From the NCBI GenBank assembly GCA_028820935.1, contig JAPPHZ010000031.1, positions 1 to 64,000 on the forward strand: a stretch of DNA of 64,000 nucleotides, written 5' to 3'. Positions within the stretch are counted from its first letter, which is position 1. Each line of letters begins with the position of its first letter. The translations under genes and the position numbers were made by a program. The notes beneath the pieces are model-generated. The model worked only from the letters and a program-made list of their open reading frames with translations, was not told where the DNA came from and searched no databases. Shown piece by piece: positions 1-64,000 of the stretch. The stretch comes from a bacterium. Lineage in GTDB: Bacteria; Actinomycetota; Acidimicrobiia; Spongiisociales; Spongiisociaceae.

Positions 1-952
1 GGGCCACCAGGGCGATGATGATGCCCGTGAAACCGATGCCCTCGGCGATGTCGAGCTGGACACGATGGTGGAGCCCCAGCAACTCCCCGGCGCCGGCAAT
101 GCCGGCCAGAGCTCCCGAGATGGCCATGGTGGCGAGGGTCACGGTACCCACCCTGATGCCCTTGTAGCGGGAGGCGACCACGTTGGAGCCGATCCCCCTT
201 ATCTCGTATCCCAGGGTGGTGCGCCTGATGAGCCAGTAGACCACCAGCGCGGCGATCAGCGCGATGGCGAACCCCCAGTGAAGGCGGCTGCCGGTGACGA
301 AACGGGGCAGGTAGGTGGTGTCCGCCATCCGTACGGTCTGGTAGTAGAAGGTGTCGGGCGACTGCCAGGGTCCGGCCAGCAGGTAGGAGAGGATGTAAAG
401 GATCACGAAGTTGAGCATGACCGTGGTAAGGATCTCGTTGGTCCCGTACCGAACCAGCAGCCCGCTGGCCACCGATGCCCAGGCGGCGCCCGCGATGGCG
501 GCGAAGATGAACATCAACACGAAGAGCAGCGGTGCCGGTAGCCCTCCCCAAAGGTCGTAGACGAACCAGGTACCCATAACACCGGCGAAGAACTGTCCCT
601 CGCCGCCGATGTTCCAGACCCCGGCCCGGAAGGCGATCGCAGCCGCCAAGCCCGTGAGGATCAGCGGTGTCGCCTGTACCAGGGTCTCCAGGGTGGACTC
701 CCGGGTGCCGAAGGCGCCGTTGTACAGGGCGGCGAACGAATCGGCCGGACTCTTTCCGATGAACAGCACCAGGCCGGCAATGATGGCCACCGCCGCCGCG
801 AGAGCGGCGATCAGTGCGAGGACCTCGTGCCAAGGGCGGACTATGAGCCTCTTCTCGATCCGCCAAGCGCCGGGATGGAACAACATCGACAGCGGATCCC
901 GGCGGCCGCCGCCGTCCGGCGTCTGGAGCTCGGAAGGGGCTTGATCGGTCAT
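1..952 (-). CDS. BMP/nucleoside-type ABC transporter permease (partial, C-terminus off left edge)
   Basis: Integral membrane subunit of a BMP-family ABC importer (BPD_transp_2 type, as in nucleoside/simple-sugar systems). About 317 codons are visible from the ATG at 952. A cytoplasmic N-terminus of about 40 residues is followed by a hydrophobic segment at about residues 43-65 (AALAAAVAIIAG region) and the family hallmark FRAGVWNIGGEGQ at residues 108-120. Further hydrophobic segments follow. The start overlaps the stop of the upstream ATPase gene by ATGA, so the two are translationally coupled, and the order lipoprotein-ATPase-permease is the usual one. Substrate cannot be read from sequence; nucleosides are the best-supported guess for the family. 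Confidence 0.85.
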   Translation of the reverse strand, partial: MTDQAPSELQTPDGGGRRDPLSMLFHPGAWRIEKRLIVRPWHEVLALIAALAAAVAIIAGLVLFIGKSPADSFAALYNGAFGTRESTLETLVQATPLILTGLAAAIAFRAGVWNIGGEGQFFAGVMGTWFVYDLWGGLPAPLLFVLMFIFAAIAGAAWASVASGLLVRYGTNEILTTVMLNFVILYILSYLLAGPWQSPDTFYYQTVRMADTTYLPRFVTGSRLHWGFAIALIAALVVYWLIRRTTLGYEIRGIGSNVVASRYKGIRVGTVTLATMAISGALAGIAGAGELLGLHHRVQLDIAEGIGFTGIIIALVA

Positions 953-2475
953 GCAGCTGATCCCGCCTCGACGGTATCGGCGCCGGCCATGCTCAGGCCG
1001 AGGGACTGGAGGTCGGCCTGCTCCGGGGTGGTCTCCGAGACGATCCGGCCGTCGTAGATCACCGCGATCCGGTCGGAGAGTTGGAAGATCTCGTCCAAGT
1101 CCTCGGACATCAACAGCACCGCTGAGCCACGCTCCCGCTCCTCGAGCAACCTGCGCCTGACGTACTCGCTGGCGGAGATGTCCAGCCCGCGGGTGGGCTG
1201 GTGAGCCACCAGCAGCCGCGGCTCCCCGGACAGCTCACGGGCCATGATCACCTTTTGCAGATTGCCGCCCGATAGGGTCCGGGTGAGTTGGGACGCAGAG
1301 GGAGTCCTGATGTCGAACCCCTCTATCGACTCGGCGGCGAAGCCGTCGATGGCGCCCCGGTTGAGCACCCCACCCCTGGAGAAGGGCCTTGAGCGGTGAC
1401 GGCCCAACACGAGGTTCTCCTTGACCTTGAAGTCCATCAGGAGTCCCTGTGCGATACGATCGGCCGGCACGCTGGCCATCCCCAGCTGCCCGATCCGGTT
1501 GGCGGACATCTCGGCGATGCCCACCCCGCCTATCCGGATGGCGCCGGCGGAGGGCTTCTCGACCCCTACCAGCGCGTCGAAGAGTGCGTTCTGACCGTTG
1601 CCGGAGACACCGGCGAGGCCGACCACCTCCCCGGCATGGACGCTGAGGGAGAGACCCTTCAGAGAGCCACGCCCGGTGACGCTGGCGAGATGGATCCCGT
1701 CCACTTCGAGGACCACCTCGCCGGGACGCGACCGCTCCTTGTCGAACTGGAACAGCACCTCCCGGCCCACCATCATCTGGGCCAGATCCCGCATCTCGAC
1801 ATCGGCTGTATCTACGGTTCCGACCACCTTGCCGAGACGCAAGACGGTCACGCGGTCGGACAGTTCCATGACCTCTTTGAGCTTGTGGGTGATCAGGATG
1901 ATGGTCAGGCCCTCGTCCCGCATCCGGCGAAGGATCCGGAAGAGCTCCTGGACCCCTTGGGGGGTGAGAACCGCGGTCGGTTCATCGAGGATCAGGACTT
2001 CCACGCCGAAGTAGAGGGTCTTGAATATCTCGACCCATTGCTGCTCCCCTACGGACAACCGGCCCACCTCGGCGTCGGGATCTATCTCCACGTCATAGTT
2101 TTGGAAGAACTCGTTGAGCCGGTCCTTTACCTCCGATAGATCGAGCCACTGGTTGGCCGAGGTCCCGATGACCACGTTCTCCACCACCGACATCGGGGGG
2201 ACCAGTTCGAAGTGCTGGTGCACCATGCCGATACCGGCGGCGATGGCGTCTCTAGGCGTATGCAGCTCGAGCGTCTCGCCCCTGAAGGTGACCGACCCCT
2301 CGTCGGGCCGGTAGACCCCGTAGAGAATGTCGGCCAGGGTGGTCTTGCCGGCGCCGTTCTCGCCGAGCAGGCAGTGGATCTCGCCGCGGCGGATGTCGAC
2401 GCTCACCGCGTCGTTGGCGACCACCCCAGGGAAGCGCTTCGTGACCCGATCCACAGCCAGGATCGTCTCAGTCAC
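949..2475 (-). CDS. BMP-type ABC transporter ATP-binding protein (two nucleotide-binding domains)
   Basis: 508-residue cytoplasmic ATPase with duplicated ABC domains, the architecture of nucleoside and simple-sugar importers. Domain 1 has Walker A GENGAGKT at residues 38-45, the signature LSVGEQQ and Walker B LILDEPTAVL. Domain 2 keeps LSGGNLQK but has a weak Walker A (GVSGNGQ) and AHQPTRGLD in place of the usual Asp-Glu, the asymmetry typical of this family, so only the first site is expected to hydrolyse ATP well. It lies 45 bases after the lipoprotein gene and overlaps the permease by ATGA, which places it in one operon. Confidence 0.9.
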   Translation of the reverse strand: MTETILAVDRVTKRFPGVVANDAVSVDIRRGEIHCLLGENGAGKTTLADILYGVYRPDEGSVTFRGETLELHTPRDAIAAGIGMVHQHFELVPPMSVVENVVIGTSANQWLDLSEVKDRLNEFFQNYDVEIDPDAEVGRLSVGEQQWVEIFKTLYFGVEVLILDEPTAVLTPQGVQELFRILRRMRDEGLTIILITHKLKEVMELSDRVTVLRLGKVVGTVDTADVEMRDLAQMMVGREVLFQFDKERSRPGEVVLEVDGIHLASVTGRGSLKGLSLSVHAGEVVGLAGVSGNGQNALFDALVGVEKPSAGAIRIGGVGIAEMSANRIGQLGMASVPADRIAQGLLMDFKVKENLVLGRHRSRPFSRGGVLNRGAIDGFAAESIEGFDIRTPSASQLTRTLSGGNLQKVIMARELSGEPRLLVAHQPTRGLDISASEYVRRRLLEERERGSAVLLMSEDLDEIFQLSDRIAVIYDGRIVSETTPEQADLQSLGLSMAGADTVEAGSAA

Positions 2476-2520
2476 CGAATTCGCTCCCCTGAGGTATCGG
2501 ATTCATCGGGTGATAGGGCC

Positions 2521-3708
2521 CTACTCGGGCGGATCCGTCTTCAGTTCCACCCTCAGGAGCCCGCCCAGTATGGCCGCTTCGGCCTGGGCAACACCGTCTT
2601 GGACCTCAGCCGGAACCAGGTCGCTGATCTCTCCGAGCGACGACCCACCATCGACCATCGAGGTGTAGACGATCCGCTCCATCGGGGCATCGTACGGAAC
2701 GCCCTCGGTCGTGTAGGCGTACCAGGCGTCAACCAGGTCCATGAAGGCGGTGTCCCAGCGGGCGACCGCGCTGGTCAGCACCACCGGCGACAGCCCGAGC
2801 TGATCGGTGAAGTGTCCGAAGCCGAACACACCGTCCGCCTCCTCGATGGCAGCGAAGGGGCCGAAGCGCTCGGCATAGATCATGTCGGAACCGGCCGCGA
2901 TCTGGGCGGCAGCCGCCTCCTGGGCCGTGGCGGGGTCGAACCAGCTCTCGATGTAGGCCACATCGAACGTGATCTCACCCTTGCCCATCTGCTGGGCCAC
3001 GAACCTGGCGCCGTCTATGAACGCGTTGAGCGGGCCGTTGACGTTGGGGAACGGGAAAGCCGCCACCCCGCTGACGTGGTTGGTTTGGGTCATGGCCCCG
3101 GCGATGATCCCGGCCAGGTAGGCGGGCTCGTGGATGAACACGTCGATCCAGTAACCGTTACCGCCGGTCGGCTCGTTGCCGGATCCGGAGAAGGCGAACA
3201 GGATGTCCGGGAAGTCATCCTTGACCGCGGCGACCGCGTCCGAGTAGGTGCTGTGACCGACGATGATCTCGTAATCACCGGTCTGGGCCAGGTCCCGGAT
3301 CACCCGCTCACCGTCAGCGTAGGGGATCTCCTCGATCTGCTCCAGGGTAATGGTCAACCCGTGGGGCATCTCCTCGGCCACCCGGTGGACCGAGTCTATG
3401 AAGGTGGCGTACCAGCCTTCTTCCTTGGTGCCCAGCATGATCATGGCGACGTCCAACTCGGTCGGACCCATCGGCGCTTCTTCGTCGGGCTCCGTCATCT
3501 CGGCCTCGGTCGTAGCGGGCGCCGCAGCCGTAGTGGTCGGGGCGGCCGTAGTGGTCGGGGCGGCCGTAGTGGTCGGAGCAGCCGTAGTGGTGGGCGCCGC
3601 AGTGGTTGCGGCAGGTTCGTCGTCCCCGCCGCAGGCACCCGCCACCAGAGCCAGGGCGGTCAGCATCGTCACCAGGGTCAAGACCCGGCGGTCCATGAGC
3701 TTCCTCAT
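2521..3708 (-). CDS. BMP-family substrate-binding lipoprotein
   Basis: 395-residue periplasmic-binding-type lipoprotein that captures the substrate for the adjacent ATPase and permease. The start at 3708 is chosen over an in-frame one at 3789 because AGGAGG lies about 10 bases upstream and because the resulting signal peptide is sensible: Lys/Arg start, hydrophobic core, then LVAGAC with lipid-bearing Cys26. A linker of Thr/Ala/Pro repeats follows, then the BMP fold (PF02608 type) with motifs such as YIESWFDPATAQEAAAAQI. First gene of the operon. It is clearly paralogous to the orphan lipoprotein at 7206-8303. Confidence 0.9.
   Translation of the reverse strand: MRKLMDRRVLTLVTMLTALALVAGACGGDDEPAATTAAPTTTAAPTTTAAPTTTAAPTTTAAAPATTEAEMTEPDEEAPMGPTELDVAMIMLGTKEEGWYATFIDSVHRVAEEMPHGLTITLEQIEEIPYADGERVIRDLAQTGDYEIIVGHSTYSDAVAAVKDDFPDILFAFSGSGNEPTGGNGYWIDVFIHEPAYLAGIIAGAMTQTNHVSGVAAFPFPNVNGPLNAFIDGARFVAQQMGKGEITFDVAYIESWFDPATAQEAAAAQIAAGSDMIYAERFGPFAAIEEADGVFGFGHFTDQLGLSPVVLTSAVARWDTAFMDLVDAWYAYTTEGVPYDAPMERIVYTSMVDGGSSLGEISDLVPAEVQDGVAQAEAAILGGLLRVELKTDPPE
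3527..3598. repeat. Four tandem 18-bp units inside the lipoprotein linker
   Basis: Four consecutive 18-base units beginning GCCGTAGTGGTCGG, the last two slightly diverged, encode the repeated Thr-Thr-Ala-Ala-Pro linker behind the lipidated cysteine on the minus strand. It is a coding low-complexity spacer and a likely site of length variation between strains. Confidence 0.85.
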
Positions 3709-3872
3709 AAGGACTATCCTCCTCTTTTTCGGTCGCTTCTCACCAGGAGTGCGATCTTCTCTCCGCCCGAGGCTCCTCCGGGTTGGCAACTATTGGGCAC
3801 CCTGGCCCTCGGATCACGAAGCGTGACTCATCGAAGGATAGCGAGCGGCCCGCAGATCATCATGTCGTTTGT

Positions 3873-5477
3873 TCAGTTGCGGGAGAGAACCGGCTTTCCG
3901 AGGATCCGGTACGGAGGCCACCAGCGTTCCATGCCGAGATCGTCGACGATGACGTTGGCCGCGTTGTAGCCGGGACCGAAGTGGATCGAACCGCCCGGAT
4001 GGCAGGCCGAACCGCACATGTAGAGGCCCTCTATAGGGGTGCGGTAGCCACTGGCTTCGGGGAAGGGCCGGTTGATGCCCCACTGGTCGTTGGTGTAAGC
4101 GCCCTGGCGGCATCCCCCGCCGACCATGTTGATGATCCGGTTCTGGATGTCGTCGGGGGTGTAGGCGTAGGTCGCCAGCATGTTGTCCCTGGTGAGGTTG
4201 GGCGCGTACTCGGCCCAGCGGGCCCGCATCCTCTCCAGCAGCTCGTCCTTGATGTCGTCGTACGTCTTGGCGCCGTTCTCCAGCTTGTCGGCCGGGGGGC
4301 CGAACTGCCAGAACAGCAGGGTGTGGCCGCCCGCGGGCGCGTAGGAAGGGTCGATCACGGTGTGGCAGCAGGCGTCTCCGCCCAGCGCCGAAGGTATCCG
4401 ACCGTTGCCGATCTCCTCCCAGTGCCGGTCGAGTTCCTCGAGGGTGTTCACCCCGAAGAAGATGGCCAGGCCCTTGTTGGCCTCCTCCGAGTACTTGGTG
4501 GAGTAGTCGGGCGCAACCGCCGAGGCGGCGTGGAAACCGAAGAGCGCGGTGTGGTACTCGATCTCCCACTCCCGGCAGCGTTCGACGATGTCGGAAGAGA
4601 GGTGCTCCTCCCCCACCATCTGCAGGAAGGTGGCCGGCGGGTCCACGGCCGAGGCCACGAACTTCTCGGCACGGAAAGTCTTCCCTTCGGAGGTGCGGAC
4701 GCCCACCGCCCGGCCTCCCTCGATGATGATCTTGTCCACATGCTCCCCGGTGAGGATGACACCGCCGTTGGCATGGAAGAACGCGGCCAGGGACTGGGCG
4801 ATCTGGTGAGTCCCGCCCCTCACGATGCTCAGGCGGGGCGAGGCGGCGTAGCGCATGAAGAAGTCCCCCACCCCGGTGGCGAAGTCGGGCATCCCCCGCA
4901 CGCAGGCGTTCATGGCGATCCAGGTCTTGAGGCGATCGCTCTCGTAGAGGTAGTCGAGCAACTCGCGGCCGCTCATGTCGCACATCTTCTGGTATTCCGC
5001 CCGATCGGCGCCGTCCAGTCCCCGACCACGCTCCGGAGTAGGTCTCGGCGGGGCGTAGAACTCCTCCTCCACCTTGGTGAGGAAGCGGTGGTAGATGTCC
5101 TCCATCGTGTCCAGGTCCGCCTTGGGAATGACGTCCTTGAACTGGCGGTAGGTCCGCTGCGGGTCGTCGGTATAGGTCAGGAGCTCGGCGCCGTCCTCGA
5201 ACAGGTAGGCCCGCTCCACCTCGCCGCGCATCAGCTTGAGTCCGTAGCGATGTAGCTCGAAGTCCTGGTGGGGAGGCCCGTAGGACCAGATGAAGTTAGC
5301 ATGCAGGTTGTGGTAGTAGCCGGGCTTGGTGACCTCCTCGGTGATGGTCGCACCGCCGTACGCCAGCCTCCGCTCGAGAACAAGTGTGCGCAGGCCCTGG
5401 CGCGCCATGTATCCGCCCAGGGTCAGTCCGTTGTAGCCGCCACCGATGATGATGCCGTCAAAGGTCCCGTCCGCCAC
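3873..5477 (-). CDS. FAD-dependent oxidoreductase, phytoene-desaturase/PYROXD2-like
   Basis: 534-residue flavoprotein of the NAD(P)/FAD-dependent amine-oxidase/phytoene-desaturase superfamily. A Rossmann dinucleotide motif IIIGGGYNG at residues 9-17 is followed by an acidic residue after LVLE. The C-terminus carries the second FAD-contact region (GLYMCGSACHPGG, near residue 480). The GTG at 5477 has GGAGGAG five bases upstream, which decides the start. Specific substrate is not identifiable; carotenoid biosynthesis is unlikely because no crt genes are nearby. It is transcribed towards the BMP operon but is separated from it by about 165 bases, so co-transcription is uncertain. Confidence 0.8.
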   Translation of the reverse strand: MADGTFDGIIIGGGYNGLTLGGYMARQGLRTLVLERRLAYGGATITEEVTKPGYYHNLHANFIWSYGPPHQDFELHRYGLKLMRGEVERAYLFEDGAELLTYTDDPQRTYRQFKDVIPKADLDTMEDIYHRFLTKVEEEFYAPPRPTPERGRGLDGADRAEYQKMCDMSGRELLDYLYESDRLKTWIAMNACVRGMPDFATGVGDFFMRYAASPRLSIVRGGTHQIAQSLAAFFHANGGVILTGEHVDKIIIEGGRAVGVRTSEGKTFRAEKFVASAVDPPATFLQMVGEEHLSSDIVERCREWEIEYHTALFGFHAASAVAPDYSTKYSEEANKGLAIFFGVNTLEELDRHWEEIGNGRIPSALGGDACCHTVIDPSYAPAGGHTLLFWQFGPPADKLENGAKTYDDIKDELLERMRARWAEYAPNLTRDNMLATYAYTPDDIQNRIINMVGGGCRQGAYTNDQWGINRPFPEASGYRTPIEGLYMCGSACHPGGSIHFGPGYNAANVIVDDLGMERWWPPYRILGKPVLSRN

Positions 5478-5728
5478 AACTCCTCCATTCCCCTGGTCGA
5501 GTAACTGAATATTGGTGCCATCTATATTGATCTGTCAAACGGCCCGGTCCATGGCCCTTGCCTCGACAGGATGGTTCCCGAAGGAGCGGGGTTGGTCGCG
5601 ATCAAGGGTCTTGACCGCCACTGCCCGAGCGGATACGTTGACCGCACAGATACGATAAGGCGCTCGGTGGCTGCTTCCGGCTCGCGGGACCATGCCGGAC
5701 GAGCCAGCACAGAGTGAGGTCCCCCGCT

Positions 5729-6133
5729 ATGACTGTCATGCAAGAGACCACCGTCACGGAGCGAGTGGCTCAGGCGCTGGAGTTCATGGATCAGGCGGAG
5801 GCCGAGTTCGCGGTGGGCGACACCCGCCAGGGCGCCGAGAAGCTCTACGGCGCGTCCGTCCAGGCTGTCATGGCCGCGTCCATCCAGCGCGGCTGGGACT
5901 ACAACTCCCATCGAGCCAACAAGAACGCCGCCCGGCAGTTGGCCAAGGAATATGAGGACCCGTTCCTGTCCACCGGGTTCACCGCCGCTGAGAAGCTCCA
6001 CATCCATTTCCATCACGGCGGCATGGAGGACTACCAGATCACCACCGATCGGCATGACGTACGGTCCTACGTGGAGCGCATGCTGAAGCTGGTGGATGAG
6101 TACGAAGTGAACTGCGCGGTAGAGAGGGGCTGA
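5729..6133 (+). CDS. PaREP1/HEPN-like small protein
   Basis: 134-residue all-helical protein resembling the PaREP1 family (HEPN-fold, common in archaea and some bacteria). The pattern A-E-F-x-x-GD-x-x-Q-G-A-E-K-L-Y-G-A near residues 30-47 and RGW-x-x-x-SHR near residue 60 are the recognisable parts; a second helical half (AEKLHIHFHHGG, then DVRSYVERMLKLVDEYE) completes the domain. The ATG at 5729 is preferred over the GTG at 5714 because GTGAGG lies 8-9 bases upstream. Function of PaREP1 proteins is unknown; some HEPN relatives are RNases or toxin components. No antitoxin-like partner is adjacent. Confidence 0.6.
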   Translation: MTVMQETTVTERVAQALEFMDQAEAEFAVGDTRQGAEKLYGASVQAVMAASIQRGWDYNSHRANKNAARQLAKEYEDPFLSTGFTAAEKLHIHFHHGGMEDYQITTDRHDVRSYVERMLKLVDEYEVNCAVERG

Positions 6134-6230
6134 AAGACCGGATGGGGTTAGCCTGCCACCGTGGTACCCCGTTTCGTAATCAAGCGCACCGACCGGCAGG
6201 CGGCCGGTCCAGACGACCTCAAGGAACGTC

Positions 6231-7121
6231 ATGGGTAGGGCCCAACGCCGCAAGCAGGAGAATCGCCTGCGCCGGCTCGAGGAGGTCAAGGCGGCCGAGC
6301 AACGGCGCGGCGGGCGGCGCAGAAATGTCGCGATCGGGACGGGCGCTTTGGTGGTCGTCGCGCTGGCGGCTCTGTTCCTGATCCTTCAAGCAGCGCCGGA
6401 CGGCGAGACATCGGTAGCAGTCGACACGACCGGAGCCACCGTGCTCGACGCGGCCGAAGGCACGGTGGCGGATGTTCGCGCCGAGGATGGACCTTCCGGT
6501 GCCGGCGCCGTTCCGGAGGGCTGCCCGGCGCCGGACGGAAGCGACGGGCCAAGGCTCGACTTCGACGGCCCACCACCGATGTGTATTGATCCCGCGGCGG
6601 GCTACACCGCGGTGTTCCACACCAGCGAAGGGGAGATGCGTTTCGAGTTGACACCGGCCGACACGCCCCAAACGGTCAACAATTTCGTCACCCTTGCCCG
6701 CTGGGGCTATTACGACGGCACCCTTCTATTCCGGACCGACCCGTCGATCGACATCATCCAGGGCGGTTCCCCACACACCAACAGCCCATCCGATCCGGGA
6801 CCGGGCTACACCATCCCGGATGAGCCGCCGTTCGCGCTGGATCCGGACACCGGCCGGCCCGTCGGTCCGTACAGTTACCAGCCCGGTCAGTTGGTCATGG
6901 CTCGATCGGCGGGCTTCGACTCAGGGGGCGCCCAGTTCTTCATAACCACCGGCCCCAACGCCGCCCTGCTCGACAGTCAGGGTGTCTACGTGGTGTTCGG
7001 GACCACCGACGCGACCGGGCTGGAGGTGGCGCGCTCGATCATGGATCTCCATGTGGCCACCGGCGATATGGGCGGAGCACCCTCGAGAGACGTGGTGGTC
7101 TACTCCGTTGCCATCGAGTGA
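6231..7121 (+). CDS. Membrane-anchored cyclophilin-type peptidyl-prolyl isomerase
   Basis: 296 residues. A basic N-terminal stretch (residues 1-32), one transmembrane helix at about 33-52 and a linker precede a cyclophilin domain (about 120-296), so the isomerase probably sits outside the membrane and helps fold exported proteins. Family motifs are visible: TVNNFVTLAR, YYDGTLLFR, IIQGGSP, GAQFFIT. The usual Phe-His-Arg of the active site reads Leu-Phe-Arg, so the catalytic Arg appears kept and the His is replaced. AAGGA lies six bases before the ATG. It is convergent with the lipoprotein gene at 7206. Confidence 0.85.
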   Translation: MGRAQRRKQENRLRRLEEVKAAEQRRGGRRRNVAIGTGALVVVALAALFLILQAAPDGETSVAVDTTGATVLDAAEGTVADVRAEDGPSGAGAVPEGCPAPDGSDGPRLDFDGPPPMCIDPAAGYTAVFHTSEGEMRFELTPADTPQTVNNFVTLARWGYYDGTLLFRTDPSIDIIQGGSPHTNSPSDPGPGYTIPDEPPFALDPDTGRPVGPYSYQPGQLVMARSAGFDSGGAQFFITTGPNAALLDSQGVYVVFGTTDATGLEVARSIMDLHVATGDMGGAPSRDVVVYSVAIE

Positions 7122-7205
7122 ACCCCGGCGCCGGACGATGCACTCGATGCCGGGGGGACGGTTACCACCGCCTCCCCGGTCGAGAAACTCTCTGTGAAAC
7201 CCCGG

Positions 7206-8303
7206 TTACTCGGGTGGAGCGTCGTTGAGGTCCACCACCAGGTCGCCGGACAGTATCTGGTCCCGGGCCTCGAGCACCTTGTCGTGCACGTCTGCGGGCA
7301 CCAGCGCCTCGTTGAGAGGAGCGATGTCGCCGCCGCCTTGCGGCATGTGGAACATGATCCGCTCCATCGGCGCGTTCATCGGAACGCCGTTGGCCATCTG
7401 GTCCCACCAGCCGTCGATCGTCACCTCGATGGCCTGGTCCCACTTGGCCACAGTGCTGGTGAGCACCACGTCGGGCGCAAGGAACTGAACGTCGACGAGG
7501 TCGCCCACCCCGTAGACACCCGCCTCCTCGGCAGCCTCGAAGACACCGAAGACGATGGCGTAGAGCACGTCGGCGCCCGCCGCGATCTGGGCCGCGGCGG
7601 CCTCCTTGGCGGTGGCGGGATCCCACCAGCTCTCGATGAACGTGACCTCGAAGTCCACATCGGGGTTGACCGACCGCGCACCGGCAAGATACCCGTTGAT
7701 GGGGGCGTTGACGTTGGGGAACGGGAAGTTGGCGACGACGCCGATCTTGTCGGTCTCGGTCATCATACCCGCCGCGACCCCCGTCAGGTAGGCGGGTTCG
7801 TGGATGAAGGTGTCGATCCAGAATGCGTTGCCGCCCAGCGGATCATTGCCGGACCCCGCATAGACGAAGAGGATGTCCGGGTGGTCGTCCATCACTGCTG
7901 AGACCGCGTCGCTGTACGTGCTGCTACCCAAGATCATCTCGTAATTGCCGCTGGCGGCCAGATCGCGGAAGATCCGCTCGCTGTCGCCGTACTCGATGTT
8001 CTCGAACCATTCGGTCGAGATCTCCAGGCCGTAGGGCGCCTTCTCGGCGAGACGTTCCAGCGAGTGCAGCATCGACTGGTACCACGGGTCGTCGATTGGG
8101 CCCGGCGCGATGAAGGCCACCCGCATCACCGATGGCGCCTCCGGCTCGGGCGCGGCGGTTGTAGTAGGTGCAGCAGTGGTCGCGGGTGCCGCCGTCGTCG
8201 CAGGCGCCGCCGTCGTGGTCGGCGCGTCGTCCGCTCCACACGCCGCGCCAACGACAGCGAGAACAAGGGTAAGGCTGAATAACGGGGTTCTTAGCAGTCT
8301 CAT
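7206..8303 (-). CDS. Orphan BMP-family substrate-binding lipoprotein
   Basis: 365-residue lipoprotein. The start at 8303 follows AGGGAGGG and yields a signal peptide ending VGAAC with lipid-bearing Cys22, a Thr/Ala/Pro linker and the BMP fold. It shares long stretches with the lipoprotein at 2521-3708 (for example FIESWWDPATAKEAAAAQI versus YIESWFDPATAQEAAAAQI), pointing to duplication and divergence. No ATPase or permease lies beside it, so it may feed the BMP transporter at 1-3.7 kb or one elsewhere. It is divergent from the amidohydrolase at 8459, with a repeat-bearing promoter region between them. Confidence 0.87.
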   Translation of the reverse strand: MRLLRTPLFSLTLVLAVVGAACGADDAPTTTAAPATTAAPATTAAPTTTAAPEPEAPSVMRVAFIAPGPIDDPWYQSMLHSLERLAEKAPYGLEISTEWFENIEYGDSERIFRDLAASGNYEMILGSSTYSDAVSAVMDDHPDILFVYAGSGNDPLGGNAFWIDTFIHEPAYLTGVAAGMMTETDKIGVVANFPFPNVNAPINGYLAGARSVNPDVDFEVTFIESWWDPATAKEAAAAQIAAGADVLYAIVFGVFEAAEEAGVYGVGDLVDVQFLAPDVVLTSTVAKWDQAIEVTIDGWWDQMANGVPMNAPMERIMFHMPQGGGDIAPLNEALVPADVHDKVLEARDQILSGDLVVDLNDAPPE

Positions 8304-8385
8304 CTTTGGTCCCTCCCTGGTCCGGAAGCGGGTGCGTCCGTGGAGTCCGGCGTCCGGTCGCACCGGCCGCTGTCTTCCGCTCGCG

Positions 8386-8415
8386 ATATCACTCTCAGCA
8401 ATATCACTCTCGGCA
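8386..8415. promoter_or_regulatory. Tandem 15-bp direct repeat in a divergent promoter region
   Basis: ATATCACTCTCAGCA is followed immediately by ATATCACTCTCGGCA (one mismatch), then an AT-rich stretch. The repeat lies between the divergent lipoprotein and amidohydrolase genes, where a shared operator for a dimeric regulator would be expected. Regulatory role is an inference. Confidence 0.45.
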
Positions 8416-8458
8416 ATAATACACTCCAGTCCGAACGCGCGTAGGAGTGAGGCACCAA

Positions 8459-9868
8459 ATGAATGCCGGACGAGACACGGTTTGTGATCTGCTACTCACC
8501 AACGGATCGGTGATCACGGTGGATGACGAACGGCGGGTCCTCGAACCGGGAGCGGTGGCAATCCAGGGCGACCGGATTCTCGCCGTCGGCACACCGAGTG
8601 ATCTCGATCGATACCGCGCCGCGAGGGTGATCGATTGCACCGGCAAGGCGGTCCTCCCCGGTTTCGTCGATACCCATACCCACATGTTCCAGAGCCTCGG
8701 GCGAGGCCTGGGCGAGGGGATGCCGCTCTACCCCTGGCTCACCGACTTCATGTGGCCGTACGCACAGGTCATCAGCAGGGAGGAAGCCTGGGCCGGGGTC
8801 AGGTTGACCGCGCTAGAGGCCGCCCGGGCCGGCACCACCGCGGTGGTCGACGATCACTACGCCCCCACGGACGTCGAGACGACAGTAGGCGTGGCGCGGA
8901 CCATCGAGGAGGTAGGTCTGCGCGGCACCGTGACGCGGGGCATCTTCGGGTCACCGGCCGAGGTGACACGGCACTACGACATCCCTGACTACCTCTTCGC
9001 GATACCACCGGAAGAGGAACTCGAGATAACCCGGGCCGCCATCGAGGCGACGTCCGGCCGGAAGGTGGGAGTCTGGCCGGCGCCGGACGGGAACTTCATC
9101 GAACGGAGCCTCATCCTCGACTCGGTCGCACTGGCGCACGAACTCGACACCCGGTGGCACATCCATTGCTCGGCGCCCGAGACGGACCCTGATGCATACA
9201 TTTCCTGCTACGGCGAACGGCCCGTCCACTGGATGCAACGCGCCGGCATCCTCGACGAGAGGGCCGCTATCGCCCACGGCGTCTGGTTCGATGACGACGA
9301 GGTGGCGTCCCTTGGTGAAGCAGGCGCCGGAGTGGCCCACTGTCCGACATCCAACTGCTACATGGCGGACGGCGCCATCCGCATGAACGACCTCAGATCG
9401 GCGGGGGCGGTCGTGTCTCTGGGTACCGACGGATCGGCCTGTGACCATCGCCAGGACATGTTCGAGCAGATGAAACAGGCCATATTCGTGCAGCGATTGC
9501 ACACCCTCGAGCCCACGTCTCTCCGATCCGAGGATGCGCTGGAACTGGCTACCCGGGAGGGCGCCCGCTACCTGGGCATCGACGCGGGCGTTCTGGCGCC
9601 GGGCAAGCTGGCCGACATCGCGGTCGTGGACCTCGAGCGGGTCCACCTCCAACCTCTCAACCGGACGATCTCCACGCTCGTCTACGCCGGCCGCGGTTCC
9701 GACGTCGTAATGACGATCGTGGGTGGTGTAGTGATCTACGAGAACGGCGCCTCCACGAAGGTTGACGAGGCCGAGGTGATCGCCGAGGCCCGGGCCCGGT
9801 CCGCGGAACTGATCGAACGGGCCGGCATAACGGGCCTCCTCAAGCCATGGAGACTGCATCCGGGTTGA
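8459..9868 (+). CDS. Amidohydrolase, COG0402 (guanine/8-oxoguanine deaminase, TrzN/AtzA-like)
   Basis: 469-residue metal-dependent hydrolase of the amidohydrolase superfamily, subtype III-like deaminases/chlorohydrolases. Metal-binding motifs are in order: DTHTH in the N-terminal third, WHIHCSAPE, AHGVWFDDDE, and the catalytic Asp in LGTDGSACDH. Members deaminate guanine, 8-oxoguanine, hydroxyatrazine or S-adenosylhomocysteine; aminopurine deamination is a reasonable guess here given neighbouring nucleoside-type import. The ATG at 8459 follows GTGAGG; a GTG at 8447 is possible. Followed closely by a second member of the family. Confidence 0.82.
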   Translation: MNAGRDTVCDLLLTNGSVITVDDERRVLEPGAVAIQGDRILAVGTPSDLDRYRAARVIDCTGKAVLPGFVDTHTHMFQSLGRGLGEGMPLYPWLTDFMWPYAQVISREEAWAGVRLTALEAARAGTTAVVDDHYAPTDVETTVGVARTIEEVGLRGTVTRGIFGSPAEVTRHYDIPDYLFAIPPEEELEITRAAIEATSGRKVGVWPAPDGNFIERSLILDSVALAHELDTRWHIHCSAPETDPDAYISCYGERPVHWMQRAGILDERAAIAHGVWFDDDEVASLGEAGAGVAHCPTSNCYMADGAIRMNDLRSAGAVVSLGTDGSACDHRQDMFEQMKQAIFVQRLHTLEPTSLRSEDALELATREGARYLGIDAGVLAPGKLADIAVVDLERVHLQPLNRTISTLVYAGRGSDVVMTIVGGVVIYENGASTKVDEAEVIAEARARSAELIERAGITGLLKPWRLHPG

Positions 9869-9899
9869 GCGTGACCCGGTCTCGGAGGGAGGCCTTGAC

Positions 9900-11315
9900 G
9901 TGATCCTGTTCGACAATTGCCGGTTCCTGATCGCCGAACCGAACCCTGAGGGTGTGATCGAGGACGGTTGGGTACTCGTCGACGGGCCCGTTATCAAGGC
10001 CGTCGGTGGGCCCACGGACTCTCCTCGTGCCGAGGTCACGACGCAGGGGGGCGAGGTCATGGACTGCAGCGGCAAGCTCGTCATGCCCGGGCTGATCGAC
10101 ACGCACAACCACCTGGCCAACTACGCCCTCAACCTGCTTCCCGGTATCGATCCATCATCGCTGGAATACGCCGGGATATCCGAGTGCCTGGAGAAGTTCA
10201 TCTGGCCCGCCTACACCTGGGTATCAGGGGAGAGCACCTATGACCTGACCCTGCTGTCGATGTGCAATGCCATCAAGCACGGCACCACCACCATCACGAG
10301 CGCCTTCCCGTTTCCGGACGACACGTATCGAGCAGGGGTCAAGTCGAGGATGCGGCTCATCATCCATCCCCAGACCGTCAGCAACGTCCTCCTCGGCGAC
10401 GGCCTCGACGATGACGGGTACCTCGCCCAGACCGAAGAAACGATCCGGAACTACCACAACGCCGAAGACGGGAGGATCCAGGTCGCGACCCACCCCCACT
10501 GCACCTACTCGTGTACGGAGCGGCTTCTCCTCGGCTGCATGGAACTGGCCGAGCAATACGACGTCGGGTTCGCCACCCACCTGCTCAATTGTCCCGAGGA
10601 CCGTGAGATGTCGGACGCCCAGTACGCCGCCTGGGGAGGGACGGTCGCCTATCTCCAGGCCAAGGACTTGCTTCAGGAACGGACCCTCTTCTTCCACTGC
10701 GACCAGGTGAACCGCCGGGAAGCGGAGGTATTCGCGGAGGCTGGAGTTGCGATCTCGCACAACCCGCAATCAAACGCCACCTACCACGGGTGCGTCGCCG
10801 ACGTGCCCACGCTGCGGGAGGCCGGCGTCACGCTGGGCATGGGAACGGACATGCCGGCAGGCAACATCTTCGACAACATCTACACGGCCTATCTCGTCAA
10901 CGCCGTCGTCCCGTTGGACCAGGAGGCGCAGTTCGAACCGTGGGTGCCCATCGAGATGGCCACGATCGGGGGCGCCCAGGCGCTGCGGCTCGGGGACAAG
11001 ATCGGGACGCTCGAGGCCGGAAAGCGCGCCGACATCATCACGGTGGACCTGCAACGGAACACGACCCTCTACCCCCTCAACGCGGGGAATCTCCTCTACT
11101 GGATCGTCACCAAGTGCGCGGGCACGCTCGCCGCGGACACCATGGTCGATGGCACGTTCCTGATGCGGGACGGGGAGTTCACCTTCCTTGACGAGGAGGC
11201 CATCATCGCCCGCTCCGATCAGTGGATGATCCGGTTCGAGTCCTGGTACCGGAGCCGCAAGGCCTCCGGACAACCGGTGACCGTGAGGAAGTACCCCGAC
11301 TACGAGAACCGCTGA
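9900..11315 (+). CDS. Amidohydrolase, COG0402 family, second copy
   Basis: 471 residues, same superfamily as the preceding gene but well diverged. The first metal motif reads DTHNH; later motifs are FATHLLNCPE, FFHCDQVN, SHNPQSNATYHG and the Asp of MGTDMPAGN. The C-terminal beta-sandwich motif LEAGKRADIITVDL is clear. GGAGGGAG precedes the GTG start. It begins 31 bases after the upstream gene, so the two probably form an operon acting on related or sequential substrates. Confidence 0.82.
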   Translation: MILFDNCRFLIAEPNPEGVIEDGWVLVDGPVIKAVGGPTDSPRAEVTTQGGEVMDCSGKLVMPGLIDTHNHLANYALNLLPGIDPSSLEYAGISECLEKFIWPAYTWVSGESTYDLTLLSMCNAIKHGTTTITSAFPFPDDTYRAGVKSRMRLIIHPQTVSNVLLGDGLDDDGYLAQTEETIRNYHNAEDGRIQVATHPHCTYSCTERLLLGCMELAEQYDVGFATHLLNCPEDREMSDAQYAAWGGTVAYLQAKDLLQERTLFFHCDQVNRREAEVFAEAGVAISHNPQSNATYHGCVADVPTLREAGVTLGMGTDMPAGNIFDNIYTAYLVNAVVPLDQEAQFEPWVPIEMATIGGAQALRLGDKIGTLEAGKRADIITVDLQRNTTLYPLNAGNLLYWIVTKCAGTLAADTMVDGTFLMRDGEFTFLDEEAIIARSDQWMIRFESWYRSRKASGQPVTVRKYPDYENR

Positions 11316-11349
11316 CCGGTCGCTTGGTGGCGCCGGCCACCAGCCTGCC

Positions 11350-12102
11350 TTAGTGGAAGCCGGAGCCTCCGTTGACCCAGATGTTCTGACCGGTCACGAA
11401 GTCGGACCAGGGGCTCACCAGGTAGAGGAGGGTGCCGACCATGTCGTCGGGCACCTGGGATCGCTTGAAGGCGCGGCGACCGATGATGAGGCCATCAACG
11501 TGCGGCTGCTTAGCGGCGTAGTCGGCATCGTGGGGGATGTAGTCGGGCGTCAGGGTGTTGACGGAGATCCCGTCGTCGCCCAGTTCCCGAGCCAGGGATC
11601 TGGTCAGACCCCAGATGGCCGCCTTCGACGCGACGTAGTGAAGGAACCCGGGGGTACCGTCGTTGACCGTCATCGAGGCGATGTTGACGATCTTCCCGCT
11701 CCCCTGTGCCCTCATCGTGGGCGCAACCGCCCGGGCACAGAGCCAGGGCCCCTTGACGTTCACCTCGAAGCAGCGATCCCACTCCTCGGGCGAGATCTCC
11801 TCCATCGGGCCTTGGGTGAGCGTCAGGTAGAAGGCGGCGTTGTTCACCAGCGCGTCGATCTTCCCGAAGGCGTCCACGGTGGCGGCCGCCATCGCCTCGG
11901 TCGAGGCGACGTCGCTCACGTCGACCTGTACCGAGATGGCTCGGGCGCCCATCTCCTCGGCCTCAGCCACCATCTCCGAGCCGTCGGCGAGATCCGCCAC
12001 TACCAGAGATGCGCCTTCCGCGGCCAGACCTCGGCAGTAGGCGCTCCCTATTCCGCCGGCGCCGCCGGTCACTATTACGACTTGGCCGTCGAGCGTGCCC
12101 AT
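11350..12102 (-). CDS. SDR-family NAD(P)-dependent oxidoreductase
   Basis: 250-residue classical short-chain dehydrogenase. The cofactor motif GGAGGIGSAY is at residues 14-23, NNAAF supports the central sheet and YVASK gives the catalytic Tyr and Lys. Asp after the second beta strand (VVADLADG) favours NAD. It forms a minus-strand cluster with the Rieske oxygenase and a closely similar SDR (13251-14000), a layout expected for oxidation of a hydroxylated or dihydrodiol intermediate. Substrate unknown. Confidence 0.88.
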   Translation of the reverse strand: MGTLDGQVVIVTGGAGGIGSAYCRGLAAEGASLVVADLADGSEMVAEAEEMGARAISVQVDVSDVASTEAMAAATVDAFGKIDALVNNAAFYLTLTQGPMEEISPEEWDRCFEVNVKGPWLCARAVAPTMRAQGSGKIVNIASMTVNDGTPGFLHYVASKAAIWGLTRSLARELGDDGISVNTLTPDYIPHDADYAAKQPHVDGLIIGRRAFKRSQVPDDMVGTLLYLVSPWSDFVTGQNIWVNGGSGFH

Positions 12103-12160
12103 GAGCCCTCCATTCCTTTCGTGCGGCTAGGCGCTCCGCCGGCGTCCTCTCCCCTCCCGG

Positions 12161-13213
12161 CTACTCGTTCATGAAGTCGGCTGCCAACTCGAACAGCCAT
12201 GAGCGGTAGGCGAGGGTGACGTCGTCGGCCACCTTGATGTACATCTCGGCGCTGAGCAGGTCAGGCAAATGCTCGGGCCACTGGGACTCGACCACGGGCT
12301 GATCCTGATCCAGCACCATCAGTTCGAAATCGATGAGGAAGGCCAGGTCCTCATCGGTCTGCGCGAAATCCGAGCCGATGTGCCAGAAGTTGCGGCAGGT
12401 GGCCGGCCCGGTGGGCGCCGAAACCATGTAGAGCCCGTAGCGCTTGCCGTTGGGGAAGATCCGTAGGAGATAGATCGTGCCCGGCAGGCTCAGGTAGTAG
12501 CGGTTGAGCACCGTGACGATGTCGTCGGATATCCCGAGGATCCCCTTCATAGTGTCGTCGTTGGGTTCCACCACGTAGCGGTCGAAGCGGAGCATCTGAC
12601 CTTCCCGCCAGACCTCGTGGTCCTCCACCTCGGCCTTGTCCCTGGTTCCAAGAATGTTCTCGTGGACGAACGGGAAGTGCGAGAAGTCGACGAAGTTCTC
12701 GAGACGGCGTGGCGCGCTGGTCTTCCAGTCGTAGTAGGCGGGTGACTGCCAGTGCATGTCGGGGTCGTCCCACTCGGCCAGGCCGGGAGGATCGCCCCAT
12801 GGCTCATCGACCAGCGAGACCCAGATCAGCCCCGCGCCCTCCCGGCACAAGTAACGCTCCAGATTGACCTTCAGTATTCCGTTGAGCTCCGGACGGGAGG
12901 GGATGTTGACCAGGTTGCCCTCCATGTCGTAGGACCAACCGTGGTAGGGGCAGTTGATGCAGCCGTTCTCGATCCAGCCGAGCGAGGGCGCCGCTCCCTT
13001 GTGCCTGCAGACGTCCATGAACGCTCGGACCGTCCCCTCATGGCGGACTAGGAGGATGCGTTCGCCGAGGAGTTGGCCCTGCAACATCTCGCCCTCGACC
13101 ACATCGCCGCTGTAGGCGACCGGATGCCAGAAGTGCCACATGGCGCGGTACCACTTGGAGTCGCGCTCGGGTACGAACGGATCGGCTAGGTCCTGCATGC
13201 TCGGCTTGGCCAT
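12161..13213 (-). CDS. Rieske [2Fe-2S] aromatic-ring-hydroxylating oxygenase, alpha-type subunit
   Basis: About 350 residues. The Rieske cluster motif C-x-H (VCRHKG) and C-x2-H (NCPYHGW) is near residues 68-90. The C-terminal catalytic domain has the mononuclear iron region around VDFSHFPFVHE. Length and layout match single-component-type oxygenases such as phenoxybenzoate/vanillate demethylases. The ATG at 13213 is preferred over a GTG two codons earlier because of spacing from GGAAGGCAGG. No dedicated ferredoxin or reductase is adjacent, so electrons must come from elsewhere. It sits between two SDR genes. Confidence 0.88.
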   Translation of the reverse strand: MAKPSMQDLADPFVPERDSKWYRAMWHFWHPVAYSGDVVEGEMLQGQLLGERILLVRHEGTVRAFMDVCRHKGAAPSLGWIENGCINCPYHGWSYDMEGNLVNIPSRPELNGILKVNLERYLCREGAGLIWVSLVDEPWGDPPGLAEWDDPDMHWQSPAYYDWKTSAPRRLENFVDFSHFPFVHENILGTRDKAEVEDHEVWREGQMLRFDRYVVEPNDDTMKGILGISDDIVTVLNRYYLSLPGTIYLLRIFPNGKRYGLYMVSAPTGPATCRNFWHIGSDFAQTDEDLAFLIDFELMVLDQDQPVVESQWPEHLPDLLSAEMYIKVADDVTLAYRSWLFELAADFMNE

Positions 13214-13250
13214 TCTCACCTGCCTTCCGGTCCGGATCCTGGGTACACGT

Positions 13251-14000
13251 TCAGAGGAAGAAGGCGCCGCCGTTGACCAGCAGGCTCTGGCCGGTGACGA
13301 AATCGGACGCCGGGGAGCTGAGGTAGATGATCGTTCCCACCATGTCGTCAGCCTCCTGGGTGCGCCGGATGGCCCGGCCCGACACCACGAACGGGTCGCT
13401 GGTGGCGTCGGTAGGACGGAGATCCGGATTGGGGATCAGATCCGGCGAAACCGTGTTGACCGTGATGCCCTCGGGACCCAGTTCGTTGGCCAGACACCTG
13501 GTGAGGCCCAGCAAGGCCGACTTGCTGGCCACGTAGTGGGGGAAGCCGAGCGTCCCCTTGTAACAGGTATTGGAAGCGATGTTGATGATCTTGCCCGAGC
13601 CTTGGGCCGCCATGTGCGGGTATACCGCCTTGGTACACAGCCAGACCCCCCGGACGTTGACCTCGAAGGTGCGATCCCACTCGGCCACGGTCAGGTCCGT
13701 GAAGGGCCCCCTGGTGGTCTCCGAGAACATGGCGGCATTGTTGATGAGCACGTCGATCCGCCCGAACCTGTCCATGGCCGCTTCCGCCATGGCCGCCGTG
13801 GATGCCTCGTCGCTCACGTCGGTGGTGACGGACAGGGCCTCGGAGCCGGAGTCGGCCAGTTCCTCCACCACCGGCGAGCCGTCCAACAGGTCGGCGATCA
13901 CGACCCTGGCTCCCTCAGCGGCCACGCCGAGGGCATAGGCGCGGCCGATTCCACGAGCCCCGCCGGTGATTATGACCACCTTGCCGTCTAGCACTCCCAT
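13251..14000 (-). CDS. SDR-family oxidoreductase, paralogue of the 11350 gene
   Basis: 249-residue classical SDR with GGARGIGRAY, NNAAM and the catalytic YVASK. It is conspicuously similar to the SDR on the other side of the Rieske gene (shared LDGKVVIITGG and FVTGQ-type endings), suggesting tandem duplication around the oxygenase. ATG at 14000 follows AAGGTGG; an in-frame GTG at 14009 exists. First gene of the minus-strand SDR-Rieske-SDR cluster. Confidence 0.88.
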   Translation of the reverse strand: MGVLDGKVVIITGGARGIGRAYALGVAAEGARVVIADLLDGSPVVEELADSGSEALSVTTDVSDEASTAAMAEAAMDRFGRIDVLINNAAMFSETTRGPFTDLTVAEWDRTFEVNVRGVWLCTKAVYPHMAAQGSGKIINIASNTCYKGTLGFPHYVASKSALLGLTRCLANELGPEGITVNTVSPDLIPNPDLRPTDATSDPFVVSGRAIRRTQEADDMVGTIIYLSSPASDFVTGQSLLVNGGAFFL

Positions 14001-14182
14001 ACGGACCACCTTCTCGATGCCGGTCTATGGTCCAACACTAGCCGAATTGATATTGGTGGTGGTAATAATCTGGCGGGGGTTCGGGCCGCGTGGCTTGCCA
14101 TGGCCCACGGATTGCAATAGATATGATCAAACTCACGGAGCGAGCAACCGAACCCGTCAGCCACACGTTGAGGAGGAGACAC

Positions 14183-14986
14183 ATGGAGACGCCGAGCGTC
14201 CGGCATGGATACACGACCGGTTCCCAAGGCAACCGCCTGCACTACCTGGACTACGGAGGCGAGGGGACGACCCTGATATGCATGCACGGAGTGATCGGCA
14301 ACGCCTGGAACTGGAAGGCCGTAGCGGCCGGTATCGGTGACCGGCGGCGGGTGGTGGCCCTCGACTTCCGCGGCTACGGCGAGAGCCAGTGGTCGGCGGA
14401 CCATAGCTACACGACCTCCGACCATGTGGCGGACCTGGGAGCCCTGATCGAAGCTCTTGGTGAGGAGAGCGTTGACCTGATGGGTTCCTCCTGGGGCGCC
14501 CTGGTGGCCATCCAGTACGCGGCGGAGAACCCCGACCGGGTCGGAAGCATCGTGGTGGTGGACGTGGAGGCCTCATTCGCCCAGAGCGAGACCGACCTCT
14601 TCCCCCGACCCACCAGCCAAGCCGACCATGGCGAGGTGCGCACGGGGCTCGGATTCGCCTTCCCCAACGCCCCCGAGGAGATGCTGGAGCTGACCGCGCT
14701 GACCAGCTTCGGACCGGTCGACGGCGGGCGGCTGGCACCCAAGCACGACCCCTACTTCTTCGAACGCTGGCCCTTCCGCTCCGACGACCACTGGGAACGG
14801 CTGGATGGCATGGCGACCCCGGCCCTACTGGTTCATGCCGCCGACAGCTTCGTGAACCACGATGTCATGGCCGACATGGCCAGCCGCATGACCAACGCAA
14901 CCCTGGTCCAGGTCGAGAACAGCACCCACGTCGTGCCGGTCGACAACCCCGACGGCCTGCTGGAGGTCCTCCTGCCCTTCCTGTAG
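14183..14986 (+). CDS. Alpha/beta hydrolase
   Basis: 267-residue soluble alpha/beta hydrolase. The oxyanion region MHGVIGNAWNW, the nucleophile elbow GSSWG (Ser), and a C-terminal STHVVPVDNP supplying the His are all visible; an Asp precedes it (VHAADS). AGGAGGAG three bases upstream of ATG 14183 decides the start over the longer reading frame from 14090. Divergent from the SDR-Rieske cluster, so it may act on an ester or lactone from the same pathway, which is inferred from position only. Confidence 0.85.
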   Translation: METPSVRHGYTTGSQGNRLHYLDYGGEGTTLICMHGVIGNAWNWKAVAAGIGDRRRVVALDFRGYGESQWSADHSYTTSDHVADLGALIEALGEESVDLMGSSWGALVAIQYAAENPDRVGSIVVVDVEASFAQSETDLFPRPTSQADHGEVRTGLGFAFPNAPEEMLELTALTSFGPVDGGRLAPKHDPYFFERWPFRSDDHWERLDGMATPALLVHAADSFVNHDVMADMASRMTNATLVQVENSTHVVPVDNPDGLLEVLLPFL

Positions 14987-15085
14987 TCGTTGTCCGAGAT
15001 GCTCGCCGGCACTCTGATACCAGGGGCCCTACCGCCTAACGGAGCGGCTCCGGCGGCCTACCGTGAACTCTCTGGTAGTTCTACC

Positions 15086-15108
15086 GGGAAGTCCACTGGT
15101 GACTTCCC
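15086..15108. terminator. Stem-loop between convergent genes
   Basis: GGGAAGTC at 15086-15093 pairs with GACTTCCC at 15101-15108 across a 7-base loop, between the stops of the convergent hydrolase and Nudix genes. No clear T-run follows, so it is a candidate bidirectional terminator. Two further CGTGACT-type direct repeats follow on the right. Confidence 0.45.
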
Positions 15109-15166
15109 GTGACTTCCCCGTGACTCCCGATTGTTCGCCAACACATGCTGGGAGGAGTGCGGCCGC

Positions 15167-15958
15167 TCAGTCGGCCCCCTCACGATCCGGAGGCTCCTCC
15201 GAGGGGTGGTCTTCGCTATCGGTTGGACTGGGGGATCTCATGAGCGGTGAGGAAATGTACATTGCCTTGCCTGGGCTATAGATCTTGGCTGGACGCCCTC
15301 CTCTGGCACGAGGACCTGTTTGGGCGCCGGTGGAGCGGAGAAAGTCGGGGCTGGTCGTGACCTTGCGGTGGAAGTTGGCCGGGTCGATGCGGGCGTTCCA
15401 CACCACCTCGTAGACCCGCCGCAACTGGCTGATAGTGAACTCGGGTGGGCAGAATTGCGCGGCGAGGGTGGTGTATTCGAGCTTCGAGCGCACCCTTTCC
15501 ACCGCCTCCTTGATGATCGTGCCGTGGTCGAAAGCCAACTTGAGGGCATCGGCTTCGACCATCACGACGGAGAAGAGGCTGGCGTCGGCCGCGTCTCCAC
15601 CTCCCCGCGGCTCGGGAAGATTGGCGAGGATGGCCCAGTAGGCGACTGTGACCACCCGCATCCGCGGGTCGCGGTCAGGCGTTCCGTACGTGCCTAGTTG
15701 CTCGAGATGGCGCGGCTGGGCTCTAACCCCTGTTTCCTCGTGGAGTTCGCGCAGTGCGGCCTCCTCTAGACCCTCGTTGGGACGCACGAAGCCGCCCGGC
15801 AGCGCCCAACGCCCCTTGCCTGGGTTTTGCCCGCGCCGGATCAGGAGGATCTGAAGTTCGTTGCCGACGATGGTGAAGGTGACCACGTCCACGGTGACGG
15901 CGACCGGTGGGAACGCCCGCGGGTCGTACCCGTCGGGAGGCTTCGTGTCACACCCCAT
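15167..15958 (-). CDS. NrtR-like Nudix regulator (Nudix domain plus winged-helix C-terminus)
   Basis: 263 residues. An N-terminal Nudix domain carries a complete Nudix box (G-x5-E-x7-RELHEETGV, within about residues 55-80), and a C-terminal region of about 110 residues (LEYTTLAAQFCPPEFTISQLRRVYEVV) matches the winged helix of NrtR-type regulators, which respond to ADP-ribose or NAD-derived ligands. Unlike many NrtR proteins the catalytic Glu residues look intact. ATG 15958 is chosen because a promoter (TTGTCC, 17 bases, TATCAT) would start the transcript at or next to it, giving a leaderless mRNA; a TTG at 15994 is the alternative. Divergent from the VWA-ARPP-1 gene. Confidence 0.8.
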   Translation of the reverse strand: MGCDTKPPDGYDPRAFPPVAVTVDVVTFTIVGNELQILLIRRGQNPGKGRWALPGGFVRPNEGLEEAALRELHEETGVRAQPRHLEQLGTYGTPDRDPRMRVVTVAYWAILANLPEPRGGGDAADASLFSVVMVEADALKLAFDHGTIIKEAVERVRSKLEYTTLAAQFCPPEFTISQLRRVYEVVWNARIDPANFHRKVTTSPDFLRSTGAQTGPRARGGRPAKIYSPGKAMYISSPLMRSPSPTDSEDHPSEEPPDREGAD

Positions 15959-15965
15959 CGTTACG

Positions 15966-15994
15966 ATGATATCAAGTTTGTGTTGACAGGACAA
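15966..15994 (-). promoter_or_regulatory. Predicted promoter of the Nudix regulator
   Basis: On the minus strand TTGTCC (15994-15989), a 17-base spacer and TATCAT (15971-15966) resemble a sigma-70-type promoter whose start would fall at about 15959, one base from the ATG. Leaderless transcripts are common in actinobacteria. Confidence 0.5.
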
Positions 15995-16011
15995 GAACCC
16001 GGAGCTAGGGT
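15983..16011 (+). promoter_or_regulatory. Predicted promoter of the VWA-ARPP-1 gene
   Basis: TTGACA at 15983-15988, a 17-base spacer and TAGGGT at 16006-16011 form a good sigma-70-type promoter on the plus strand. Its -10 box abuts the inverted repeat at 16010-16031. Confidence 0.6.
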
Positions 16012-16031
16012 TATTGTCAAAACGGAATAAC
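16010..16031. promoter_or_regulatory. Inverted-repeat operator candidate
   Basis: GTTATT (16010-16015) and AATAAC (16026-16031) are perfect inverted arms around 10 bases, placed over the -10 edge and start site of the VWA gene. Position and symmetry suit a repressor dimer, most simply the adjacent NrtR-like protein. Confidence 0.5.
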
Positions 16032-16098
16032 TCGGTGAGTCTCGGTGTCTTACCTAGATGCAGAACGCCCGGGCAGCCCAGACCGAAGGAGAAATATA

Positions 16099-17709
16099 TT
16101 GACTGACGCGACCGTTACCGAGCCGACCAAGCTCTGGTTCCTTCTCGACCGTTCGGGATCGATGGGCGCTGTAGCCCAGGATGTGATCGGAGGGTTCAAC
16201 ACGTTCATCGCCGACCAGGCCCGGGCACCCGGAACCGCGCATCTCACCCTCGTACAGTTCGACAGCCAGGCGCCGTTCGAGATCATCCACGATGCGGTGC
16301 GGGTCGAGGACGTACCGGAGCTCACCACCGAGATCTACCGGCCGCGAGGGATGACCCCCCTGCTGGACGCGATCGGTGACCTCATCGAGCACGCCGACCG
16401 GCGCATCGATGCCAGATCCCGGGACGATCGACCCGCGGAGGACCAGTTGGTGGTGATCTTCAGCGACGGCTTGGAGAACGCCTCCAGCCGGTACACCCGG
16501 GCGCGGGTGGCGGAGCTGGTCAGCCGCAGGCAGGAAGACCGTTGGGAGTTCGTGTTCATGGGCGCCAACCAGGACAGCTACCTGGAAGCGGGCCGCATCG
16601 GAGTCTCCCGGGAGAGCACCTCCAACTATGCCGCCACCGCGGTGGGTACCTCAGCGGCGTTCCAGTCGATCTCGCGAGCCACCCGAGAGTTTCGGGGAAA
16701 GACCAGGGTCGAACGGACGAGAGACTCCGGGACCTTCTTCGGCGGCACCCGCGAGGCGGAGGACGTGATGAGGCCCGGGGGCGGGCCCGCGAGGGGCCCT
16801 AGGCGGCGCCGGGGCATCCCGAACCTGGAACGGGCGGCGGTTGGCCGGCCCATCACCCGGCTGGGGATATCCCTGTTCCCCGTCTACTTGCCTGGGAACG
16901 ACCTGCCCGAGATCGCCACGGGACCGGACGCAGGTCTGGTCATCGAGGAGCTACGCGCTTCGAGGGTGCCATCGCTCGAAGTGACGAATCCGACAACCCA
17001 CCCCGTACTGATCCCGGAGGGGGAACAGTTGATCGGCGGCCTCCAGGACCGGGTGCTCAACACGAGCGTCCTGGTGGCTCCGTCCACCCACCTCGACATA
17101 CCCGTGTCGTGCCTCGAGCAGGGCAGGTGGGGCGATCGTCGTGATTTCGGCCACGGACGGGCATTCGCACCAAGACGGACGCGGCGGGCGAAGAACGCGT
17201 CGGTTGCCGACTCGGTCCGCCGGGAAGGATCTCGGCGGAGCGACCAGGCCGCTGTCTGGAACGTTATCGACCAGGAACTGGCCCATCTTGGGGTCGACTC
17301 CGGTACCCGGGCCGTCCGGGACGCCGAGCAGTTCCTCCGCCGCGACCGGCAACGTGCTCACGTGATCCGGCGCCTCGCCAGGCGAGGGCCGCTGCCGGGC
17401 CAGTGCGGCGTGGTGGTCGCCCACGGGAGGCGCGTGGTGGCGATCGAAGTGTTCGGCAACCGCGACCTGCTCCTCCCCCACTGGGAAGGTTTGGTCCGAT
17501 CCCACCTGCTGGAACGACCGACCGCCAACGGACATCCCTCGGCAACCCTGGCCCTTCACAGGATCGGACGCTTCGCCGGAGCGGCGGCAGTGGCGAACCG
17601 AGGCGTCGGCCTCGGCACAGAGCTGCACGTGAACGACCGGAGGACGGTGGGCCAGGCCCTCATCCACCAAGGCGCCGTGGTCCACGCGTCCGCGTTCATG
17701 ATCGGCTGA
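16099..17709 (+). CDS. von Willebrand A protein fused to an ARPP-1-type domain
   Basis: 536 residues starting at TTG 16099, which has AAGGAG six bases upstream; an in-frame GTG at 16045 has none. Residues about 10-200 form a VWA domain with an intact MIDAS (Asp17-Arg-Ser19-Gly-Ser21, GMTPL, FSDG). Residues about 238-535 match the ARPP-1 family (formerly a DUF, named for association with ADP-ribosylglycohydrolase and rhodanese-phosphatase genes), with hallmarks PEGEQLIGGLQDRVLN and IPVSCLEQGRW. No signal peptide is seen. Divergent from an NrtR-like regulator, which suggests a role in NAD/ADP-ribose-linked stress or conflict; activity is unknown. Confidence 0.8.
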   Translation: MTDATVTEPTKLWFLLDRSGSMGAVAQDVIGGFNTFIADQARAPGTAHLTLVQFDSQAPFEIIHDAVRVEDVPELTTEIYRPRGMTPLLDAIGDLIEHADRRIDARSRDDRPAEDQLVVIFSDGLENASSRYTRARVAELVSRRQEDRWEFVFMGANQDSYLEAGRIGVSRESTSNYAATAVGTSAAFQSISRATREFRGKTRVERTRDSGTFFGGTREAEDVMRPGGGPARGPRRRRGIPNLERAAVGRPITRLGISLFPVYLPGNDLPEIATGPDAGLVIEELRASRVPSLEVTNPTTHPVLIPEGEQLIGGLQDRVLNTSVLVAPSTHLDIPVSCLEQGRWGDRRDFGHGRAFAPRRTRRAKNASVADSVRREGSRRSDQAAVWNVIDQELAHLGVDSGTRAVRDAEQFLRRDRQRAHVIRRLARRGPLPGQCGVVVAHGRRVVAIEVFGNRDLLLPHWEGLVRSHLLERPTANGHPSATLALHRIGRFAGAAAVANRGVGLGTELHVNDRRTVGQALIHQGAVVHASAFMIG

Positions 17710-17726
17710 AGGCCAGTGGCCCTTGC

Positions 17727-18323
17727 TTAGAACGAGGGTGGGGACGAGACCACCAGGAAACGGCAGCCGGCCTGACCGGCTGCCGTGATCGTGTGCGGGA
17801 TCGTGGCCGGATAGGTGTACACATCGCCTCGGGTCAACTCGACCGGCGCCGAGCCCTGCAGCTCCACCCGCAGGCAACCCTCCAGCACGTAGATGACCTC
17901 CTCACCCTCGTGGCCGGTGTTGACCGTGCCGACGCCGGGGTCGAACTCCACCTCGTTCGGCTCCATGAGGTGGGAGCCTCCCCGGGTCAGGAACCGCACC
18001 GAGGCACCTTCCACGAGTTGGTAGGTCTCACCTTCGCCATGACGGACCAGGCTGGTATCCAACCGCTCCTGAGGCTGGAGAAGGCTGTGAGCTGTGGTAT
18101 CCAGAGCCTGGGCAACGTAGTGAAGAGCCATCAGGCTGGGCATGGCCTTCCCGTTCTCCAGCTGGCTGAGAAACGGTTGGGACAAACCACAGCGGGAGGC
18201 CAGTTGCTGCAGCGTCAGCCCCTGTGCCTTGCGAAGTCTCCTAAGCGCAGCACCCAAGGAGGCGGCCACAGCGTCCCCGTCGACCGGTCGAGCATCATTG
18301 CCGGCCTCCGCTGCAGTGGTCAT
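17727..18323 (-). CDS. XRE-family transcriptional regulator with C-terminal cupin
   Basis: 198 residues. A helix-turn-helix of the XRE/Cro type lies at about residues 24-80 (LRRLRKAQGLTLQQLASRCGLSQ followed by FLSQLENGKAMPS, given here in two parts), and a cupin sensor domain at about 115-195 (GHEGEEVIYVLEG, YPATIPHTI). Such proteins repress small-molecule catabolic genes. It converges on the VWA gene and diverges from the unknown gene at 18407; either that gene or distant loci could be its target. Confidence 0.85.
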   Translation of the reverse strand: MTTAAEAGNDARPVDGDAVAASLGAALRRLRKAQGLTLQQLASRCGLSQPFLSQLENGKAMPSLMALHYVAQALDTTAHSLLQPQERLDTSLVRHGEGETYQLVEGASVRFLTRGGSHLMEPNEVEFDPGVGTVNTGHEGEEVIYVLEGCLRVELQGSAPVELTRGDVYTYPATIPHTITAAGQAGCRFLVVSSPPSF

Positions 18324-18406
18324 GGCCCGATGCTACCGCCCCACCCGGCGGCCCCGTGCCCTCGTTAGTGTGTATGCATCTTCATCCTCGGGAGGGACCC
18401 GCCTAC

Positions 18407-19735
18407 ATGGTCATGAACCCAAGCGAAGAAGCCCTACGCTCCGGAGAGGACAGCAAGGCACGGCAATTGAAGTCGGTACGTTCGAAGGTCGCCAAGGCTC
18501 CACAAGGGGCGGCACTAGTGGTGGGCAAAGCTAGCCGCGTCGCCTATCGGTACACCAACGCGACGGTTCGAGATGTCAAAAAGGCAGACATGCGGTTTCA
18601 TGCCAAGCCCGCTGAGTTGGCACAAGCGATTACGGCTTCCGCGCAAGCGACGATCAGTGATGTCGCCGGGACCGCAGCGGCCCAGATCGGAAGGGCCACC
18701 ACCACTGCTGCCGGCAAGACCACCGAACTCATCCAAACCACGGCTACCGAAGTCGGAGAAGCCGGCACTGCGGCGGCCGGCAAGGCCCGGGCACTAGCGG
18801 GAACGACGGCTTCAGACGTCGGTAACGCAATGGGCGTGGCCGCTGCCGGTGTTCTAGAGCACGGCCGGGTCTTCCGGAAGAAGTGCCAGGAGTCCTTCGA
18901 GCCACTCAAGACCGGTGCGAGGAAAGGCGGAGATAACACGGACGAGTGGGCACAGGCAGCCGCGGCGGGAGCCTGGGGAGCTCTTGTGAGCCTTCAGGCA
19001 GCGGTTCCAACCTTCAACGACCTCTCTCCATTGCTCAAGACAAAGCTCGCGTTGGCGGGCATGCACGGTGCCTGGAGACCGGTCCATCTCGCGAGTTCCT
19101 TCTACGAGTCGAGCATTCCGTTCCCCATCAGGAATCTTGGAGAGGACGCGGTGCTCGCCTTCATCGACGGGAAGCATGCCAGTCATATTAAAGCGGTTAG
19201 CAATATGCCTGGACGGATGATGGATAATGCCAACATTGTTTGGGAGGCTGCCCGTGACAATTTGGCCCGCGGCAATGCCGACATGACCCCCCTCGAATTG
19301 GCAAAGGCCAACACGCTGAACGCCCTCCATGCCACTGGGATCGTCGCAGCCGAGGCGCTCCAGACCGCGGCGGTCGCCGGATGCATCGGGATGGCCCTCG
19401 AAGGAGTGGTCAGCGTGACCGAGAACCTTATTTACGTCTACAAGGACGAGATGACGTACCGACAGGCAGGTCGAAGGGTTCTGAAAGACATGCTGACCAA
19501 GGGTAAGGGGGCTGCCATCGGCGGGGCTGGCATGACGGTCGTCGTGGCCCTGGGCGGCGGCCCCGCTCTTGCCACGGCCGCTCCGGTTCTCGTTACGGTT
19601 GGAGGGATCGTGTACGTTGTAACCGCTTACAGCCGGATCAAGACGGCGGCGGACTCGGCCATAGCGCAACCGGATGATCTCCCTCTGGATCTTTCGCCTC
19701 CCGGTATGCGCACCGGCTTATCCTCAGCCGGGTAA
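18407..19735 (+). CDS. Unrecognised protein: Ala/Thr-rich helical region plus hydrophobic C-terminal domain
   Basis: 442 residues from ATG 18407, which follows GGAGGGAC by nine bases. Residues about 30-170 are rich in Ala, Thr and Gly with spaced Lys/Glu (for example AAGKTTELIQTTATEVGEA), resembling apolipoprotein- or phasin-like amphipathic helices. The second half has a compact conserved-looking core (HASHIKAVSNMPGR, then NIVWEAARDNLARG) followed by Gly/Ala-rich hydrophobic stretches near the C-terminus (AAIGGAGMTVVVALGGGPAL) that could insert in a membrane. The His-Ile...Asn-Ile-Val spacing faintly recalls HNH nucleases, which I cannot confirm. Divergent from an XRE-cupin regulator. I do not recognise the family. 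Confidence 0.65.
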   Translation: MVMNPSEEALRSGEDSKARQLKSVRSKVAKAPQGAALVVGKASRVAYRYTNATVRDVKKADMRFHAKPAELAQAITASAQATISDVAGTAAAQIGRATTTAAGKTTELIQTTATEVGEAGTAAAGKARALAGTTASDVGNAMGVAAAGVLEHGRVFRKKCQESFEPLKTGARKGGDNTDEWAQAAAAGAWGALVSLQAAVPTFNDLSPLLKTKLALAGMHGAWRPVHLASSFYESSIPFPIRNLGEDAVLAFIDGKHASHIKAVSNMPGRMMDNANIVWEAARDNLARGNADMTPLELAKANTLNALHATGIVAAEALQTAAVAGCIGMALEGVVSVTENLIYVYKDEMTYRQAGRRVLKDMLTKGKGAAIGGAGMTVVVALGGGPALATAAPVLVTVGGIVYVVTAYSRIKTAADSAIAQPDDLPLDLSPPGMRTGLSSAG

Positions 19736-19781
19736 CGTGCGATAGTCGGGTGGTTGCCCGTTTGCCAGTGAGGAGGTCTTG

Positions 19782-20000
19782 ATGCCGCTCGCTCACATTC
19801 ACTTCATGTATGACCTCGTAGAGGGTGACCTTCAGGAGGCGAAACGCAAGCTCGCGGACGAGGTGGCGGACAGCATTGCCCGCAACGTGGTTCACCATCA
19901 CCAGGGCTCGCCCAAGGACCTGGTAACCGTGGTTTTCCATGACATCGGCGCCGACGACTGGGCTGCCGGCGGCACCCTCTTCAACGACCGGAACCCCTGA
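19782..20000 (+). CDS. 4-oxalocrotonate tautomerase-like small enzyme
   Basis: 72-residue protein beginning Met-Pro, so that N-terminal methionine removal would expose the catalytic Pro1 of the tautomerase superfamily. The body fits the beta-alpha-beta fold (PLAHIHFMYDLVEG, then KRKLADEVADSIARNVV, then DLVTVVFHDI), although the length is slightly above the usual 60-odd residues. GAGGAGGT lies six bases upstream of ATG 19782. It precedes the hydantoinase operon by about 170 bases and may not belong to it. Confidence 0.7.
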   Translation: MPLAHIHFMYDLVEGDLQEAKRKLADEVADSIARNVVHHHQGSPKDLVTVVFHDIGADDWAAGGTLFNDRNP

Positions 20001-20169
20001 CCTTCGCCCAGGTTGCACCAGCCCTTCCCGCATCGTAGGATGCCTATTCGGTACGCCCGGCTGCTGCGGTAGCGGGCGGAAGAACCCGATCAGCATAACC
20101 CTCTCAACGGGTCGGCCCGTGTGCAGGCGCGTTGTTCGTATGTAGCTATCAGCCATCTCCGGGGAGCCC

Positions 20170-22191
20170 ATGCGCGTAGCGGTGGACATAGGCGGTACCT
20201 TTACCGACGCTGTGGTCATCGACGACGATGGCAACACTCGTACAGCCAAGGCACTCACCACCCCGAGCCAGCTTTACGACGGTGTTCTCTCAGCACTCGA
20301 CCAGCTCGGCATCGATTGGACCCAACTCGACTCGATTACCAACGGCACCACCGCCGGGCTGAACGCCTTCCTCGAGCGCCGCGGCGCCCGGGTCGCCCTT
20401 CTCACCACCCGCGGGTTCCGGGATGTCTACGAGCTGGGCCGAGCCAACCGGCCGGACATGTACAACGTCCGCTACCGACCCCCTACCCCGCTGGTGCCTC
20501 GCCGGTCCATCTACGAGGTGGACGAGAGGATGGCACCGGACGGATCGGTGGTCCTGGCCTTGCAGGAGGAGGCGATCCGCGAGATGGCGCCCCGGCTGGC
20601 CGATGACTATGACGCAGTGGCCATCTGTTTCCTCCACTCCTACGCCAACCCCGCCCACGAGCACCGGGTAGCCGAGTTGCTCCGCTCGGTGGACCGCTCG
20701 CTCTCGGTCGTGTGCTCCTCCGACGTGGCCCCCGAGTGGCGCGAGTACGAACGGACCAGCACCACGGCCATCGCCGCCTACGTGGCACCCATCGTGGGTA
20801 GCTATCTCGAGGAACTGGAGATACGCACCGCCGAGCGGGGCATGCGGGGATCGTTGCGGGTGATGCAGTCCAACGGGGGCGTCATGTCCGCCGGGTCTGC
20901 CCGACGCAAGCCTATCCAGACCCTGTTCTCCGGACCCGTCGGGGGCACCATGGCCTGCCTCTCGGTGGCGGACGACCTGATCGAGGAAGCGGCTGCGAGC
21001 CGGCTGATATGCGTGGACATGGGCGGGACGTCCTTCGACATGAGCCTGGTGGTGGATGGACGGGCTGACGTCGAACTCGAATCGGAGCTCCAACGGCACC
21101 CGGTGCTGGCGCCCACCGTCGCGATCCACACCATCGGCGCCGGTGGGGGAAGTGTCGGCCACACCGCGGGCGGTGGGCTCCGCGTGGGCCCGCGTTCGGC
21201 CGGAGCCGTCCCCGGACCCGCCTGTTACGGATCGGGAGGAACGGAACCGACCATCACCGATGCCAATCTCCACCTTGGACGGCTACCGAGTAGCACCCGC
21301 CTGGCCGGTGGTATGGCTCTCGACAGGGCAGCCGCCGAACAATCCCTGACGGCGGTGGCGGAGTCCCTGGGGATGGATGAGTTGGAGCTGGCCGCCGGCA
21401 TGGTCGCGGTGGCCGACTCGACCATGGCCAACGCCATCCGCGAGATCACGGTGATGCGTGGGATCGATCCCCGCGACTTCATCCTGGTGGCTTTCGGAGG
21501 AGCCGGCCCGCTCCATGCCACGTCGCTGGCGGACGAGCTCGACCTCGATACGGTGGTGGTACCGGTCAATCCCGGCGTCCTCTCCGCCTATGGAATGCTC
21601 CAGACCGACACCCGCCACGACGCCGTCCAGAGTTTCTATGTGCGGGCGGCCGACCTCTCGGATGAAGCCCTCGAGGCCGCCCTGTCGGATCTGGAGGAGC
21701 GGGCCCGGATGATGGTGAAGGAAGACGGCTTCGACGACCAGGCGATCACGCTGGAGCCGTCCGCCGATCTGCGCTACTCGGGCCAGGAGTACACGGTCAC
21801 ACTCCCGCTCGATACGAGCCAGGGCATGGCGACCTTGATCGAAGGCATACCGGACCAGTTCGCCGAGGCCCACAACGTCCGCTACGGGCACAGCAATCCC
21901 GGGGAGGCGGTGGAGTTCGTCAACCTCCGGATGGCCGCCTTCGGTGGCATGACCCGCCCTCGCCCCCAAGCCCTCCCGACCGGCGATGTGCCGTCTCCGA
22001 CCGGCATGGAACGAACCTGGTTCGGAGACTCCTGGTTCGAGACGCCGGTCTACCAGCGCTCGGAGCTACCCAGGGCCGCTGAACTAGCCGGACCGGTGAT
22101 CGTCCTGGAGGACGCCTGCACCACCCTCGTGCCGCCGAACTGGACCGCCACCGTATCGGGCCACGGGCACCTCGTCCTGAATCGGTCGTGA
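20170..22191 (+). CDS. hyuA: Hydantoinase/oxoprolinase family protein, subunit A
   Basis: 673 residues, full length for HyuA. The N-terminal actin-like ATPase fold begins VAVDIGGTFTDAVVIDDDG, and the central domain shows MGGTSFDMSLV and GAGGGSVG, both typical. These enzymes hydrolyse hydantoins, 5-oxoproline or related lactams with ATP. Partner subunit B is encoded 7 kb downstream at 29099, beyond a racemase and a complete ABC importer, all on the same strand with short gaps, so A and B are separated by their transport genes. First clear gene of this operon. Confidence 0.9.
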   Translation: MRVAVDIGGTFTDAVVIDDDGNTRTAKALTTPSQLYDGVLSALDQLGIDWTQLDSITNGTTAGLNAFLERRGARVALLTTRGFRDVYELGRANRPDMYNVRYRPPTPLVPRRSIYEVDERMAPDGSVVLALQEEAIREMAPRLADDYDAVAICFLHSYANPAHEHRVAELLRSVDRSLSVVCSSDVAPEWREYERTSTTAIAAYVAPIVGSYLEELEIRTAERGMRGSLRVMQSNGGVMSAGSARRKPIQTLFSGPVGGTMACLSVADDLIEEAAASRLICVDMGGTSFDMSLVVDGRADVELESELQRHPVLAPTVAIHTIGAGGGSVGHTAGGGLRVGPRSAGAVPGPACYGSGGTEPTITDANLHLGRLPSSTRLAGGMALDRAAAEQSLTAVAESLGMDELELAAGMVAVADSTMANAIREITVMRGIDPRDFILVAFGGAGPLHATSLADELDLDTVVVPVNPGVLSAYGMLQTDTRHDAVQSFYVRAADLSDEALEAALSDLEERARMMVKEDGFDDQAITLEPSADLRYSGQEYTVTLPLDTSQGMATLIEGIPDQFAEAHNVRYGHSNPGEAVEFVNLRMAAFGGMTRPRPQALPTGDVPSPTGMERTWFGDSWFETPVYQRSELPRAAELAGPVIVLEDACTTLVPPNWTATVSGHGHLVLNRS

Positions 22192-22301
22192 GGTGATCAT
22201 GCCAATGCAGTTCAATCTACGATGAAGTCACACCCCGACCCCGTCCGAAGCGGAACCGGGTATCCGCACACGAGCAGTCCAGTCTTGGAGGTACGGAAGC
22301 C

Positions 22302-23045
22302 ATGAGAATCCAGGTCATCAACCCGATGGGGGTTGACGTGTACAACCCGATGGTCGAAGAGGCCATCGCAAGAGCCACTGCGCCCGACACGAAGGTCGAG
22401 GTCCGTTCGCTGATGGGCACCGGGGTCCCGGCCACCGCCTTCCTTCCGGCCCACTCGCTCATGATGAACCAGTTGCTCACCCAGGTCGAGACGGCGGAGC
22501 GGGACGGGTTCGACGCGGTCGTGATCGCCTGCGCCGCCGACCCTGGCGTGGAGGACGCCAAGGACCTGGTCGACATCCCGGTGACGGGACCGATGGAGGC
22601 GGCAGTGGCGACCGGTCGCGCCTTCGGCCATCTGGCGGTCGTCTGCCCCCGCATCGAGAGCGGCGAGGGTGAGAACCTTCCCCAGAACGCCAACTGGGTA
22701 CGCCGGCTGATCCATCGGTACGGCGCCGAGTCCATCTTCGCCGGGGTGATCTCAGCACCCAGCGGCCATCCCCCCGCAGACGAGGTGAACCGGCTGCTGG
22801 CCGAGGATCCGCCGGGGCTGCGAGCCGCGGTCCGGGCCGAGATGGAAGTCTCGGCCACTACTACCGCGCTGGAAGCGGCGGAGCGGGCCTACCACGACCT
22901 CGACGCGGAAGTTATCTTCTTTGCCTGCACCCTGTGGTCGGGCCTGCTGGGCCCCATCCGCGAACAGGTCCCGGTGCGGGTGCTCGATCCGCTCATCACT
23001 CCCGTTCTCTACGCGGAGATGCTGGCCAGGACCGGGAGTAACTGA
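22302..23045 (+). CDS. Asp/Glu/hydantoin racemase family protein
   Basis: 247-residue cytoplasmic racemase with the two catalytic cysteines of the family in VVIACAADPG (about residue 77) and IFFACTLWSG (about residue 209). The opening IQVINPMGVDVYN is typical of the hydantoin-racemase branch, which interconverts enantiomers so that stereoselective hydantoinases can consume both. GGAGGTACGGAAG precedes the ATG. It follows HyuA by 110 bases and precedes the solute-binding lipoprotein. Confidence 0.83.
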   Translation: MRIQVINPMGVDVYNPMVEEAIARATAPDTKVEVRSLMGTGVPATAFLPAHSLMMNQLLTQVETAERDGFDAVVIACAADPGVEDAKDLVDIPVTGPMEAAVATGRAFGHLAVVCPRIESGEGENLPQNANWVRRLIHRYGAESIFAGVISAPSGHPPADEVNRLLAEDPPGLRAAVRAEMEVSATTTALEAAERAYHDLDAEVIFFACTLWSGLLGPIREQVPVRVLDPLITPVLYAEMLARTGSN

Positions 23046-23143
23046 CAAGCAAGACAACCGGCCGCTTCTCGAGCCCCGAGCGTCGTTAATTCGCCGAACG
23101 GTTGGAGCGGTCGAGTAACAAACCCAACTAGGGAGGAAAACAA

Positions 23144-24874
23144 ATGAACAGAACGAGATCGGCTGTCCGGCTCCGCCTGATTGCCGTCTTCGCCGCGCTG
23201 GCGCTGGTAGTAGCGGCCTGCGGCTCGGACGATGCCGAGCCGGAGAGCGCGCCTGCCACCACAGCCGCACAGGCCACTACGGCCACGACGGCGGCAGCCA
23301 TGACCGAAGAGGCGCCGGCCGAAGAAACGATGGAAGAGACCGCCGAGGAGGCGCCGGCCGAAGAAACGATGATGGAGGAGCGGGTGCTCACCATCGGAGT
23401 TCCCGGCGACATCGAGACTCTCGACCCGTGTTGCGCCAACTTCATCAGGGCCCACGAGGCGCTGCTGATGGTCTACGACGTTCCGGTGATCCACCCCATC
23501 GTGGAGCAGAACGGCGCCATGCTCGGAGATGCGGACAACTTGCTGCCCCGCTACTTCGAGTCGTGGGTCGAGCATGACGACGGCCTTACCTTCACCATCA
23601 AGGTGCGGCAAGGCATGACGTTCGACGACGGCACTCCGATCACCGCCGAGACCGTTCGGTTCATGATCGACCGCAACCTCAACACCCCCGGCGGTGGCGC
23701 GTGGTTGCTCACCAACATCGCCTTCGTGACCAAGCCGCCGACCGTGATCGACGAGTACACCTTGGAGCTGGTGTCGGACCGGCGCAGCCCGATGGTGATG
23801 CAGTCCTTCTACATGTCCAGTTCGGCAGCGGTCGATCCCGCCGTGGTGGCCGCCAACGCCACCGATGATGACCCCTGGGCGACCGAGTACATGGCGCGCA
23901 ACGCCGACAACCCCAGCGGTCCTTACCGCCTGGTCAGCCGGACGCCCGACGAAGAGGTCGTGTTCGAGGCCAGGGACAACTATTGGGGTGGCCGTCCCGC
24001 CTACGACAAGATCGTTTGGAAGATCATCCCGTCACCCGCCGAGCGCGTCCAGCTGCTCAGGGCCGGAGTGATCGACCTAGCGGTCGGTCTCGGGACCGAG
24101 GAGTTCAACGCACTGGACGGATCCGAGGGCGTGAAGGTCGTCCGGGCGCCTTCCAAGAACATGGCCTACGTGGGCATGAACAACTCGATCGCCCCGTTCG
24201 ACGACGTGGCGGTCCGCCAGGCAGTCTCCTACGGCGTCGACTATGACGACATCCTTGAGAACGTCTACAAGGGCGACGCCCGCCGCCTCCACGGGGCCAT
24301 CCCCAACGGCTCGGCGGTCTCGCTGGGCGCCGAGGTCGGATACTTCCAGGACACCGCCAAGGCGCAGGAGCTTCTCGCCTCCAGCAGCTACGACGGAGGC
24401 ACGGTGACCCTGTCGATCGACTCCGCCAAGGCGGAGCACCAGCTGATCGCGGTCCGCGTCCAGTCGGCGCTGCGCGAGATCGGCATGGACGTCGAGATCG
24501 AGACCCTCCAGTCCCCCGTGTTCGCGGAGCGTAAGGTGGGCAAGCAGCTCCAGATGTTCGTGGACGAGTTGCTGGCCTGGATCGACGACCCGAACTACCA
24601 GCTGTCCCTGACCCTGGAGTCGGGAGTGTTCGGCAACTACGCCGATTACTCGAACGCCCGGGTCGACGAGATCATCACGGACGGCTGGGCGGAGCAAGAC
24701 CCCGCCGCCCGTAGAGCGATCTTCGAGGAAGCCCAGAGGCTCATCTCCGAGGATGCTCCGTGGGTCTTCCTGGCGCAGCCGGACTTCAAGTTCGCCATGC
24801 GTGAGGATGTGGACGGGTTCGTGCTGTATCCGAACGCCATACCTCGCTTCGCCGACCTTTACCCGGCAGGCTGA
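23144..24874 (+). CDS. Family-5 extracellular solute-binding lipoprotein of the ABC importer
   Basis: 576 residues. A lipoprotein signal ends LVVAACGSD; an acidic Ala/Glu/Thr-rich linker with the repeat EEAPAEETM (twice) follows to about residue 80; then the SBP_bac_5 (dipeptide/nickel-type) fold with DGTPITAETVRFMIDR and late motifs such as NAIPRFADLYP. GGGAGGAAAAC lies just upstream of the ATG. It is the capture subunit for the permeases and ATPases at 25228-29094. Ligand is unknown; position between hydantoinase and racemase genes suggests a cyclic ureide, lactam or short peptide. Confidence 0.9.
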   Translation: MNRTRSAVRLRLIAVFAALALVVAACGSDDAEPESAPATTAAQATTATTAAAMTEEAPAEETMEETAEEAPAEETMMEERVLTIGVPGDIETLDPCCANFIRAHEALLMVYDVPVIHPIVEQNGAMLGDADNLLPRYFESWVEHDDGLTFTIKVRQGMTFDDGTPITAETVRFMIDRNLNTPGGGAWLLTNIAFVTKPPTVIDEYTLELVSDRRSPMVMQSFYMSSSAAVDPAVVAANATDDDPWATEYMARNADNPSGPYRLVSRTPDEEVVFEARDNYWGGRPAYDKIVWKIIPSPAERVQLLRAGVIDLAVGLGTEEFNALDGSEGVKVVRAPSKNMAYVGMNNSIAPFDDVAVRQAVSYGVDYDDILENVYKGDARRLHGAIPNGSAVSLGAEVGYFQDTAKAQELLASSSYDGGTVTLSIDSAKAEHQLIAVRVQSALREIGMDVEIETLQSPVFAERKVGKQLQMFVDELLAWIDDPNYQLSLTLESGVFGNYADYSNARVDEIITDGWAEQDPAARRAIFEEAQRLISEDAPWVFLAQPDFKFAMREDVDGFVLYPNAIPRFADLYPAG

Positions 24875-24887
24875 TCGAGGATCAGTA

Positions 24888-25054
24888 AGTGGTCTGTCTG
24901 TGGAGTGGCGGTGTGGTATGGCGTCGGCAGCGGTGTTCCTCGCAAGGCCCGCTGACGAAGGCGTACCCGCAGCGGTACGTTGAGGAAGCGGAACGCAGCG
25001 ACGGGACACCGATGGCAGCCAGAGCACGCCAGGCTGTTTCGCAGACAGACCACT
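24888..25054. mobile_element. MITE-like element with 13-bp perfect terminal inverted repeats
   Basis: AGTGGTCTGTCTG (24888-24900) and CAGACAGACCACT (25042-25054) are perfect inverted ends of a 167-bp non-coding segment between the lipoprotein and permease genes. The inside contains a block (GGAACGC, then CCGATGGC and AGAGCACGCC) shared with the element at 52822-52925, and a left-end copy also occurs at 43557. No transposase is inside, so it would be a non-autonomous element. No target duplication is evident. Confidence 0.6.
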
Positions 25055-25056
25055 AG

Positions 25057-25088
25057 GAGGGTGCGCGGATACCCATCCGCGCACCCTC
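25057..25088. terminator. 14-bp perfect hairpin in the ABC operon gap
   Basis: GAGGGTGCGCGGAT (25057-25070) pairs perfectly with ATCCGCGCACCCTC (25075-25088) across a 4-base loop ACCC. It lacks a T-run. Behind a binding-protein gene such a hairpin commonly stabilises upstream mRNA or partly terminates, giving more lipoprotein than permease. Confidence 0.6.
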
Positions 25089-25114
25089 TGAGGACCAGAA
25101 AGAGGAACCAACCG

Positions 25115-25217
25115 AGGAGGGTGCTGAAAAAGATGGGGACGGCTTGGCCCGCGATGCGTCTAGCTGGGGTTTTGCATCCGGCTATAGGGCCAGCTGGACA
25201 TTTTTCAGTACTCTCCT
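25115..25217. repeat. 103-bp segment with 17-bp imperfect inverted ends
   Basis: AGGAGGGTGCTGAAAAA (25115-25131) and TTTTTCAGTACTCTCCT (25201-25217) match as inverted repeats at 15 of 17 positions. The inner part has GATGC/GCATC arms. The left end AGGAGGGTGCTGA recurs at 51782-51794. It is probably a second kind of small non-autonomous element and ends just before the permease Shine-Dalgarno. Confidence 0.5.
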
Positions 25218-25227
25218 AGGAGAGGGT

Positions 25228-26235
25228 ATGCACCTCGCCGTTTACGTGCTCCGCCGGCTGGCTTACATGCTGGTGGCGCTATTCGGCGTGTCGCTGGTCG
25301 CCTTCGTGGTTACCAGGTTGCTACCTGGTAACCCCGCTTACATGATCGTGGGGGTCATGGCCGACGAATCCACGGTGATAGCGGTCACCGAGCGGCTCGG
25401 CCTCAACCTCCCGATTCACGAGCAGTACTTCCGCTACATCCAGCAGCTGGCGTCCGGCGACCTGGGCGACAGCTGGCGGACCCGCAATCCGGTCACCACC
25501 GACATCGGGGCCCGCTGGCCGGCCACCATCGAGCTCGGCAGCGCGGCGCTGATCCTTGCTCTGGCGTGGTCGATTCCCTTGGGGATCGTTTCGGCGTTGC
25601 GGAGGCGTTCCTTCTCCGATCGCCTGGCCAACGCATTGTCGGGCTTCGGAGTGTCTATACCCGAGTTCTTCCTCGGCATGATCCTCCTGCTGGTGTTCTT
25701 CGCAACGCTGGAATGGGCGCCCCCCGCGCTCGGACGGACGCTGGGGGACGTCCCGCCCCACACAACCGGTTTCTACACGGTCGACGCCATCCTGGCCGGT
25801 GACTGGGAGGCGTTCAAAGCAGCCGCAGTACAGATGATCCTGCCCGCGGTGACGCTGGCGGTGACGGTGGGAGCGCCCATGGTCAGGGTCACCCGCGGGT
25901 TCATGCGCGAGACGATGGCCTCCCATCACATCCGATCCGCCCGAGCGCTGGGCGTGCCGGAACGATCGATCGTGCTCCGCCACGCGCTCCCCAACGTGCT
26001 GCTTCCCGTCTCCACGATGGGGGCGATCATGTACGGCTACCTGCTGGGCGGGACGGTGCTCGTTGAATTCGTGTTCGCCCGACCGGGCATCGGCAAGTAC
26101 GCCATCGACTCCATCAGCGAGTCCGACTTCGCCCCGGTGCTGGCTGCCGTACTACTGAGCGCTCTCTCTTACCTGCTGGTGTACCTGATCATGGACATCC
26201 TGCACTTCGTGATCGACCCGAGGACCAGGACATGA
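25228..26235 (+). CDS. Dipeptide-type ABC transporter permease (DppB-like)
   Basis: 335-residue membrane protein starting at ATG 25228, which follows AGGAGAGGG; an upstream in-frame start at 25144 would lie in the repeat region. It opens with VLRRLAYMLVALFGVSLVAF, the usual DppB/OppB first helix, and the PNVLLPVSTMGAI segment carries the EAA-type loop contacting the ATPases (RSARALGVPERSIVLRHALPN). About six membrane segments. Its stop overlaps the next start by ATGA. Confidence 0.9.
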   Translation: MHLAVYVLRRLAYMLVALFGVSLVAFVVTRLLPGNPAYMIVGVMADESTVIAVTERLGLNLPIHEQYFRYIQQLASGDLGDSWRTRNPVTTDIGARWPATIELGSAALILALAWSIPLGIVSALRRRSFSDRLANALSGFGVSIPEFFLGMILLLVFFATLEWAPPALGRTLGDVPPHTTGFYTVDAILAGDWEAFKAAAVQMILPAVTLAVTVGAPMVRVTRGFMRETMASHHIRSARALGVPERSIVLRHALPNVLLPVSTMGAIMYGYLLGGTVLVEFVFARPGIGKYAIDSISESDFAPVLAAVLLSALSYLLVYLIMDILHFVIDPRTRT

Positions 26236-27101
26236 CCGCCCGGGCACTGCCGGACCGCAGGACGCCCGCGGAGCGCGGCCGGATTGGAGGGTTGGTCCGC
26301 AAGGTGCTCCGGACGCCGGCCTACCTGGCCATGGCGATCATCGTGCTGGTCGCGCTCGTCGGACCTTTCCTCGTCAGGGACCCGCTGGGTTTCCATGGCG
26401 GCACGCTGACCGCCCCTTCGGCCGAGTTCTGGTTCGGGACCGACCAGTTCGGCAGGGATATCTTCGCCCGGGTGGTTCACGCCGCCCGCCTCGACCTCTG
26501 GGTGGGCCTGATCGCGGCTGCGCTAGCAGTCGTCGTCGGGATGCCCCTGGGCGCCCTGGGCGCCTACCGGGGAGGTGCCTTCGACGCACTGCTGCTGCGA
26601 GTCTCGGAGTCGTTCCAGGCCTTCCCCACCCTGCTGCTGGCCCTCGGGATCGTGGCCGCGCTAGGTCCCAGCATTCCCATCCTGATCATGGTCATCGCCA
26701 TGGTGAACATCCCCGTGTATCTCCGCCTCACCCGGAGCGCAGTGAAGCCGCTGGTCGACTCGGACTTCGTGCTTGCGGCGCGGTGCGCGGGCAAGAGCCA
26801 GGCCGCCATCCTGCGGCGCCACATCCTGCCCAACGTGTCGGAGATCGTGTTCGCCCAGTTTTCGGTGAACGTGGCGTGGGCAATCCAGATTCTGGCAGCA
26901 CTGAGCTTCGTCGGGCTCGGTGTCAAGCTCCCGACCGCCGAATGGGGCGCCATGGTGAGGGACGGCATCGACTACATGTATTACGGGCAGTGGTGGATCT
27001 CTCTCTTCCCGGGGCTGGCCATCCTGGCCACCGTCCTGACCCTCAACTACCTGTCCGACGAGATCAGGCACGGTGAGCGCGACTCGATCGGGAACCGATG
27101 A
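26232..27101 (+). CDS. Dipeptide-type ABC transporter permease (DppC-like)
   Basis: 289 residues. A short cytoplasmic N-terminus is followed by a first helix near residues 32-50, a WFGTDQFGRDIFARV motif typical of DppC proteins and the EAA loop LAARCAGKSQAAILRRHILPN. About six membrane segments. It pairs with the DppB-like permease and overlaps genes on both sides by 4 bases, so the four transporter genes are tightly coupled. Confidence 0.9.
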   Translation: MTARALPDRRTPAERGRIGGLVRKVLRTPAYLAMAIIVLVALVGPFLVRDPLGFHGGTLTAPSAEFWFGTDQFGRDIFARVVHAARLDLWVGLIAAALAVVVGMPLGALGAYRGGAFDALLLRVSESFQAFPTLLLALGIVAALGPSIPILIMVIAMVNIPVYLRLTRSAVKPLVDSDFVLAARCAGKSQAAILRRHILPNVSEIVFAQFSVNVAWAIQILAALSFVGLGVKLPTAEWGAMVRDGIDYMYYGQWWISLFPGLAILATVLTLNYLSDEIRHGERDSIGNR

Positions 27102-28084
27102 CCGGTAACCCCGCCTCCCCGGTGACCGAGACCCCTCCGCTGCTCAACATCGAGAACCTGACGGTCGGGTTCCACACCGGCAGGGAGGACGCGTCCATGC
27201 CGCTCCAGGGCGTGAACCTGCGGGTACCACGCGCCAGCCGCATGTCGCTGGTCGGGGAGTCCGGATCGGGCAAGAGCCTCACCGCGTCCGCCGTGATCGG
27301 GATGCTGCCGGAAGGGGCTGAGATCCTGGGAGGCTCGATCCGGCTGGACGGAGAAGACCTGATCGGCGCCGCGAAGCGTCGCATGCGTGACTTGCGCGGT
27401 CGGCAGATCGCCATCATGTTCCAGAACCCCAGAGCCTCGCTCAACCCGGTGCTGACCGTCGGGGGCCAGATCGCCGAGGTCATCCGCACTCACTCAGATG
27501 CCGGGCGCCGCGAGAGCCATCGCCAGGCCATCGATCTGCTCGACCAGATGGGGGTTCCCGACGCCCGCCGGCGGGCCGGTGACTATGTCCACCAGTACTC
27601 GGGAGGGATGGCGCAGCGGGCCGCCCTTGCCATGGCTCTGTCATGCCAACCCGATCTCCTCATCGCGGACGAGCCCACCACCGGGCTCGACGCCACCCTC
27701 CAGGAACAGGTACTCGAGTTGGTGGTGGAGCAGGTGTCGAACCGGGGCGCCTCGCTGCTCCTGATCACCCATGACATCGCCATCGCCCGCCAGACCTGCG
27801 AACGCATCGCGGTGATGTACGCGGGAAGGGTCATGGAGAGCGGACCGACCGAGTCGGTCACCTCCTCCCCCGCCAATCCCTACACCACAGCATTGCTACG
27901 GGCCTTCGCCACCGTGGACGAGGGTCGGATGTACGCCATCCCCGGGACCGTTCCCACCCTGCTGCGCCCGCTTGCCGAGTGTCCCTTCGCCAACCGCTGC
28001 CCGGAGGTCGGCGAGGAGTGCCGCGACGGCGTGCCGGAACTCCGGGCCATCGAAGACCGGGAGGTGGCATGCGTGAGAGCATGA
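27098..28084 (+). CDS. Dipeptide-type ABC transporter ATPase (DppD-like)
   Basis: 328 residues, one ABC domain with Walker A GESGSGKS, Q-loop FQNPRASLNP, signature YSGGMAQR and Walker B LLIADEPTTGLD. The oligopeptide C-terminal extension with spaced cysteines (CPFANRCPEVGEEC) is present and in relatives can hold an iron-sulfur cluster. It heterodimerises with the next gene product to energise the importer. Confidence 0.9.
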   Translation: MTGNPASPVTETPPLLNIENLTVGFHTGREDASMPLQGVNLRVPRASRMSLVGESGSGKSLTASAVIGMLPEGAEILGGSIRLDGEDLIGAAKRRMRDLRGRQIAIMFQNPRASLNPVLTVGGQIAEVIRTHSDAGRRESHRQAIDLLDQMGVPDARRRAGDYVHQYSGGMAQRAALAMALSCQPDLLIADEPTTGLDATLQEQVLELVVEQVSNRGASLLLITHDIAIARQTCERIAVMYAGRVMESGPTESVTSSPANPYTTALLRAFATVDEGRMYAIPGTVPTLLRPLAECPFANRCPEVGEECRDGVPELRAIEDREVACVRA

Positions 28085-29094
28085 CGTCCCCCATCCTCGA
28101 GGTTCGCGACCTGGTGAAGGACTACATATCCCGTGACGCCAAGCTCCGCCAGCGGGTGGTGCGAGCTGTGGACGGCGTCAGCTTCGAGGTCTGGCCGTCC
28201 GAGACCTTCGCCATCGTGGGCGAGTCGGGCTCGGGCAAGTCGACGGTCGGCAGGGTGATCCTCAAGCTGACCGAAGCCACCGAGGGTCACGTGTCCCTCC
28301 TGGGCGAGGACATCCTGGATCTGCGCGAGAAGCAGTTCCGGCCCATGAGGACAAACCTGCAGATGGTGTTCCAGGATCCGCTGGCAGCCTTCGACCCGCG
28401 AGCGACCATCCGGTCCAGCCTCCGCGAGTTCGCCGAGTTCGGCGGGGAGCGCACGCCCTCCCAGCAAGACCAGGGCATCGATGAAGCCATCAACAATGTG
28501 GGACTGTCACCCGAGATCGCCGACCGGCGCCCGGCCGAGGTCAGCGGAGGCCAGCTACAGAGGTTGAGCGTCGCCCGCTCCCTGCTGGTCGAGCCCAGGT
28601 TGCTCTTCCTGGACGAGCCCACGTCCTCGCTGGACGTGTCCATCAGGGGCCAGATCGTCAACCTGCTCACCGGCCTCCAGGAAACGGACCACCTGGCCTA
28701 CCTGCTGGTGGCCCACGACCTCAGGGTGGTATACGCCATGGCCCACCGGGTGGCGGTGATGTACCTCGGCCAGTTCGTCGAGATCGGTACGCGGGATCAG
28801 GTCTACCGCCAGGCCGCCCACCCGTACACCCGCGGGCTGCTGGAAGCCGCGCAACTCGAGGAACCGGGACACATCGGGGAGCCGGTACGCCTGTCGGGCG
28901 AGATCAGCACCGACCATCTCGGCTCGCCCGGATGCCGCCTCATGCCGAGATGTCCTTTCTCGGAGTCGAAGTGTGCCGAACCTCAGCCGCTGCGCGAGAC
29001 CACAGCCGGTCAGCTGGTCCGGTGCTGGAAGGCGGTCGAAGCACCCGTATCCATAGGATTACCCGAGCCGCCCTCGCCGGGCGATAGGAGTTAG
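28069..29094 (+). CDS. Dipeptide-type ABC transporter ATPase (DppF-like)
   Basis: About 341 residues with Walker A GESGSGKST, Q-loop FQDPLAAFDP, signature VSGGQLQR, Walker B LLFLDEPTSSLD and the C-terminal CRLMPRCPFSESKC extension. Start is uncertain: ATG 28069 has GGAGG four bases upstream, while ATG 28081 would reproduce the ATGA overlap used by the other genes of the operon. Second ATPase of the importer. Confidence 0.9.
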   Translation: MRESMTSPILEVRDLVKDYISRDAKLRQRVVRAVDGVSFEVWPSETFAIVGESGSGKSTVGRVILKLTEATEGHVSLLGEDILDLREKQFRPMRTNLQMVFQDPLAAFDPRATIRSSLREFAEFGGERTPSQQDQGIDEAINNVGLSPEIADRRPAEVSGGQLQRLSVARSLLVEPRLLFLDEPTSSLDVSIRGQIVNLLTGLQETDHLAYLLVAHDLRVVYAMAHRVAVMYLGQFVEIGTRDQVYRQAAHPYTRGLLEAAQLEEPGHIGEPVRLSGEISTDHLGSPGCRLMPRCPFSESKCAEPQPLRETTAGQLVRCWKAVEAPVSIGLPEPPSPGDRS

Positions 29095-29098
29095 GAAC

Positions 29099-30730
29099 AT
29101 GCACGTAGATCCGGTAACCGTCGAGGTGATCCGCAACGCCTTCATCTCGATCGCGTCCCAGATGAACAACAACCTGGCCCGTTCCGCCTACACCCCCATC
29201 ATCTACGAGATGAAGGACTGCTCGGTCGGCCTCTTCGACGCCCGCGGGAACCTGCTCGGGCAGGCGCCCGGGCTGCCCATCTTCCTCGGGAGTCTGGAAG
29301 CCGCCATCGACGTCACTCTCGAGCATATGGGCGGCCCGGAGAGCTGCCGGCCGGGTGATGTCTACGCGGTCAACGACAGCTACATGGTCGGCAGCCACCT
29401 CAACGACGTCAACGTGATCTCGCCCATCTTCCACAGCGGGGAACTGGTCGGGTTCGGCGCCACCAAGGCCCACTGGCTGGACATCGGCGCCAAGGATCCC
29501 GGCCAGGCGATGGACTCCACCTCCATCTACCAGGAGGGCTACCGGATCGCGCCGGTCCACCTCTACCGGGAGGGCAAGCCCGAACGGGGGATGCTCGACT
29601 TCCTGACCCGCAACAGCCGCCTGCCCCGCTCGATCTGGGGTGACATGCACGCCCAGATCGCCGCCTGCCGGACCGGCGAGCGTGGGCTTGCCGAACTGAT
29701 TGACCGCTTCGGGCTGGACACCGTGACCGCCGCCGCCGAGGTGATCTTCGACCAGTGCGAACGCCTCGATCGCGAGGCGGTGGCGTCCATCTCTGACGGG
29801 GTGTACGAGACCGACGGCGAGATGGACAGTTGGGGTCCGGGCGGCGATCCGGTGTACGTCAAGGTGGTGGTGACGGTGGAGGGCGAGGAGATCCGGGTCG
29901 ACCTGGACGGGTCGGCGCCGATGACGCCCGGTTGCATGAACTGCGGGCTGGCGCAGACCGAGGCGGCGGCCAACCTGGCCTTCAAGATGCTGATCAACTC
30001 CGACGTCCCGGTCACAGCAGGCACTTTCCGCAACCTCACGCTGAGCGCTCCGGAGGCTTCCGTGTTCGACGCCCGGGAGCCGGCCGCCTGCCAGTACTAC
30101 TACCCGCACCTCGGGATGATGATCGACCTGTTCATCCGGGCGCTGGCGCCCGCGGTCCCCGACCGGGTGGTGGCCGGCCAGGCCGCCGACCCGATGAACG
30201 TCCTGTTCAGCGGCCCCAACCCCCGGACCGGCGAGGACTTCGTGGTTGGAGAGGCCACCGCGGTCGGCTGGGGCGCCTACCAGGGCGGCGACGGCACCAA
30301 CGGGCTCATCAACTACGGCGGCGGCGACCTGAAGAACATCCCGGTCGAGGTGATGGAGTCCCGCTACCCGATCCGGGTCCACCAGTACTCGGTATGGCCC
30401 GATTCGGGCGGCCGGGGCAGGTGGCGCGGCGGCCTGGGTGTGCTGCGGGACTACGAGGTCCTAGCCGACGACATAACCGTGTCGACCTGGTTCGAGCGCA
30501 CCAGAACGCCCGCCTGGGGATTGTTCGGCGGCGAGGACGGTGCAGCCACCGACGTGACGCTGACCGTGGAAGGGGAGACGGTCCCGCTGCTCAAGGCCAA
30601 CCAGATACCTGCGCCGATGGGATCGCGCCTGCATGTGGCTACCGGCGGAGGTGGGGGCTACGGCCTCCCGGACGAGCGGGATCCCGAGCTGGCCTCCCAG
30701 GATGCCATCGACGGCTACGCGACCGGATAA
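29099..30730 (+). CDS. hyuB: Hydantoinase/oxoprolinase family protein, subunit B
   Basis: 543 residues, full length for HyuB. Typical motifs: DPVTVEVIRNAFISIASQM at the start, GDVYAVNDSYMVGSHLND, and a Gly-rich C-terminus (GGGGGYG) with RGGLGVLRDYEV. It forms the ring-opening enzyme together with HyuA (20170). TAGGAG precedes the ATG. Four bases separate it from the last ATPase gene and its TAA overlaps the next ATG, so it belongs to the transport operon. Confidence 0.9.
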   Translation: MHVDPVTVEVIRNAFISIASQMNNNLARSAYTPIIYEMKDCSVGLFDARGNLLGQAPGLPIFLGSLEAAIDVTLEHMGGPESCRPGDVYAVNDSYMVGSHLNDVNVISPIFHSGELVGFGATKAHWLDIGAKDPGQAMDSTSIYQEGYRIAPVHLYREGKPERGMLDFLTRNSRLPRSIWGDMHAQIAACRTGERGLAELIDRFGLDTVTAAAEVIFDQCERLDREAVASISDGVYETDGEMDSWGPGGDPVYVKVVVTVEGEEIRVDLDGSAPMTPGCMNCGLAQTEAAANLAFKMLINSDVPVTAGTFRNLTLSAPEASVFDAREPAACQYYYPHLGMMIDLFIRALAPAVPDRVVAGQAADPMNVLFSGPNPRTGEDFVVGEATAVGWGAYQGGDGTNGLINYGGGDLKNIPVEVMESRYPIRVHQYSVWPDSGGRGRWRGGLGVLRDYEVLADDITVSTWFERTRTPAWGLFGGEDGAATDVTLTVEGETVPLLKANQIPAPMGSRLHVATGGGGGYGLPDERDPELASQDAIDGYATG

Positions 30731-31929
30731 TGTCCGGCGCCCACGCCCCGACCCCTCCGCTCCGGATCCGGGGCGTGTCCTGGCTCGACACCGCCACCGG
30801 CGAGTCACAGGCGCGTGACCTGTTTGTCCAGGACGGGACCATCCTGGCCGGAGACAGCGGCGCGGGGAGAACCGTGGACGGCTCGGGCCTGCATGCCATG
30901 TTCGGCTTGTGGGATTGCCACGCCCACGCCGGCGGGCTGATGTACGACCCGGACGCCACCGGCTACTTCGAGGCGGCCCCCGATCGGACCATCCGCGCCG
31001 GAGAGAACTTCCGCCGGGCTGCGGAAATGGGCGTCACCGGGGTGCGGTGCGTAGACGAGGCCGATGACCTGGACCTGGCCTGGGGCCGTGCCTACGCCGC
31101 CGGCACCACGCTCGGACCCCGGGTGACCGGCGCCGGGCGAGGCATCCGCACCACGGGCGGCCACGGCACCGCCTTCCCGCGGGTCTACACCCAGATGGGC
31201 GCCGAACTGGTGGTCGACGGACCGGATGCGATGGCCCGGGCGGTCCGGCGCCAGGTTGAGCGAGGCGCGCACTGGATCAAGATCATGCTGACCGGCGGTT
31301 TGTACAGCCCCTTCGAAGCGGCCGACGAGGGCCAGTTCACCGACGCCGAGTTGGCGACCCTGATGGAGGTGGCCAACCAGCGCCACATACCGGTGGCGGC
31401 CCACTGCGGGGGCAACGAACCCGCCATCGCCTTCTCGGAGTTGGGCGGGCGCTCCATCGAGCACGGTTACATGCTCGACGAGCAAGCCGCCGTGGTGATG
31501 GCCCGGAACGGCACCTGGCTGGTACCCACCATCGGCGTGACCCACGACCAGGAATACATCCAGAGCCAGGGCTGGCCGGAGCACGCCGCCAACCGGTCCC
31601 GGGAGCTGATGCCCGTCCACGCCGCCGCCCTCCAGGCGTGCATCGAGGCGGGTGTTCAGGTTGCCGTCGGCGCCGACCTGAACCCGATCGGGCCACGCTT
31701 CCACCGGGAGCTCGAGATGCTGGAGAGGGCCGGCATGGACAGGCGGTCCGTGCTCCACGCTGCTTCTGTGGGCGGCCGGGCGCTCAACGGACTCGGCCAC
31801 TGCTCGACACCCGATCCGGGTGCGGTAGCCGACCTGATCCTGGTGGAAGAGAACCCGATGTCGTCGCTGGAGACGCTGAGAGAGCCGGTTGTCGTGATCG
31901 CCCACGGCCGGATGGTCTACCAGCGCTGA
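30730..31929 (+). CDS. Amidohydrolase family protein, prolidase/imidazolonepropionase-like
   Basis: 399 residues from the ATG at 30730, sharing one base with the HyuB stop (TAATG). Metal-binding H-x-H in LWDCHAHAGG, a likely carbamylated or bridging Lys in WIKIMLTGG, His residues in AAHCGGNEP and IEHGYML, and the catalytic Asp in GADLNPIG follow the amidohydrolase order. Last gene of the hydantoinase-transport operon; it probably completes hydrolysis of the opened product, an inference from position. Confidence 0.82.
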   Translation: MSGAHAPTPPLRIRGVSWLDTATGESQARDLFVQDGTILAGDSGAGRTVDGSGLHAMFGLWDCHAHAGGLMYDPDATGYFEAAPDRTIRAGENFRRAAEMGVTGVRCVDEADDLDLAWGRAYAAGTTLGPRVTGAGRGIRTTGGHGTAFPRVYTQMGAELVVDGPDAMARAVRRQVERGAHWIKIMLTGGLYSPFEAADEGQFTDAELATLMEVANQRHIPVAAHCGGNEPAIAFSELGGRSIEHGYMLDEQAAVVMARNGTWLVPTIGVTHDQEYIQSQGWPEHAANRSRELMPVHAAALQACIEAGVQVAVGADLNPIGPRFHRELEMLERAGMDRRSVLHAASVGGRALNGLGHCSTPDPGAVADLILVEENPMSSLETLREPVVVIAHGRMVYQR

Positions 31930-32006
31930 CTCCCAGGATCCTCCCGCTCGAACATCCGGCTGCGCTGCCGCCGGCGTGACTGCCGGCACGGGTTCGGCCG
32001 GCGTGG

Positions 32007-32012
32007 TACACT
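32007..32012 (+). promoter_or_regulatory. Predicted -10 box for the riboswitch-led transcript
   Basis: TACACT fits an actinobacterial -10 box and would start RNA at about 32019, just before the structured leader. A clear -35 box is not visible upstream. Confidence 0.4.
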
Positions 32013-32024
32013 CTCTCCAAAGAC

Positions 32025-32080
32025 AGCGCCGATTTGATCAGTCAGCTTGCGGGCGCTCTAGAAAACCAGCTAAAGCGACC
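32025..32080 (+). ncRNA. SAM-II-like riboswitch aptamer candidate
   Basis: The order of conserved blocks matches the SAM-II (metA-motif) aptamer: P1 arm AGCGCC (32025-32030), GATTTG (32031-32036), GCTTGC (32045-32050), P1 return arm GGCGCT (32052-32057, six perfect pairs), an A-rich linker (GAAAA) and GCTAAAG (32069-32075). The pseudoknot would pair AGCT of the loop with AGCT at 32068-32071, extended imperfectly. It lies 107 bases before a homocysteine S-methyltransferase, a usual target of SAM control. Confidence 0.6.
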
Positions 32081-32105
32081 GGGCGTTTCCACAGGAACAG
32101 CTCAT

Positions 32106-32133
32106 GGGGCCGCAGAAGCTGGGCGGCCCCTTT
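32106..32133 (+). terminator. Attenuator-like hairpin after the aptamer
   Basis: GGGGCCGC (32106-32113) pairs perfectly with GCGGCCCC (32123-32130) and is followed by TTT. The loop end AGCTGG (32117-32122) is complementary to CCAGCT (32066-32071) of the aptamer, so aptamer folding and this hairpin could be linked. Confidence 0.55.
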
Positions 32134-32186
32134 CTCGTGAAGGAGCCCTTCAGGGCATCGGCATCCTGGCGGAAGCGGAGGAGGCC

Positions 32187-33212
32187 GTGTCCTCATCGAA
32201 CCACATTGCGAACACATCGCTCGATCGATTGCTCTCGGAGGCGCCCATCCTGGTGGCCGACGGGGGCCTGGGCACCAGCCTGTTCGCGTTAGGAATGCCG
32301 CCGGGCGCCTGTCCCGAGTTGCTGAACGTGGAGTGTCCGGAGATGGTGATGGAGGCACACTCGGGCTTCCTCGAGGCGGGATGCGACATCGTCCTCACCA
32401 ACACGTTCGGAGCCAACCGGCGACGGCTCACCTTGCATGGACTCCAGGACCGGGTTGCTGAGCTCAACCTGGCTGCCGTGGCGCTGCTCCGGCGGCTGGC
32501 GGGCCGTCGCGGGCGACCCGTCGCGGTGGCAGGGAGCGTCGGACCCACGGGTGATCTGCTAGCACCCCTCGGCCCGCTGGAGCATGGCGCCGCCGTCGAG
32601 GTTTTCGGAGAGCAGATCGACGCTCTCGTGCGCGGTGGCGTCGACGTGGTCTGGATAGAGACCATGTCGAGCCGGGAGGAACTGGAAGCGGCCTACGAGG
32701 CGGCCCGGTCGTTCCGGGCGCCGGTCGTGACCACGATGAGCTTCGACACCCACGGCCGGACCATGATGGGTTTTCGTCCCGAGCAACTGGCCGCCTGGAG
32801 CCGCGCCCAGGCCGTCCTTCCGGCAGCGGTGGGGGCCAACTGCGGCGTGGGCGCCGGCGACGTGGTGCTTGCCGTGAGCGAGTTGGCCAAGGCGGACCCG
32901 GGAACGGCCATCGTGGCCAAGGCCAACTGCGGCCTGCCCGCCTACACCGAGGGAAACCTGTCCTATCCCCATGGCCCCGAGATCATGCCTACCTACGTCG
33001 AGCTGGCCATCCGGGCGGGAGCGCGGTTGATCGGCGCCTGTTGCGGAAGCGGACCCGGACACATAGCCGCCATCAGGGAGGCGGTCGATTGCACGCGTCC
33101 CACCCGAAGGGTCACCCGCGAGGAGATCGCTCGGCGCCTTCCCCACGCACCACGCCCGTCCCGTCCCGCCACGGCCCATCGCGAGCGCCGCCGCCGGGTC
33201 ACCAGGACCTGA
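32187..33212 (+). CDS. Homocysteine S-methyltransferase family protein
   Basis: 341 residues of the Pfam homocysteine S-methyltransferase/BHMT fold, a zinc-dependent TIM barrel that methylates homocysteine to methionine. The zinc ligands are visible: Cys in GANCGVGAG and the Cys pair in IGACCGSG. ADGGLGTSLFALG opens the barrel. GTG 32187 follows GGAGGAGG; an in-frame upstream start at 32034 would run through the predicted riboswitch and is rejected. Methyl donor (S-methylmethionine, betaine or SAM) is not readable. Confidence 0.85.
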   Translation: MSSSNHIANTSLDRLLSEAPILVADGGLGTSLFALGMPPGACPELLNVECPEMVMEAHSGFLEAGCDIVLTNTFGANRRRLTLHGLQDRVAELNLAAVALLRRLAGRRGRPVAVAGSVGPTGDLLAPLGPLEHGAAVEVFGEQIDALVRGGVDVVWIETMSSREELEAAYEAARSFRAPVVTTMSFDTHGRTMMGFRPEQLAAWSRAQAVLPAAVGANCGVGAGDVVLAVSELAKADPGTAIVAKANCGLPAYTEGNLSYPHGPEIMPTYVELAIRAGARLIGACCGSGPGHIAAIREAVDCTRPTRRVTREEIARRLPHAPRPSRPATAHRERRRRVTRT

Positions 33213-33455
33213 GCCGCCGGCGGTCACGACCCGGGCTGGAAGAGGACGCGCGAACCGCAGACGATCGCCGGCGTTGTGCCACAAACTGGTGGCAGGATGG
33301 GTCACCGCTCATGGAGTCGGCTCTGCTCTCTCGGCTTGCCTGGGGCGAGGACATCGAGCGCGAGATCCGCAGGGTCGGGGCCACCATCAGGCGTACGTTC
33401 CGCTAGGCGGTGGCTGGTGGAGGGGGCGCCTTTGTCCCCTAGACTGGCGGCCTGC

Positions 33456-34601
33456 ATGAGCACGAACGCATTCGACCACCGCGCCCGGCGTCTCGCCCTT
33501 GACGCCGTGCTCGACGAGGCAGGGGTCGATCTGGTCTGGCTCCCTATCGGCGCCGACCTCGAGTACCTGACCGGCATCCAGCGGCGGGTACCCACCTTCG
33601 GTGACGTCAACTACGCCCACGGCTGGGTGGCCGGGGCCTTCCTGGCGCCCGGTCGGGATCCCGCCTTCATCCTCCCTCGCAACTACGTCGAGTTCGACCT
33701 GCCGGAAGGGGTTCCGGGCGAGGTGGTGAGCGTGAGCGAGATGGACGATGGGCACGCCTTGTTCTCGCGGGTGGCCCGGTCCTTCCCTTCACCGCGAACG
33801 CTGGCTGTCGGCGCGCGCACCTGGGCCTCAGCCACGATGAACCTCCTCGAGGAGTTGCGAAACCCGCAGTTGTCCAACGCCAGCCGCCTGGTCAACCGTC
33901 TGCGGCGGATCAAGAGCACCGAGGAACTGGAGTTGTTGCGCCGGGCCTGTCACGTGGCGGACGGAGCGATGGAGGAGACCAAGGCCCGTATCTCTAGCGG
34001 CGTCACCGAACTGGAACTCGCCGAGGAGGTCAACTACCACCTGCTCCGCCTCGGCTCCCGTACCTGGTCGTTCGACACCGCGGTGTGGGGAATGGGTCCC
34101 GGCGACGACCGGGATGCGAACGTCCGGCTCTCCCAGCAGGAGGTACGCCCGGGCGTGGGGTTGTCCTTCGACTTCGGCGCGGTGGTCCAGGGCTACTGCT
34201 CGGACTTCGGCCGTACCATCCGGATCGGCGAACCCGACGACGAGTACCGCCACGTCTACGAGGTGGTCATGGCCGCCCAGCAGGCCGGCATGAAAGCCGC
34301 CCGGCCAGGCACCAAGGCCTCCGAGGTCCATCGGGCCACCCGGCAGGTGATCGTGGACGCCGGGTACGGGGACTGGTTCCGGCACCGGACCGGCCACTGC
34401 ATCGGCCTCGACGTCCACGAGGAGCCCTTCATCTCACCGGAGGACGACACCCCCCTCGAAGCCGGCATGACCTTCACCATCGAGCCGTCGGTCTTCTGGC
34501 CGGGCCGGGTTGGAGTCCGCGTCGAGGACATCATCCTCTGCACCGAGGAAGGCGGCGTCAAGCTCAACGAGCACCCCACCACCATGGCGGTCCGCGACTA
34601 A
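33456..34601 (+). CDS. M24-family Xaa-Pro aminopeptidase/prolidase
   Basis: 381-residue pita-bread metallopeptidase. All five metal ligands are present: Asp in LSFDFGA, Asp in CSDFGRT, His in RTGHCIGLD, Glu in FTIEPSV and Glu in VRVEDI. The N-terminal creatinase-type domain occupies about the first 150 residues. The ATG at 33456 is used although its Shine-Dalgarno is weak. It is separated from the methyltransferase by about 240 bases in which I see no supported gene. Confidence 0.85.
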   Translation: MSTNAFDHRARRLALDAVLDEAGVDLVWLPIGADLEYLTGIQRRVPTFGDVNYAHGWVAGAFLAPGRDPAFILPRNYVEFDLPEGVPGEVVSVSEMDDGHALFSRVARSFPSPRTLAVGARTWASATMNLLEELRNPQLSNASRLVNRLRRIKSTEELELLRRACHVADGAMEETKARISSGVTELELAEEVNYHLLRLGSRTWSFDTAVWGMGPGDDRDANVRLSQQEVRPGVGLSFDFGAVVQGYCSDFGRTIRIGEPDDEYRHVYEVVMAAQQAGMKAARPGTKASEVHRATRQVIVDAGYGDWFRHRTGHCIGLDVHEEPFISPEDDTPLEAGMTFTIEPSVFWPGRVGVRVEDIILCTEEGGVKLNEHPTTMAVRD

Positions 34602-34744
34602 CCCGGTCGGTTCCATCCTGCCAACCGACACGGCGACAAGGCGGAGGCCAATCCACCTCTGCCGCTCGCACCTGCCACATCCTCAAGGCACATGGTCACG
34701 TCCGCGTGTGCCGATTACCCCAGTCCCTTGCGCTCCATCGCCCT

Positions 34745-34852
34745 GTCAATCCTCCATGGCTTCTTGTAGCCCAAGCCCTTTCCGAGGATCTCACGCTGGT
34801 AACCGGCGACCGGAAGGTTCTTGCCTATCCGGTCTCGACGCTCGTTGCTTAG
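34745..34852 (+). pseudogene. C-terminal remnant of a PIN-domain (VapC-type) toxin
   Basis: A 35-residue in-frame stretch ending at a TAG reads LLVAQALSEDLTLVTGDRK followed by a Tyr-Pro-Val ending. This is the typical last third of VapC toxins, including the conserved Asp-Arg-like D near LVTGDR. The preceding Pro-Pro-Trp replaces the usual D-R before LL, and nothing upstream in frame restores the N-terminal acidic residues, so it is a fragment. No antitoxin gene is adjacent. Confidence 0.6.
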
Positions 34853-34898
34853 GCGCGCAAGGTAGATCCGACGAGCCACCGTCCACGAGGTGTGGTGT

Positions 34899-35981
34899 TT
34901 AGTCGGGCGGGGTGGCGTACCAGGGGTCGATGACTTGACTGATGATCTCCCGGTGCTGGTCAGCCGGGAGGAAGGCGCCCTCCATGGCGTTGGTGGTCAG
35001 CCGGTGCACCTCGGGCCAGGACCAGCCGAAGGCCTGGCAGCAACGGTCGAACTCGCCCGTCAGCGAGACCCCGCTCATCAGCCGGTTGTCCGTGTTCACG
35101 GTCACGCGGAAGCCCAGGTCGAGGAGCCGGCCGATCGGATGGGCCGTGATCGACGGGACGGCGCCGATGTGAACGTTGGAAGTCGGGCATTGCTCGAGCG
35201 GCATCTTCCGGTCGCGCAGTTCGGCGGCGAGCGAACCCGGGGCACCATCCTCTCCGATGTCGTCCAGGATCCTGATTCCATGGCCGATCCGCCGGGCCCC
35301 GCAGGTGCGAACAGCCTCCCGTATCGAGTCGAGGCCGTCCGCTTCACCCGCGTGGATGGTGTAGGGCATTCCCGCCCGGCGCAGCAGATCGAAGGCGGGC
35401 AGGTGATCGGAGGGCGGATGACCGGCCTCGGCACCGGCGATGTCGAACCCCGCCACTCCCCTATCCCGATACTTCAACACCAACTCGGCGATCTCGAGAC
35501 TGCGGGAAGCGGTCCTCATGGTGCAGAGGAGCAGGCCGATCCGGATGCCCCGACCCTCGCTCCCGTCTCGGAATCCGGCCAGCGCGGCCTCGACCACCCG
35601 GTCGAGAGACAGACCACCCTCCGTGTTCAACTCGGGAGCGAACCTGACCTCGGCGTACACCACGTTGTCGCTGGCCAGGTCCTGGGCGCACTCGGCCGCC
35701 ACCCGGTAAACAGCCCGACCCGTCTGCATGACACCGAGGGTGTGGCGGAACATCTCCAGGTAGAGCTCCAGGCTTCGGCGGCGGGCGCCTTCCTGGATCA
35801 GAGCCGCCAGCTCCCCCGGGTCGTGGGTGGGAAGGCCCCGATAGCCGGTCTCCCTCGCCAGCTCGACGATGGTGGAAGGCCGCAGGCCGCCGTCGAGATG
35901 GTCATGGAGTACCACCTTCGGCGCCTGCCGCAGCCGGTCGAAGGTCGGACTACTGACAGGTCGAGACTGCTCCGGGGACAT
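34899..35981 (-). CDS. add: Adenosine deaminase
   Basis: 360 residues, full length. Zinc-binding HDHLDGG near residue 27, the catalytic Glu/His region HAGEADG and HGIRILDD, and the C-terminal VNTDNRLMSG are all in place. It converts adenosine or deoxyadenosine to inosine or deoxyinosine in purine salvage. It heads towards the PIN remnant and is downstream of the dihydroorotase-type hydrolase by 75 bases on the same strand. Confidence 0.92.
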   Translation of the reverse strand: MSPEQSRPVSSPTFDRLRQAPKVVLHDHLDGGLRPSTIVELARETGYRGLPTHDPGELAALIQEGARRRSLELYLEMFRHTLGVMQTGRAVYRVAAECAQDLASDNVVYAEVRFAPELNTEGGLSLDRVVEAALAGFRDGSEGRGIRIGLLLCTMRTASRSLEIAELVLKYRDRGVAGFDIAGAEAGHPPSDHLPAFDLLRRAGMPYTIHAGEADGLDSIREAVRTCGARRIGHGIRILDDIGEDGAPGSLAAELRDRKMPLEQCPTSNVHIGAVPSITAHPIGRLLDLGFRVTVNTDNRLMSGVSLTGEFDRCCQAFGWSWPEVHRLTTNAMEGAFLPADQHREIISQVIDPWYATPPD

Positions 35982-36056
35982 CCGGCGAGAATACCGGTCG
36001 CACCGTCTGCTCCGGTTTCCGGCGCCACTCCGGGCCGACCGCCCGGCAGCCAGGGG

Positions 36057-37442
36057 CTAACCGGCGCCCTGGACCTCGCGGACGTGTTGGGGAGGGCCGT
36101 CCGGCCTGACCAACCGCCCCCCGCTTTCCCCTATCACCCGGCCGGCCTCGAACACGGTACGTCCCCGTGAGAGGGTGGTGAGCACCTTGCCCCTGAGTTC
36201 CATCCCGTCGTAGGCCAGGGCGCTCTTGCCCGAGCGGGCCAGGAACTCGGATGAACGGACGGTGCGGCTGGCCTCGGGATCCACCAGCACCAGGTCGGCC
36301 TCCGATCCCACTGAGACGGTGCCCTTGCGGGGATAGATGCCGTACAGCTTGGCCGGGTTGGCGGTCATCACGTCCACCGCTCGGGCGAGCGGGATACGCC
36401 CGGTCAGGCCGGCATCCAGCATCGCGGGAACCAGCATCTCCAGGGAGGGAATCCCCTGTCCGGAGTTCGCATAGGCGGCGGCAGCCTTCTCTTCCGGCGT
36501 GAACGGAGCATGGTCCGACGCCACCACCGAGAGCGATCCGTCTGCCAGCGCCTCCCACAAATAGTCGAGATCCTCCAACGGGCGGAGGGGAGGGGCTACC
36601 TTCACGAAGTTGCCAAACTCCGGAATCGCCGACTCGTCGAGCAGCAGGTAGTGGGGGCACGACTCGGCGGAAAGGTCGGCTCCCAGCGCCTGGGCCGCCT
36701 GGACCTCTTCCATGGCCAGGCGGGAGGTGATATGAACGATGTGGGCGGGCGCCCCCAACTCCCTGGCGATGGTTGCCACCAGGCCAACCGCTACAGCCTC
36801 GACCAGGGGCGGGCGGGACGGGTGTCCGTACCGGTCCAACTCCTCCCGGAAGAGTTCGATCATCTGCTGGCTTTCAGAGTGAACGGCACACCTCAGTCCG
36901 GTGCCCGCCACCGCGCGGAGACACTCGAGGATGAACTCGGGCGCTCCTGCGCAAAGACCCTCGAACTCGTCTACCCGCTCCGGAGGCGGATGGTGGGTGA
37001 ACAGTTTGAACGCGATCGCCCCGCACTCGGCCATCGCCTCCGCCCGGGCCGGGTCGCTGAATCCTGCACCCGAGTAGAGGGCGAAATCGATCAGGCTCTC
37101 GGCCTCCCCCAGTTCACGGCGCATCTCGAAGGCCTCTGGAGTGCTGCATGGCGGGTTGGAGATCGGCATCTCGAACAGGGTGGTCACCCCGGAGGCTGCC
37201 GCCGCCCGGGACTCGGACCCGAAGGTGGCCCGCTCGGGATGGCTGGGCGCCCGGCAGTGGAAGTGGGCATCCACCGCACCGGGAATGACCAGCAGACCCG
37301 AGGCGTCCATCTCCCCGCGAGCGGGGCCGAGGCCGCCCTGGGGGGCGACCTCAATGATGCGATCCCCCTCCAGGCCGACGTCGGCCGGACGGGAGTGCCC
37401 GTCGCTCACCACGACGCCGCCGACGATCCTCAGATCGAGCAT
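36057..37442 (-). CDS. Dihydroorotase/allantoinase/hydantoinase-type cyclic amidohydrolase
   Basis: 461 residues of the cyclic amidase branch of the amidohydrolases. H-x-H is in VDAHFHCRA, a Lys suitable for carbamylation in AIAFKLFTH, His residues in AVHSES and HIVHITSR, and the Asp in VASDHAPF. GTVSVGSEADLVLVDPE is the usual C-terminal motif. Allantoinase or hydantoinase activity fits the surroundings better than pyrimidine synthesis, since no other pyr genes are near. GGGAG lies seven bases before the ATG. Confidence 0.85.
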   Translation of the reverse strand: MLDLRIVGGVVVSDGHSRPADVGLEGDRIIEVAPQGGLGPARGEMDASGLLVIPGAVDAHFHCRAPSHPERATFGSESRAAAASGVTTLFEMPISNPPCSTPEAFEMRRELGEAESLIDFALYSGAGFSDPARAEAMAECGAIAFKLFTHHPPPERVDEFEGLCAGAPEFILECLRAVAGTGLRCAVHSESQQMIELFREELDRYGHPSRPPLVEAVAVGLVATIARELGAPAHIVHITSRLAMEEVQAAQALGADLSAESCPHYLLLDESAIPEFGNFVKVAPPLRPLEDLDYLWEALADGSLSVVASDHAPFTPEEKAAAAYANSGQGIPSLEMLVPAMLDAGLTGRIPLARAVDVMTANPAKLYGIYPRKGTVSVGSEADLVLVDPEASRTVRSSEFLARSGKSALAYDGMELRGKVLTTLSRGRTVFEAGRVIGESGGRLVRPDGPPQHVREVQGAG

Positions 37443-37486
37443 CGGTCAGCTCCCGGCCGTCGAGGTATCCCTTTGGCGGTCTGCCA

Positions 37487-38731
37487 CTAGGCCCTGCGGT
37501 AACCGATCTCGGGTCCGGGACCCCAGCGAGTGCCCATGCCCTCGATGTCCCGACCGACCTGGGTGTAGCCACCCTCGGACGAAAACGCCATCTGCCCGCG
37601 CACGAAGACCCGCCTGACATCCTTCATGTGGTCCAGCGACGCCAGCGGATCGCCTCCGACGGCCACCACATCGGCGGTCTTGCCGGCTTCGAGACTTCCC
37701 AACTCGTCCTCGAGACCGAGCAGCTTGATGCCGCGGCGTGTGATCGAGTTCAGCGCGTCGAGATTGTCCGGGCAGACCCCGATCTCGACCATGAACTTGA
37801 GTTCCTCGGCGATGGCGTAATGCGGCACCACGGGGCTTCCGGCGTCGGTGCCGAACACGATCGGGATCCCCGCCCGGGCCGCGGCCACGTTGCCGGCGAA
37901 GCGGCTCTTGTCGGCCATCTGATCCTTGCGGCGCTCCACGTCGGACTCGGTCATCCCGAAGTCCCGACCGAACTTCACTTGCTGCACCAGCGGGGAGAAG
38001 GTGGTGACGATGGGAACCCCCTTCTCGACCAGCTTGTCGATGGTCTCCGGCGTCATCGACCCGCCGTGCTCAACGCAGTCCACCCCGGCGTCCACCACCC
38101 GTGAGATGGCCTCGTCGAATGTGGCGTGGGCGGTCACCATCATGCCGTTCTGGTGCGCCTCCTCCACCATGGCCCTCAACTCGTCCATCGTGAACTGGAC
38201 CTCTTCGTGGGAACCCATGATCTTGATCCAGGTGGCGCCCGCCTTGAACTGCTCCCGGATGGCCTTGCGCACTCCGTAGATACCGTCGGCCTCCCGGCAG
38301 CACCACCAGGTGTGGCCACCGGTGGTGCAGATCGCCCGACCGTTGGGGAACAGACGGATCCAAGGCGCCCACCCGTTGTCGATGGCCGTCTTGGCGTCGA
38401 TGTTGGCGTGGTTCATGCCCAGGTCGCGGATGGTGGTCACGCCCGCAGACAGATGGCGATGGATGTTCATCACCGCCTTCATGGCGTTGACGGCCGGCGA
38501 CTCGTTGGCCTGCATTTCCAGGTCGTGGGTGCCGTCCCACCCCAGGTGAACATGGCAGTTCACCAGCCCGGGCAGCAGGTGCATGCCGGAGACATCAACC
38601 ACGCTGTCGCCGTTCGCGGCCGCGGCGGCGCCCACCGAGGTGATCTGCTCGCCTTCGATGACCAGGTCCTGTTGCGTGGAGGGCCCGCCGTCGAGGTTGA
38701 CGACCACTCCGCCTTTGAGAATTGTGCGCAC
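37487..38731 (-). CDS. Amidohydrolase family protein (imidazolonepropionase/prolidase-like)
   Basis: 414 residues. H-x-H in VNCHVHLGW, a Lys in WIKIMGSHEE, His residues in TAHATFDEAI and CVEHGGSM and the Asp in VFGTDAGSPV follow the superfamily order. GSLEAGKTADVVAVGGDPL marks the C-terminal beta-sandwich. The start is a GTG at 38731. Similar in type to the hydrolase at 30730 but not a near-identical copy. Substrate unknown. Confidence 0.82.
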   Translation of the reverse strand: MRTILKGGVVVNLDGGPSTQQDLVIEGEQITSVGAAAAANGDSVVDVSGMHLLPGLVNCHVHLGWDGTHDLEMQANESPAVNAMKAVMNIHRHLSAGVTTIRDLGMNHANIDAKTAIDNGWAPWIRLFPNGRAICTTGGHTWWCCREADGIYGVRKAIREQFKAGATWIKIMGSHEEVQFTMDELRAMVEEAHQNGMMVTAHATFDEAISRVVDAGVDCVEHGGSMTPETIDKLVEKGVPIVTTFSPLVQQVKFGRDFGMTESDVERRKDQMADKSRFAGNVAAARAGIPIVFGTDAGSPVVPHYAIAEELKFMVEIGVCPDNLDALNSITRRGIKLLGLEDELGSLEAGKTADVVAVGGDPLASLDHMKDVRRVFVRGQMAFSSEGGYTQVGRDIEGMGTRWGPGPEIGYRRA

Positions 38732-38757
38732 GGTTGGTTTCCTTTCCTGGGTTCCGA

Positions 38758-40140
38758 TCAGATCTTGCCGAGCCGGCGCAGGGCATTGCCCACCGCGGCC
38801 AGGTTGGTGAGGGTCAATTCCGAGTAGTTGCGGGAGATCATCACGCCGCCCGCTCCCCCGTCGAACGAGGCTTCCACCATCGCTTCGCAGTCTGCGGGAG
38901 AGATGTCTCGGGCCACCGTCTCGACACCGAGGCCTATGCCGGGGTAGACGGCCACTTCGGGACCGACCGCATCCACGTAGCGACGGGTGAAGTCGGCCAC
39001 GTACTGCGGGCTGAATCCCGCCGGAGGCAGGTCTTCAAAGGCGGCCTCGTCCAAGCCGAGGATCTTGTACAGGATGGGGGTCCACTCCGACGGACTGGCG
39101 TCGCCGAGAATGGTCTGGCACAAGTTGGTCACGAACTTGGCGAACCGCGCCCCGCCCGGAGCGTTGTAGAACACCGGCTTGAGCCAGTCGGCGTACAGCT
39201 TGTACTCGGCCGGATCGTGGGCGGCCCGTAGCAAGGGATTGAAGGTGTTGATCATCTGCCAGATCCCCAGGCCCACCTGGTAGCTGTCTCCGAAGTAACG
39301 CACCGTCCCTGATATCTCTCGATAGAGGTCCTTGTGGCCGTCCCACCAGAGCTTCTGCCACTGGGAGACCTCGGGGTACTCGAAGAGGTGGCGGAGGAAG
39401 GTGATCAGCTTGCCGTCAGGAGGCTGGTAACCGCCCCGCACCGAGGCCAGGTAGTCGTAGATCGTCCGATAGCCCTCGGCCGCGCGCCCGGCATCGATAT
39501 CACGCCGGTGACCCTCGGTCCGGCAGTGGACGCAGAAGCAGGTGGGGACCTCGTTGCTGACGATCATGGAGGAGAGCGGATCCTCCCGCTCGATGCCCCA
39601 CATGATGCCGTTCAGGTCGTACTCGTTGAGCCAGTTGTCGATAACCCCGAACCACCAGTTCCGGTAATCGGGGTTGTAGAGGCAGGGGCGGCTGGCCCGC
39701 CGGCCCCACGCGTCCACCTCGATGACCTGGGCGAACCCCGGCTGCCAGAGCGGCTTGGGGTTCTTGTGAGATGTCTCGCAGTAGTACGGGAACACTTCCA
39801 TCCCCCGCTCCCGGGCGGCGGGGATCACGTCACCCAGGATGTCGAACCCCTCGTAGAGCGGGTCCGGGGCGGTGAAGTCCTTGATCGAGGTGCCGTGGTA
39901 GTACCTGGGATCGGGGGGGAAGAAGGCTCCGCCCTGCAGGTGGTCGGGCTCCTGCCCACCATGGTCGGGGAAGTCGTTGCTGCCGGAACGCCCCGCGTTT
40001 CCCCTAGCCCAGGACAGGGCGGAGATGAAGATGGCGTTGACGCCGGCCTTATCCGCGAAGATGTCGAGCGTCTCCTCGATGCCCTCGTCGATGAAGCTGA
40101 TGCCACCCACCTGCATGCCTACGAATGTCCGGTCGCTCAT
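38758..40140 (-). CDS. Unknown TIM-barrel-like protein (glycoside-hydrolase-like)
   Basis: 460 residues starting at ATG 40140, which overlaps the stop of the dehydrogenase gene by ATGA and has GGAG seven bases upstream. Features resemble barrel enzymes related to glycoside hydrolases: VNAIFISALSWARG, GMEVFPYYCE, NGIMWGIERED with acidic residues at a strand end, and YPGIGLGVE. A C-x2-C pair (CFCVHC) near residue 190 may bind metal or be structural. I do not recognise the exact family. No signal peptide, so cytoplasmic. Co-operonic with the 2-hydroxyacid dehydrogenase and aminotransferase. Confidence 0.65.
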   Translation of the reverse strand: MSDRTFVGMQVGGISFIDEGIEETLDIFADKAGVNAIFISALSWARGNAGRSGSNDFPDHGGQEPDHLQGGAFFPPDPRYYHGTSIKDFTAPDPLYEGFDILGDVIPAARERGMEVFPYYCETSHKNPKPLWQPGFAQVIEVDAWGRRASRPCLYNPDYRNWWFGVIDNWLNEYDLNGIMWGIEREDPLSSMIVSNEVPTCFCVHCRTEGHRRDIDAGRAAEGYRTIYDYLASVRGGYQPPDGKLITFLRHLFEYPEVSQWQKLWWDGHKDLYREISGTVRYFGDSYQVGLGIWQMINTFNPLLRAAHDPAEYKLYADWLKPVFYNAPGGARFAKFVTNLCQTILGDASPSEWTPILYKILGLDEAAFEDLPPAGFSPQYVADFTRRYVDAVGPEVAVYPGIGLGVETVARDISPADCEAMVEASFDGGAGGVMISRNYSELTLTNLAAVGNALRRLGKI

Positions 40141-41114
40141 GTCGTGACTCCGTTCCGCCGGCGGATGACCCTTCCGGCGGAGCCCAGTTCCAGGGCCACG
40201 TTGTCGCCGGCGGGTGTTCCGGCGGTGTGGGGGGTCATCAGCAGGTTGGGCGTGTCGCGGAGAGGACTGTCGGGCAGGATCGGCTCCCACCAGAAGACAT
40301 CCAGAGCTGCGCCGGCCAGATGGCCGCTGTTCAAGGCCTCCATCAGGGCGTCCTCATCGACCAGCCGGCCCCGGGCGGTATTCACGAAGAACGACCCCTC
40401 GGGCATGAGGGCGAACTCGCGGGCGCCCATCATCTTCTCGGTCTCTGGGGTGAACTTGTTGTGTAGCGAGACGCAGTGCGACTCGGCCAGCAGCTCGTCG
40501 AAGGGGAGGTAGCGGACACCCAACTCCTGCTCCTCTTCGGGCGAGAACCGATTGCGCTTGTAGTAGACGACATCCACCCCGAACGCAACCAGCAGCTTGG
40601 CCGCGACCCGTCCGATCTGGCCGACCCCGACCAGCCCCACCGTCTTGCCCAGCATCGCCTCGAACAGGTCCAGGCCCACCCAGTTGTACGAGTAGTTGAG
40701 CTGGTCGGTGACGAACGGCTCCATCCCGTCCACGACCACCCCGTCCATAAGACGTTGGTGGGCGGTCGGAAGCCGCTTGAAGAGCGCCAGGATGAGCATC
40801 ACGGCGTGTTCCGCCACGCTGGTCGGCCCTGGGGACGTGACGGCTTCGGTCCAGGCTCCCATGGACTCGCAGGTCTCTCCCGAGACGGCCGCGCCCCCTG
40901 ACTCGATGGTCACCACTCCCCGGAGGGAAGAGAGGGCGGCGAGGCGGTCTTCTTCGATGCTCGCCTCCCGGAGCACCAGGTAGTCGGCCTGCCCGATGGT
41001 TCCAGAACCGAGGGCGTCGGTGAGCACCGTGGCGCCGTCGGGAAGGGCCCTCCGGAGGGCCTCTACCTGGGCAGCCGTGAACTCCTCTACGACGGCTACG
41101 TTCGGGCCGTTCAT
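40137..41114 (-). CDS. D-isomer-specific 2-hydroxyacid dehydrogenase
   Basis: 325 residues. The NAD-binding motif GVGQIGR lies mid-protein, followed by the catalytic Arg in NTARGRLVDEDAL and the His in HTAGTPAG; the acidic partner is in the intervening segment. It oxidises a D-2-hydroxyacid or reduces the 2-oxoacid. Overlaps both neighbours by 4 bases. The aminotransferase upstream could make its 2-oxoacid substrate, an inference from the operon. Confidence 0.88.
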   Translation of the reverse strand: MNGPNVAVVEEFTAAQVEALRRALPDGATVLTDALGSGTIGQADYLVLREASIEEDRLAALSSLRGVVTIESGGAAVSGETCESMGAWTEAVTSPGPTSVAEHAVMLILALFKRLPTAHQRLMDGVVVDGMEPFVTDQLNYSYNWVGLDLFEAMLGKTVGLVGVGQIGRVAAKLLVAFGVDVVYYKRNRFSPEEEQELGVRYLPFDELLAESHCVSLHNKFTPETEKMMGAREFALMPEGSFFVNTARGRLVDEDALMEALNSGHLAGAALDVFWWEPILPDSPLRDTPNLLMTPHTAGTPAGDNVALELGSAGRVIRRRNGVTT

Positions 41115-42307
41115 CGGCCGCTCCGGCAGTCGTTCCAGAGCCGCCCGAAGCGCTCGAGAGCCTCGGCCAGCTGATCCCTCGGCGCCAGGTAGGAGATCCG
41201 GATGTACTTACGTGCGCCCTCGGCGAATACGTTGCCCGGTGAGAAAAGGATCCCGTAGTCCACCGCCTTGTCGGCGAACTCGACCGCGTCCAGCCCCGAG
41301 CCGGAGATGTTGGCGAAGAAGTAGAAGCCGCCCTTGGGCTCCCCGTAGGTGACGCCCAACTCGTCGAAGGCGTCCCGCATCATCGCCCGGCGCACGTGGT
41401 ACTCCTCCATCATCTCGGCCATGAAGTCCTGTGGCCCCTCCAGCGCGGCCAGGGCGCCGTGCTGGGAAGGGAGGGAGGTCGAGATGCTGAGGGAGTGGCG
41501 CGGCTCCGTCGCGGCCAGGATGTAGTCGGCCGGACCCGCCATGTAACCCACCCGGAAGCCGGTCATGCTGTAGGCCTTGGAGAAGCCGTTGATGGTGATG
41601 GTCCGGTCCCACATGTCCGGCAGGGTGGCGAAGGAGATGTGCTCGAACCCGTCGTACACCACCTTCTCGTAGAGCTCGTCCGAGATCACTACCAGGCCGG
41701 GATGGGCCCGCACCACGTCGGCGATCGCCGAAAGCGTCTCGGCGGTGATCACGCCGGCGGTGGGATTGTTGGGGGTCACGAGCACCAGCAGCTTGGTGCG
41801 CTCGGTGATCGCTGCCTCGATGGCCTCGGGCTTGAGCTCGAAGTCCTCCTCCTCGACCGTGTCCACGTAGACGATGCGCCCGCCCGCCATGATGATGTTG
41901 GCCGGGTAGGCCATGTAATGGGGGGTAGCGAGCAGGACCTCGTCGCCGGGATCCAGGAGCGTCTGGAGGCTGACCGCCATGGATTCCTGCGCCCCGGCGG
42001 TCACCAGGACCTCGGAAGCGGCGTCGTACTCGAGGTTATTGTCCTCCTTGAACTTGCGGGCGATGGCTTCCCGGAGCTCGATCATCCCGCCCGGAGGCGT
42101 GTAGCCGACATGTCCGGTGTCCAGACATCGTTTGGCGGCGTCGATAATGTGCTGAGGGGTCGGAATATCCGGCTCCCCCCGCACCAGGCGGATGATGTCG
42201 TCACGGCCTTCGACCCTCCGCATGATCTGGAAGTAGGGCGACTCGTGGCCACCCCGGATCCGCAGGGTGCGCTCCGCCAGCCTTTGTCTCAGTGTGCTCT
42301 GGCTCAT
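41111..42307 (-). CDS. PLP-dependent class I/II aminotransferase
   Basis: 398 residues, fold-type I. The PLP lysine is in NGFSKAYSMTGFRVGY, the cofactor-contact Asn in VTPNNPTAG, Asp-x-x-Tyr in ISDELYE and the carboxylate-binding Arg in YIRISY near the C-terminus. Resembles aspartate/aromatic aminotransferases of the 1-beta group. GGAG is five bases before the ATG. First of three coupled genes (aminotransferase, dehydrogenase, unknown barrel protein). Confidence 0.88.
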   Translation of the reverse strand: MSQSTLRQRLAERTLRIRGGHESPYFQIMRRVEGRDDIIRLVRGEPDIPTPQHIIDAAKRCLDTGHVGYTPPGGMIELREAIARKFKEDNNLEYDAASEVLVTAGAQESMAVSLQTLLDPGDEVLLATPHYMAYPANIIMAGGRIVYVDTVEEEDFELKPEAIEAAITERTKLLVLVTPNNPTAGVITAETLSAIADVVRAHPGLVVISDELYEKVVYDGFEHISFATLPDMWDRTITINGFSKAYSMTGFRVGYMAGPADYILAATEPRHSLSISTSLPSQHGALAALEGPQDFMAEMMEEYHVRRAMMRDAFDELGVTYGEPKGGFYFFANISGSGLDAVEFADKAVDYGILFSPGNVFAEGARKYIRISYLAPRDQLAEALERFGRLWNDCRSGR

Positions 42308-42364
42308 AGGGACTCCATATCTGAGGCTATCGGTTCGTTCGGGAATTCAGCGGGCAAGCGGTCC

Positions 42365-43297
42365 TCAGCCACCCAGTTCGGCGTAGCGGCGCATGCCTTC
42401 TTCGATTCCCATCGGGTTCCATCCCAGCTCGGAACGGGCCTTGTCACAGGAGATGGTGGTGGCCCGGTCGGGAGTGGCGTCGACCAGCATCTCGGCGCTG
42501 GCGTCCACCACCACGCCGAAGGCGGCCACCGCCGCATCCAGCACGTTCTGAAACGGGATCGGGTCGCCGGAGGAAAAGGCGAAGGCGCGGCTGTTCATAC
42601 CGCCGGAGAAGAAACGATGGGCGCCCTCGGCGACGTCGTCCACGAACACCCAGTCGCACCGGTCTTCGGCCCCGATGACCCGCACCGGCACGCCGTCCAG
42701 GGCGGCGTCGGCCAGCTGCTTGGCCTGGGTGACGAACGGACGCGTGTCGCGGAACTCCTCCGCCGGGCCGTACATCGAGGTGGGTCGGATCGCACCGGCA
42801 TCGAAACCGAACATGTCGGCATACCGGAACAGCATGATCTCGGCGGCCAGCTTGGCCGAGCCGTAGAGAGAGAAGCCCCCGTCCGCGTCCGCCTCGGTGA
42901 GCGTCTCCTCGTCGAACTGGTTGTACACGCCGGCGGAGGAGATGAACAGGAACTTGCCCATGTTCTGGCTGCGGGCGAACTCCAGGGCATTGAGGGTGCC
43001 GATGAGGTTGACATTCACCAGCTTGGACGGATCCTCCTTGGCCTCCTGGATGCTCGGGGTGAGGGCGGCGGCGTGGACGATGGCGTCGACTTCCCCGGTG
43101 ACCTCGGTGGACCAGGCGGCCGGATCGGCCACGTCGAGCACCACGTACTCGAAACGGTCATTCGGGGTGTCCGACCGGGGAGCGAACTCGCCGGGCGGGA
43201 GGATGTCCGCCGCCACCACGTGCTCGCCACCCAGGGCGAACGCCCGGACCAGGGCCCGTCCGAAGAACCCGGCTGCGCCGGTGATCAATACTCTCAT
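42365..43297 (-). CDS. NAD-dependent epimerase/dehydratase
   Basis: 310-residue extended SDR. The cofactor motif GAAGFFGRA is at the N-terminus, DVADP follows a strand, and YGSAK supplies the catalytic Tyr and Lys. Typical members act on nucleotide sugars, though others act on free uronates or hydroxy-ketones. Same strand as the aminotransferase cluster, 57 bases upstream of it, so it may be the first gene of that operon. Confidence 0.87.
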   Translation of the reverse strand: MRVLITGAAGFFGRALVRAFALGGEHVVAADILPPGEFAPRSDTPNDRFEYVVLDVADPAAWSTEVTGEVDAIVHAAALTPSIQEAKEDPSKLVNVNLIGTLNALEFARSQNMGKFLFISSAGVYNQFDEETLTEADADGGFSLYGSAKLAAEIMLFRYADMFGFDAGAIRPTSMYGPAEEFRDTRPFVTQAKQLADAALDGVPVRVIGAEDRCDWVFVDDVAEGAHRFFSGGMNSRAFAFSSGDPIPFQNVLDAAVAAFGVVVDASAEMLVDATPDRATTISCDKARSELGWNPMGIEEGMRRYAELGG

Positions 43298-43434
43298 CTC
43301 GACTTGCTGTTCCCTTCTCCCGCGCTCGCGCGCAGGCTCATCCAGTTGCTGTCGGTCTGCCCCCGGGCTCGGGTGTCATGCCAATGAACTCGGGCGGCCT
43401 GACGATGTTAGTTGGACTCCACCCAGCCACCCGG

Positions 43435-43475
43435 GGATACGCCGCTGCGTATCCGACGCCGCGGAGAGCGGCGTC
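43435..43475. terminator. Two back-to-back perfect hairpins
   Basis: GGATACGC/GCGTATCC (43435-43454, 4-base loop) is followed at once by GACGCCGC/GCGGCGTC (43455-43475, 5-base loop). They lie in the 271-base gap between two minus-strand genes and probably terminate transcription of the upstream M24 gene or process its mRNA. Confidence 0.5.
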
Positions 43476-43556
43476 CCCGGTCGGCCACCAGGCAGGACGC
43501 AGGCCGGACGATGTGACCCGACCTGCTCCGACATTCGATCTAACTACAAGCCGCAC

Positions 43557-43573
43557 CTAGTGGTCTGTCTAGG
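43557..43573. repeat. Solo end of the AGTGGTCTGTCTG repeat
   Basis: CTAGTGGTCTGTCTAGG carries 12 of the 13 terminal bases of the element at 24888-25054. No second end is seen within several hundred bases. It lies at the stop codon of the M24 gene (43569-43571), which reads through the repeat. Confidence 0.5.
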
Positions 43574-44735
43574 CGTCGAGGACGATCCATTCATCGGCCT
43601 GGTCGACCATGCGCGTACCGCCGTCGGGACCGACCAGAACGTTGTCGGCAATGCTGATGCCACCCAACCGGGCGCCCGTCTCGGCGTCCGAGAAGCCGCC
43701 GATGGCGGGGTGGAGGTTGATCATCATGTTCTCTTCCATGATGCGGCGCTTGCCGGGCACCCACGGGGGCTCCAGCGAGTCGATGCCGATACCGTGTGCG
43801 GTGTAGGAGTTGGCGTCCCTGGCGTCGTACCCGTACTTGTCGTAGACCCGATCGCGGGCGTCGAGGACGGTGTCGGAGTCCTCGCCCGCCTTCATCGCCT
43901 GCACGCACGCTTCGAAGCTCTCGACCCGCATCTCCCAGAAGGCCTTCTGCTCATCGTTGGGGGCCTTGAAGCTGTACACCCGGCGAACCTCGACCCAGTA
44001 GCCGAGCGGCCCGCCCCACTCCAGGTCGATGACCATCACGTCGTCCTTCTCGATCACGCCACGCGTACCGGGGCCGAAGCAGCGGAAGGGGGCACGTCCC
44101 ATCAGAGCGATTCCCTCCATGCAGCCCAATTGGCGAGCCAGCCGGTGGGCCTCGGAGAGCACGTCCACCTCCTGGACGCCCGGGCGGATCTCCGCCTCCA
44201 GCGCGTTGAACACCCGGCGCATGATGTTGCCGGTCTCGATGGTGGAGTCGATCTCCTCCTGGCTCTTGATGGCCCGTACGTCATCGAAGAGATCGGTCGC
44301 ATCAACCCAGTTGGCGTTGGGGAGGGCGCTCCTCATGCTGTTGTAGTCGGCCACCGAGGTGATGTCGGCCAGACCGACGATCCCGATGGTGCCGGTGGCG
44401 AGTCCATGGTCGGAGAGGATCGCCCCGATCTCCGTGCCGGCGTCGTCGGGCTGGCGGTAGTCGTCCAGCCACATGCCCTGCATGGCGTAGCCGGTCCCCC
44501 ACAGCGGATCCGCCACGAAGCTGGCCTCGCCCTTCATCGGGAGGACCACGAAGCCGCGACCGGCCCACTGGAAGATGTCGCTCACATACTGGACCCGCCC
44601 CCTGACGAACTCGTCGCCCCTGCTACAGATAACGAACGCATCCATTCCGGCGCCGGCCATGGCCTCTCGAAGGGCGGCGTAACGGCGGGCGCGCTCGGCA
44701 TCCGAGGTGATGTGGGTTACGGGGACATGAGTCAT
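43569..44735 (-). CDS. M24-family protein with diverged metal ligands
   Basis: 388 residues with the two-domain M24 layout. The expected ligands have changed: VIDLEWGG keeps the first Asp, the second position reads VEVRRV in place of SDxxR, HGIGID keeps the His, the usual Thr-x-Glu-Pro reads NLHPAIGG, and the final Glu region reads SIADNVLVG. It may therefore bind different metals or be a creatinase- or lyase-type enzyme that does not hydrolyse Xaa-Pro bonds. GGAGC precedes the ATG. The stop lies in a repeat end. Confidence 0.78.
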   Translation of the reverse strand: MTHVPVTHITSDAERARRYAALREAMAGAGMDAFVICSRGDEFVRGRVQYVSDIFQWAGRGFVVLPMKGEASFVADPLWGTGYAMQGMWLDDYRQPDDAGTEIGAILSDHGLATGTIGIVGLADITSVADYNSMRSALPNANWVDATDLFDDVRAIKSQEEIDSTIETGNIMRRVFNALEAEIRPGVQEVDVLSEAHRLARQLGCMEGIALMGRAPFRCFGPGTRGVIEKDDVMVIDLEWGGPLGYWVEVRRVYSFKAPNDEQKAFWEMRVESFEACVQAMKAGEDSDTVLDARDRVYDKYGYDARDANSYTAHGIGIDSLEPPWVPGKRRIMEENMMINLHPAIGGFSDAETGARLGGISIADNVLVGPDGGTRMVDQADEWIVLDA

Positions 44736-44894
44736 CTGACGGGGCTCCTTCGTCCTTAGGGGCTGACCGTTCGACTCTACTAGTAGCTCCTAATGCGCCG
44801 AAACCGGCAGGCCCACTCTTGTGGCCGGCTGCCGGTAGCCGCGTGTCTGGTTGGGACCCGTCGAATCAATCCGGATAGACCAGCGGGCTCGCGG

Positions 44895-45425
44895 TCACGC
44901 TTCACTACGGCTGCCGCACACGTCGAACGATGCCATGGCGTAGCCCAGCAGGGTGTAGTAGCCGACCAGGATGCTGAGCTCAACCACGCCCTCAGGACCG
45001 AGGTGGGACTCCACGCGGGCGAACGCCGACGCTGACAAGGATGACGCCGAGCAGAGCTCCCCGACCATGTCCAGGATGGCGGCCTCTCTCGGCGCCAGGT
45101 CCCCCACTTCGCCGTCGAGGTGGGCGATCGCCGCGGGGCTCGTCCCTTCGCGGCGCGCCAGGTCCACGTGCGTGTCCCAGACGTAGTCACAGCCGTGCGC
45201 CCGGCCGGTCGCGAGGATGGCCAGTTCCCGGTCGGCGCCGTCCAGGCCCGACTCGAAGCGGACCAGGTGCCCGAGCCGAGCGATGTGCTCCGCCTGCTCG
45301 GGGACATGTAGCAGCACCTGGAAGGGCCTCACCAGCTCGCCCCTGCTCCCCACGATCCAGTCGAACAGCCGAGCTTGGCCCCGGTCGAGCCCATCCTTCC
45401 CGTCGATCAGCTCGATCCGTGCCAT
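44895..45425 (-). CDS. Carboxymuconolactone decarboxylase/AhpD-like protein
   Basis: 176 residues, two similar halves of the AhpD-like helical fold. The central GRAHGCDYVWDTHV region gives Cys and His, but the C-x2-C thiol pair of peroxidase members is absent, so a decarboxylase-like or unknown role is more likely. GGAGGGA lies just before the ATG. It diverges from the cupin gene at 45544 with about 120 bases between. Confidence 0.82.
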   Translation of the reverse strand: MARIELIDGKDGLDRGQARLFDWIVGSRGELVRPFQVLLHVPEQAEHIARLGHLVRFESGLDGADRELAILATGRAHGCDYVWDTHVDLARREGTSPAAIAHLDGEVGDLAPREAAILDMVGELCSASSLSASAFARVESHLGPEGVVELSILVGYYTLLGYAMASFDVCGSRSEA

Positions 45426-45543
45426 CTTCCCTCCGAGCCCTAGTAAGCGGTTGCCGGACCGACCGTAGCGCCCTCATCGGGCAGCCTCGCGGCGGTTGAC
45501 CGGCGGGTAGACTCGCCGCCGATGGACGGACCGAACCCCCAAG

Positions 45544-46386
45544 ATGGTCGCTGAAACCGACCGCGTCCGCATCCTCCGGGATGAGGAGGATGCTCCCGAA
45601 CTTCCCATCGTCGAGCATGGCGGCCGAGCCTGGGTGGTGGTCTGGCCGGGCCTGGACGCCCATCTGCGCTCCATACACCACATCGCCCTGGAGCCGGGCG
45701 GGCGAACCGTCCAGCTCGAGCACCCGATGGAATCCGTCTACTACGCCATGTCCGGCGAAGTGACGGCGGCGGACAACTCCTTCGACCACCGGCTCGACCT
45801 CCCGACCGGGGCGATGGCGCACATCGGACCCGACACGCGATACGTTTTCGAGGCCGGTCCGGACGGCGCCGAACTGATCGGTGGTCCCTGCCCGGCTGAC
45901 GAACGGCTCTACTCCCACCTCGAATACGAGCGGCGCCCGGGCCCGCCGCAGCCTGCGGGCGGCAGACGGTTGGCGGCCCGTGGCATCCGGATCTTCCACC
46001 GTGACCAGCCGACCGCCATGGTCCCGATGATCGCCAGGGATGCCCGTCTGATCGTCTGGGCCGGAGTCGGGGCCTACGACGCCAACATGAACTACGTGGA
46101 CATGCAGGCCGGGGAGCGGAACAAGGACCATGTCCACGCCGAGTCCGAGGACACCATCTACATCCTCGACGGCAAGGGCAGCATCGAGGACCTGACCAAC
46201 GGTCTCCGGCTGGAGTTCGAGGCCGGGGACGTGGTTCACGTGCCGGTCGGGATCTGGCACGCGGTATCGGGCGACCGTGACGATCACATCGAAAGCGTGG
46301 GCGGCCCGTGCCCGGCCGATTGGAACATGCTTCGGATAGCAGGGCTCATGCCGGACGGGCCGCTGGGCCAGAGAAGACAGGAGTAG
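45544..46386 (+). CDS. Two-domain cupin protein
   Basis: 280 residues with two cupin halves. The N-terminal half has LEHPMESVYYAMSGEV and the C-terminal half NKDHVHAESEDTIYILDG with a complete set of His/Glu metal ligands followed by HVPVGIWHAV. Bicupins include oxalate decarboxylases, dioxygenases and ureidoglycine-type enzymes; the second half looks catalytic. A Shine-Dalgarno is not obvious at ATG 45544. It is four bases before the nitrilase gene, indicating an operon. Confidence 0.78.
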   Translation: MVAETDRVRILRDEEDAPELPIVEHGGRAWVVVWPGLDAHLRSIHHIALEPGGRTVQLEHPMESVYYAMSGEVTAADNSFDHRLDLPTGAMAHIGPDTRYVFEAGPDGAELIGGPCPADERLYSHLEYERRPGPPQPAGGRRLAARGIRIFHRDQPTAMVPMIARDARLIVWAGVGAYDANMNYVDMQAGERNKDHVHAESEDTIYILDGKGSIEDLTNGLRLEFEAGDVVHVPVGIWHAVSGDRDDHIESVGGPCPADWNMLRIAGLMPDGPLGQRRQE

Positions 46387-46390
46387 CACA

Positions 46391-47245
46391 ATGGTCAACA
46401 AGGTCTCGATAGGTCTGGTCCAGATCGGGGGCGAGCCCCTGGCGGTCGAGGAGAACCGCGACCTCACCGTCCGGTGGACGGAGCGCGCCTTCAACAAGGG
46501 CGCCGACATCGTGGTGCTGCCCGAGATGATCATCCACGGCTATGCCTTCGACTGGCGGGCGCTGGCCGAGAACGCCGAACCGGTGGACGGGCCGACCGTC
46601 AAGCAATGGACCGCCCTGGCGGCCGAGGCCAACGGATACGTGGTGGGCGGGTTCTGCGAACGCGACGGCGAATCGCTGTACAACACGGCGGTGGCGGTAG
46701 GACCCGACGGAACCATCCTCCACTACCGCAAGACCCACCTGTTCGCCAACGAGAAGATCGCTTTCCACGACGGCAACCTCGGCTTCCCGGTGGCCCACAC
46801 CCGGTTCGGAACCATCGGGTTGTGCGTCTGCTACGACCTCCGGTTCGTCGAGGTGGTACGGCTGATGGCACTGAAGGGCGCGGATCTGATCTGCGTTCCG
46901 ACCGCATGGCTACCCGGTTACGACAAGGAACGCTGGGATGCGGACGGGATGTGTCCCCAGGGCAAGGGGGCGGTCCTCCAGGCCAACCTCTCCCAGGTCT
47001 ACATCGCCTGCGCCTCCCAAGCCGGGCGTCACGGGAAGTTCGACTTTCTCGGCTCGTCGATCCTGGTCGACCCCTACGGCAAGTTGGCCTCCGGGCCGTT
47101 ACCCGGCTCGGAGGACGCCATCAGCGTCACGGAGGTCGACCTGGGCGCAGCCAAGCGAGCCCAGGTGCGGGGCGAACTGATCGCTCCCCGGGCGGACCGC
47201 CGCACCGATCTCTACGGGATCTGGGAAGACGGTCTGAGGTACTAG
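46391..47245 (+). CDS. Carbon-nitrogen hydrolase (nitrilase superfamily amidase)
   Basis: 284 residues with the complete Glu-Lys-Cys triad: Glu in VVLPEMIIHGY, Lys in HYRKTHLF and Cys in LCVCYDLRF. Family members cleave amides, carbamoyl groups or nitriles; N-carbamoyl-amino-acid or omega-amidase-type activity suits the hydantoin and ureide context. CAGGAG precedes the ATG. Followed by the cyclase gene after about 70 bases. Confidence 0.88.
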   Translation: MVNKVSIGLVQIGGEPLAVEENRDLTVRWTERAFNKGADIVVLPEMIIHGYAFDWRALAENAEPVDGPTVKQWTALAAEANGYVVGGFCERDGESLYNTAVAVGPDGTILHYRKTHLFANEKIAFHDGNLGFPVAHTRFGTIGLCVCYDLRFVEVVRLMALKGADLICVPTAWLPGYDKERWDADGMCPQGKGAVLQANLSQVYIACASQAGRHGKFDFLGSSILVDPYGKLASGPLPGSEDAISVTEVDLGAAKRAQVRGELIAPRADRRTDLYGIWEDGLRY

Positions 47246-47315
47246 CCCGGCGGGCCGGACCCGTGTTTCCGCCCTCTACCATCCACCCACATACCGACAG
47301 CGGAGGCAACCCGAA

Positions 47316-48143
47316 ATGAAGATCGTCGATCTCTCCCACCCGATCAATATCCACACGCCGGGCTGGGTCGGATACCCCGGATCCAAGATTTATTACACCC
47401 AGACCCTGCAGACCAACCGGGTGGTGTCACAGAGGATCGAGTCGTCGCTGCATGTGGGGACGCATCTCGACGGCCCGATGCACATGGCCGACGGGGGTGG
47501 CGACATGGCCTCCCTCCCGCTCACCAAGCTCATCCACGAAGGGGTCATCGTCGACGTGTCCGACGAGGTGAGCGACTGGAGCATCATCACCCCCGAGATG
47601 ATCACGTCCAAGGTAGAGGTCAAGAAGGGTGACATCCTGATCATCCACACCGGCTATCACCGCTACTACGAGGGGAAGCCCGAGCAGGATCTCACCCGCT
47701 ATTTCTGCATGCATCCCGGCGGGACCAGGGAGTTGGCCGAATGGATGCTGGAGATGGAGCTGGCGTGGTGGGGAATCGACGCCGGCTCGGGCGATCACCC
47801 CATGAACACCACCATCCGCCACATGCGGCCCGATCTGACCAGGCGTTTCGAGCAGAAAGTGGGCATGTCGGTGCTGGAATACTTCGGCGAGTACACCTAC
47901 ACCCACCATCGGAGCGGGCGGGAGATCACCGAGGACCTGTTCCCCCTCCACTATCTCGCCTTCCCCAAGGGTTGCATCCATGCCGAGAACGTGGGCGGCG
48001 ACATCGAAAAGGTGCTCAACCAACGATGCATCATCGGGGCCTTCCCGTGGAAGTTCGAGGGTGGCGAGTCCTGCCCGTGCCGCATCATGGCCTTCTTCGA
48101 TGTCGGCAGCCTGACCGTGGAGGAGATGTTCCAATCCGTCTGA
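47316..48143 (+). CDS. Cyclase family protein (kynurenine formamidase-like)
   Basis: 275 residues of the metal-dependent cyclase/formamidase family. The signature HVGTHLDGPMHM is near residue 48, with DLSHPI at the start. Characterised relatives hydrolyse N-formylkynurenine, isatin or related cyclic amides. GGAGGC lies nine bases before the ATG. With the cupin and amidase it forms a three-gene plus-strand unit for amide breakdown. Confidence 0.85.
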   Translation: MKIVDLSHPINIHTPGWVGYPGSKIYYTQTLQTNRVVSQRIESSLHVGTHLDGPMHMADGGGDMASLPLTKLIHEGVIVDVSDEVSDWSIITPEMITSKVEVKKGDILIIHTGYHRYYEGKPEQDLTRYFCMHPGGTRELAEWMLEMELAWWGIDAGSGDHPMNTTIRHMRPDLTRRFEQKVGMSVLEYFGEYTYTHHRSGREITEDLFPLHYLAFPKGCIHAENVGGDIEKVLNQRCIIGAFPWKFEGGESCPCRIMAFFDVGSLTVEEMFQSV

Positions 48144-48238
48144 TCCCCGGGCCGTACCGATAAGAACCTCCCATCCGGTCTCTTCGCATCCGGATCGGGA
48201 CTCCTACCGAAGAGGTCGCCCCGTCTCCAGGTAATCGG

Positions 48239-48667
48239 CTACATCGAAGCCTCGGCCCGGTCGTCGTGCTCCGCCAGCCAGCGCGCCTCCGAGCCTGGCG
48301 GCGCGAGCAGCCAGAGGACGGTGAGCCCGTCGGGACCCGAGTGGGGCTGATGAGGGAGGTTGGAAGGGACGAGGAGAATCCCTCCGGGTTGCAGTGTGTG
48401 GGGGGTCCCGTCGATGTCCATCCATCCGCCCCCGGAGAGAACCACCGACACCTCCTCGGCCTGATGAGAGTGAGCGGCAGTGGAGAAGTGCGGCGGCAGG
48501 CAGGAGGTACCCATCACGATCTTGGAGGAGTTTCCCCGTTCCGGTGAAGCCTTGACCGCGGTTGCCCGGCCCTCCACCAGCCTTCCGTCACCGGCGCCAC
48601 CCTCGGCCAGAGCCCTCTCGATCTCCTCGGCCAGATCGGAGAGCAGCCATCCTGTCGCTCCGGCCAT
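48239..48667 (-). CDS. Single-domain cupin protein
   Basis: About 142 residues from ATG 48667. The cupin motifs are HFSTAAHSHQAEEVSVVLSG and LVPSNLPHQPHSG, with His and Glu ligands present. An in-frame ATG at 48706 would overlap the upstream gene by 26 bases; neither start has a strong Shine-Dalgarno. Function unknown, possibly a small-molecule sensor or isomerase. Confidence 0.75.
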   Translation of the reverse strand: MAGATGWLLSDLAEEIERALAEGGAGDGRLVEGRATAVKASPERGNSSKIVMGTSCLPPHFSTAAHSHQAEEVSVVLSGGGWMDIDGTPHTLQPGGILLVPSNLPHQPHSGPDGLTVLWLLAPPGSEARWLAEHDDRAEASM

Positions 48668-48680
48668 ATTCAGGTAAAGC

Positions 48681-49058
48681 CTAGCGGTCAACCGCCTGCC
48701 GGCCATGGCGTCGCCGGACGATGTAGACGAGGCCGATCACCGGAACCACCGTGAACGTCAGCGGCAGCGGCCAGTCTCCGCGCAATGTCCCCTGGCCGAT
48801 CAGGACGGCCGCCAGGATGTCCCCGACAATGCCCACGGACAGCAGCGCCACGGTGGTGCGCCAGATGAGGGGTGTAATCCGCTCGGAGGACACTACGACG
48901 TAGAGGAGCAGGATGGCCGCCAGCGGGTGTACCGCGCTCAATAGCAAGCGCTCCGGTACGGATCCCCCATCGGCGAAGCTCGCCCCGAGGGCGACCAGGG
49001 CCGACCACCCGAGATGCAGCGAAGCGAGGATGGCCATCGCCACCCGCAGTCCCTTCAC
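48681..49058 (-). CDS. Small membrane protein with about four helices
   Basis: 125 residues from GTG 49058, which has GGAGGA five bases upstream; a longer start at 49112 lacks one. Four hydrophobic segments are apparent: MAILASLHLGWSALVALG, LLLSAVHPLAAILLLYVVV, TTVALLSVGIVGDILAAVL and LTFTVVPVIGLVYIV. The C-terminus is Arg-rich. I do not recognise the family. Upstream of the cupin by 13 bases, so probably co-transcribed. Confidence 0.7.
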   Translation of the reverse strand: MKGLRVAMAILASLHLGWSALVALGASFADGGSVPERLLLSAVHPLAAILLLYVVVSSERITPLIWRTTVALLSVGIVGDILAAVLIGQGTLRGDWPLPLTFTVVPVIGLVYIVRRRHGRQAVDR

Positions 49059-49276
49059 GCCTGTCCTCCGCAGCGTCGGAGGCGCGAGGCCGGATCGGGC
49101 AGCAATCCCCACGGCGTTGGAATCGAGAGTAGAACCACGGCTATCCGGAGGTTACCCGGACGGAACCGAGCTCGTCGATTGCCGAGGGGAGAACGGCTCC
49201 GGCTTGTGCGATGCCGCTCTTGCCCGCGCCGTCGTGAGCCGCTAACCCCGTACCTCTCAACCCGCAAGGCCCGCAG

Positions 49277-49312
49277 GGGGCGTCCCGTGGTCAGAACGTG
49301 CCGGGACGCCCC
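49277..49312 (-). terminator. 11-bp stem downstream of the frameshifted receptor gene
   Basis: GGGGCGTCCCG (49277-49287) and CGGGACGCCCC (49302-49312) are perfect inverted arms, 17 bases beyond the stop at 49329 on the minus strand. GC-rich without a T-run, as is usual for actinobacterial terminators. Confidence 0.6.
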
Positions 49313-49328
49313 GCGGTTGGGGATCTTG

Positions 49329-51718
49329 TCAGCTCCGGATACTGTCGACCAACTCGTATTCGCCCTCCGAGTTGATCACGGTCAGGTAGACCGCATCAGA
49401 ACCCTGGTTGTCACCTGGTCCGAATTGGAGCGAGATCCCGCCTATGTCTATGGACCCGGACGCACCTGTGACATCCAGGAAGCACGCCCGGCTGACGTCG
49501 GCGCCGCAAGCCCTCAGACGTTCGATGGCGAGCCGCCCGGCGAGATAGCCCTCGAGGGAGACGAATCCCGGGTCGGCATCCGGATCGACGCCGGACAGTG
49601 CGGCGCGGTACTCGGCCAGGACCGAGACGTCGTCCCCGCCGGGCAACGGCACCACCTGAGTCACGTAGACCCCCTCGCCGGCAGCACCTAGTTCGGTCGC
49701 GAGAGCTTCACTACCGACGAACGACACGGCCATGAAGATCGTTTCGGGTCCCAGGTCCTCGCGCAGCTTCTCGATCAGCCGCGCTGCCGGACGGTACGCG
49801 CTGATAATGATGACCGCTTCCGGCTGCTTGTCGGCAATCCGGAACGCCGCGGACGTGACAGCCTCCGTGTTCCGCCGGTAATACCAGGAAGCTACCAACT
49901 CCAGGCCATGAGCCTCCACCGCCTGCTCGACTCCCGTAAGGCCGTCAACACCATAAGAGTCGTTCTGGTACAGCACCGCCACCCTCGTCTTTCCGGCAGC
50001 GGCGAGAAGCTCCGCCATCTTCTGAGTTTCCTGGTGGTATGACGCACGGATGTTGAGAACATTGCTCAGCTCGCCGACGCGCAGCAGCTGCGCCCCGGTG
50101 AAGGGTGCTACGAACGGCACGCCCGAGGCGCGTGCCAGCGGGGAGGCTGCCCGAGAGGTTGGTGTTCCCACCGCTCGATCAACCCGAAGACCTGATCGTT
50201 TTCGATCAGACGAAGGGTTTGCGCGAATGCTGCATCGCTCTCGTATCGGTCATCTCTGGTTACAAGCCTCAGCTGGCGTCCGTGCACTCCTCCTGCATCG
50301 TTCGCCTCTTTGAACGCCGCCTGGATGCCCAGCTGCATACCCAAGCCCAACGCTGCGGAAGGTCCGGTGAGGGCCGCTGATTGACCGAACAGTATCTCGC
50401 TGTCGGAGATGCCGGGATCATCCGGGCTTACCGTTGGAGCCGTTGGGATGGGTGGCACACGCAAACCCTGGGCTTCCTTACCCAGAGCGTCAACCTGAGT
50501 CAAGAGCTGCCTCAGAACGTTCTCGCTGTCCTCAATCAGAGCACGTTCCTTCTCTACCAGCTCAAGACGCTCCTCCAGCCGTTCGAAGTAGTCATCTTCT
50601 TCGGTTCCAGCATCACGCAGGTTCTCGGCCAGACTCAAGACGACATTGTTCAGTCCGGCGAAAGAAGACGCGCGAAGGTGGTTGATGTCAAGATCAATTC
50701 TGTGGGCTACCGAGTCAAATGACTCCTGAAGCCGTGCTACGTGTGTGGGATCTTGCATAAGGCTTGCCACCAGCAGAAGCGTATGTCCCAAGACCGTGTT
50801 GTTCGCTAGGCTATCGGTGGCGCTGTAATCCAGCAGGTTCTGCCTAGTGAGTACCGTTGAACCGGTACCTCTATCCTCAGGAAGGTTAGTCACCAGGCCA
50901 TAGAATTGTCTGTCCGTACTGGCGGTGACAGCCGGAAACAGGGCAATAGAGTTAGCACGAGTCAACTCGGCTCGGCTCTTTTGCTCCGCCTGCAATCTGA
51001 GTAACAGCTGGCCCCTTCCACTTTGAATCGACTCGACATTGGTAAGGAGCCTATTGGCCAGGGACGTGATGTGCTCAACCCGGTCACTATTACTTTTCTG
51101 GTTGAGGATCCCCACTTGTTGAACTGAGGAGGTCCCGTGCCGTACGATGAGCGCCCCGTCTTGAGTGAGTGATTCCCGTGTCATCCCGGCATTAGTCGGT
51201 ACAGACCCTATGCTGCTTAACGAGTAGGCATGGTTCGCTACGGACAAGGCTGCGGACTGTAATTGGACAATGTCGTACACGTCCATGGTGCCATCGGAAC
51301 CCGCCAACTTCAACGTGGTCCACCCCGACCAACTAGGACTAGTCGATTGGCCAAACTTGCTGCCGATGCCAAACGCATAGACGGTGCCAGGCGCAAGGTT
51401 CTTGAGCGTCAGCGTGTAACCATCCTCGCCGCGTTCGGCGATGTCGATGGACTCAATAATGTCCTGCCATGGTCCTCCGAGGCGCTGGAGGAGCGTGGCG
51501 GCGTTCACATTCATCCAGCGAACGCTGTAGCCGGTGGCCCCCGGCACTGCGTCCCATGTTATGAGAGCCTCCCCGGGTTCATCCCCATCGACTACCGAAA
51601 AGTTGACATGCGCCGGCAGAGTCGTATGGGCAGCGGCCGGATTGGTCTGCCCCATTAACAATGCCAAAATCACCATAATAGCAATAACTACCGTAGGCCT
51701 GGATGCCACGCGACTCAA
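49329..51718 (-). pseudogene. Secreted FN3/coiled-coil/LivJ-type receptor fusion, frameshifted
   Basis: One gene in two frames. From the TTG at 51718 (GGGAGGG upstream) come a signal peptide (about residues 8-30, ending AAAHT), a fibronectin-III-like domain (about 35-130), a long polar helical region with a coiled coil near 380-430 (ERLEERLELVEKER), and the start of a type I periplasmic-binding domain (DSEILFGQSAALTGPS). Near 50175 the frame breaks; the rest continues in another frame from VGTPTSRAASPLARASG to the stop at 49329. One missing G would restore Ile-Gly-Ala-Val-Gly-Thr. Base composition is visibly less GC-rich in the upper half. No ABC permease adjoins. Confidence 0.75.
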
Positions 51719-52213
51719 TTCGCCCTCCCCCTATCGATGTCGGGTAGGGGACCAGAATATCACGGACACTCTACGGTGCCTAGGAGGGTGCTGAGCTAGT
51801 GCGGGGCTTGGCGGCTTGGTGGTTGGGTGTCCTGGTGGTGTCGGGTCGTGTTGTCGCCGGGGTGGCCGACTTTTCGGTGTTCGGGGGTGTCGCAGCAATG
51901 GGCGAAGCTGGCCCGGCGGCCGACCGTCGACATGGTGCGGTCCCGGGCCACCGGCCGTGCTGGCCGCCGGCGTCCTACCGGTCAGGGGTCGGCTTCCACG
52001 TCTCGTCCCGTGACCACACCCAACAGGCCCGCAGCGTCCGCCTGGCCTTGGTCCGGTTCCAGGCGCCGTCGCACCGGCCTCATCAGGTGTCGTGGTCGCT
52101 CAGGGCCAAGTGAATAGAGGGTGAAGAGGGGACAAAATACCCGGTTTCTCCGACGGCGGGTGCTCCCGTCAAATAGGCTTCCACGGGAAGCGCTAGACGG
52201 GAGGCGATAGAGC
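51719..52213. other. Non-coding gap with a repeat end
   Basis: About 495 bases without a supported gene. It holds AGGAGGGTGCTGA at 51782-51794, identical to the left end of the element at 25115, and then a strongly strand-biased G/T-rich stretch (about 51800-51900) that may be decayed mobile DNA. The last 65 bases form the structured leader of the ECF operon. Confidence 0.5.
52152..52204 (+). promoter_or_regulatory. Structured leader that can hide the ECF Shine-Dalgarno
   Basis: CTCCCGTC (52163-52170) is perfectly complementary to GACGGGAG (52196-52203), which contains the Shine-Dalgarno of the S-component gene. Between them GCTTCC/GGAAGC (52177-52191) forms an inner hairpin with a 3-base loop. 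GACGG at 52152-52156 can instead pair with CCGTC at 52166-52170 and free the Shine-Dalgarno. Two exclusive folds suggest translational control, possibly by ligand. Confidence 0.5.
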
Positions 52214-52816
52214 ATGAGCGCGATCAAAGACGGTCTCCGATTCAAGACAGCTTTCACGACAACGGCATGGGTACTCATCCCGGTGGCTATCGGGATCAAC
52301 CTCATCGGAAGGTTCTTCACCCAGACCTTGAACCTGCCTTTGTTCCTCGACACCATCGGCACCACCATGGCAGCCTTCCTGGCAGGGCCGTGGGTAGCGG
52401 CGGTCGCCGGAGTGCTCACGAACCTGGTGATCGGACTCACGCTCGAGGCGACTTCGATCCCCTTCGGGATCGTGAACGCGGCCATCGGAATCGTGGCCGG
52501 CGTTATGGCGGCACATGGCTTCCTTCGCTCTACGGGCAAGATCATCGTGATGATGCTCTGCCTGACCGCCATCACCATCATCACCGCCATGCCCCTCGTG
52601 GTTCTCGTGTTCGAAGGCGTTTCAGGATCCGGCGTCGATGCCGTTACCGGCTTCTTCGCGGCTTCCGGGAGGAACATGGTCGAGTCGGTGCTCGGTCAGC
52701 AATTGCTCACGACACCGGGCGACAAGGTGCTGACAGTGCTCCTGGCATTCGCTCTGATCAAGGGCGTCCCCCAGCGCTACCGGCCACCGTTCGGCCGAGA
52801 GGTCATACCGTTCTGA
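52214..52816 (+). CDS. ECF transporter S component (substrate-binding membrane protein)
   Basis: 200 residues, mostly hydrophobic with five or six helices, in the first position of an ECF (energy-coupling factor) operon. LPLFLDTIGTTMAAFLAGPWVAAVAGVLTN (given here as a region, residues about 42-72) is characteristic of S proteins that bind vitamins or nucleobases. Specificity is unknown; a uridine-phosphorylase-like gene in the same operon favours a nucleoside. GGGAGG lies eight bases before the ATG within a regulatory leader. Confidence 0.8.
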   Translation: MSAIKDGLRFKTAFTTTAWVLIPVAIGINLIGRFFTQTLNLPLFLDTIGTTMAAFLAGPWVAAVAGVLTNLVIGLTLEATSIPFGIVNAAIGIVAGVMAAHGFLRSTGKIIVMMLCLTAITIITAMPLVVLVFEGVSGSGVDAVTGFFAASGRNMVESVLGQQLLTTPGDKVLTVLLAFALIKGVPQRYRPPFGREVIPF

Positions 52817-52821
52817 CCCGC

Positions 52822-52925
52822 TAGTGGTCTGCCTGTGATGCATCGGCGTCACTCGGGGCGGAACGCCGCGAGTGACGCCGATGGCCAGTAGAGCACGCCG
52901 AGTTGTCCTTGCAGACGGGCCGCTA
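52822..52925. mobile_element. Second copy of the AGTGGTCTG element, with a 15-bp inner stem
   Basis: Left end TAGTGGTCTGCCTGTG (52822-52837); right end is a decayed GCAGACGGGCCGCTA. Inside, CATCGGCGTCACTCG (52841-52855) pairs perfectly with CGAGTGACGCCGATG (52869-52883). GGAACGC, CCGATGGCC and AGAGCACGCC are shared with the 24888 copy. It lies between the S and T genes, and the possible T start at 52903 is inside it. Confidence 0.55.
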
Positions 52926-53739
52926 CGACGACACTGACACGGGTGTAGTGGAAGCCGATACGGCCACCTGGTCCCCGGCTCGGGTCGCCGAGCTATACGA
53001 GATCGGGAACACCTGGCTTCACCGGGCGCATCCCCTGACCAAGCTGGCCGCGGTGCTTCCACTGTCGGTGGCAGGTTTTGCCGGGGACACCGTACTGGTA
53101 CCGGCCATCCTCCTGGCGGCGGCGGTGCTGACCCTGGTCGTGTCCCGCCTCGGCATCATCGCCCTCAAGTCCCTCCGGCTGATGGCGCCCATGACGTTCG
53201 CCCTGGTCGTGATCCATGGGATAGTCCGCCCGTACGACACGGAGCCTCTTGTGGCTTGGGGCCCCATCTCGGTCAACGCCGGCGGCCTTGCCCTTGCCGG
53301 GACGACCGCGGCGCGGATAGCAGTGTTCGTCATCGCAGTGACCGCCGCTATGGCGACCGTCCACCCCAAGATCTTCGCCACCGCTCTCATCCAGCGAGGC
53401 GTGTCGCACAAGCTGGCCTACGCCTACCTGGCGGGAGCCGAGTTGATCCCGGAGATGAGGCTTCGGGCCACACAGATTCTCGAGGCTCAGCAGTCCCGCG
53501 GCTTCGACACGAAGGGGAGCCTGCCAAGGCGCCTCAGGACTCTGTTCGCATTGCTCAAACCGCTGCTGGTGAGTTCGCTGATCGGGGTCGAGATGAGGAC
53601 GCTCGCCCTGGAGTCCCGCGGGTTCTCCCTGCCCGGCCGGCGGACCGCTGCGGTCGCGGTCCGGGAGAGGGGAAGGCTGCTCCAGAGGAGCCTGCTCCTG
53701 GCCTCGATCCCTCTGCTCGTCCTGGCGGTCATCTGGTGA
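52903..53739 (+). CDS. ecfT: ECF transporter T component
   Basis: Up to 278 residues, CbiQ/EcfT family. After a polar N-terminus come hydrophobic helices, and the cytoplasmic coupling motifs Ala/Ser-Arg-Gly occur as QQSRGFDTKG and LESRGFSLPG, which dock with the ATPases. The 5' end is uncertain: TTG 52903 is inside the repeat element and GTG 52948 is an alternative; neither has a clear Shine-Dalgarno. The stop overlaps the first ATPase start by GTGA. Confidence 0.83.
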   Translation: MSLQTGRYDDTDTGVVEADTATWSPARVAELYEIGNTWLHRAHPLTKLAAVLPLSVAGFAGDTVLVPAILLAAAVLTLVVSRLGIIALKSLRLMAPMTFALVVIHGIVRPYDTEPLVAWGPISVNAGGLALAGTTAARIAVFVIAVTAAMATVHPKIFATALIQRGVSHKLAYAYLAGAELIPEMRLRATQILEAQQSRGFDTKGSLPRRLRTLFALLKPLLVSSLIGVEMRTLALESRGFSLPGRRTAAVAVRERGRLLQRSLLLASIPLLVLAVIW

Positions 53740-54644
53740 GCGGCGCCGGCCTGCCGGAATCCGCGAGCCTGACCGCCTCCACCTTCGCCTCCTTCGAGGA
53801 GGTCACCTTCACCTACGACACCGCCTCCGAGCCAACACTGACGAGGTTGACTCTCGGACTGCGTGCTGATCAGCTCACGCTGATCTCCGGGCCGTCCGGA
53901 GGTGGCAAGTCGACGCTGGCCCGGGTTGTGGCCGGGTTCATCCCGCGACCGCTCGGAGGGAATTTCGAGGGTACGGCACAGGTGCTGGGGCATGATGTGG
54001 AGAGCGCTCCACCACACGCGCTTACCGAGTCGGTCGGTGTCGTGTTCGACAACCCGTTCGATCAACTCACCGCCGCCACGAGCACGGCGTTCGACGAGGT
54101 CGCCTACGCCTTGGAGAACGAGGGCCTCCCGCCGGACGAGATCGTGGCAAGAGCACTGGAGGCCCTGGAGAGCGTGGGACTGGCCGAGATGACCGGTCGG
54201 CACCCCCGCCGCCTGTCGGGTGGCCAATCACAGCGGCTGGCCATTGCCTGCGCATTGGCCCAGAGGAAGCCGATCCTGGTTCTTGACGACCCGACTTCCC
54301 AACTCGATCCCACCGGTAGGGAGGAGGTCGTCTCGCTGGTCAGGACGCTCCGGGATGCGGGCACCACAGTCGTCCTGGTGGCGCAGGACCTGGGCCACTG
54401 GCTCGAGATGGCGGATCGGCTGGTCATCCTGGATGAAGGTCGGGTGACCGCCGACGGGCATCCGGCAACGCTGCTGGCCGACCCTCACCTCCTCGAGGGA
54501 ACGATCCTGGTTCCCCGCTGCGTCGCCGTCTGGGCCGACCTGCGCCGGCGCGGGATCGCCCTGGGCGACACTCCCCCGCTGACCACCGACCAACTGGTCA
54601 GCTCCCTTCGGAGCCTTGGTAGGGAGCGGGAGCCGACTCCGTGA
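53736..54644 (+). CDS. ecfA1: ECF transporter ATPase, first subunit
   Basis: 302 residues from the GTG at 53736 overlapping the T stop. Walker A GPSGGGKS is at 52-59, Q-loop FDNPFDQL near 104-111, signature LSGGQ at 160-164 and Walker B ILVLDDP with Asp185 where the catalytic Glu normally stands. A longer open frame from 53256 lies within the T gene and is rejected. Overlaps the second ATPase by 4 bases. Confidence 0.87.
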   Translation: MSGAGLPESASLTASTFASFEEVTFTYDTASEPTLTRLTLGLRADQLTLISGPSGGGKSTLARVVAGFIPRPLGGNFEGTAQVLGHDVESAPPHALTESVGVVFDNPFDQLTAATSTAFDEVAYALENEGLPPDEIVARALEALESVGLAEMTGRHPRRLSGGQSQRLAIACALAQRKPILVLDDPTSQLDPTGREEVVSLVRTLRDAGTTVVLVAQDLGHWLEMADRLVILDEGRVTADGHPATLLADPHLLEGTILVPRCVAVWADLRRRGIALGDTPPLTTDQLVSSLRSLGREREPTP

Positions 54645-55450
54645 TCCACCTGAGCGAAGTCCGGTACACGTACCCGAAGGGAGGAGCAGAGGCGATCCGG
54701 GGAATCAGCCTGGACGTGTCCATGGGCGAGACCCTGTTCGTCCTGGGCCATAACGGGGCCGGCAAGTCGACGATGCTCCGCTTGTTCAACGGGCTGCTCA
54801 AGCCCGGTTCGGGGACGGTCACGGTCGACGGCACCGACACGAGGGAGGTGAGGCCCGCCCAACTCTCGCGAACCGTGGGGCTGGTGTTCCAGAATCCTGA
54901 CGCGCAGTTGTTCCGGGACCGGGTCTCCGAAGAGGTGTCCTTCGGCGCCGAGAACGGCTCGGGAGATGACGACGCTACCGAGCGCCACGAGCGAGCGATG
55001 GCCCTGCTCGACCTCGAGTCGGTCGCGGACCACAACCCCTACGACCTGACGCTCTCGTGGCGAAAGCGGGTTGCCATCGCGTCCGTGGTGGCCATGGGGA
55101 CTCCCATCCTGGTGCTCGACGAACCCACCGGCGGGCAGGACGCAGACGGGACCCGTGTCCTCACCGACCTCATCTCCGACACGCGCCGCCGCGGCCACGG
55201 CTGCGTCGTGGTCACCCATGATGTGGATCTGGCTTTCGACTGCGCCGACCGGGTCGTGGTGCTCCGGGACGGCAAGATCCACCTGGAGGGCAGTCCGATG
55301 TCGGTGCTCGGGGACCCGCTCCTGTCCAGAGCCGGGGTGGAGCCCTCCACCATGCATCAGATCTCCGGTGGCATCGGGTTGGACCCGCCGGCGCGCGGGG
55401 TTGATGAACTGGAAGAATATCTCGAAGGCGCAGGAGGTCGGACCCCATGA
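54641..55450 (+). CDS. ecfA2: ECF transporter ATPase, second subunit
   Basis: 269 residues from GTG 54641. Walker A GHNGAGKS at 36-43, Q-loop FQNPDAQLF, Walker B ILVLDEP with intact Glu161. The signature loop reads LSWRK (138-142) instead of LSGGQ, while the following VAIASVVAM is conserved, so the defect is confined to the motif. It must pair with the first ATPase to give one canonical and one degenerate nucleotide site. Overlaps the phosphorylase start by ATGA. Confidence 0.87.
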   Translation: MIHLSEVRYTYPKGGAEAIRGISLDVSMGETLFVLGHNGAGKSTMLRLFNGLLKPGSGTVTVDGTDTREVRPAQLSRTVGLVFQNPDAQLFRDRVSEEVSFGAENGSGDDDATERHERAMALLDLESVADHNPYDLTLSWRKRVAIASVVAMGTPILVLDEPTGGQDADGTRVLTDLISDTRRRGHGCVVVTHDVDLAFDCADRVVVLRDGKIHLEGSPMSVLGDPLLSRAGVEPSTMHQISGGIGLDPPARGVDELEEYLEGAGGRTP

Positions 55451-56238
55451 AGCATGATCCGCTGAGCACCGACAGGTCCCAGCACCACATCCGTTGCCTG
55501 CCCGGTGACGTCGCCGAACGGGTACTCCTGCCGGGCGATCCCAAGCGAGCCGAGTTGATCGCGGGCCTTCTCGACGATGCCCGCCACGTCGCCACCAATC
55601 GAGAGTACACCACCTACACCGGGACCTACCGGGGCATGCCGGTGTCCGTCACGTCTACCGGTATCGGCTGCCCGTCTGCGGCCATCGCGATCGAAGAACT
55701 CACCAGCGTGGGCGCCAAGACCCTCATACGAACCGGGACCAGCGGGTCGATGAGTCCCGACGTGGGGCCGGGTGAGGTGATCGTCGGTACGGCCGCGATC
55801 CGGGAAGAAGGAACCGGAACGTCCTACCTCCCGATCGAGTTCCCGGCCGTGGCCGACCTCGACCTGACCTACTGCCTGCGGGCGGCGGCCGAGACGCTGG
55901 GCCTGCCGGTTCGGGTGGGGGTGCTCCACTCGAAGGATTCCTTCTACTCCCACCGCGATCCTGACCGGCTCCCGGTGGCCCGGGAGATGCGGGGCAAGCG
56001 GGCGGCCTGGAAGGCGGGTGGCGCGCTAGCTTCGGAGATGGAAAGCTCCACCCTGTTCGTTCTCGGGTCCATGCTCCGGGTCAGGACCGGATCCATCTGC
56101 CTGGTGGCTAGCTCCCATGACGCTTCCACCCGGCTGACGCCGGAAGAATCGGAGCGCCTGGTCGAGAGGGTGGTGACCGCCGCGCTCGACGCTCTGGTTC
56201 TCGACCGATCGAACGCCACGGGAGGCAGCACTCGATGA
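55447..56238 (+). CDS. Nucleoside phosphorylase, uridine-phosphorylase-like
   Basis: 263 residues of the PNP/UDP family. RVLLPGDPKRAELIA at the start, phosphate-contact RTGTSGSM, and ALASEMESSTLFVLG, the Glu-Met-Glu ribose-binding motif, are clear. The pattern is nearer uridine phosphorylase than trimeric purine enzymes. It would split an imported nucleoside into base and ribose-1-phosphate. Overlap with both ECF and downstream hydrolase genes ties transport to cleavage. Confidence 0.85.
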   Translation: MKHDPLSTDRSQHHIRCLPGDVAERVLLPGDPKRAELIAGLLDDARHVATNREYTTYTGTYRGMPVSVTSTGIGCPSAAIAIEELTSVGAKTLIRTGTSGSMSPDVGPGEVIVGTAAIREEGTGTSYLPIEFPAVADLDLTYCLRAAAETLGLPVRVGVLHSKDSFYSHRDPDRLPVAREMRGKRAAWKAGGALASEMESSTLFVLGSMLRVRTGSICLVASSHDASTRLTPEESERLVERVVTAALDALVLDRSNATGGSTR

Positions 56239-57239
56239 CCACACGAATCGACGTCCACACCCACTTCTACCCCACGTCCTACCTGGCCGGCCTGGAGAAG
56301 CGACGTGAAATGCCGCGCGTCTACCGGGACGGCGAGGTCCGGCGTTTCGTGATCTTCCCGGAGGAGGAAGCCGACCCGCGCATCGGTCGCCCCATCGAGG
56401 ACGGCTGGTGGACGATCCCCGGCAAAGTCGGCTTCATGGACGAGAACGCCATCTCACGATCGGTCATCTCGCTCGGCAACCCCTGGATGGAGCCCTTCGA
56501 GGGACAGCACGGAGTCGAGCTCACGAGGGTGGTCAACGACGAGTTGGGCACGCTGGAGGAGAAGACGGAGGGCCGGCTGGTCGGCCTGGGCGCCCTTCCC
56601 GCCACCGGTGTCCCGGAGGTGTTGAACGAGATCGAGGCCATAGACGCCCACCCCAGCCTGCGCGGGATCGTGACGGGCCCGAGGATCGCCCACTTCCGGC
56701 TTGACGACCCGGAACTGGAACCGGTCTGGGCGGCACTCGAGTCCCGGCAACTCCCCTTGCTGCTCCACCCCCAGGACGGCATCGCCCTCGACCTCCTGGA
56801 GGGCTACGGACACGTGCTACCCGTCGGCGTGGGCTTCCCGATGGAGACCACCGCGGTGGTGAGCCGGCTCGTGTTCGGCGGCGTGCTCTACAACCACCCC
56901 GATCTCAAGATCATCGTCTCCCATGGTGGTGGAACGCTGTCGGCCCTGGTAGGCCGCCTCGACGCCGCCTGGCGATCGGACGAGATCGGCCGGACCAGAC
57001 TTCCGGAACTCCCGTCCAAGTCAATCGCCCGCCTATACATCGACGCCATCACGTACGCCGCCGGCCCGTTCCAGGCTTCGATTGCCATGGTCGGGAGCGA
57101 CCGGGTCATGTTCGGCACCGATCACCCCTTCTCGATCGAGGATGCCGGCGCCACGATGGACGCCATGGAAACAGTCGACGGCACGACCCGCCACTCGATC
57201 TTCGCCGGCAATGCCTCGGCTCTCTTCGCCCTGACCTGA
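56235..57239 (+). CDS. ACMSD-like amidohydrolase/decarboxylase
   Basis: 334 residues of the amidohydrolase_2 family. H-x-H in IDVHTHFYP near residue 7, a His in LLLHPQDG, ILVSHGG-like IIVSHGGG and the Asp in MFGTDHPFS are the metal and catalytic residues. Relatives decarboxylate or hydrolyse aromatic or 5-carboxy-pyrimidine acids (ACMSD, iso-orotate decarboxylase), which would suit a pyrimidine released by the phosphorylase. Last gene of the ECF operon. Confidence 0.83.
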   Translation: MTTRIDVHTHFYPTSYLAGLEKRREMPRVYRDGEVRRFVIFPEEEADPRIGRPIEDGWWTIPGKVGFMDENAISRSVISLGNPWMEPFEGQHGVELTRVVNDELGTLEEKTEGRLVGLGALPATGVPEVLNEIEAIDAHPSLRGIVTGPRIAHFRLDDPELEPVWAALESRQLPLLLHPQDGIALDLLEGYGHVLPVGVGFPMETTAVVSRLVFGGVLYNHPDLKIIVSHGGGTLSALVGRLDAAWRSDEIGRTRLPELPSKSIARLYIDAITYAAGPFQASIAMVGSDRVMFGTDHPFSIEDAGATMDAMETVDGTTRHSIFAGNASALFALT

Positions 57240-57310
57240 GGATCGAAGCAAGTTCCAATCGGGCACCTAACCTACCCTCGGCATGCTTCGAAGACTTGGC
57301 CGGGTTCAGG

Positions 57311-58627
57311 TCAGCTTCTCGCCCTGGCTGGTGCCCGCTTATTGCGACTCTTGGATGCCCGCCGTTTGCGGTTGCTGCGCGGGTGCCGAGACCGGCTCTT
57401 GCTGGTCGGACGTCCCGGACCTCCGTGTTGCCTCCTGCGGGCCGTGGGTTGCCGGCTCGGATCGACGGGGGCCCTGCGGGGTTTGCGACGGCGGACCTTT
57501 CCGTCGAGCGGCTGGATGGCGGTGAGGTCCACATCGGTGACCGGCTGCCGCAGTCCCAGCCGGCGTTGCATGTGTCGGAGTTCTCTGACCTGATCGGGTG
57601 GGACGAGCGAGACCACGACGCCGTCCTTGCCGGCTCGGGCGGTGCGGCCTGACCTGTGGAGGTAGGCCTTGTGATCGGCGGGAAGGTCGTAGTGGATGAT
57701 GGCGCTGACATCCTCGACATGGATTCCTCGTGCGACCACATCGGTGGCGATCAACGCCTGCACCCTGCCGGAGGCGAAATCCTTCAGCGCCCTGGTGCGT
57801 TGGTTCTGGTTCCGCCCGCCGTGGATCGCCGCGGTCAGGATGCCTGTCCGACTGAGTTGACGGGCTACCCGATCAGAGCCGCGGCGGGTTCGGCAAAAGA
57901 CGATCGTGGGTCCCGCAGCATCGATCGTGCGGGCACTGACCTCGATTCGCTTCGTCCTTTCCACGTGCCAGAACACATGGTCCGCATCGACGACGTCGGG
58001 AGTCCCCTGTCCGATTTCGTGCCGTACAGGGCGGTGCTGGTAGTCGCGGGTGAGTGAGGCGACTTCGCTGTCCAGCGTGGCGGAGAACAACATCGTCTGG
58101 CGCTTGGCCGCGGTCTGGTCGAGCAAGCGCCGAACAGCGGGGATGAACCCCATATCGGCCATGCGGTCGGCCTCGTCTATGACGATGATCTCGACCGCGG
58201 AGAGCTCGGCCACACCTTGATGGATCAGGTCTTCGAGGCGCCCGGGGCACGCCACCAGTATGTCGACGCCGCCGCGTAGAGCCATGATCTGGGGGCCGTA
58301 GCCCACGCCGCCGTAGACGACTGCCACGCGGACCTTTCCTGAGAAGGAACGAAGCTCGGTTGCGATCTGATCGGCGAGTTCGCGGGTCGGGGCCAGTACG
58401 AGCCCTCTAGGCCTGCGCGGTGCGGCACGGCCTACTCTGGCCACGAGGGGAATCCCGAAGGCCAGAGTCTTGCCCGAGCCGGTGGGAGCGCGGCCGCACA
58501 CGTCGCGGCCCGTCATTGCGTCGGCCAGAGTGGCTGTCTGGATCTCGAACGGTCGGGTGATACCGCGCCGAGCAAGAGCCTGGCCTATGGGTTTGGGTAC
58601 GCCCAGTTGGGCGAATGTGGGGGGCAT
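57311..58627 (-). CDS. DEAD-box RNA helicase
   Basis: 438 residues. Q-motif FEIQTATL, Walker A APTGSGKT, PTRELADQ, DEAD as VIDEADRMADMGF, SAT in FSATLD, and HRSGRTARAG are in order. A tail of about 60 Arg/Lys/Ser-rich residues after 375 likely binds RNA nonspecifically. AAGGAG lies four bases before the ATG. Such helicases act in cold adaptation and ribosome assembly; a long leader (58628-58900) with hairpins precedes it. Confidence 0.92.
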   Translation of the reverse strand: MPPTFAQLGVPKPIGQALARRGITRPFEIQTATLADAMTGRDVCGRAPTGSGKTLAFGIPLVARVGRAAPRRPRGLVLAPTRELADQIATELRSFSGKVRVAVVYGGVGYGPQIMALRGGVDILVACPGRLEDLIHQGVAELSAVEIIVIDEADRMADMGFIPAVRRLLDQTAAKRQTMLFSATLDSEVASLTRDYQHRPVRHEIGQGTPDVVDADHVFWHVERTKRIEVSARTIDAAGPTIVFCRTRRGSDRVARQLSRTGILTAAIHGGRNQNQRTRALKDFASGRVQALIATDVVARGIHVEDVSAIIHYDLPADHKAYLHRSGRTARAGKDGVVVSLVPPDQVRELRHMQRRLGLRQPVTDVDLTAIQPLDGKVRRRKPRRAPVDPSRQPTARRRQHGGPGRPTSKSRSRHPRSNRKRRASKSRNKRAPARARS

Positions 58628-59029
58628 TGGTCTCCTTGACCCGCGTGACGCGGGCTTCTCATGGGTTCGGTGGCGCCTCGATGGGGCGATGCCTCGAAAG
58701 GGCGGTAAAGAAGAGCGGTCTTCTCAGGATTGGTTCACGATGACTGGAAGAACCAAGACCCGTCTGCGAACCCACCAACCGGCCTAGTAGCCGGATCGCG
58801 AACGAGAGTACCACATCTGGCGGCGCGATCCCGACTGCGATGACCACCGGACGGGGGAGCATCGAGTTGCCTCGCTCTTGACGGAATGAGCGTTGTGGCG
58901 ACGTCACCCTCGCCCGGTCCTCGGCAGAGCGTCCTGCGCAACGCCTGCCGAGCGTGGGAGAGTGCGAACTCCATCCGTTCCTACCGGCCTCCTAGGATCG
59001 GCCTCGGCACGGGCAATAAGGTGTTCACC
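58628..59029. other. 402-base divergent gap with hairpins
   Basis: No supported gene. CCCGCG/CGCGGG (58640-58654) sits just upstream of the helicase Shine-Dalgarno on the minus strand, and CGCTC/GAGCG arms lie near 58875-58895. It probably contains the helicase leader and the SDR promoter. Confidence 0.45.
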
Positions 59030-59830
59030 ATGATCGAAGAGCGATTCTCCATGGCCGGGCGTAGGGCCGTCGTGACCGGTGGGGGTGGGGGGTTCGGTCG
59101 GGCCTTCTGCCGGATCCTGGCCGAGGCGGGGGCCGAGGTCATCCCGGTGGACATCGATCCGGCCGCCGCCGCGGAAACCGCTGCTCTGGTAACCGGGAAC
59201 GGCGGTCAGGGATGGGCGATCGAATGCGACGTGGCGGATGCGACCGCTGTCGAATCGATGGCCGAGCGGCTGGCGGACACCGGCTCGGGCGTGGACGTGC
59301 TGATCAACAACGCCGGCAACTCCCCGCCGTCGCGGCGGGTGGCCGACATCCCGGTCCAGGAATGGGATGACGTGATAGCGGTCAACCTTCGCAGCGCGTT
59401 CCTCTGCACCAGAGCCCTGATACCCGCGATGCTGACCACGGACAACCCGTCCATCGTGAACATCGCCTCGGTGCTCGGGATGCGGGGCTTCCATCCGGAC
59501 GTCATCTCCCAGGCCGGATACGCCGCCTCCAAGGCAGGCATGATCGGACTAACCCTCCAGACTGCGGCCGACTACGGGGAGTTCGGGTTGCGCGCCAACG
59601 CGGTAGCCCCCGGCTGGCACCTGGGCACCAACCTGAGCAAGCGGGCCGGTAACTTCGCTACCCCCGAGCAGGAGGCGAGCCTCCAACGGACCATCCACGA
59701 GCGGATACCGCTCCGGCGAGCCTCCACCGCCGAGGAGCTCGCTCCCCTGGTCCTTTACCTGGCCAGCGACGCCTCCCGGTTCGTGAGCGGGGCGGTCATG
59801 ACCCACGACGGCGGCTGGACGGCCATCTAG
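59030..59830 (+). CDS. SDR-family oxidoreductase
   Basis: 266-residue classical SDR: cofactor motif GGGGGFGRAF, Asp in IPVDIDP favouring NAD, NNAGN, and catalytic YAASK. ATG 59030 follows AAGG by eight bases; a longer frame from 58886 has no Shine-Dalgarno. The C-terminal FVSGAVMTHDGGW is typical. Not closely similar to the two SDRs at 11-14 kb. Substrate unknown. Confidence 0.86.
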   Translation: MIEERFSMAGRRAVVTGGGGGFGRAFCRILAEAGAEVIPVDIDPAAAAETAALVTGNGGQGWAIECDVADATAVESMAERLADTGSGVDVLINNAGNSPPSRRVADIPVQEWDDVIAVNLRSAFLCTRALIPAMLTTDNPSIVNIASVLGMRGFHPDVISQAGYAASKAGMIGLTLQTAADYGEFGLRANAVAPGWHLGTNLSKRAGNFATPEQEASLQRTIHERIPLRRASTAEELAPLVLYLASDASRFVSGAVMTHDGGWTAI

Positions 59831-59873
59831 CACCGCCCCTGGGGACTACCGCTAAGCGGTAACATCCGGCATC

Positions 59874-61070
59874 GTGCCCGACCTCCTAGCAGCCACCCAG
59901 CACCTGTTCCCGGACCTGGTCGACCTGCGGCGGCTACTCCATCGATTCCCCGAGCAGGGCAACCACCTCCCGGAGACCCGCAGGATCGTGCTCGAGGCAC
60001 TGGAAGGCCTGCCTCTCGACATCGTGCTCCATGAGACCACCAGTGGGATCGTGGCGGTGCTGGAGGGTGATCATCCCGGCCCGGTGACCCTGCTGCGGGC
60101 CGACATGGACGCCCTACCGGTGACGGAAGCGACCGGCCTGGGATTCGCCAGCCGCCATGACGGCTTCATGCACGCCTGCGGGCATGATCTGCACACCGCC
60201 ATGCTGGTGGGGGCGGCACGGTTGCTGTCCTCCGTGAAGTCCGGCCTGGCGGGGACGGTGCTGTTCATGTTCCAGCCCGGTGAGGAAGGCTTCGCCGGGG
60301 CGCGTTTCATGCTCGAAGAGGGTCTGCTGTCCACGGTGAAGGACCGGCCCTCAAGCGCCTTCGCCTTCCATGTGAACACCTGGACGCGCACCGGCATGGT
60401 GTTCCACCGCAAGGGCCCGCAACTCGCCTCGGCCGATGAGGCGCGGGTCACGCTCCGGGGCAAGGGAGGTCATGCCTCGGCCCCTTACCTCTCCTGCGAC
60501 CCGATCCCGGTGGCGGCGGAGATCGTCCTGGCCACACAGACCGCCATCACCCGCCGTATCAACGTCTTCGAGCCGGGCGTGATCACCTTCGCCACCGTCG
60601 CGGCCGGGACCACCCACAACGTGATCCCCGAGACCGCCACAATGGTCGCAACCATCCGAGCCGTCTCCGAAAGTACCCGAGATCAGCTTCACGCCTTGAT
60701 CAACCGGGTGGTCCCGAGCATCGCGGCAGCCCACGGCGTGGAGGCCGAGGTCGAGATCAACCTGGGATATCCCGTGACCGTCAACGATCCCGATCACACA
60801 ACTTGGGTGGACACGGTGGCCCGCGACACCCTGGGCGACGATCGCGTGGCGTGGATGGATTCGCCGGTCATGGCCGCAGAGGACTGGGGATACGTGCTCC
60901 GGGAAGTGCCGGGAACCATGTCGTTGCTCGGGGCCTGCCCTCCTGACCTGGAACCGGGCCAGGCACCGGGGCTCCACGCCGATCGGGCCGTCTTCGACGA
61001 GGAGGCCATCATCACCGGCACGGCCATGCATGCCGCGGTGGCCCTATCGAACGGACGGAGGAACGAGTGA
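59874..61070 (+). CDS. M20-family amidohydrolase (N-acyl amino acid/hippurate hydrolase-like)
   Basis: 398 residues. Metal-binding and catalytic residues are in DMDALPVTE, HACGHDLHTAM and QPGEEGFAGARFM; the lid domain begins near residue 180. Family members remove acyl groups from amino acids or indole-3-acetyl-amino acids. The start is GTG 59874, 44 bases after the SDR. Convergent with the Mo-hydroxylase operon. Confidence 0.88.
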   Translation: MPDLLAATQHLFPDLVDLRRLLHRFPEQGNHLPETRRIVLEALEGLPLDIVLHETTSGIVAVLEGDHPGPVTLLRADMDALPVTEATGLGFASRHDGFMHACGHDLHTAMLVGAARLLSSVKSGLAGTVLFMFQPGEEGFAGARFMLEEGLLSTVKDRPSSAFAFHVNTWTRTGMVFHRKGPQLASADEARVTLRGKGGHASAPYLSCDPIPVAAEIVLATQTAITRRINVFEPGVITFATVAAGTTHNVIPETATMVATIRAVSESTRDQLHALINRVVPSIAAAHGVEAEVEINLGYPVTVNDPDHTTWVDTVARDTLGDDRVAWMDSPVMAAEDWGYVLREVPGTMSLLGACPPDLEPGQAPGLHADRAVFDEEAIITGTAMHAAVALSNGRRNE

Positions 61071-61106
61071 GCACTACCTCCCAAGAGCCGAGTAGCCGGC
61101 AGTAGG

Positions 61107-61122
61107 GACTCCGGCCGGAGTC
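61107..61122. terminator. Palindromic terminator between convergent genes
   Basis: GACTCCGGCCGGAGTC is a perfect 16-base palindrome, flanked by GGG and TCCC, between the stops at 61070 and 61144. A bidirectional terminator is likely. Confidence 0.55.
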
Positions 61123-61143
61123 TCCCCGGCCCGAGGCGCCTCC

Positions 61144-63414
61144 TCAGGCGATGTTCGCAGCGATCCGGCGGACCCGCTCCGGGCCCAGCGGCAGGCGGGT
61201 CACCTTCTCGGGACAACCCAGCGCGTCGGCCACGGCATTGGCGACGGCCGCCCCCACCGCGGTGATGCCTCCCTCACCCGCTCCCTTGACGCCGAGCGGA
61301 TTGAGCGGGCTGGGCGCTTCCTCGAGCAGCAGCACCTCCACTTCCGGCATCTCGGTGACCGTGGGCATCAGGTAGTCCATGAACGTGGCCGCCAGGGGCT
61401 GGCCGGACTCGTCGTAGGCGAAGTCCTCGAGTAGAGCGCCCCCGATGCCCTGGGCGGCGCCGCCGGCGATCTGGCCGTTGACCAGCTCCGGGTTGACCGC
61501 CTTGCCGACCTCGTAGCACACCACGAGCCGTTCCACCTCGACCCGGCCGGATTCGTGATCCACCCGGACGACCGCGGCGTGGATGCCGTATGGATACGCC
61601 ATATGGTCCACCGTGAACCAACCTTCGGCGGCCAGGCCGGGCTCGCCATCCGTCAGGCCGGGACGGAGCCTGCGCGCCACCTCACCGAGGGTGATGACCG
61701 GCCCGCCCGCCGAACCCCGGACGAACACCCGGCCCCGATCGATGATGAGGTCGTCCGGGTCGGCCTCCAGCACCGAGGCCGCCACATCCAAGGCCTTGCG
61801 CCGCACGCGGCGGGCAGCGATCAGCGTGGCGGAGCCGGACATGACGGTGACCCGGCTGGCGAAAGCGCCCATCCCGTAGGGGAGGTCATCGGTCTGGCCG
61901 TGACGTACCCGGACCGATTCGATGTCCACGCCCAGCGCGTCGGCACACACCTGTGCCAGCACCGTCTCGACACCCTGACCGATCGAGGCCACGCCGGTGA
62001 TCACCAGCACGTGCCCCGCCTCGTCCACCGTGACCTTCACCCCCTCGAACGGACCGAGACCGCTCTTCTCCACGAAAAACCCCATGCCGAGGCCCACCGA
62101 CTCGCCATCCGACCGTCTCCGGGCGAGGTCGGCCGTCAACCGCTCGTAGTCCAGGTACTCGAGTGTCCGATCCAGGAGACCCGGGTAGTCACCGGAGTCG
62201 TAGGTCAACTCGGTGCCGAGCGCGGTGATCCCCCGCTTGAAGGGCATGCGCTCCGGCAGGACCAGGTTGCGGCGGCGAACCTCGGCCGGGTCGAGACCGA
62301 GCCGGTGGGCTATGACGTCGATCAGACGCTCACGGACGAAGGTGCTCTCGTACCGGCCGGGGGCCCGGTAGGTACCGCACGGGGTCTTGTTGCTGAGCAT
62401 CACATGGCCACGGCTCCGGTATGCGGGCCAGGCGTACGGCCCCGGGAGCATGGAGGTGGTGAGCTCGGTGACCGTCACCTGATGGGTCCGCAGGTAGGCC
62501 CCCTGGTCCACCCAGAACTCGTCGACAACACCCCTGATCCAGCCGTCGGGTTCCACCGCCGCCCTTATCCGGTGGACCTGATCGCGGGAGTGGTTGGCGG
62601 CCAGCATGTGCTCCCGGCGATCCTCCACCCAGCGGATGGGGCGCCCCAGGCGGAGGGCGGCCAGGCACACCAGCACGTCCTCCGGATAGAGCTCTCCCCT
62701 GATCCCGAACCCTCCTCCCACGTGACCCTCCCGGAGCACGACGGCGGCGAGCGGGAGCCCGAGCATGGAGGCTATGGCCGCCCGGTTGTGGTGGGGTACC
62801 TTGGCGGCGCCGAACATCTCCAGCACCGATCTCATCGCGTCGTAGTGAGCCAGCGCTCCCCTGGTCTCCATGGGCACCCCGGAATGCCTCCCCACCGCCA
62901 ACTCCATCTCCACGACGACCTGAGCGTCCCCGAACGCCCCCTCGAGATCGCCGTAGGCCTTCTCCACCACCGTCGTCTCGACAGCCCCCGACCCCGCCGC
63001 CACCGGATCCACCACCGGATCGAGTTCCTCAATCTGGGCGAAGACCAGCTCGGCGGCGTCCTCGGCCAGGTAGGGGTCTTCGGCCAGCACGATCCCGACC
63101 GGCTCCCCCACGTAGCGAACGTGGTCGCCGGCGAGGATGGGTTGGCGGAACCGCTCCAAACCCTCCACCCAGGGCATACGGAAGTCGATCGGAGTTACGT
63201 CCCGAACGTCGTCGCCGGTCCAGACCGCCTCCACTCCGTCCATGGCGAGCGCCTCCGAGGTGTCGATCCCCAGCAACCGGCCGCGTGCCACCGGGGAACG
63301 CACCACCCTCATGTGCAGCTGGTCGGGAAGGGACAGGTCGGCGGCGAACCGGGCCTTTCCTGTCAGTAGTGGTCGGTCCTCGATCCGCTTGACCGAGCTA
63401 CCGACATAGCTCAT
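61144..63414 (-). CDS. Xanthine dehydrogenase family molybdopterin-binding subunit (CoxL/XdhA-like)
   Basis: 756 residues from ATG 63414, which overlaps the ferredoxin-like subunit stop by ATGA; a longer frame is in its shadow. The aldehyde-oxidase/xanthine-dehydrogenase hammerhead domain opens with RIEDRPLLTGKARFAADL. The Mo-site loop reads GTYRAPGRYEST in place of the CoxL-type AYRCSFR, so carbon monoxide oxidation is unlikely. The catalytic Glu is in KGAGEGGI near the C-terminus. Hydroxylates purines, N-heterocycles or aldehydes. Confidence 0.9.
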   Translation of the reverse strand: MSYVGSSVKRIEDRPLLTGKARFAADLSLPDQLHMRVVRSPVARGRLLGIDTSEALAMDGVEAVWTGDDVRDVTPIDFRMPWVEGLERFRQPILAGDHVRYVGEPVGIVLAEDPYLAEDAAELVFAQIEELDPVVDPVAAGSGAVETTVVEKAYGDLEGAFGDAQVVVEMELAVGRHSGVPMETRGALAHYDAMRSVLEMFGAAKVPHHNRAAIASMLGLPLAAVVLREGHVGGGFGIRGELYPEDVLVCLAALRLGRPIRWVEDRREHMLAANHSRDQVHRIRAAVEPDGWIRGVVDEFWVDQGAYLRTHQVTVTELTTSMLPGPYAWPAYRSRGHVMLSNKTPCGTYRAPGRYESTFVRERLIDVIAHRLGLDPAEVRRRNLVLPERMPFKRGITALGTELTYDSGDYPGLLDRTLEYLDYERLTADLARRRSDGESVGLGMGFFVEKSGLGPFEGVKVTVDEAGHVLVITGVASIGQGVETVLAQVCADALGVDIESVRVRHGQTDDLPYGMGAFASRVTVMSGSATLIAARRVRRKALDVAASVLEADPDDLIIDRGRVFVRGSAGGPVITLGEVARRLRPGLTDGEPGLAAEGWFTVDHMAYPYGIHAAVVRVDHESGRVEVERLVVCYEVGKAVNPELVNGQIAGGAAQGIGGALLEDFAYDESGQPLAATFMDYLMPTVTEMPEVEVLLLEEAPSPLNPLGVKGAGEGGITAVGAAVANAVADALGCPEKVTRLPLGPERVRRIAANIA

Positions 63415-63893
63415 CCCCGCATGACCTCGGCGGCCTGGCGCACCGACTTCAGTATGTTCTGGTACCCGGTGCAGCGGCACAGGTTGGAGGACAGCACGGC
63501 CCGCAGCTCGTCCTCGTCGGGATCGGGATGCTGTTCCAGGTACCCGGCCGCCAGCATCAGGAAGCCCGGAGTGCAGAAGCCGCACTGGAGCCCGTGGTTG
63601 TCCCAGAAGGCCTGCTGGATCGGATGGAGCCGGTCGCCGTCGGCCAGGTCCTCCACAGTGCGGAGGTCCATGCCCTCGCACTGGACGGCGAACATCAGGC
63701 AGGACCGGACCGGTTGGCCGTCGGCCAGGATCGTGCAGGCGCCGCACACGCCGTGCTCGCACCCCAGGTGGGTTCCAGTGAGGCCACAATCGTCCCGCAG
63801 GGTGTCTGCCAGGGTGCGCCGGGGCTCCACCCGGACCCGGTAGGACCGGCCGTTGACCGCGAGGGTGACTTCGACCTTGGTTCGCTCGCTCAT
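63411..63893 (-). CDS. [2Fe-2S] subunit of the Mo-hydroxylase
   Basis: 160 residues, typical for CoxS/XdhC-type small subunits. Cluster II is bound by CEHGVCGAC with a later Cys in VRSC (plant-ferredoxin part); cluster I by CGFC and CRC in the helical C-terminal half (GLQCGFCTPGFL, NLCRCTGYQN). It passes electrons from molybdenum to the FAD subunit, which is not in the window. Overlaps both neighbours by 4 bases. Confidence 0.92.
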   Translation of the reverse strand: MSERTKVEVTLAVNGRSYRVRVEPRRTLADTLRDDCGLTGTHLGCEHGVCGACTILADGQPVRSCLMFAVQCEGMDLRTVEDLADGDRLHPIQQAFWDNHGLQCGFCTPGFLMLAAGYLEQHPDPDEDELRAVLSSNLCRCTGYQNILKSVRQAAEVMRG

Positions 63894-64000
63894 GCGGGAA
63901 TCCTCTCGCTCTCGCTTACCAGCCTACGCAGCCGGGAGGGGGTTGCAGGCACCTCGGCGATCTCGACCCCGAGGGGCAACAGCGCATCGGCGACCGCGTT
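63890..64000 (-). CDS. C-terminus of a second Mo-hydroxylase large subunit (partial)
   Basis: 36 codons visible before a TGA that overlaps the ferredoxin-like gene start by ATGA. NAVADALLPLGVEI and TPSRLRRLV match the last residues of CoxL/XdhA large subunits; the complete one at 61144 has NAVADALGCPEKV at the same place. The rest is off the right edge. Confidence 0.7.
   Translation of the reverse strand, partial: NAVADALLPLGVEIAEVPATPSRLRRLVSESERIPA

Follow-up and report, generated by a model that had tools for sequence, protein, structure and literature searches.

A SAM-II riboswitch as a probable transcriptional OFF switch of a split methionine synthase gene in Acidimicrobiia

Introduction

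SAM-II riboswitches have been described from Alphaproteobacteria, a few other Proteobacteria and Bacteroidetes, and were reported to be lacking in Gram-positive bacteria (PMC1273637, PMC2258182). The DNA studied here carries the motifs of this class ahead of a homocysteine methyltransferase gene, best read as mtgE, and the genus mates of its host are catalogued as Acidimicrobiia (Actinomycetota), in agreement with the apparent actinobacterial host named in a preliminary description of the sequence. Is this element a genuine SAM-II riboswitch, by which mechanism would it act, and which reaction would it control? We address these questions in the window, i.e., the whole 64-kb stretch of DNA that was analysed, and in related genomes. 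Among the open-access papers listed by our searches, we found no report of SAM-II in Acidimicrobiia or other Actinobacteria; the full member list of Rfam may already hold such sequences uncommented. The riboswitch class itself is known and, as far as we checked, the novelty lies in the host range, in the target and in the comparison of expression platforms among relatives.

A SAM-II aptamer at the start of the leader

The element located at 32016-32094 on the plus strand is a genuine member of the SAM-II class. Indeed, the Rfam model RF00521 (SAM_alpha, i.e., SAM-II) matches this whole span with 46 bits, for a gathering score of 36 and an E-value of 3.5e-7, and in a cmscan against all Rfam families it is the single match above curated score in the entire window. 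The SAM-V model, which the preliminary description had also proposed to run, gave no match, nor did the other SAM classes, even at E-values up to 10 in a permissive Rfam search of 31700-32400. As the score exceeds the Rfam cut-off and the element is conserved in the genomes of 37 relatives, the class assignment first made by eye is upheld and a chance match is rejected.

In the Rfam alignment, the 5′ strand of P1 (AGCGCC, 32025-32030) pairs with its 3′ strand (GGCGCT, 32052-32057). The motifs of the ligand core follow in order, i.e., GATTTG at 32031-32036, GCTTGC at 32045-32050 and GCTAAAG at 32069-32075. All of them, as well as the GC hairpin followed by TTT further downstream, lie where they had been reported. 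The pseudoknot P2 comprises P2a, in which AGC (32044-32046) pairs with GCU (32069-32071), and P2b, in which UCAGUC (32038-32043) pairs with GACCGG (32077-32082), as deduced from pair counts in relatives. This RNA would be expected to bind SAM.

On the minus strand, the Burkholderia sRNA family Bp2_287 (RF02424) matches 31986-32133 with 31 bits, for a cut-off of 70, and this match was rejected. In reverse complement, the consensus of this family looks like a SAM-II leader with its terminator, so the family may be SAM-II filed on the wrong strand.

A putative extended -10 element (TGgTACACT, 32004-32012, plus strand) was recognized by eye, at the distance from P1 that would be expected, and in relatives. 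The pattern TGnTAnnnT also occurs 12-16 nt upstream of P1 in ten loci (L001-L004, L006, L012, L014, L015, L018 and L024). A sigma-70 promoter scan gave nothing above threshold and no -35/-10 pair. From this putative element, transcription would start at about 32018-32020, directly upstream of P1.

Conservation and covariation of the aptamer

The bases of the GAUUUG, GCUUGC and GCUAAA motifs are invariant or nearly so across 38 loci. In 34 loci, 31 aligned columns show no variation, mostly in P1 and the ligand core, and the proteins encoded downstream of these loci fall to about 52% identity with that of the window.

Pairing was counted over 31 distinct rows from relatives. All six P1 pairs form in the window and 98.4% of cells are paired in relatives; P1 is near-invariant, one pair out of six changing, and as it hardly varies, it adds little covariation. 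The three P2a pairs are kept (98.9% of cells). For P2b, 71% of cells are paired, and four of the six pairs present changes on both sides in some genomes. The pseudoknot had been described as imperfect, and it is: five of the six P2b pairs form in the window, the mismatch being A32040 x C32080. The pair at this position also fails in 20 of the 31 rows and, being unpaired in most relatives, this mismatch characterizes the clade and does not indicate decay.

Several controls were applied to these pairings. When the pairing partners are shifted, the paired cells drop from 88% to 32-39%. Moreover, exchanging P2b strands among genomes lowers the pairing, and 232 of 20000 permutations equal the native strands. 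Against column shuffles the covariation of the pseudoknot is modest, since 12 of 500 shuffles reach its score, and the counts of pair types are not significant. Covariation in homologous leaders, the check suggested at the outset, thus appears to give moderate support to P2, and P1 contributes its single changing pair.

Distribution and origin of the leader

The window genome, assembled in 51 contigs (3.3 Mb), contains one SAM-II only. RF00521 is present in 33 of 149 relatives. Of the 395 genomes searched in the class, 31 have it, and these all belong to the order of the window; in a sample of 396 genomes of the phylum it was found in the window's genome only. A custom covariance model, built from 34 loci that are all among those it later matched, finds 37 of 198 relatives, always in this one order and ahead of the same gene; it adds four loci, upstream of that gene, which were not among the matches of the Rfam genome search. 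When named genomes were scanned, the clade-specific core pattern was also seen in two Acidimicrobiia bins (WTGI01000059.1 and VXRE01000060.1). An mtgE homologue lies downstream in all riboswitch genomes. Two near relatives, G009 and G014, have neither the gene nor the riboswitch, and roughly nine genomes (genus g36, G045, G123) have the gene without the riboswitch. No SAM-IV was detected above cut-off in the 139 relatives searched. The retention of SAM-II across one actinomycetotal order widens the known range of the class.

One could ask if the element is a degenerate or look-alike structure, for instance a transferred relic that has ceased to bind SAM, as its imperfect pseudoknot with the A x C mismatch and its confinement to one order would allow. 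We consider this most improbable: nearly all bases of the ligand core are among the 31 columns that stay invariant while the proteins diverge, and the element is kept in 37 genomes and is missing together with its gene in G009 and G014.

Some other loci were observed in the course of these searches. Genome G111 carries two near-identical SAM-II copies on two contigs and a third SAM-II-like copy (L276, G111:C494:2546-2609, minus strand) upstream of a transporter-like ORF; the core of the latter is damaged (GCAAAG, GAATTG) and it is probably a relic. In another genome of the Actinomycetota (G497, locus L265), a SAM-I riboswitch (RF00162, 58.8 bits) stands ahead of the homologue of the window gene, so that genes of this kind are found with more than one type of SAM sensor. 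The SAM-II core pattern is also seen in a contig binned as Planctomycetota (L102, bin J052), which could be a binning error.

As for the origin of the leader, the proteins of the riboswitch-bearing Acidimicrobiia form one clade in the tree (support 94/100), adjoining alphaproteobacterial homologues. The leader may be old or may have been acquired by transfer, but the alphaproteobacterial genomes do not point to a co-transfer of SAM-II and its gene: among the 28 that were sampled and possess a homologue, none has a SAM-II above the Rfam cut-off near it. One of them (L248) presents a SAM-II-like core on its locus by a looser pattern. In the named-genome scan, for which we read the ORFs ourselves, the proteobacterial SAM-II loci precede other genes (metX-, metZ- and metH-like, among others). 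In the Alphaproteobacteria bin CO36404bin_6 (L229), a SAM-II leader with a hairpin, very like those of Acidimicrobiia, stands before MetH; the isolate name of this bin resembles that of an Acidimicrobiia bin, CO36387bin_10.

Expression platform

Downstream of the aptamer, the RNA can form an intrinsic-terminator-like hairpin (32106-32135, plus strand), recognized by folding and in relatives. It is composed of the arms GGGGCCGC (32106-32113) and GCGGCCCC (32123-32130), the loop AGAAGCUGG and the tail UUUCU (TTTCT in the DNA), with a stem of -17.4 kcal/mol. A strict consensus terminator scan, in which five T in eight are required, did not list this hairpin, whose U tail is short.

A competing structure is predicted by minimum free energy folding. 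The segment CCAGCUAAAGCGACC (32066-32080, plus strand), on the 3′ side of the aptamer and overlapping its ligand core, would act as the 5′ strand of an antiterminator of 11 bp. Its partner, GG-CGC-AGCUGG inside 32107-32122, belongs to the 5′ arm and loop of the hairpin. The predicted pairs join 32066-32071 with 32117-32122, 32075-32077 with 32111-32113, and 32079-32080 with two G of the run at 32106-32109. The preliminary description had pointed to CCAGCT and AGCTGG as a switching path; both are indeed complementary (the first of these three blocks), but the path is longer, and they make up only the outer part of the antiterminator. Another candidate found by eye, in which the loop CAGCUUGCGG would pair with CCGC-AG-AAGCUG, was rejected as the folding chose another structure.

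Transcripts ending at 32122 or 32126 and folded unconstrained adopt P1 and the antiterminator as their minimum free energy structure, and the 60-nt antiterminator segment reaches -22.7 kcal/mol (z -2.46). The terminator results once the 3′ arm of the hairpin is complete or when the aptamer is forced. Since the antiterminator occupies the P2 strand of the aptamer and most of the 5′ arm of the terminator, P2, antiterminator and terminator are mutually exclusive. At full length, the terminator is the favoured structure whether the aptamer forms or not, and read-through must therefore be kinetic.

The comparison of relatives gives a similar picture. Most of them have a hairpin and a T-rich tail at the matching place, and the 3′ strand of their aptamer is complementary to the 5′ arm and loop of their own hairpin, in differing sequence; in L015, L018 and L024, for instance, GCUAAAGCG of the aptamer pairs with CGCUUUAGC as antiterminator. 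Over 19 lineages, native antiterminator pairings surpass those obtained by swapping, and 5 of 20000 permutations equal them. Taken lineage by lineage, the comparison of native with swapped pairings gives p 0.07 with an uneven margin, and only about half of the lineages show a complementarity significantly above that of shuffled loops. Four relatives (L020, L023, L152 and L185) have no recognisable terminator. The clade thereby presents the expression platform in well over a dozen different sequences, from which the antiterminator/terminator logic of SAM-II can be deduced by comparison. By folding and comparison, the leader would constitute a transcriptional attenuator, with a terminator and a mutually exclusive antiterminator.

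Such a layout had been taken for an unusual version of SAM-II. The layout itself holds and is re-made across the order, but transcriptional control is not unusual in this class: SAM-II is most often found with terminators (Barrick and Breaker 2007, PMC2258182), and terminators together with a promoter just before P1 were noted by Corbino 2005 (PMC1273637). Control at the ribosome site also exists, namely for SAM-II of metX and of S. meliloti metA (PMC10907184, PMC9373788). This precedent, the weak U tail and the four relatives without a clear terminator would fit a true SAM-II with its main effect on translation or on the stability of the RNA, in which case the GC hairpin would be a bystander or a pause site. 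We hold it to be unlikely, because the Shine-Dalgarno sequence GGAGGAGG (32177-32184, plus strand) lies about 95 nt downstream of the aptamer, outside it, because hairpins with T-rich tails recur at matching places in most relatives, and because the pairing of the antiterminator persists across changes in its sequence. The leader is most likely an OFF switch that acts at transcription.

In SAM-II, P1 fits both states and only P2 switches. The same would apply here, P1 being compatible with both states. In the absence of SAM, CCAGCUAAAGCGACC on the 3′ side of the aptamer would pair with the 5′ arm and loop of the downstream hairpin, and, once this antiterminator is formed, the polymerase would continue into mtgE. 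With SAM, this strand would be kept in P2, the hairpin GGGGCCGC/GCGGCCCC would form, and transcription would end ahead of mtgE.

The target gene and the split methionine synthase

The downstream gene (32187-33212, plus strand) has a GTG start, located 93 nt past the RF00521 span, and encodes a homocysteine S-methyltransferase module of 341 aa. The family is the one given in the preliminary description, and the target can be refined to the MtgE subunit of a split methionine synthase. The product matches PF02574 with 212 bits and the NCBIfam equivalog NF005718 (PRK07534, betaine-homocysteine S-methyltransferase) with 374 bits, for a cut-off of 338. The latter match would favour a stand-alone betaine-homocysteine methyltransferase with no role as a module of a split synthase. 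By whole-sequence similarity, on which this comparison rests, the nearest solved structures are on the contrary the homocysteine domains of MetH (1q7m, E 5e-46), far ahead of human BHMT (about 1e-13). Moreover, the S. meliloti homologue, also called Bhmt, has been argued to be an MtgE lacking the betaine-binding residues (Mausz 2025, PMC12478193).

The gene content of the genome points in the same direction. Profile searches of the window genome found no full MetH, the best separate pieces scoring about 146 bits for a cut-off of 1011, and no MetE above cut-off; the MetH-like pieces sit on separate ORFs. Elsewhere in this genome lies an operon, mtgC-DUF1638-mtgD-ramA-mtgB-metF (G000:C26:3500-14500, L272), whose products are a B12-binding protein (PF02310), a DUF1638 protein, a pterin-binding protein (PF00809), a RamA/RACo-like activase, an MTTB-family methyltransferase (PF06253) and a MetF paralogue (MTHFR). 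Separate Hcy, B12 and pterin modules without a full MetH are thus all found in the window genome, as in the split methionine synthases described before (Price 2018, PMC5764234; Mausz 2025, PMC12478193). In three relatives (G047, G023 and G049), the genes for the B12, DUF1638, pterin and RamA proteins are found 4-9 kb from the gene that carries the riboswitch. A full MetH is rarer in riboswitch genomes, 3/37 against 41/101 for the others of the order (tallied by hand; Fisher p 1.7e-4 with kinship ignored). Because no full MetH or MetE was found and the partner operon is present, we prefer to read the gene named betaine-homocysteine methyltransferase as MtgE, the homocysteine-binding part of a B12-dependent methionine synthase that is split into subunits. 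Given these partner genes, including the MTTB-family one, a stand-alone enzyme seems to us quite improbable, somewhat more so than translational control. The L272 operon, an MtgBCD-type set in an Acidimicrobiia, also holds a Rieske oxygenase and an RpiR-type regulator.

Altogether, we consider it probable that, in this Acidimicrobiia genome, a SAM-II riboswitch at the very start of the mtgE mRNA turns off the transcription of one subunit of a split, B12-dependent methionine synthase. The class, the conservation, the association with the gene, the complementarities and the gene set of the split synthase were established by computation, whereas SAM binding, termination and the link to betaine are inferred. 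With the target read as MtgE, SAM-II sits on the methionine-specific module. In Ruegeria, MtgC and MtgD are common to methionine synthesis and glycine-betaine demethylation (PMC12478193), so a switch placed on mtgE alone would lower methionine synthesis and spare the use of betaine. The attenuator may therefore govern only the MtgE part of a dual-use corrinoid methyltransferase, so that SAM, through the choice of subunit, would shift methyl groups away from methionine synthesis and towards the breakdown of betaine, in a phylum from which SAM-II had not been described; to this broader proposal we give equal weight for and against. With this system, one could test directly how a methyltransferase common to methionine synthesis and glycine-betaine breakdown is steered via its one unshared module.

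Comparison with known systems

The leader resembles the alphaproteobacterial SAM-II, such as those of A. tumefaciens metA and S. meliloti metZ, by P1 and the pseudoknot P2, by the GAUUUG/GCUUGC/GCUAAA core, by a putative start just before P1, by a terminator-like hairpin past P2 and by the methionine gene downstream (PMC1273637, PMC2258182, PMC9373788). It differs from them by its host, by a nearly fixed P1 (GCGCC/GGCGC) and by its target, mtgE instead of metA, metX or metZ. The SAM-II/SAM-V leader of Pelagibacter bhmt is likewise a pseudoknotted SAM riboswitch ahead of a homocysteine methyltransferase (PMC2704228), but there SAM-II is in tandem with a SAM-V, which is missing here; moreover, SAR11 has a Bhmt of the human type and is devoid of MtgC (PMC12478193). 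With the SAM-IV riboswitches of other Actinomycetota, the element shares the position of a SAM sensor upstream of methionine genes, in an unrelated fold. Finally, the gene set is like the MtgBCDE systems of Phaeobacter and Ruegeria, with separate Hcy, B12 and pterin modules and RamA-like and DUF1638 proteins (PMC5764234, PMC12478193), whereas here it is actinomycetotal and its mtgE carries a SAM-II leader.
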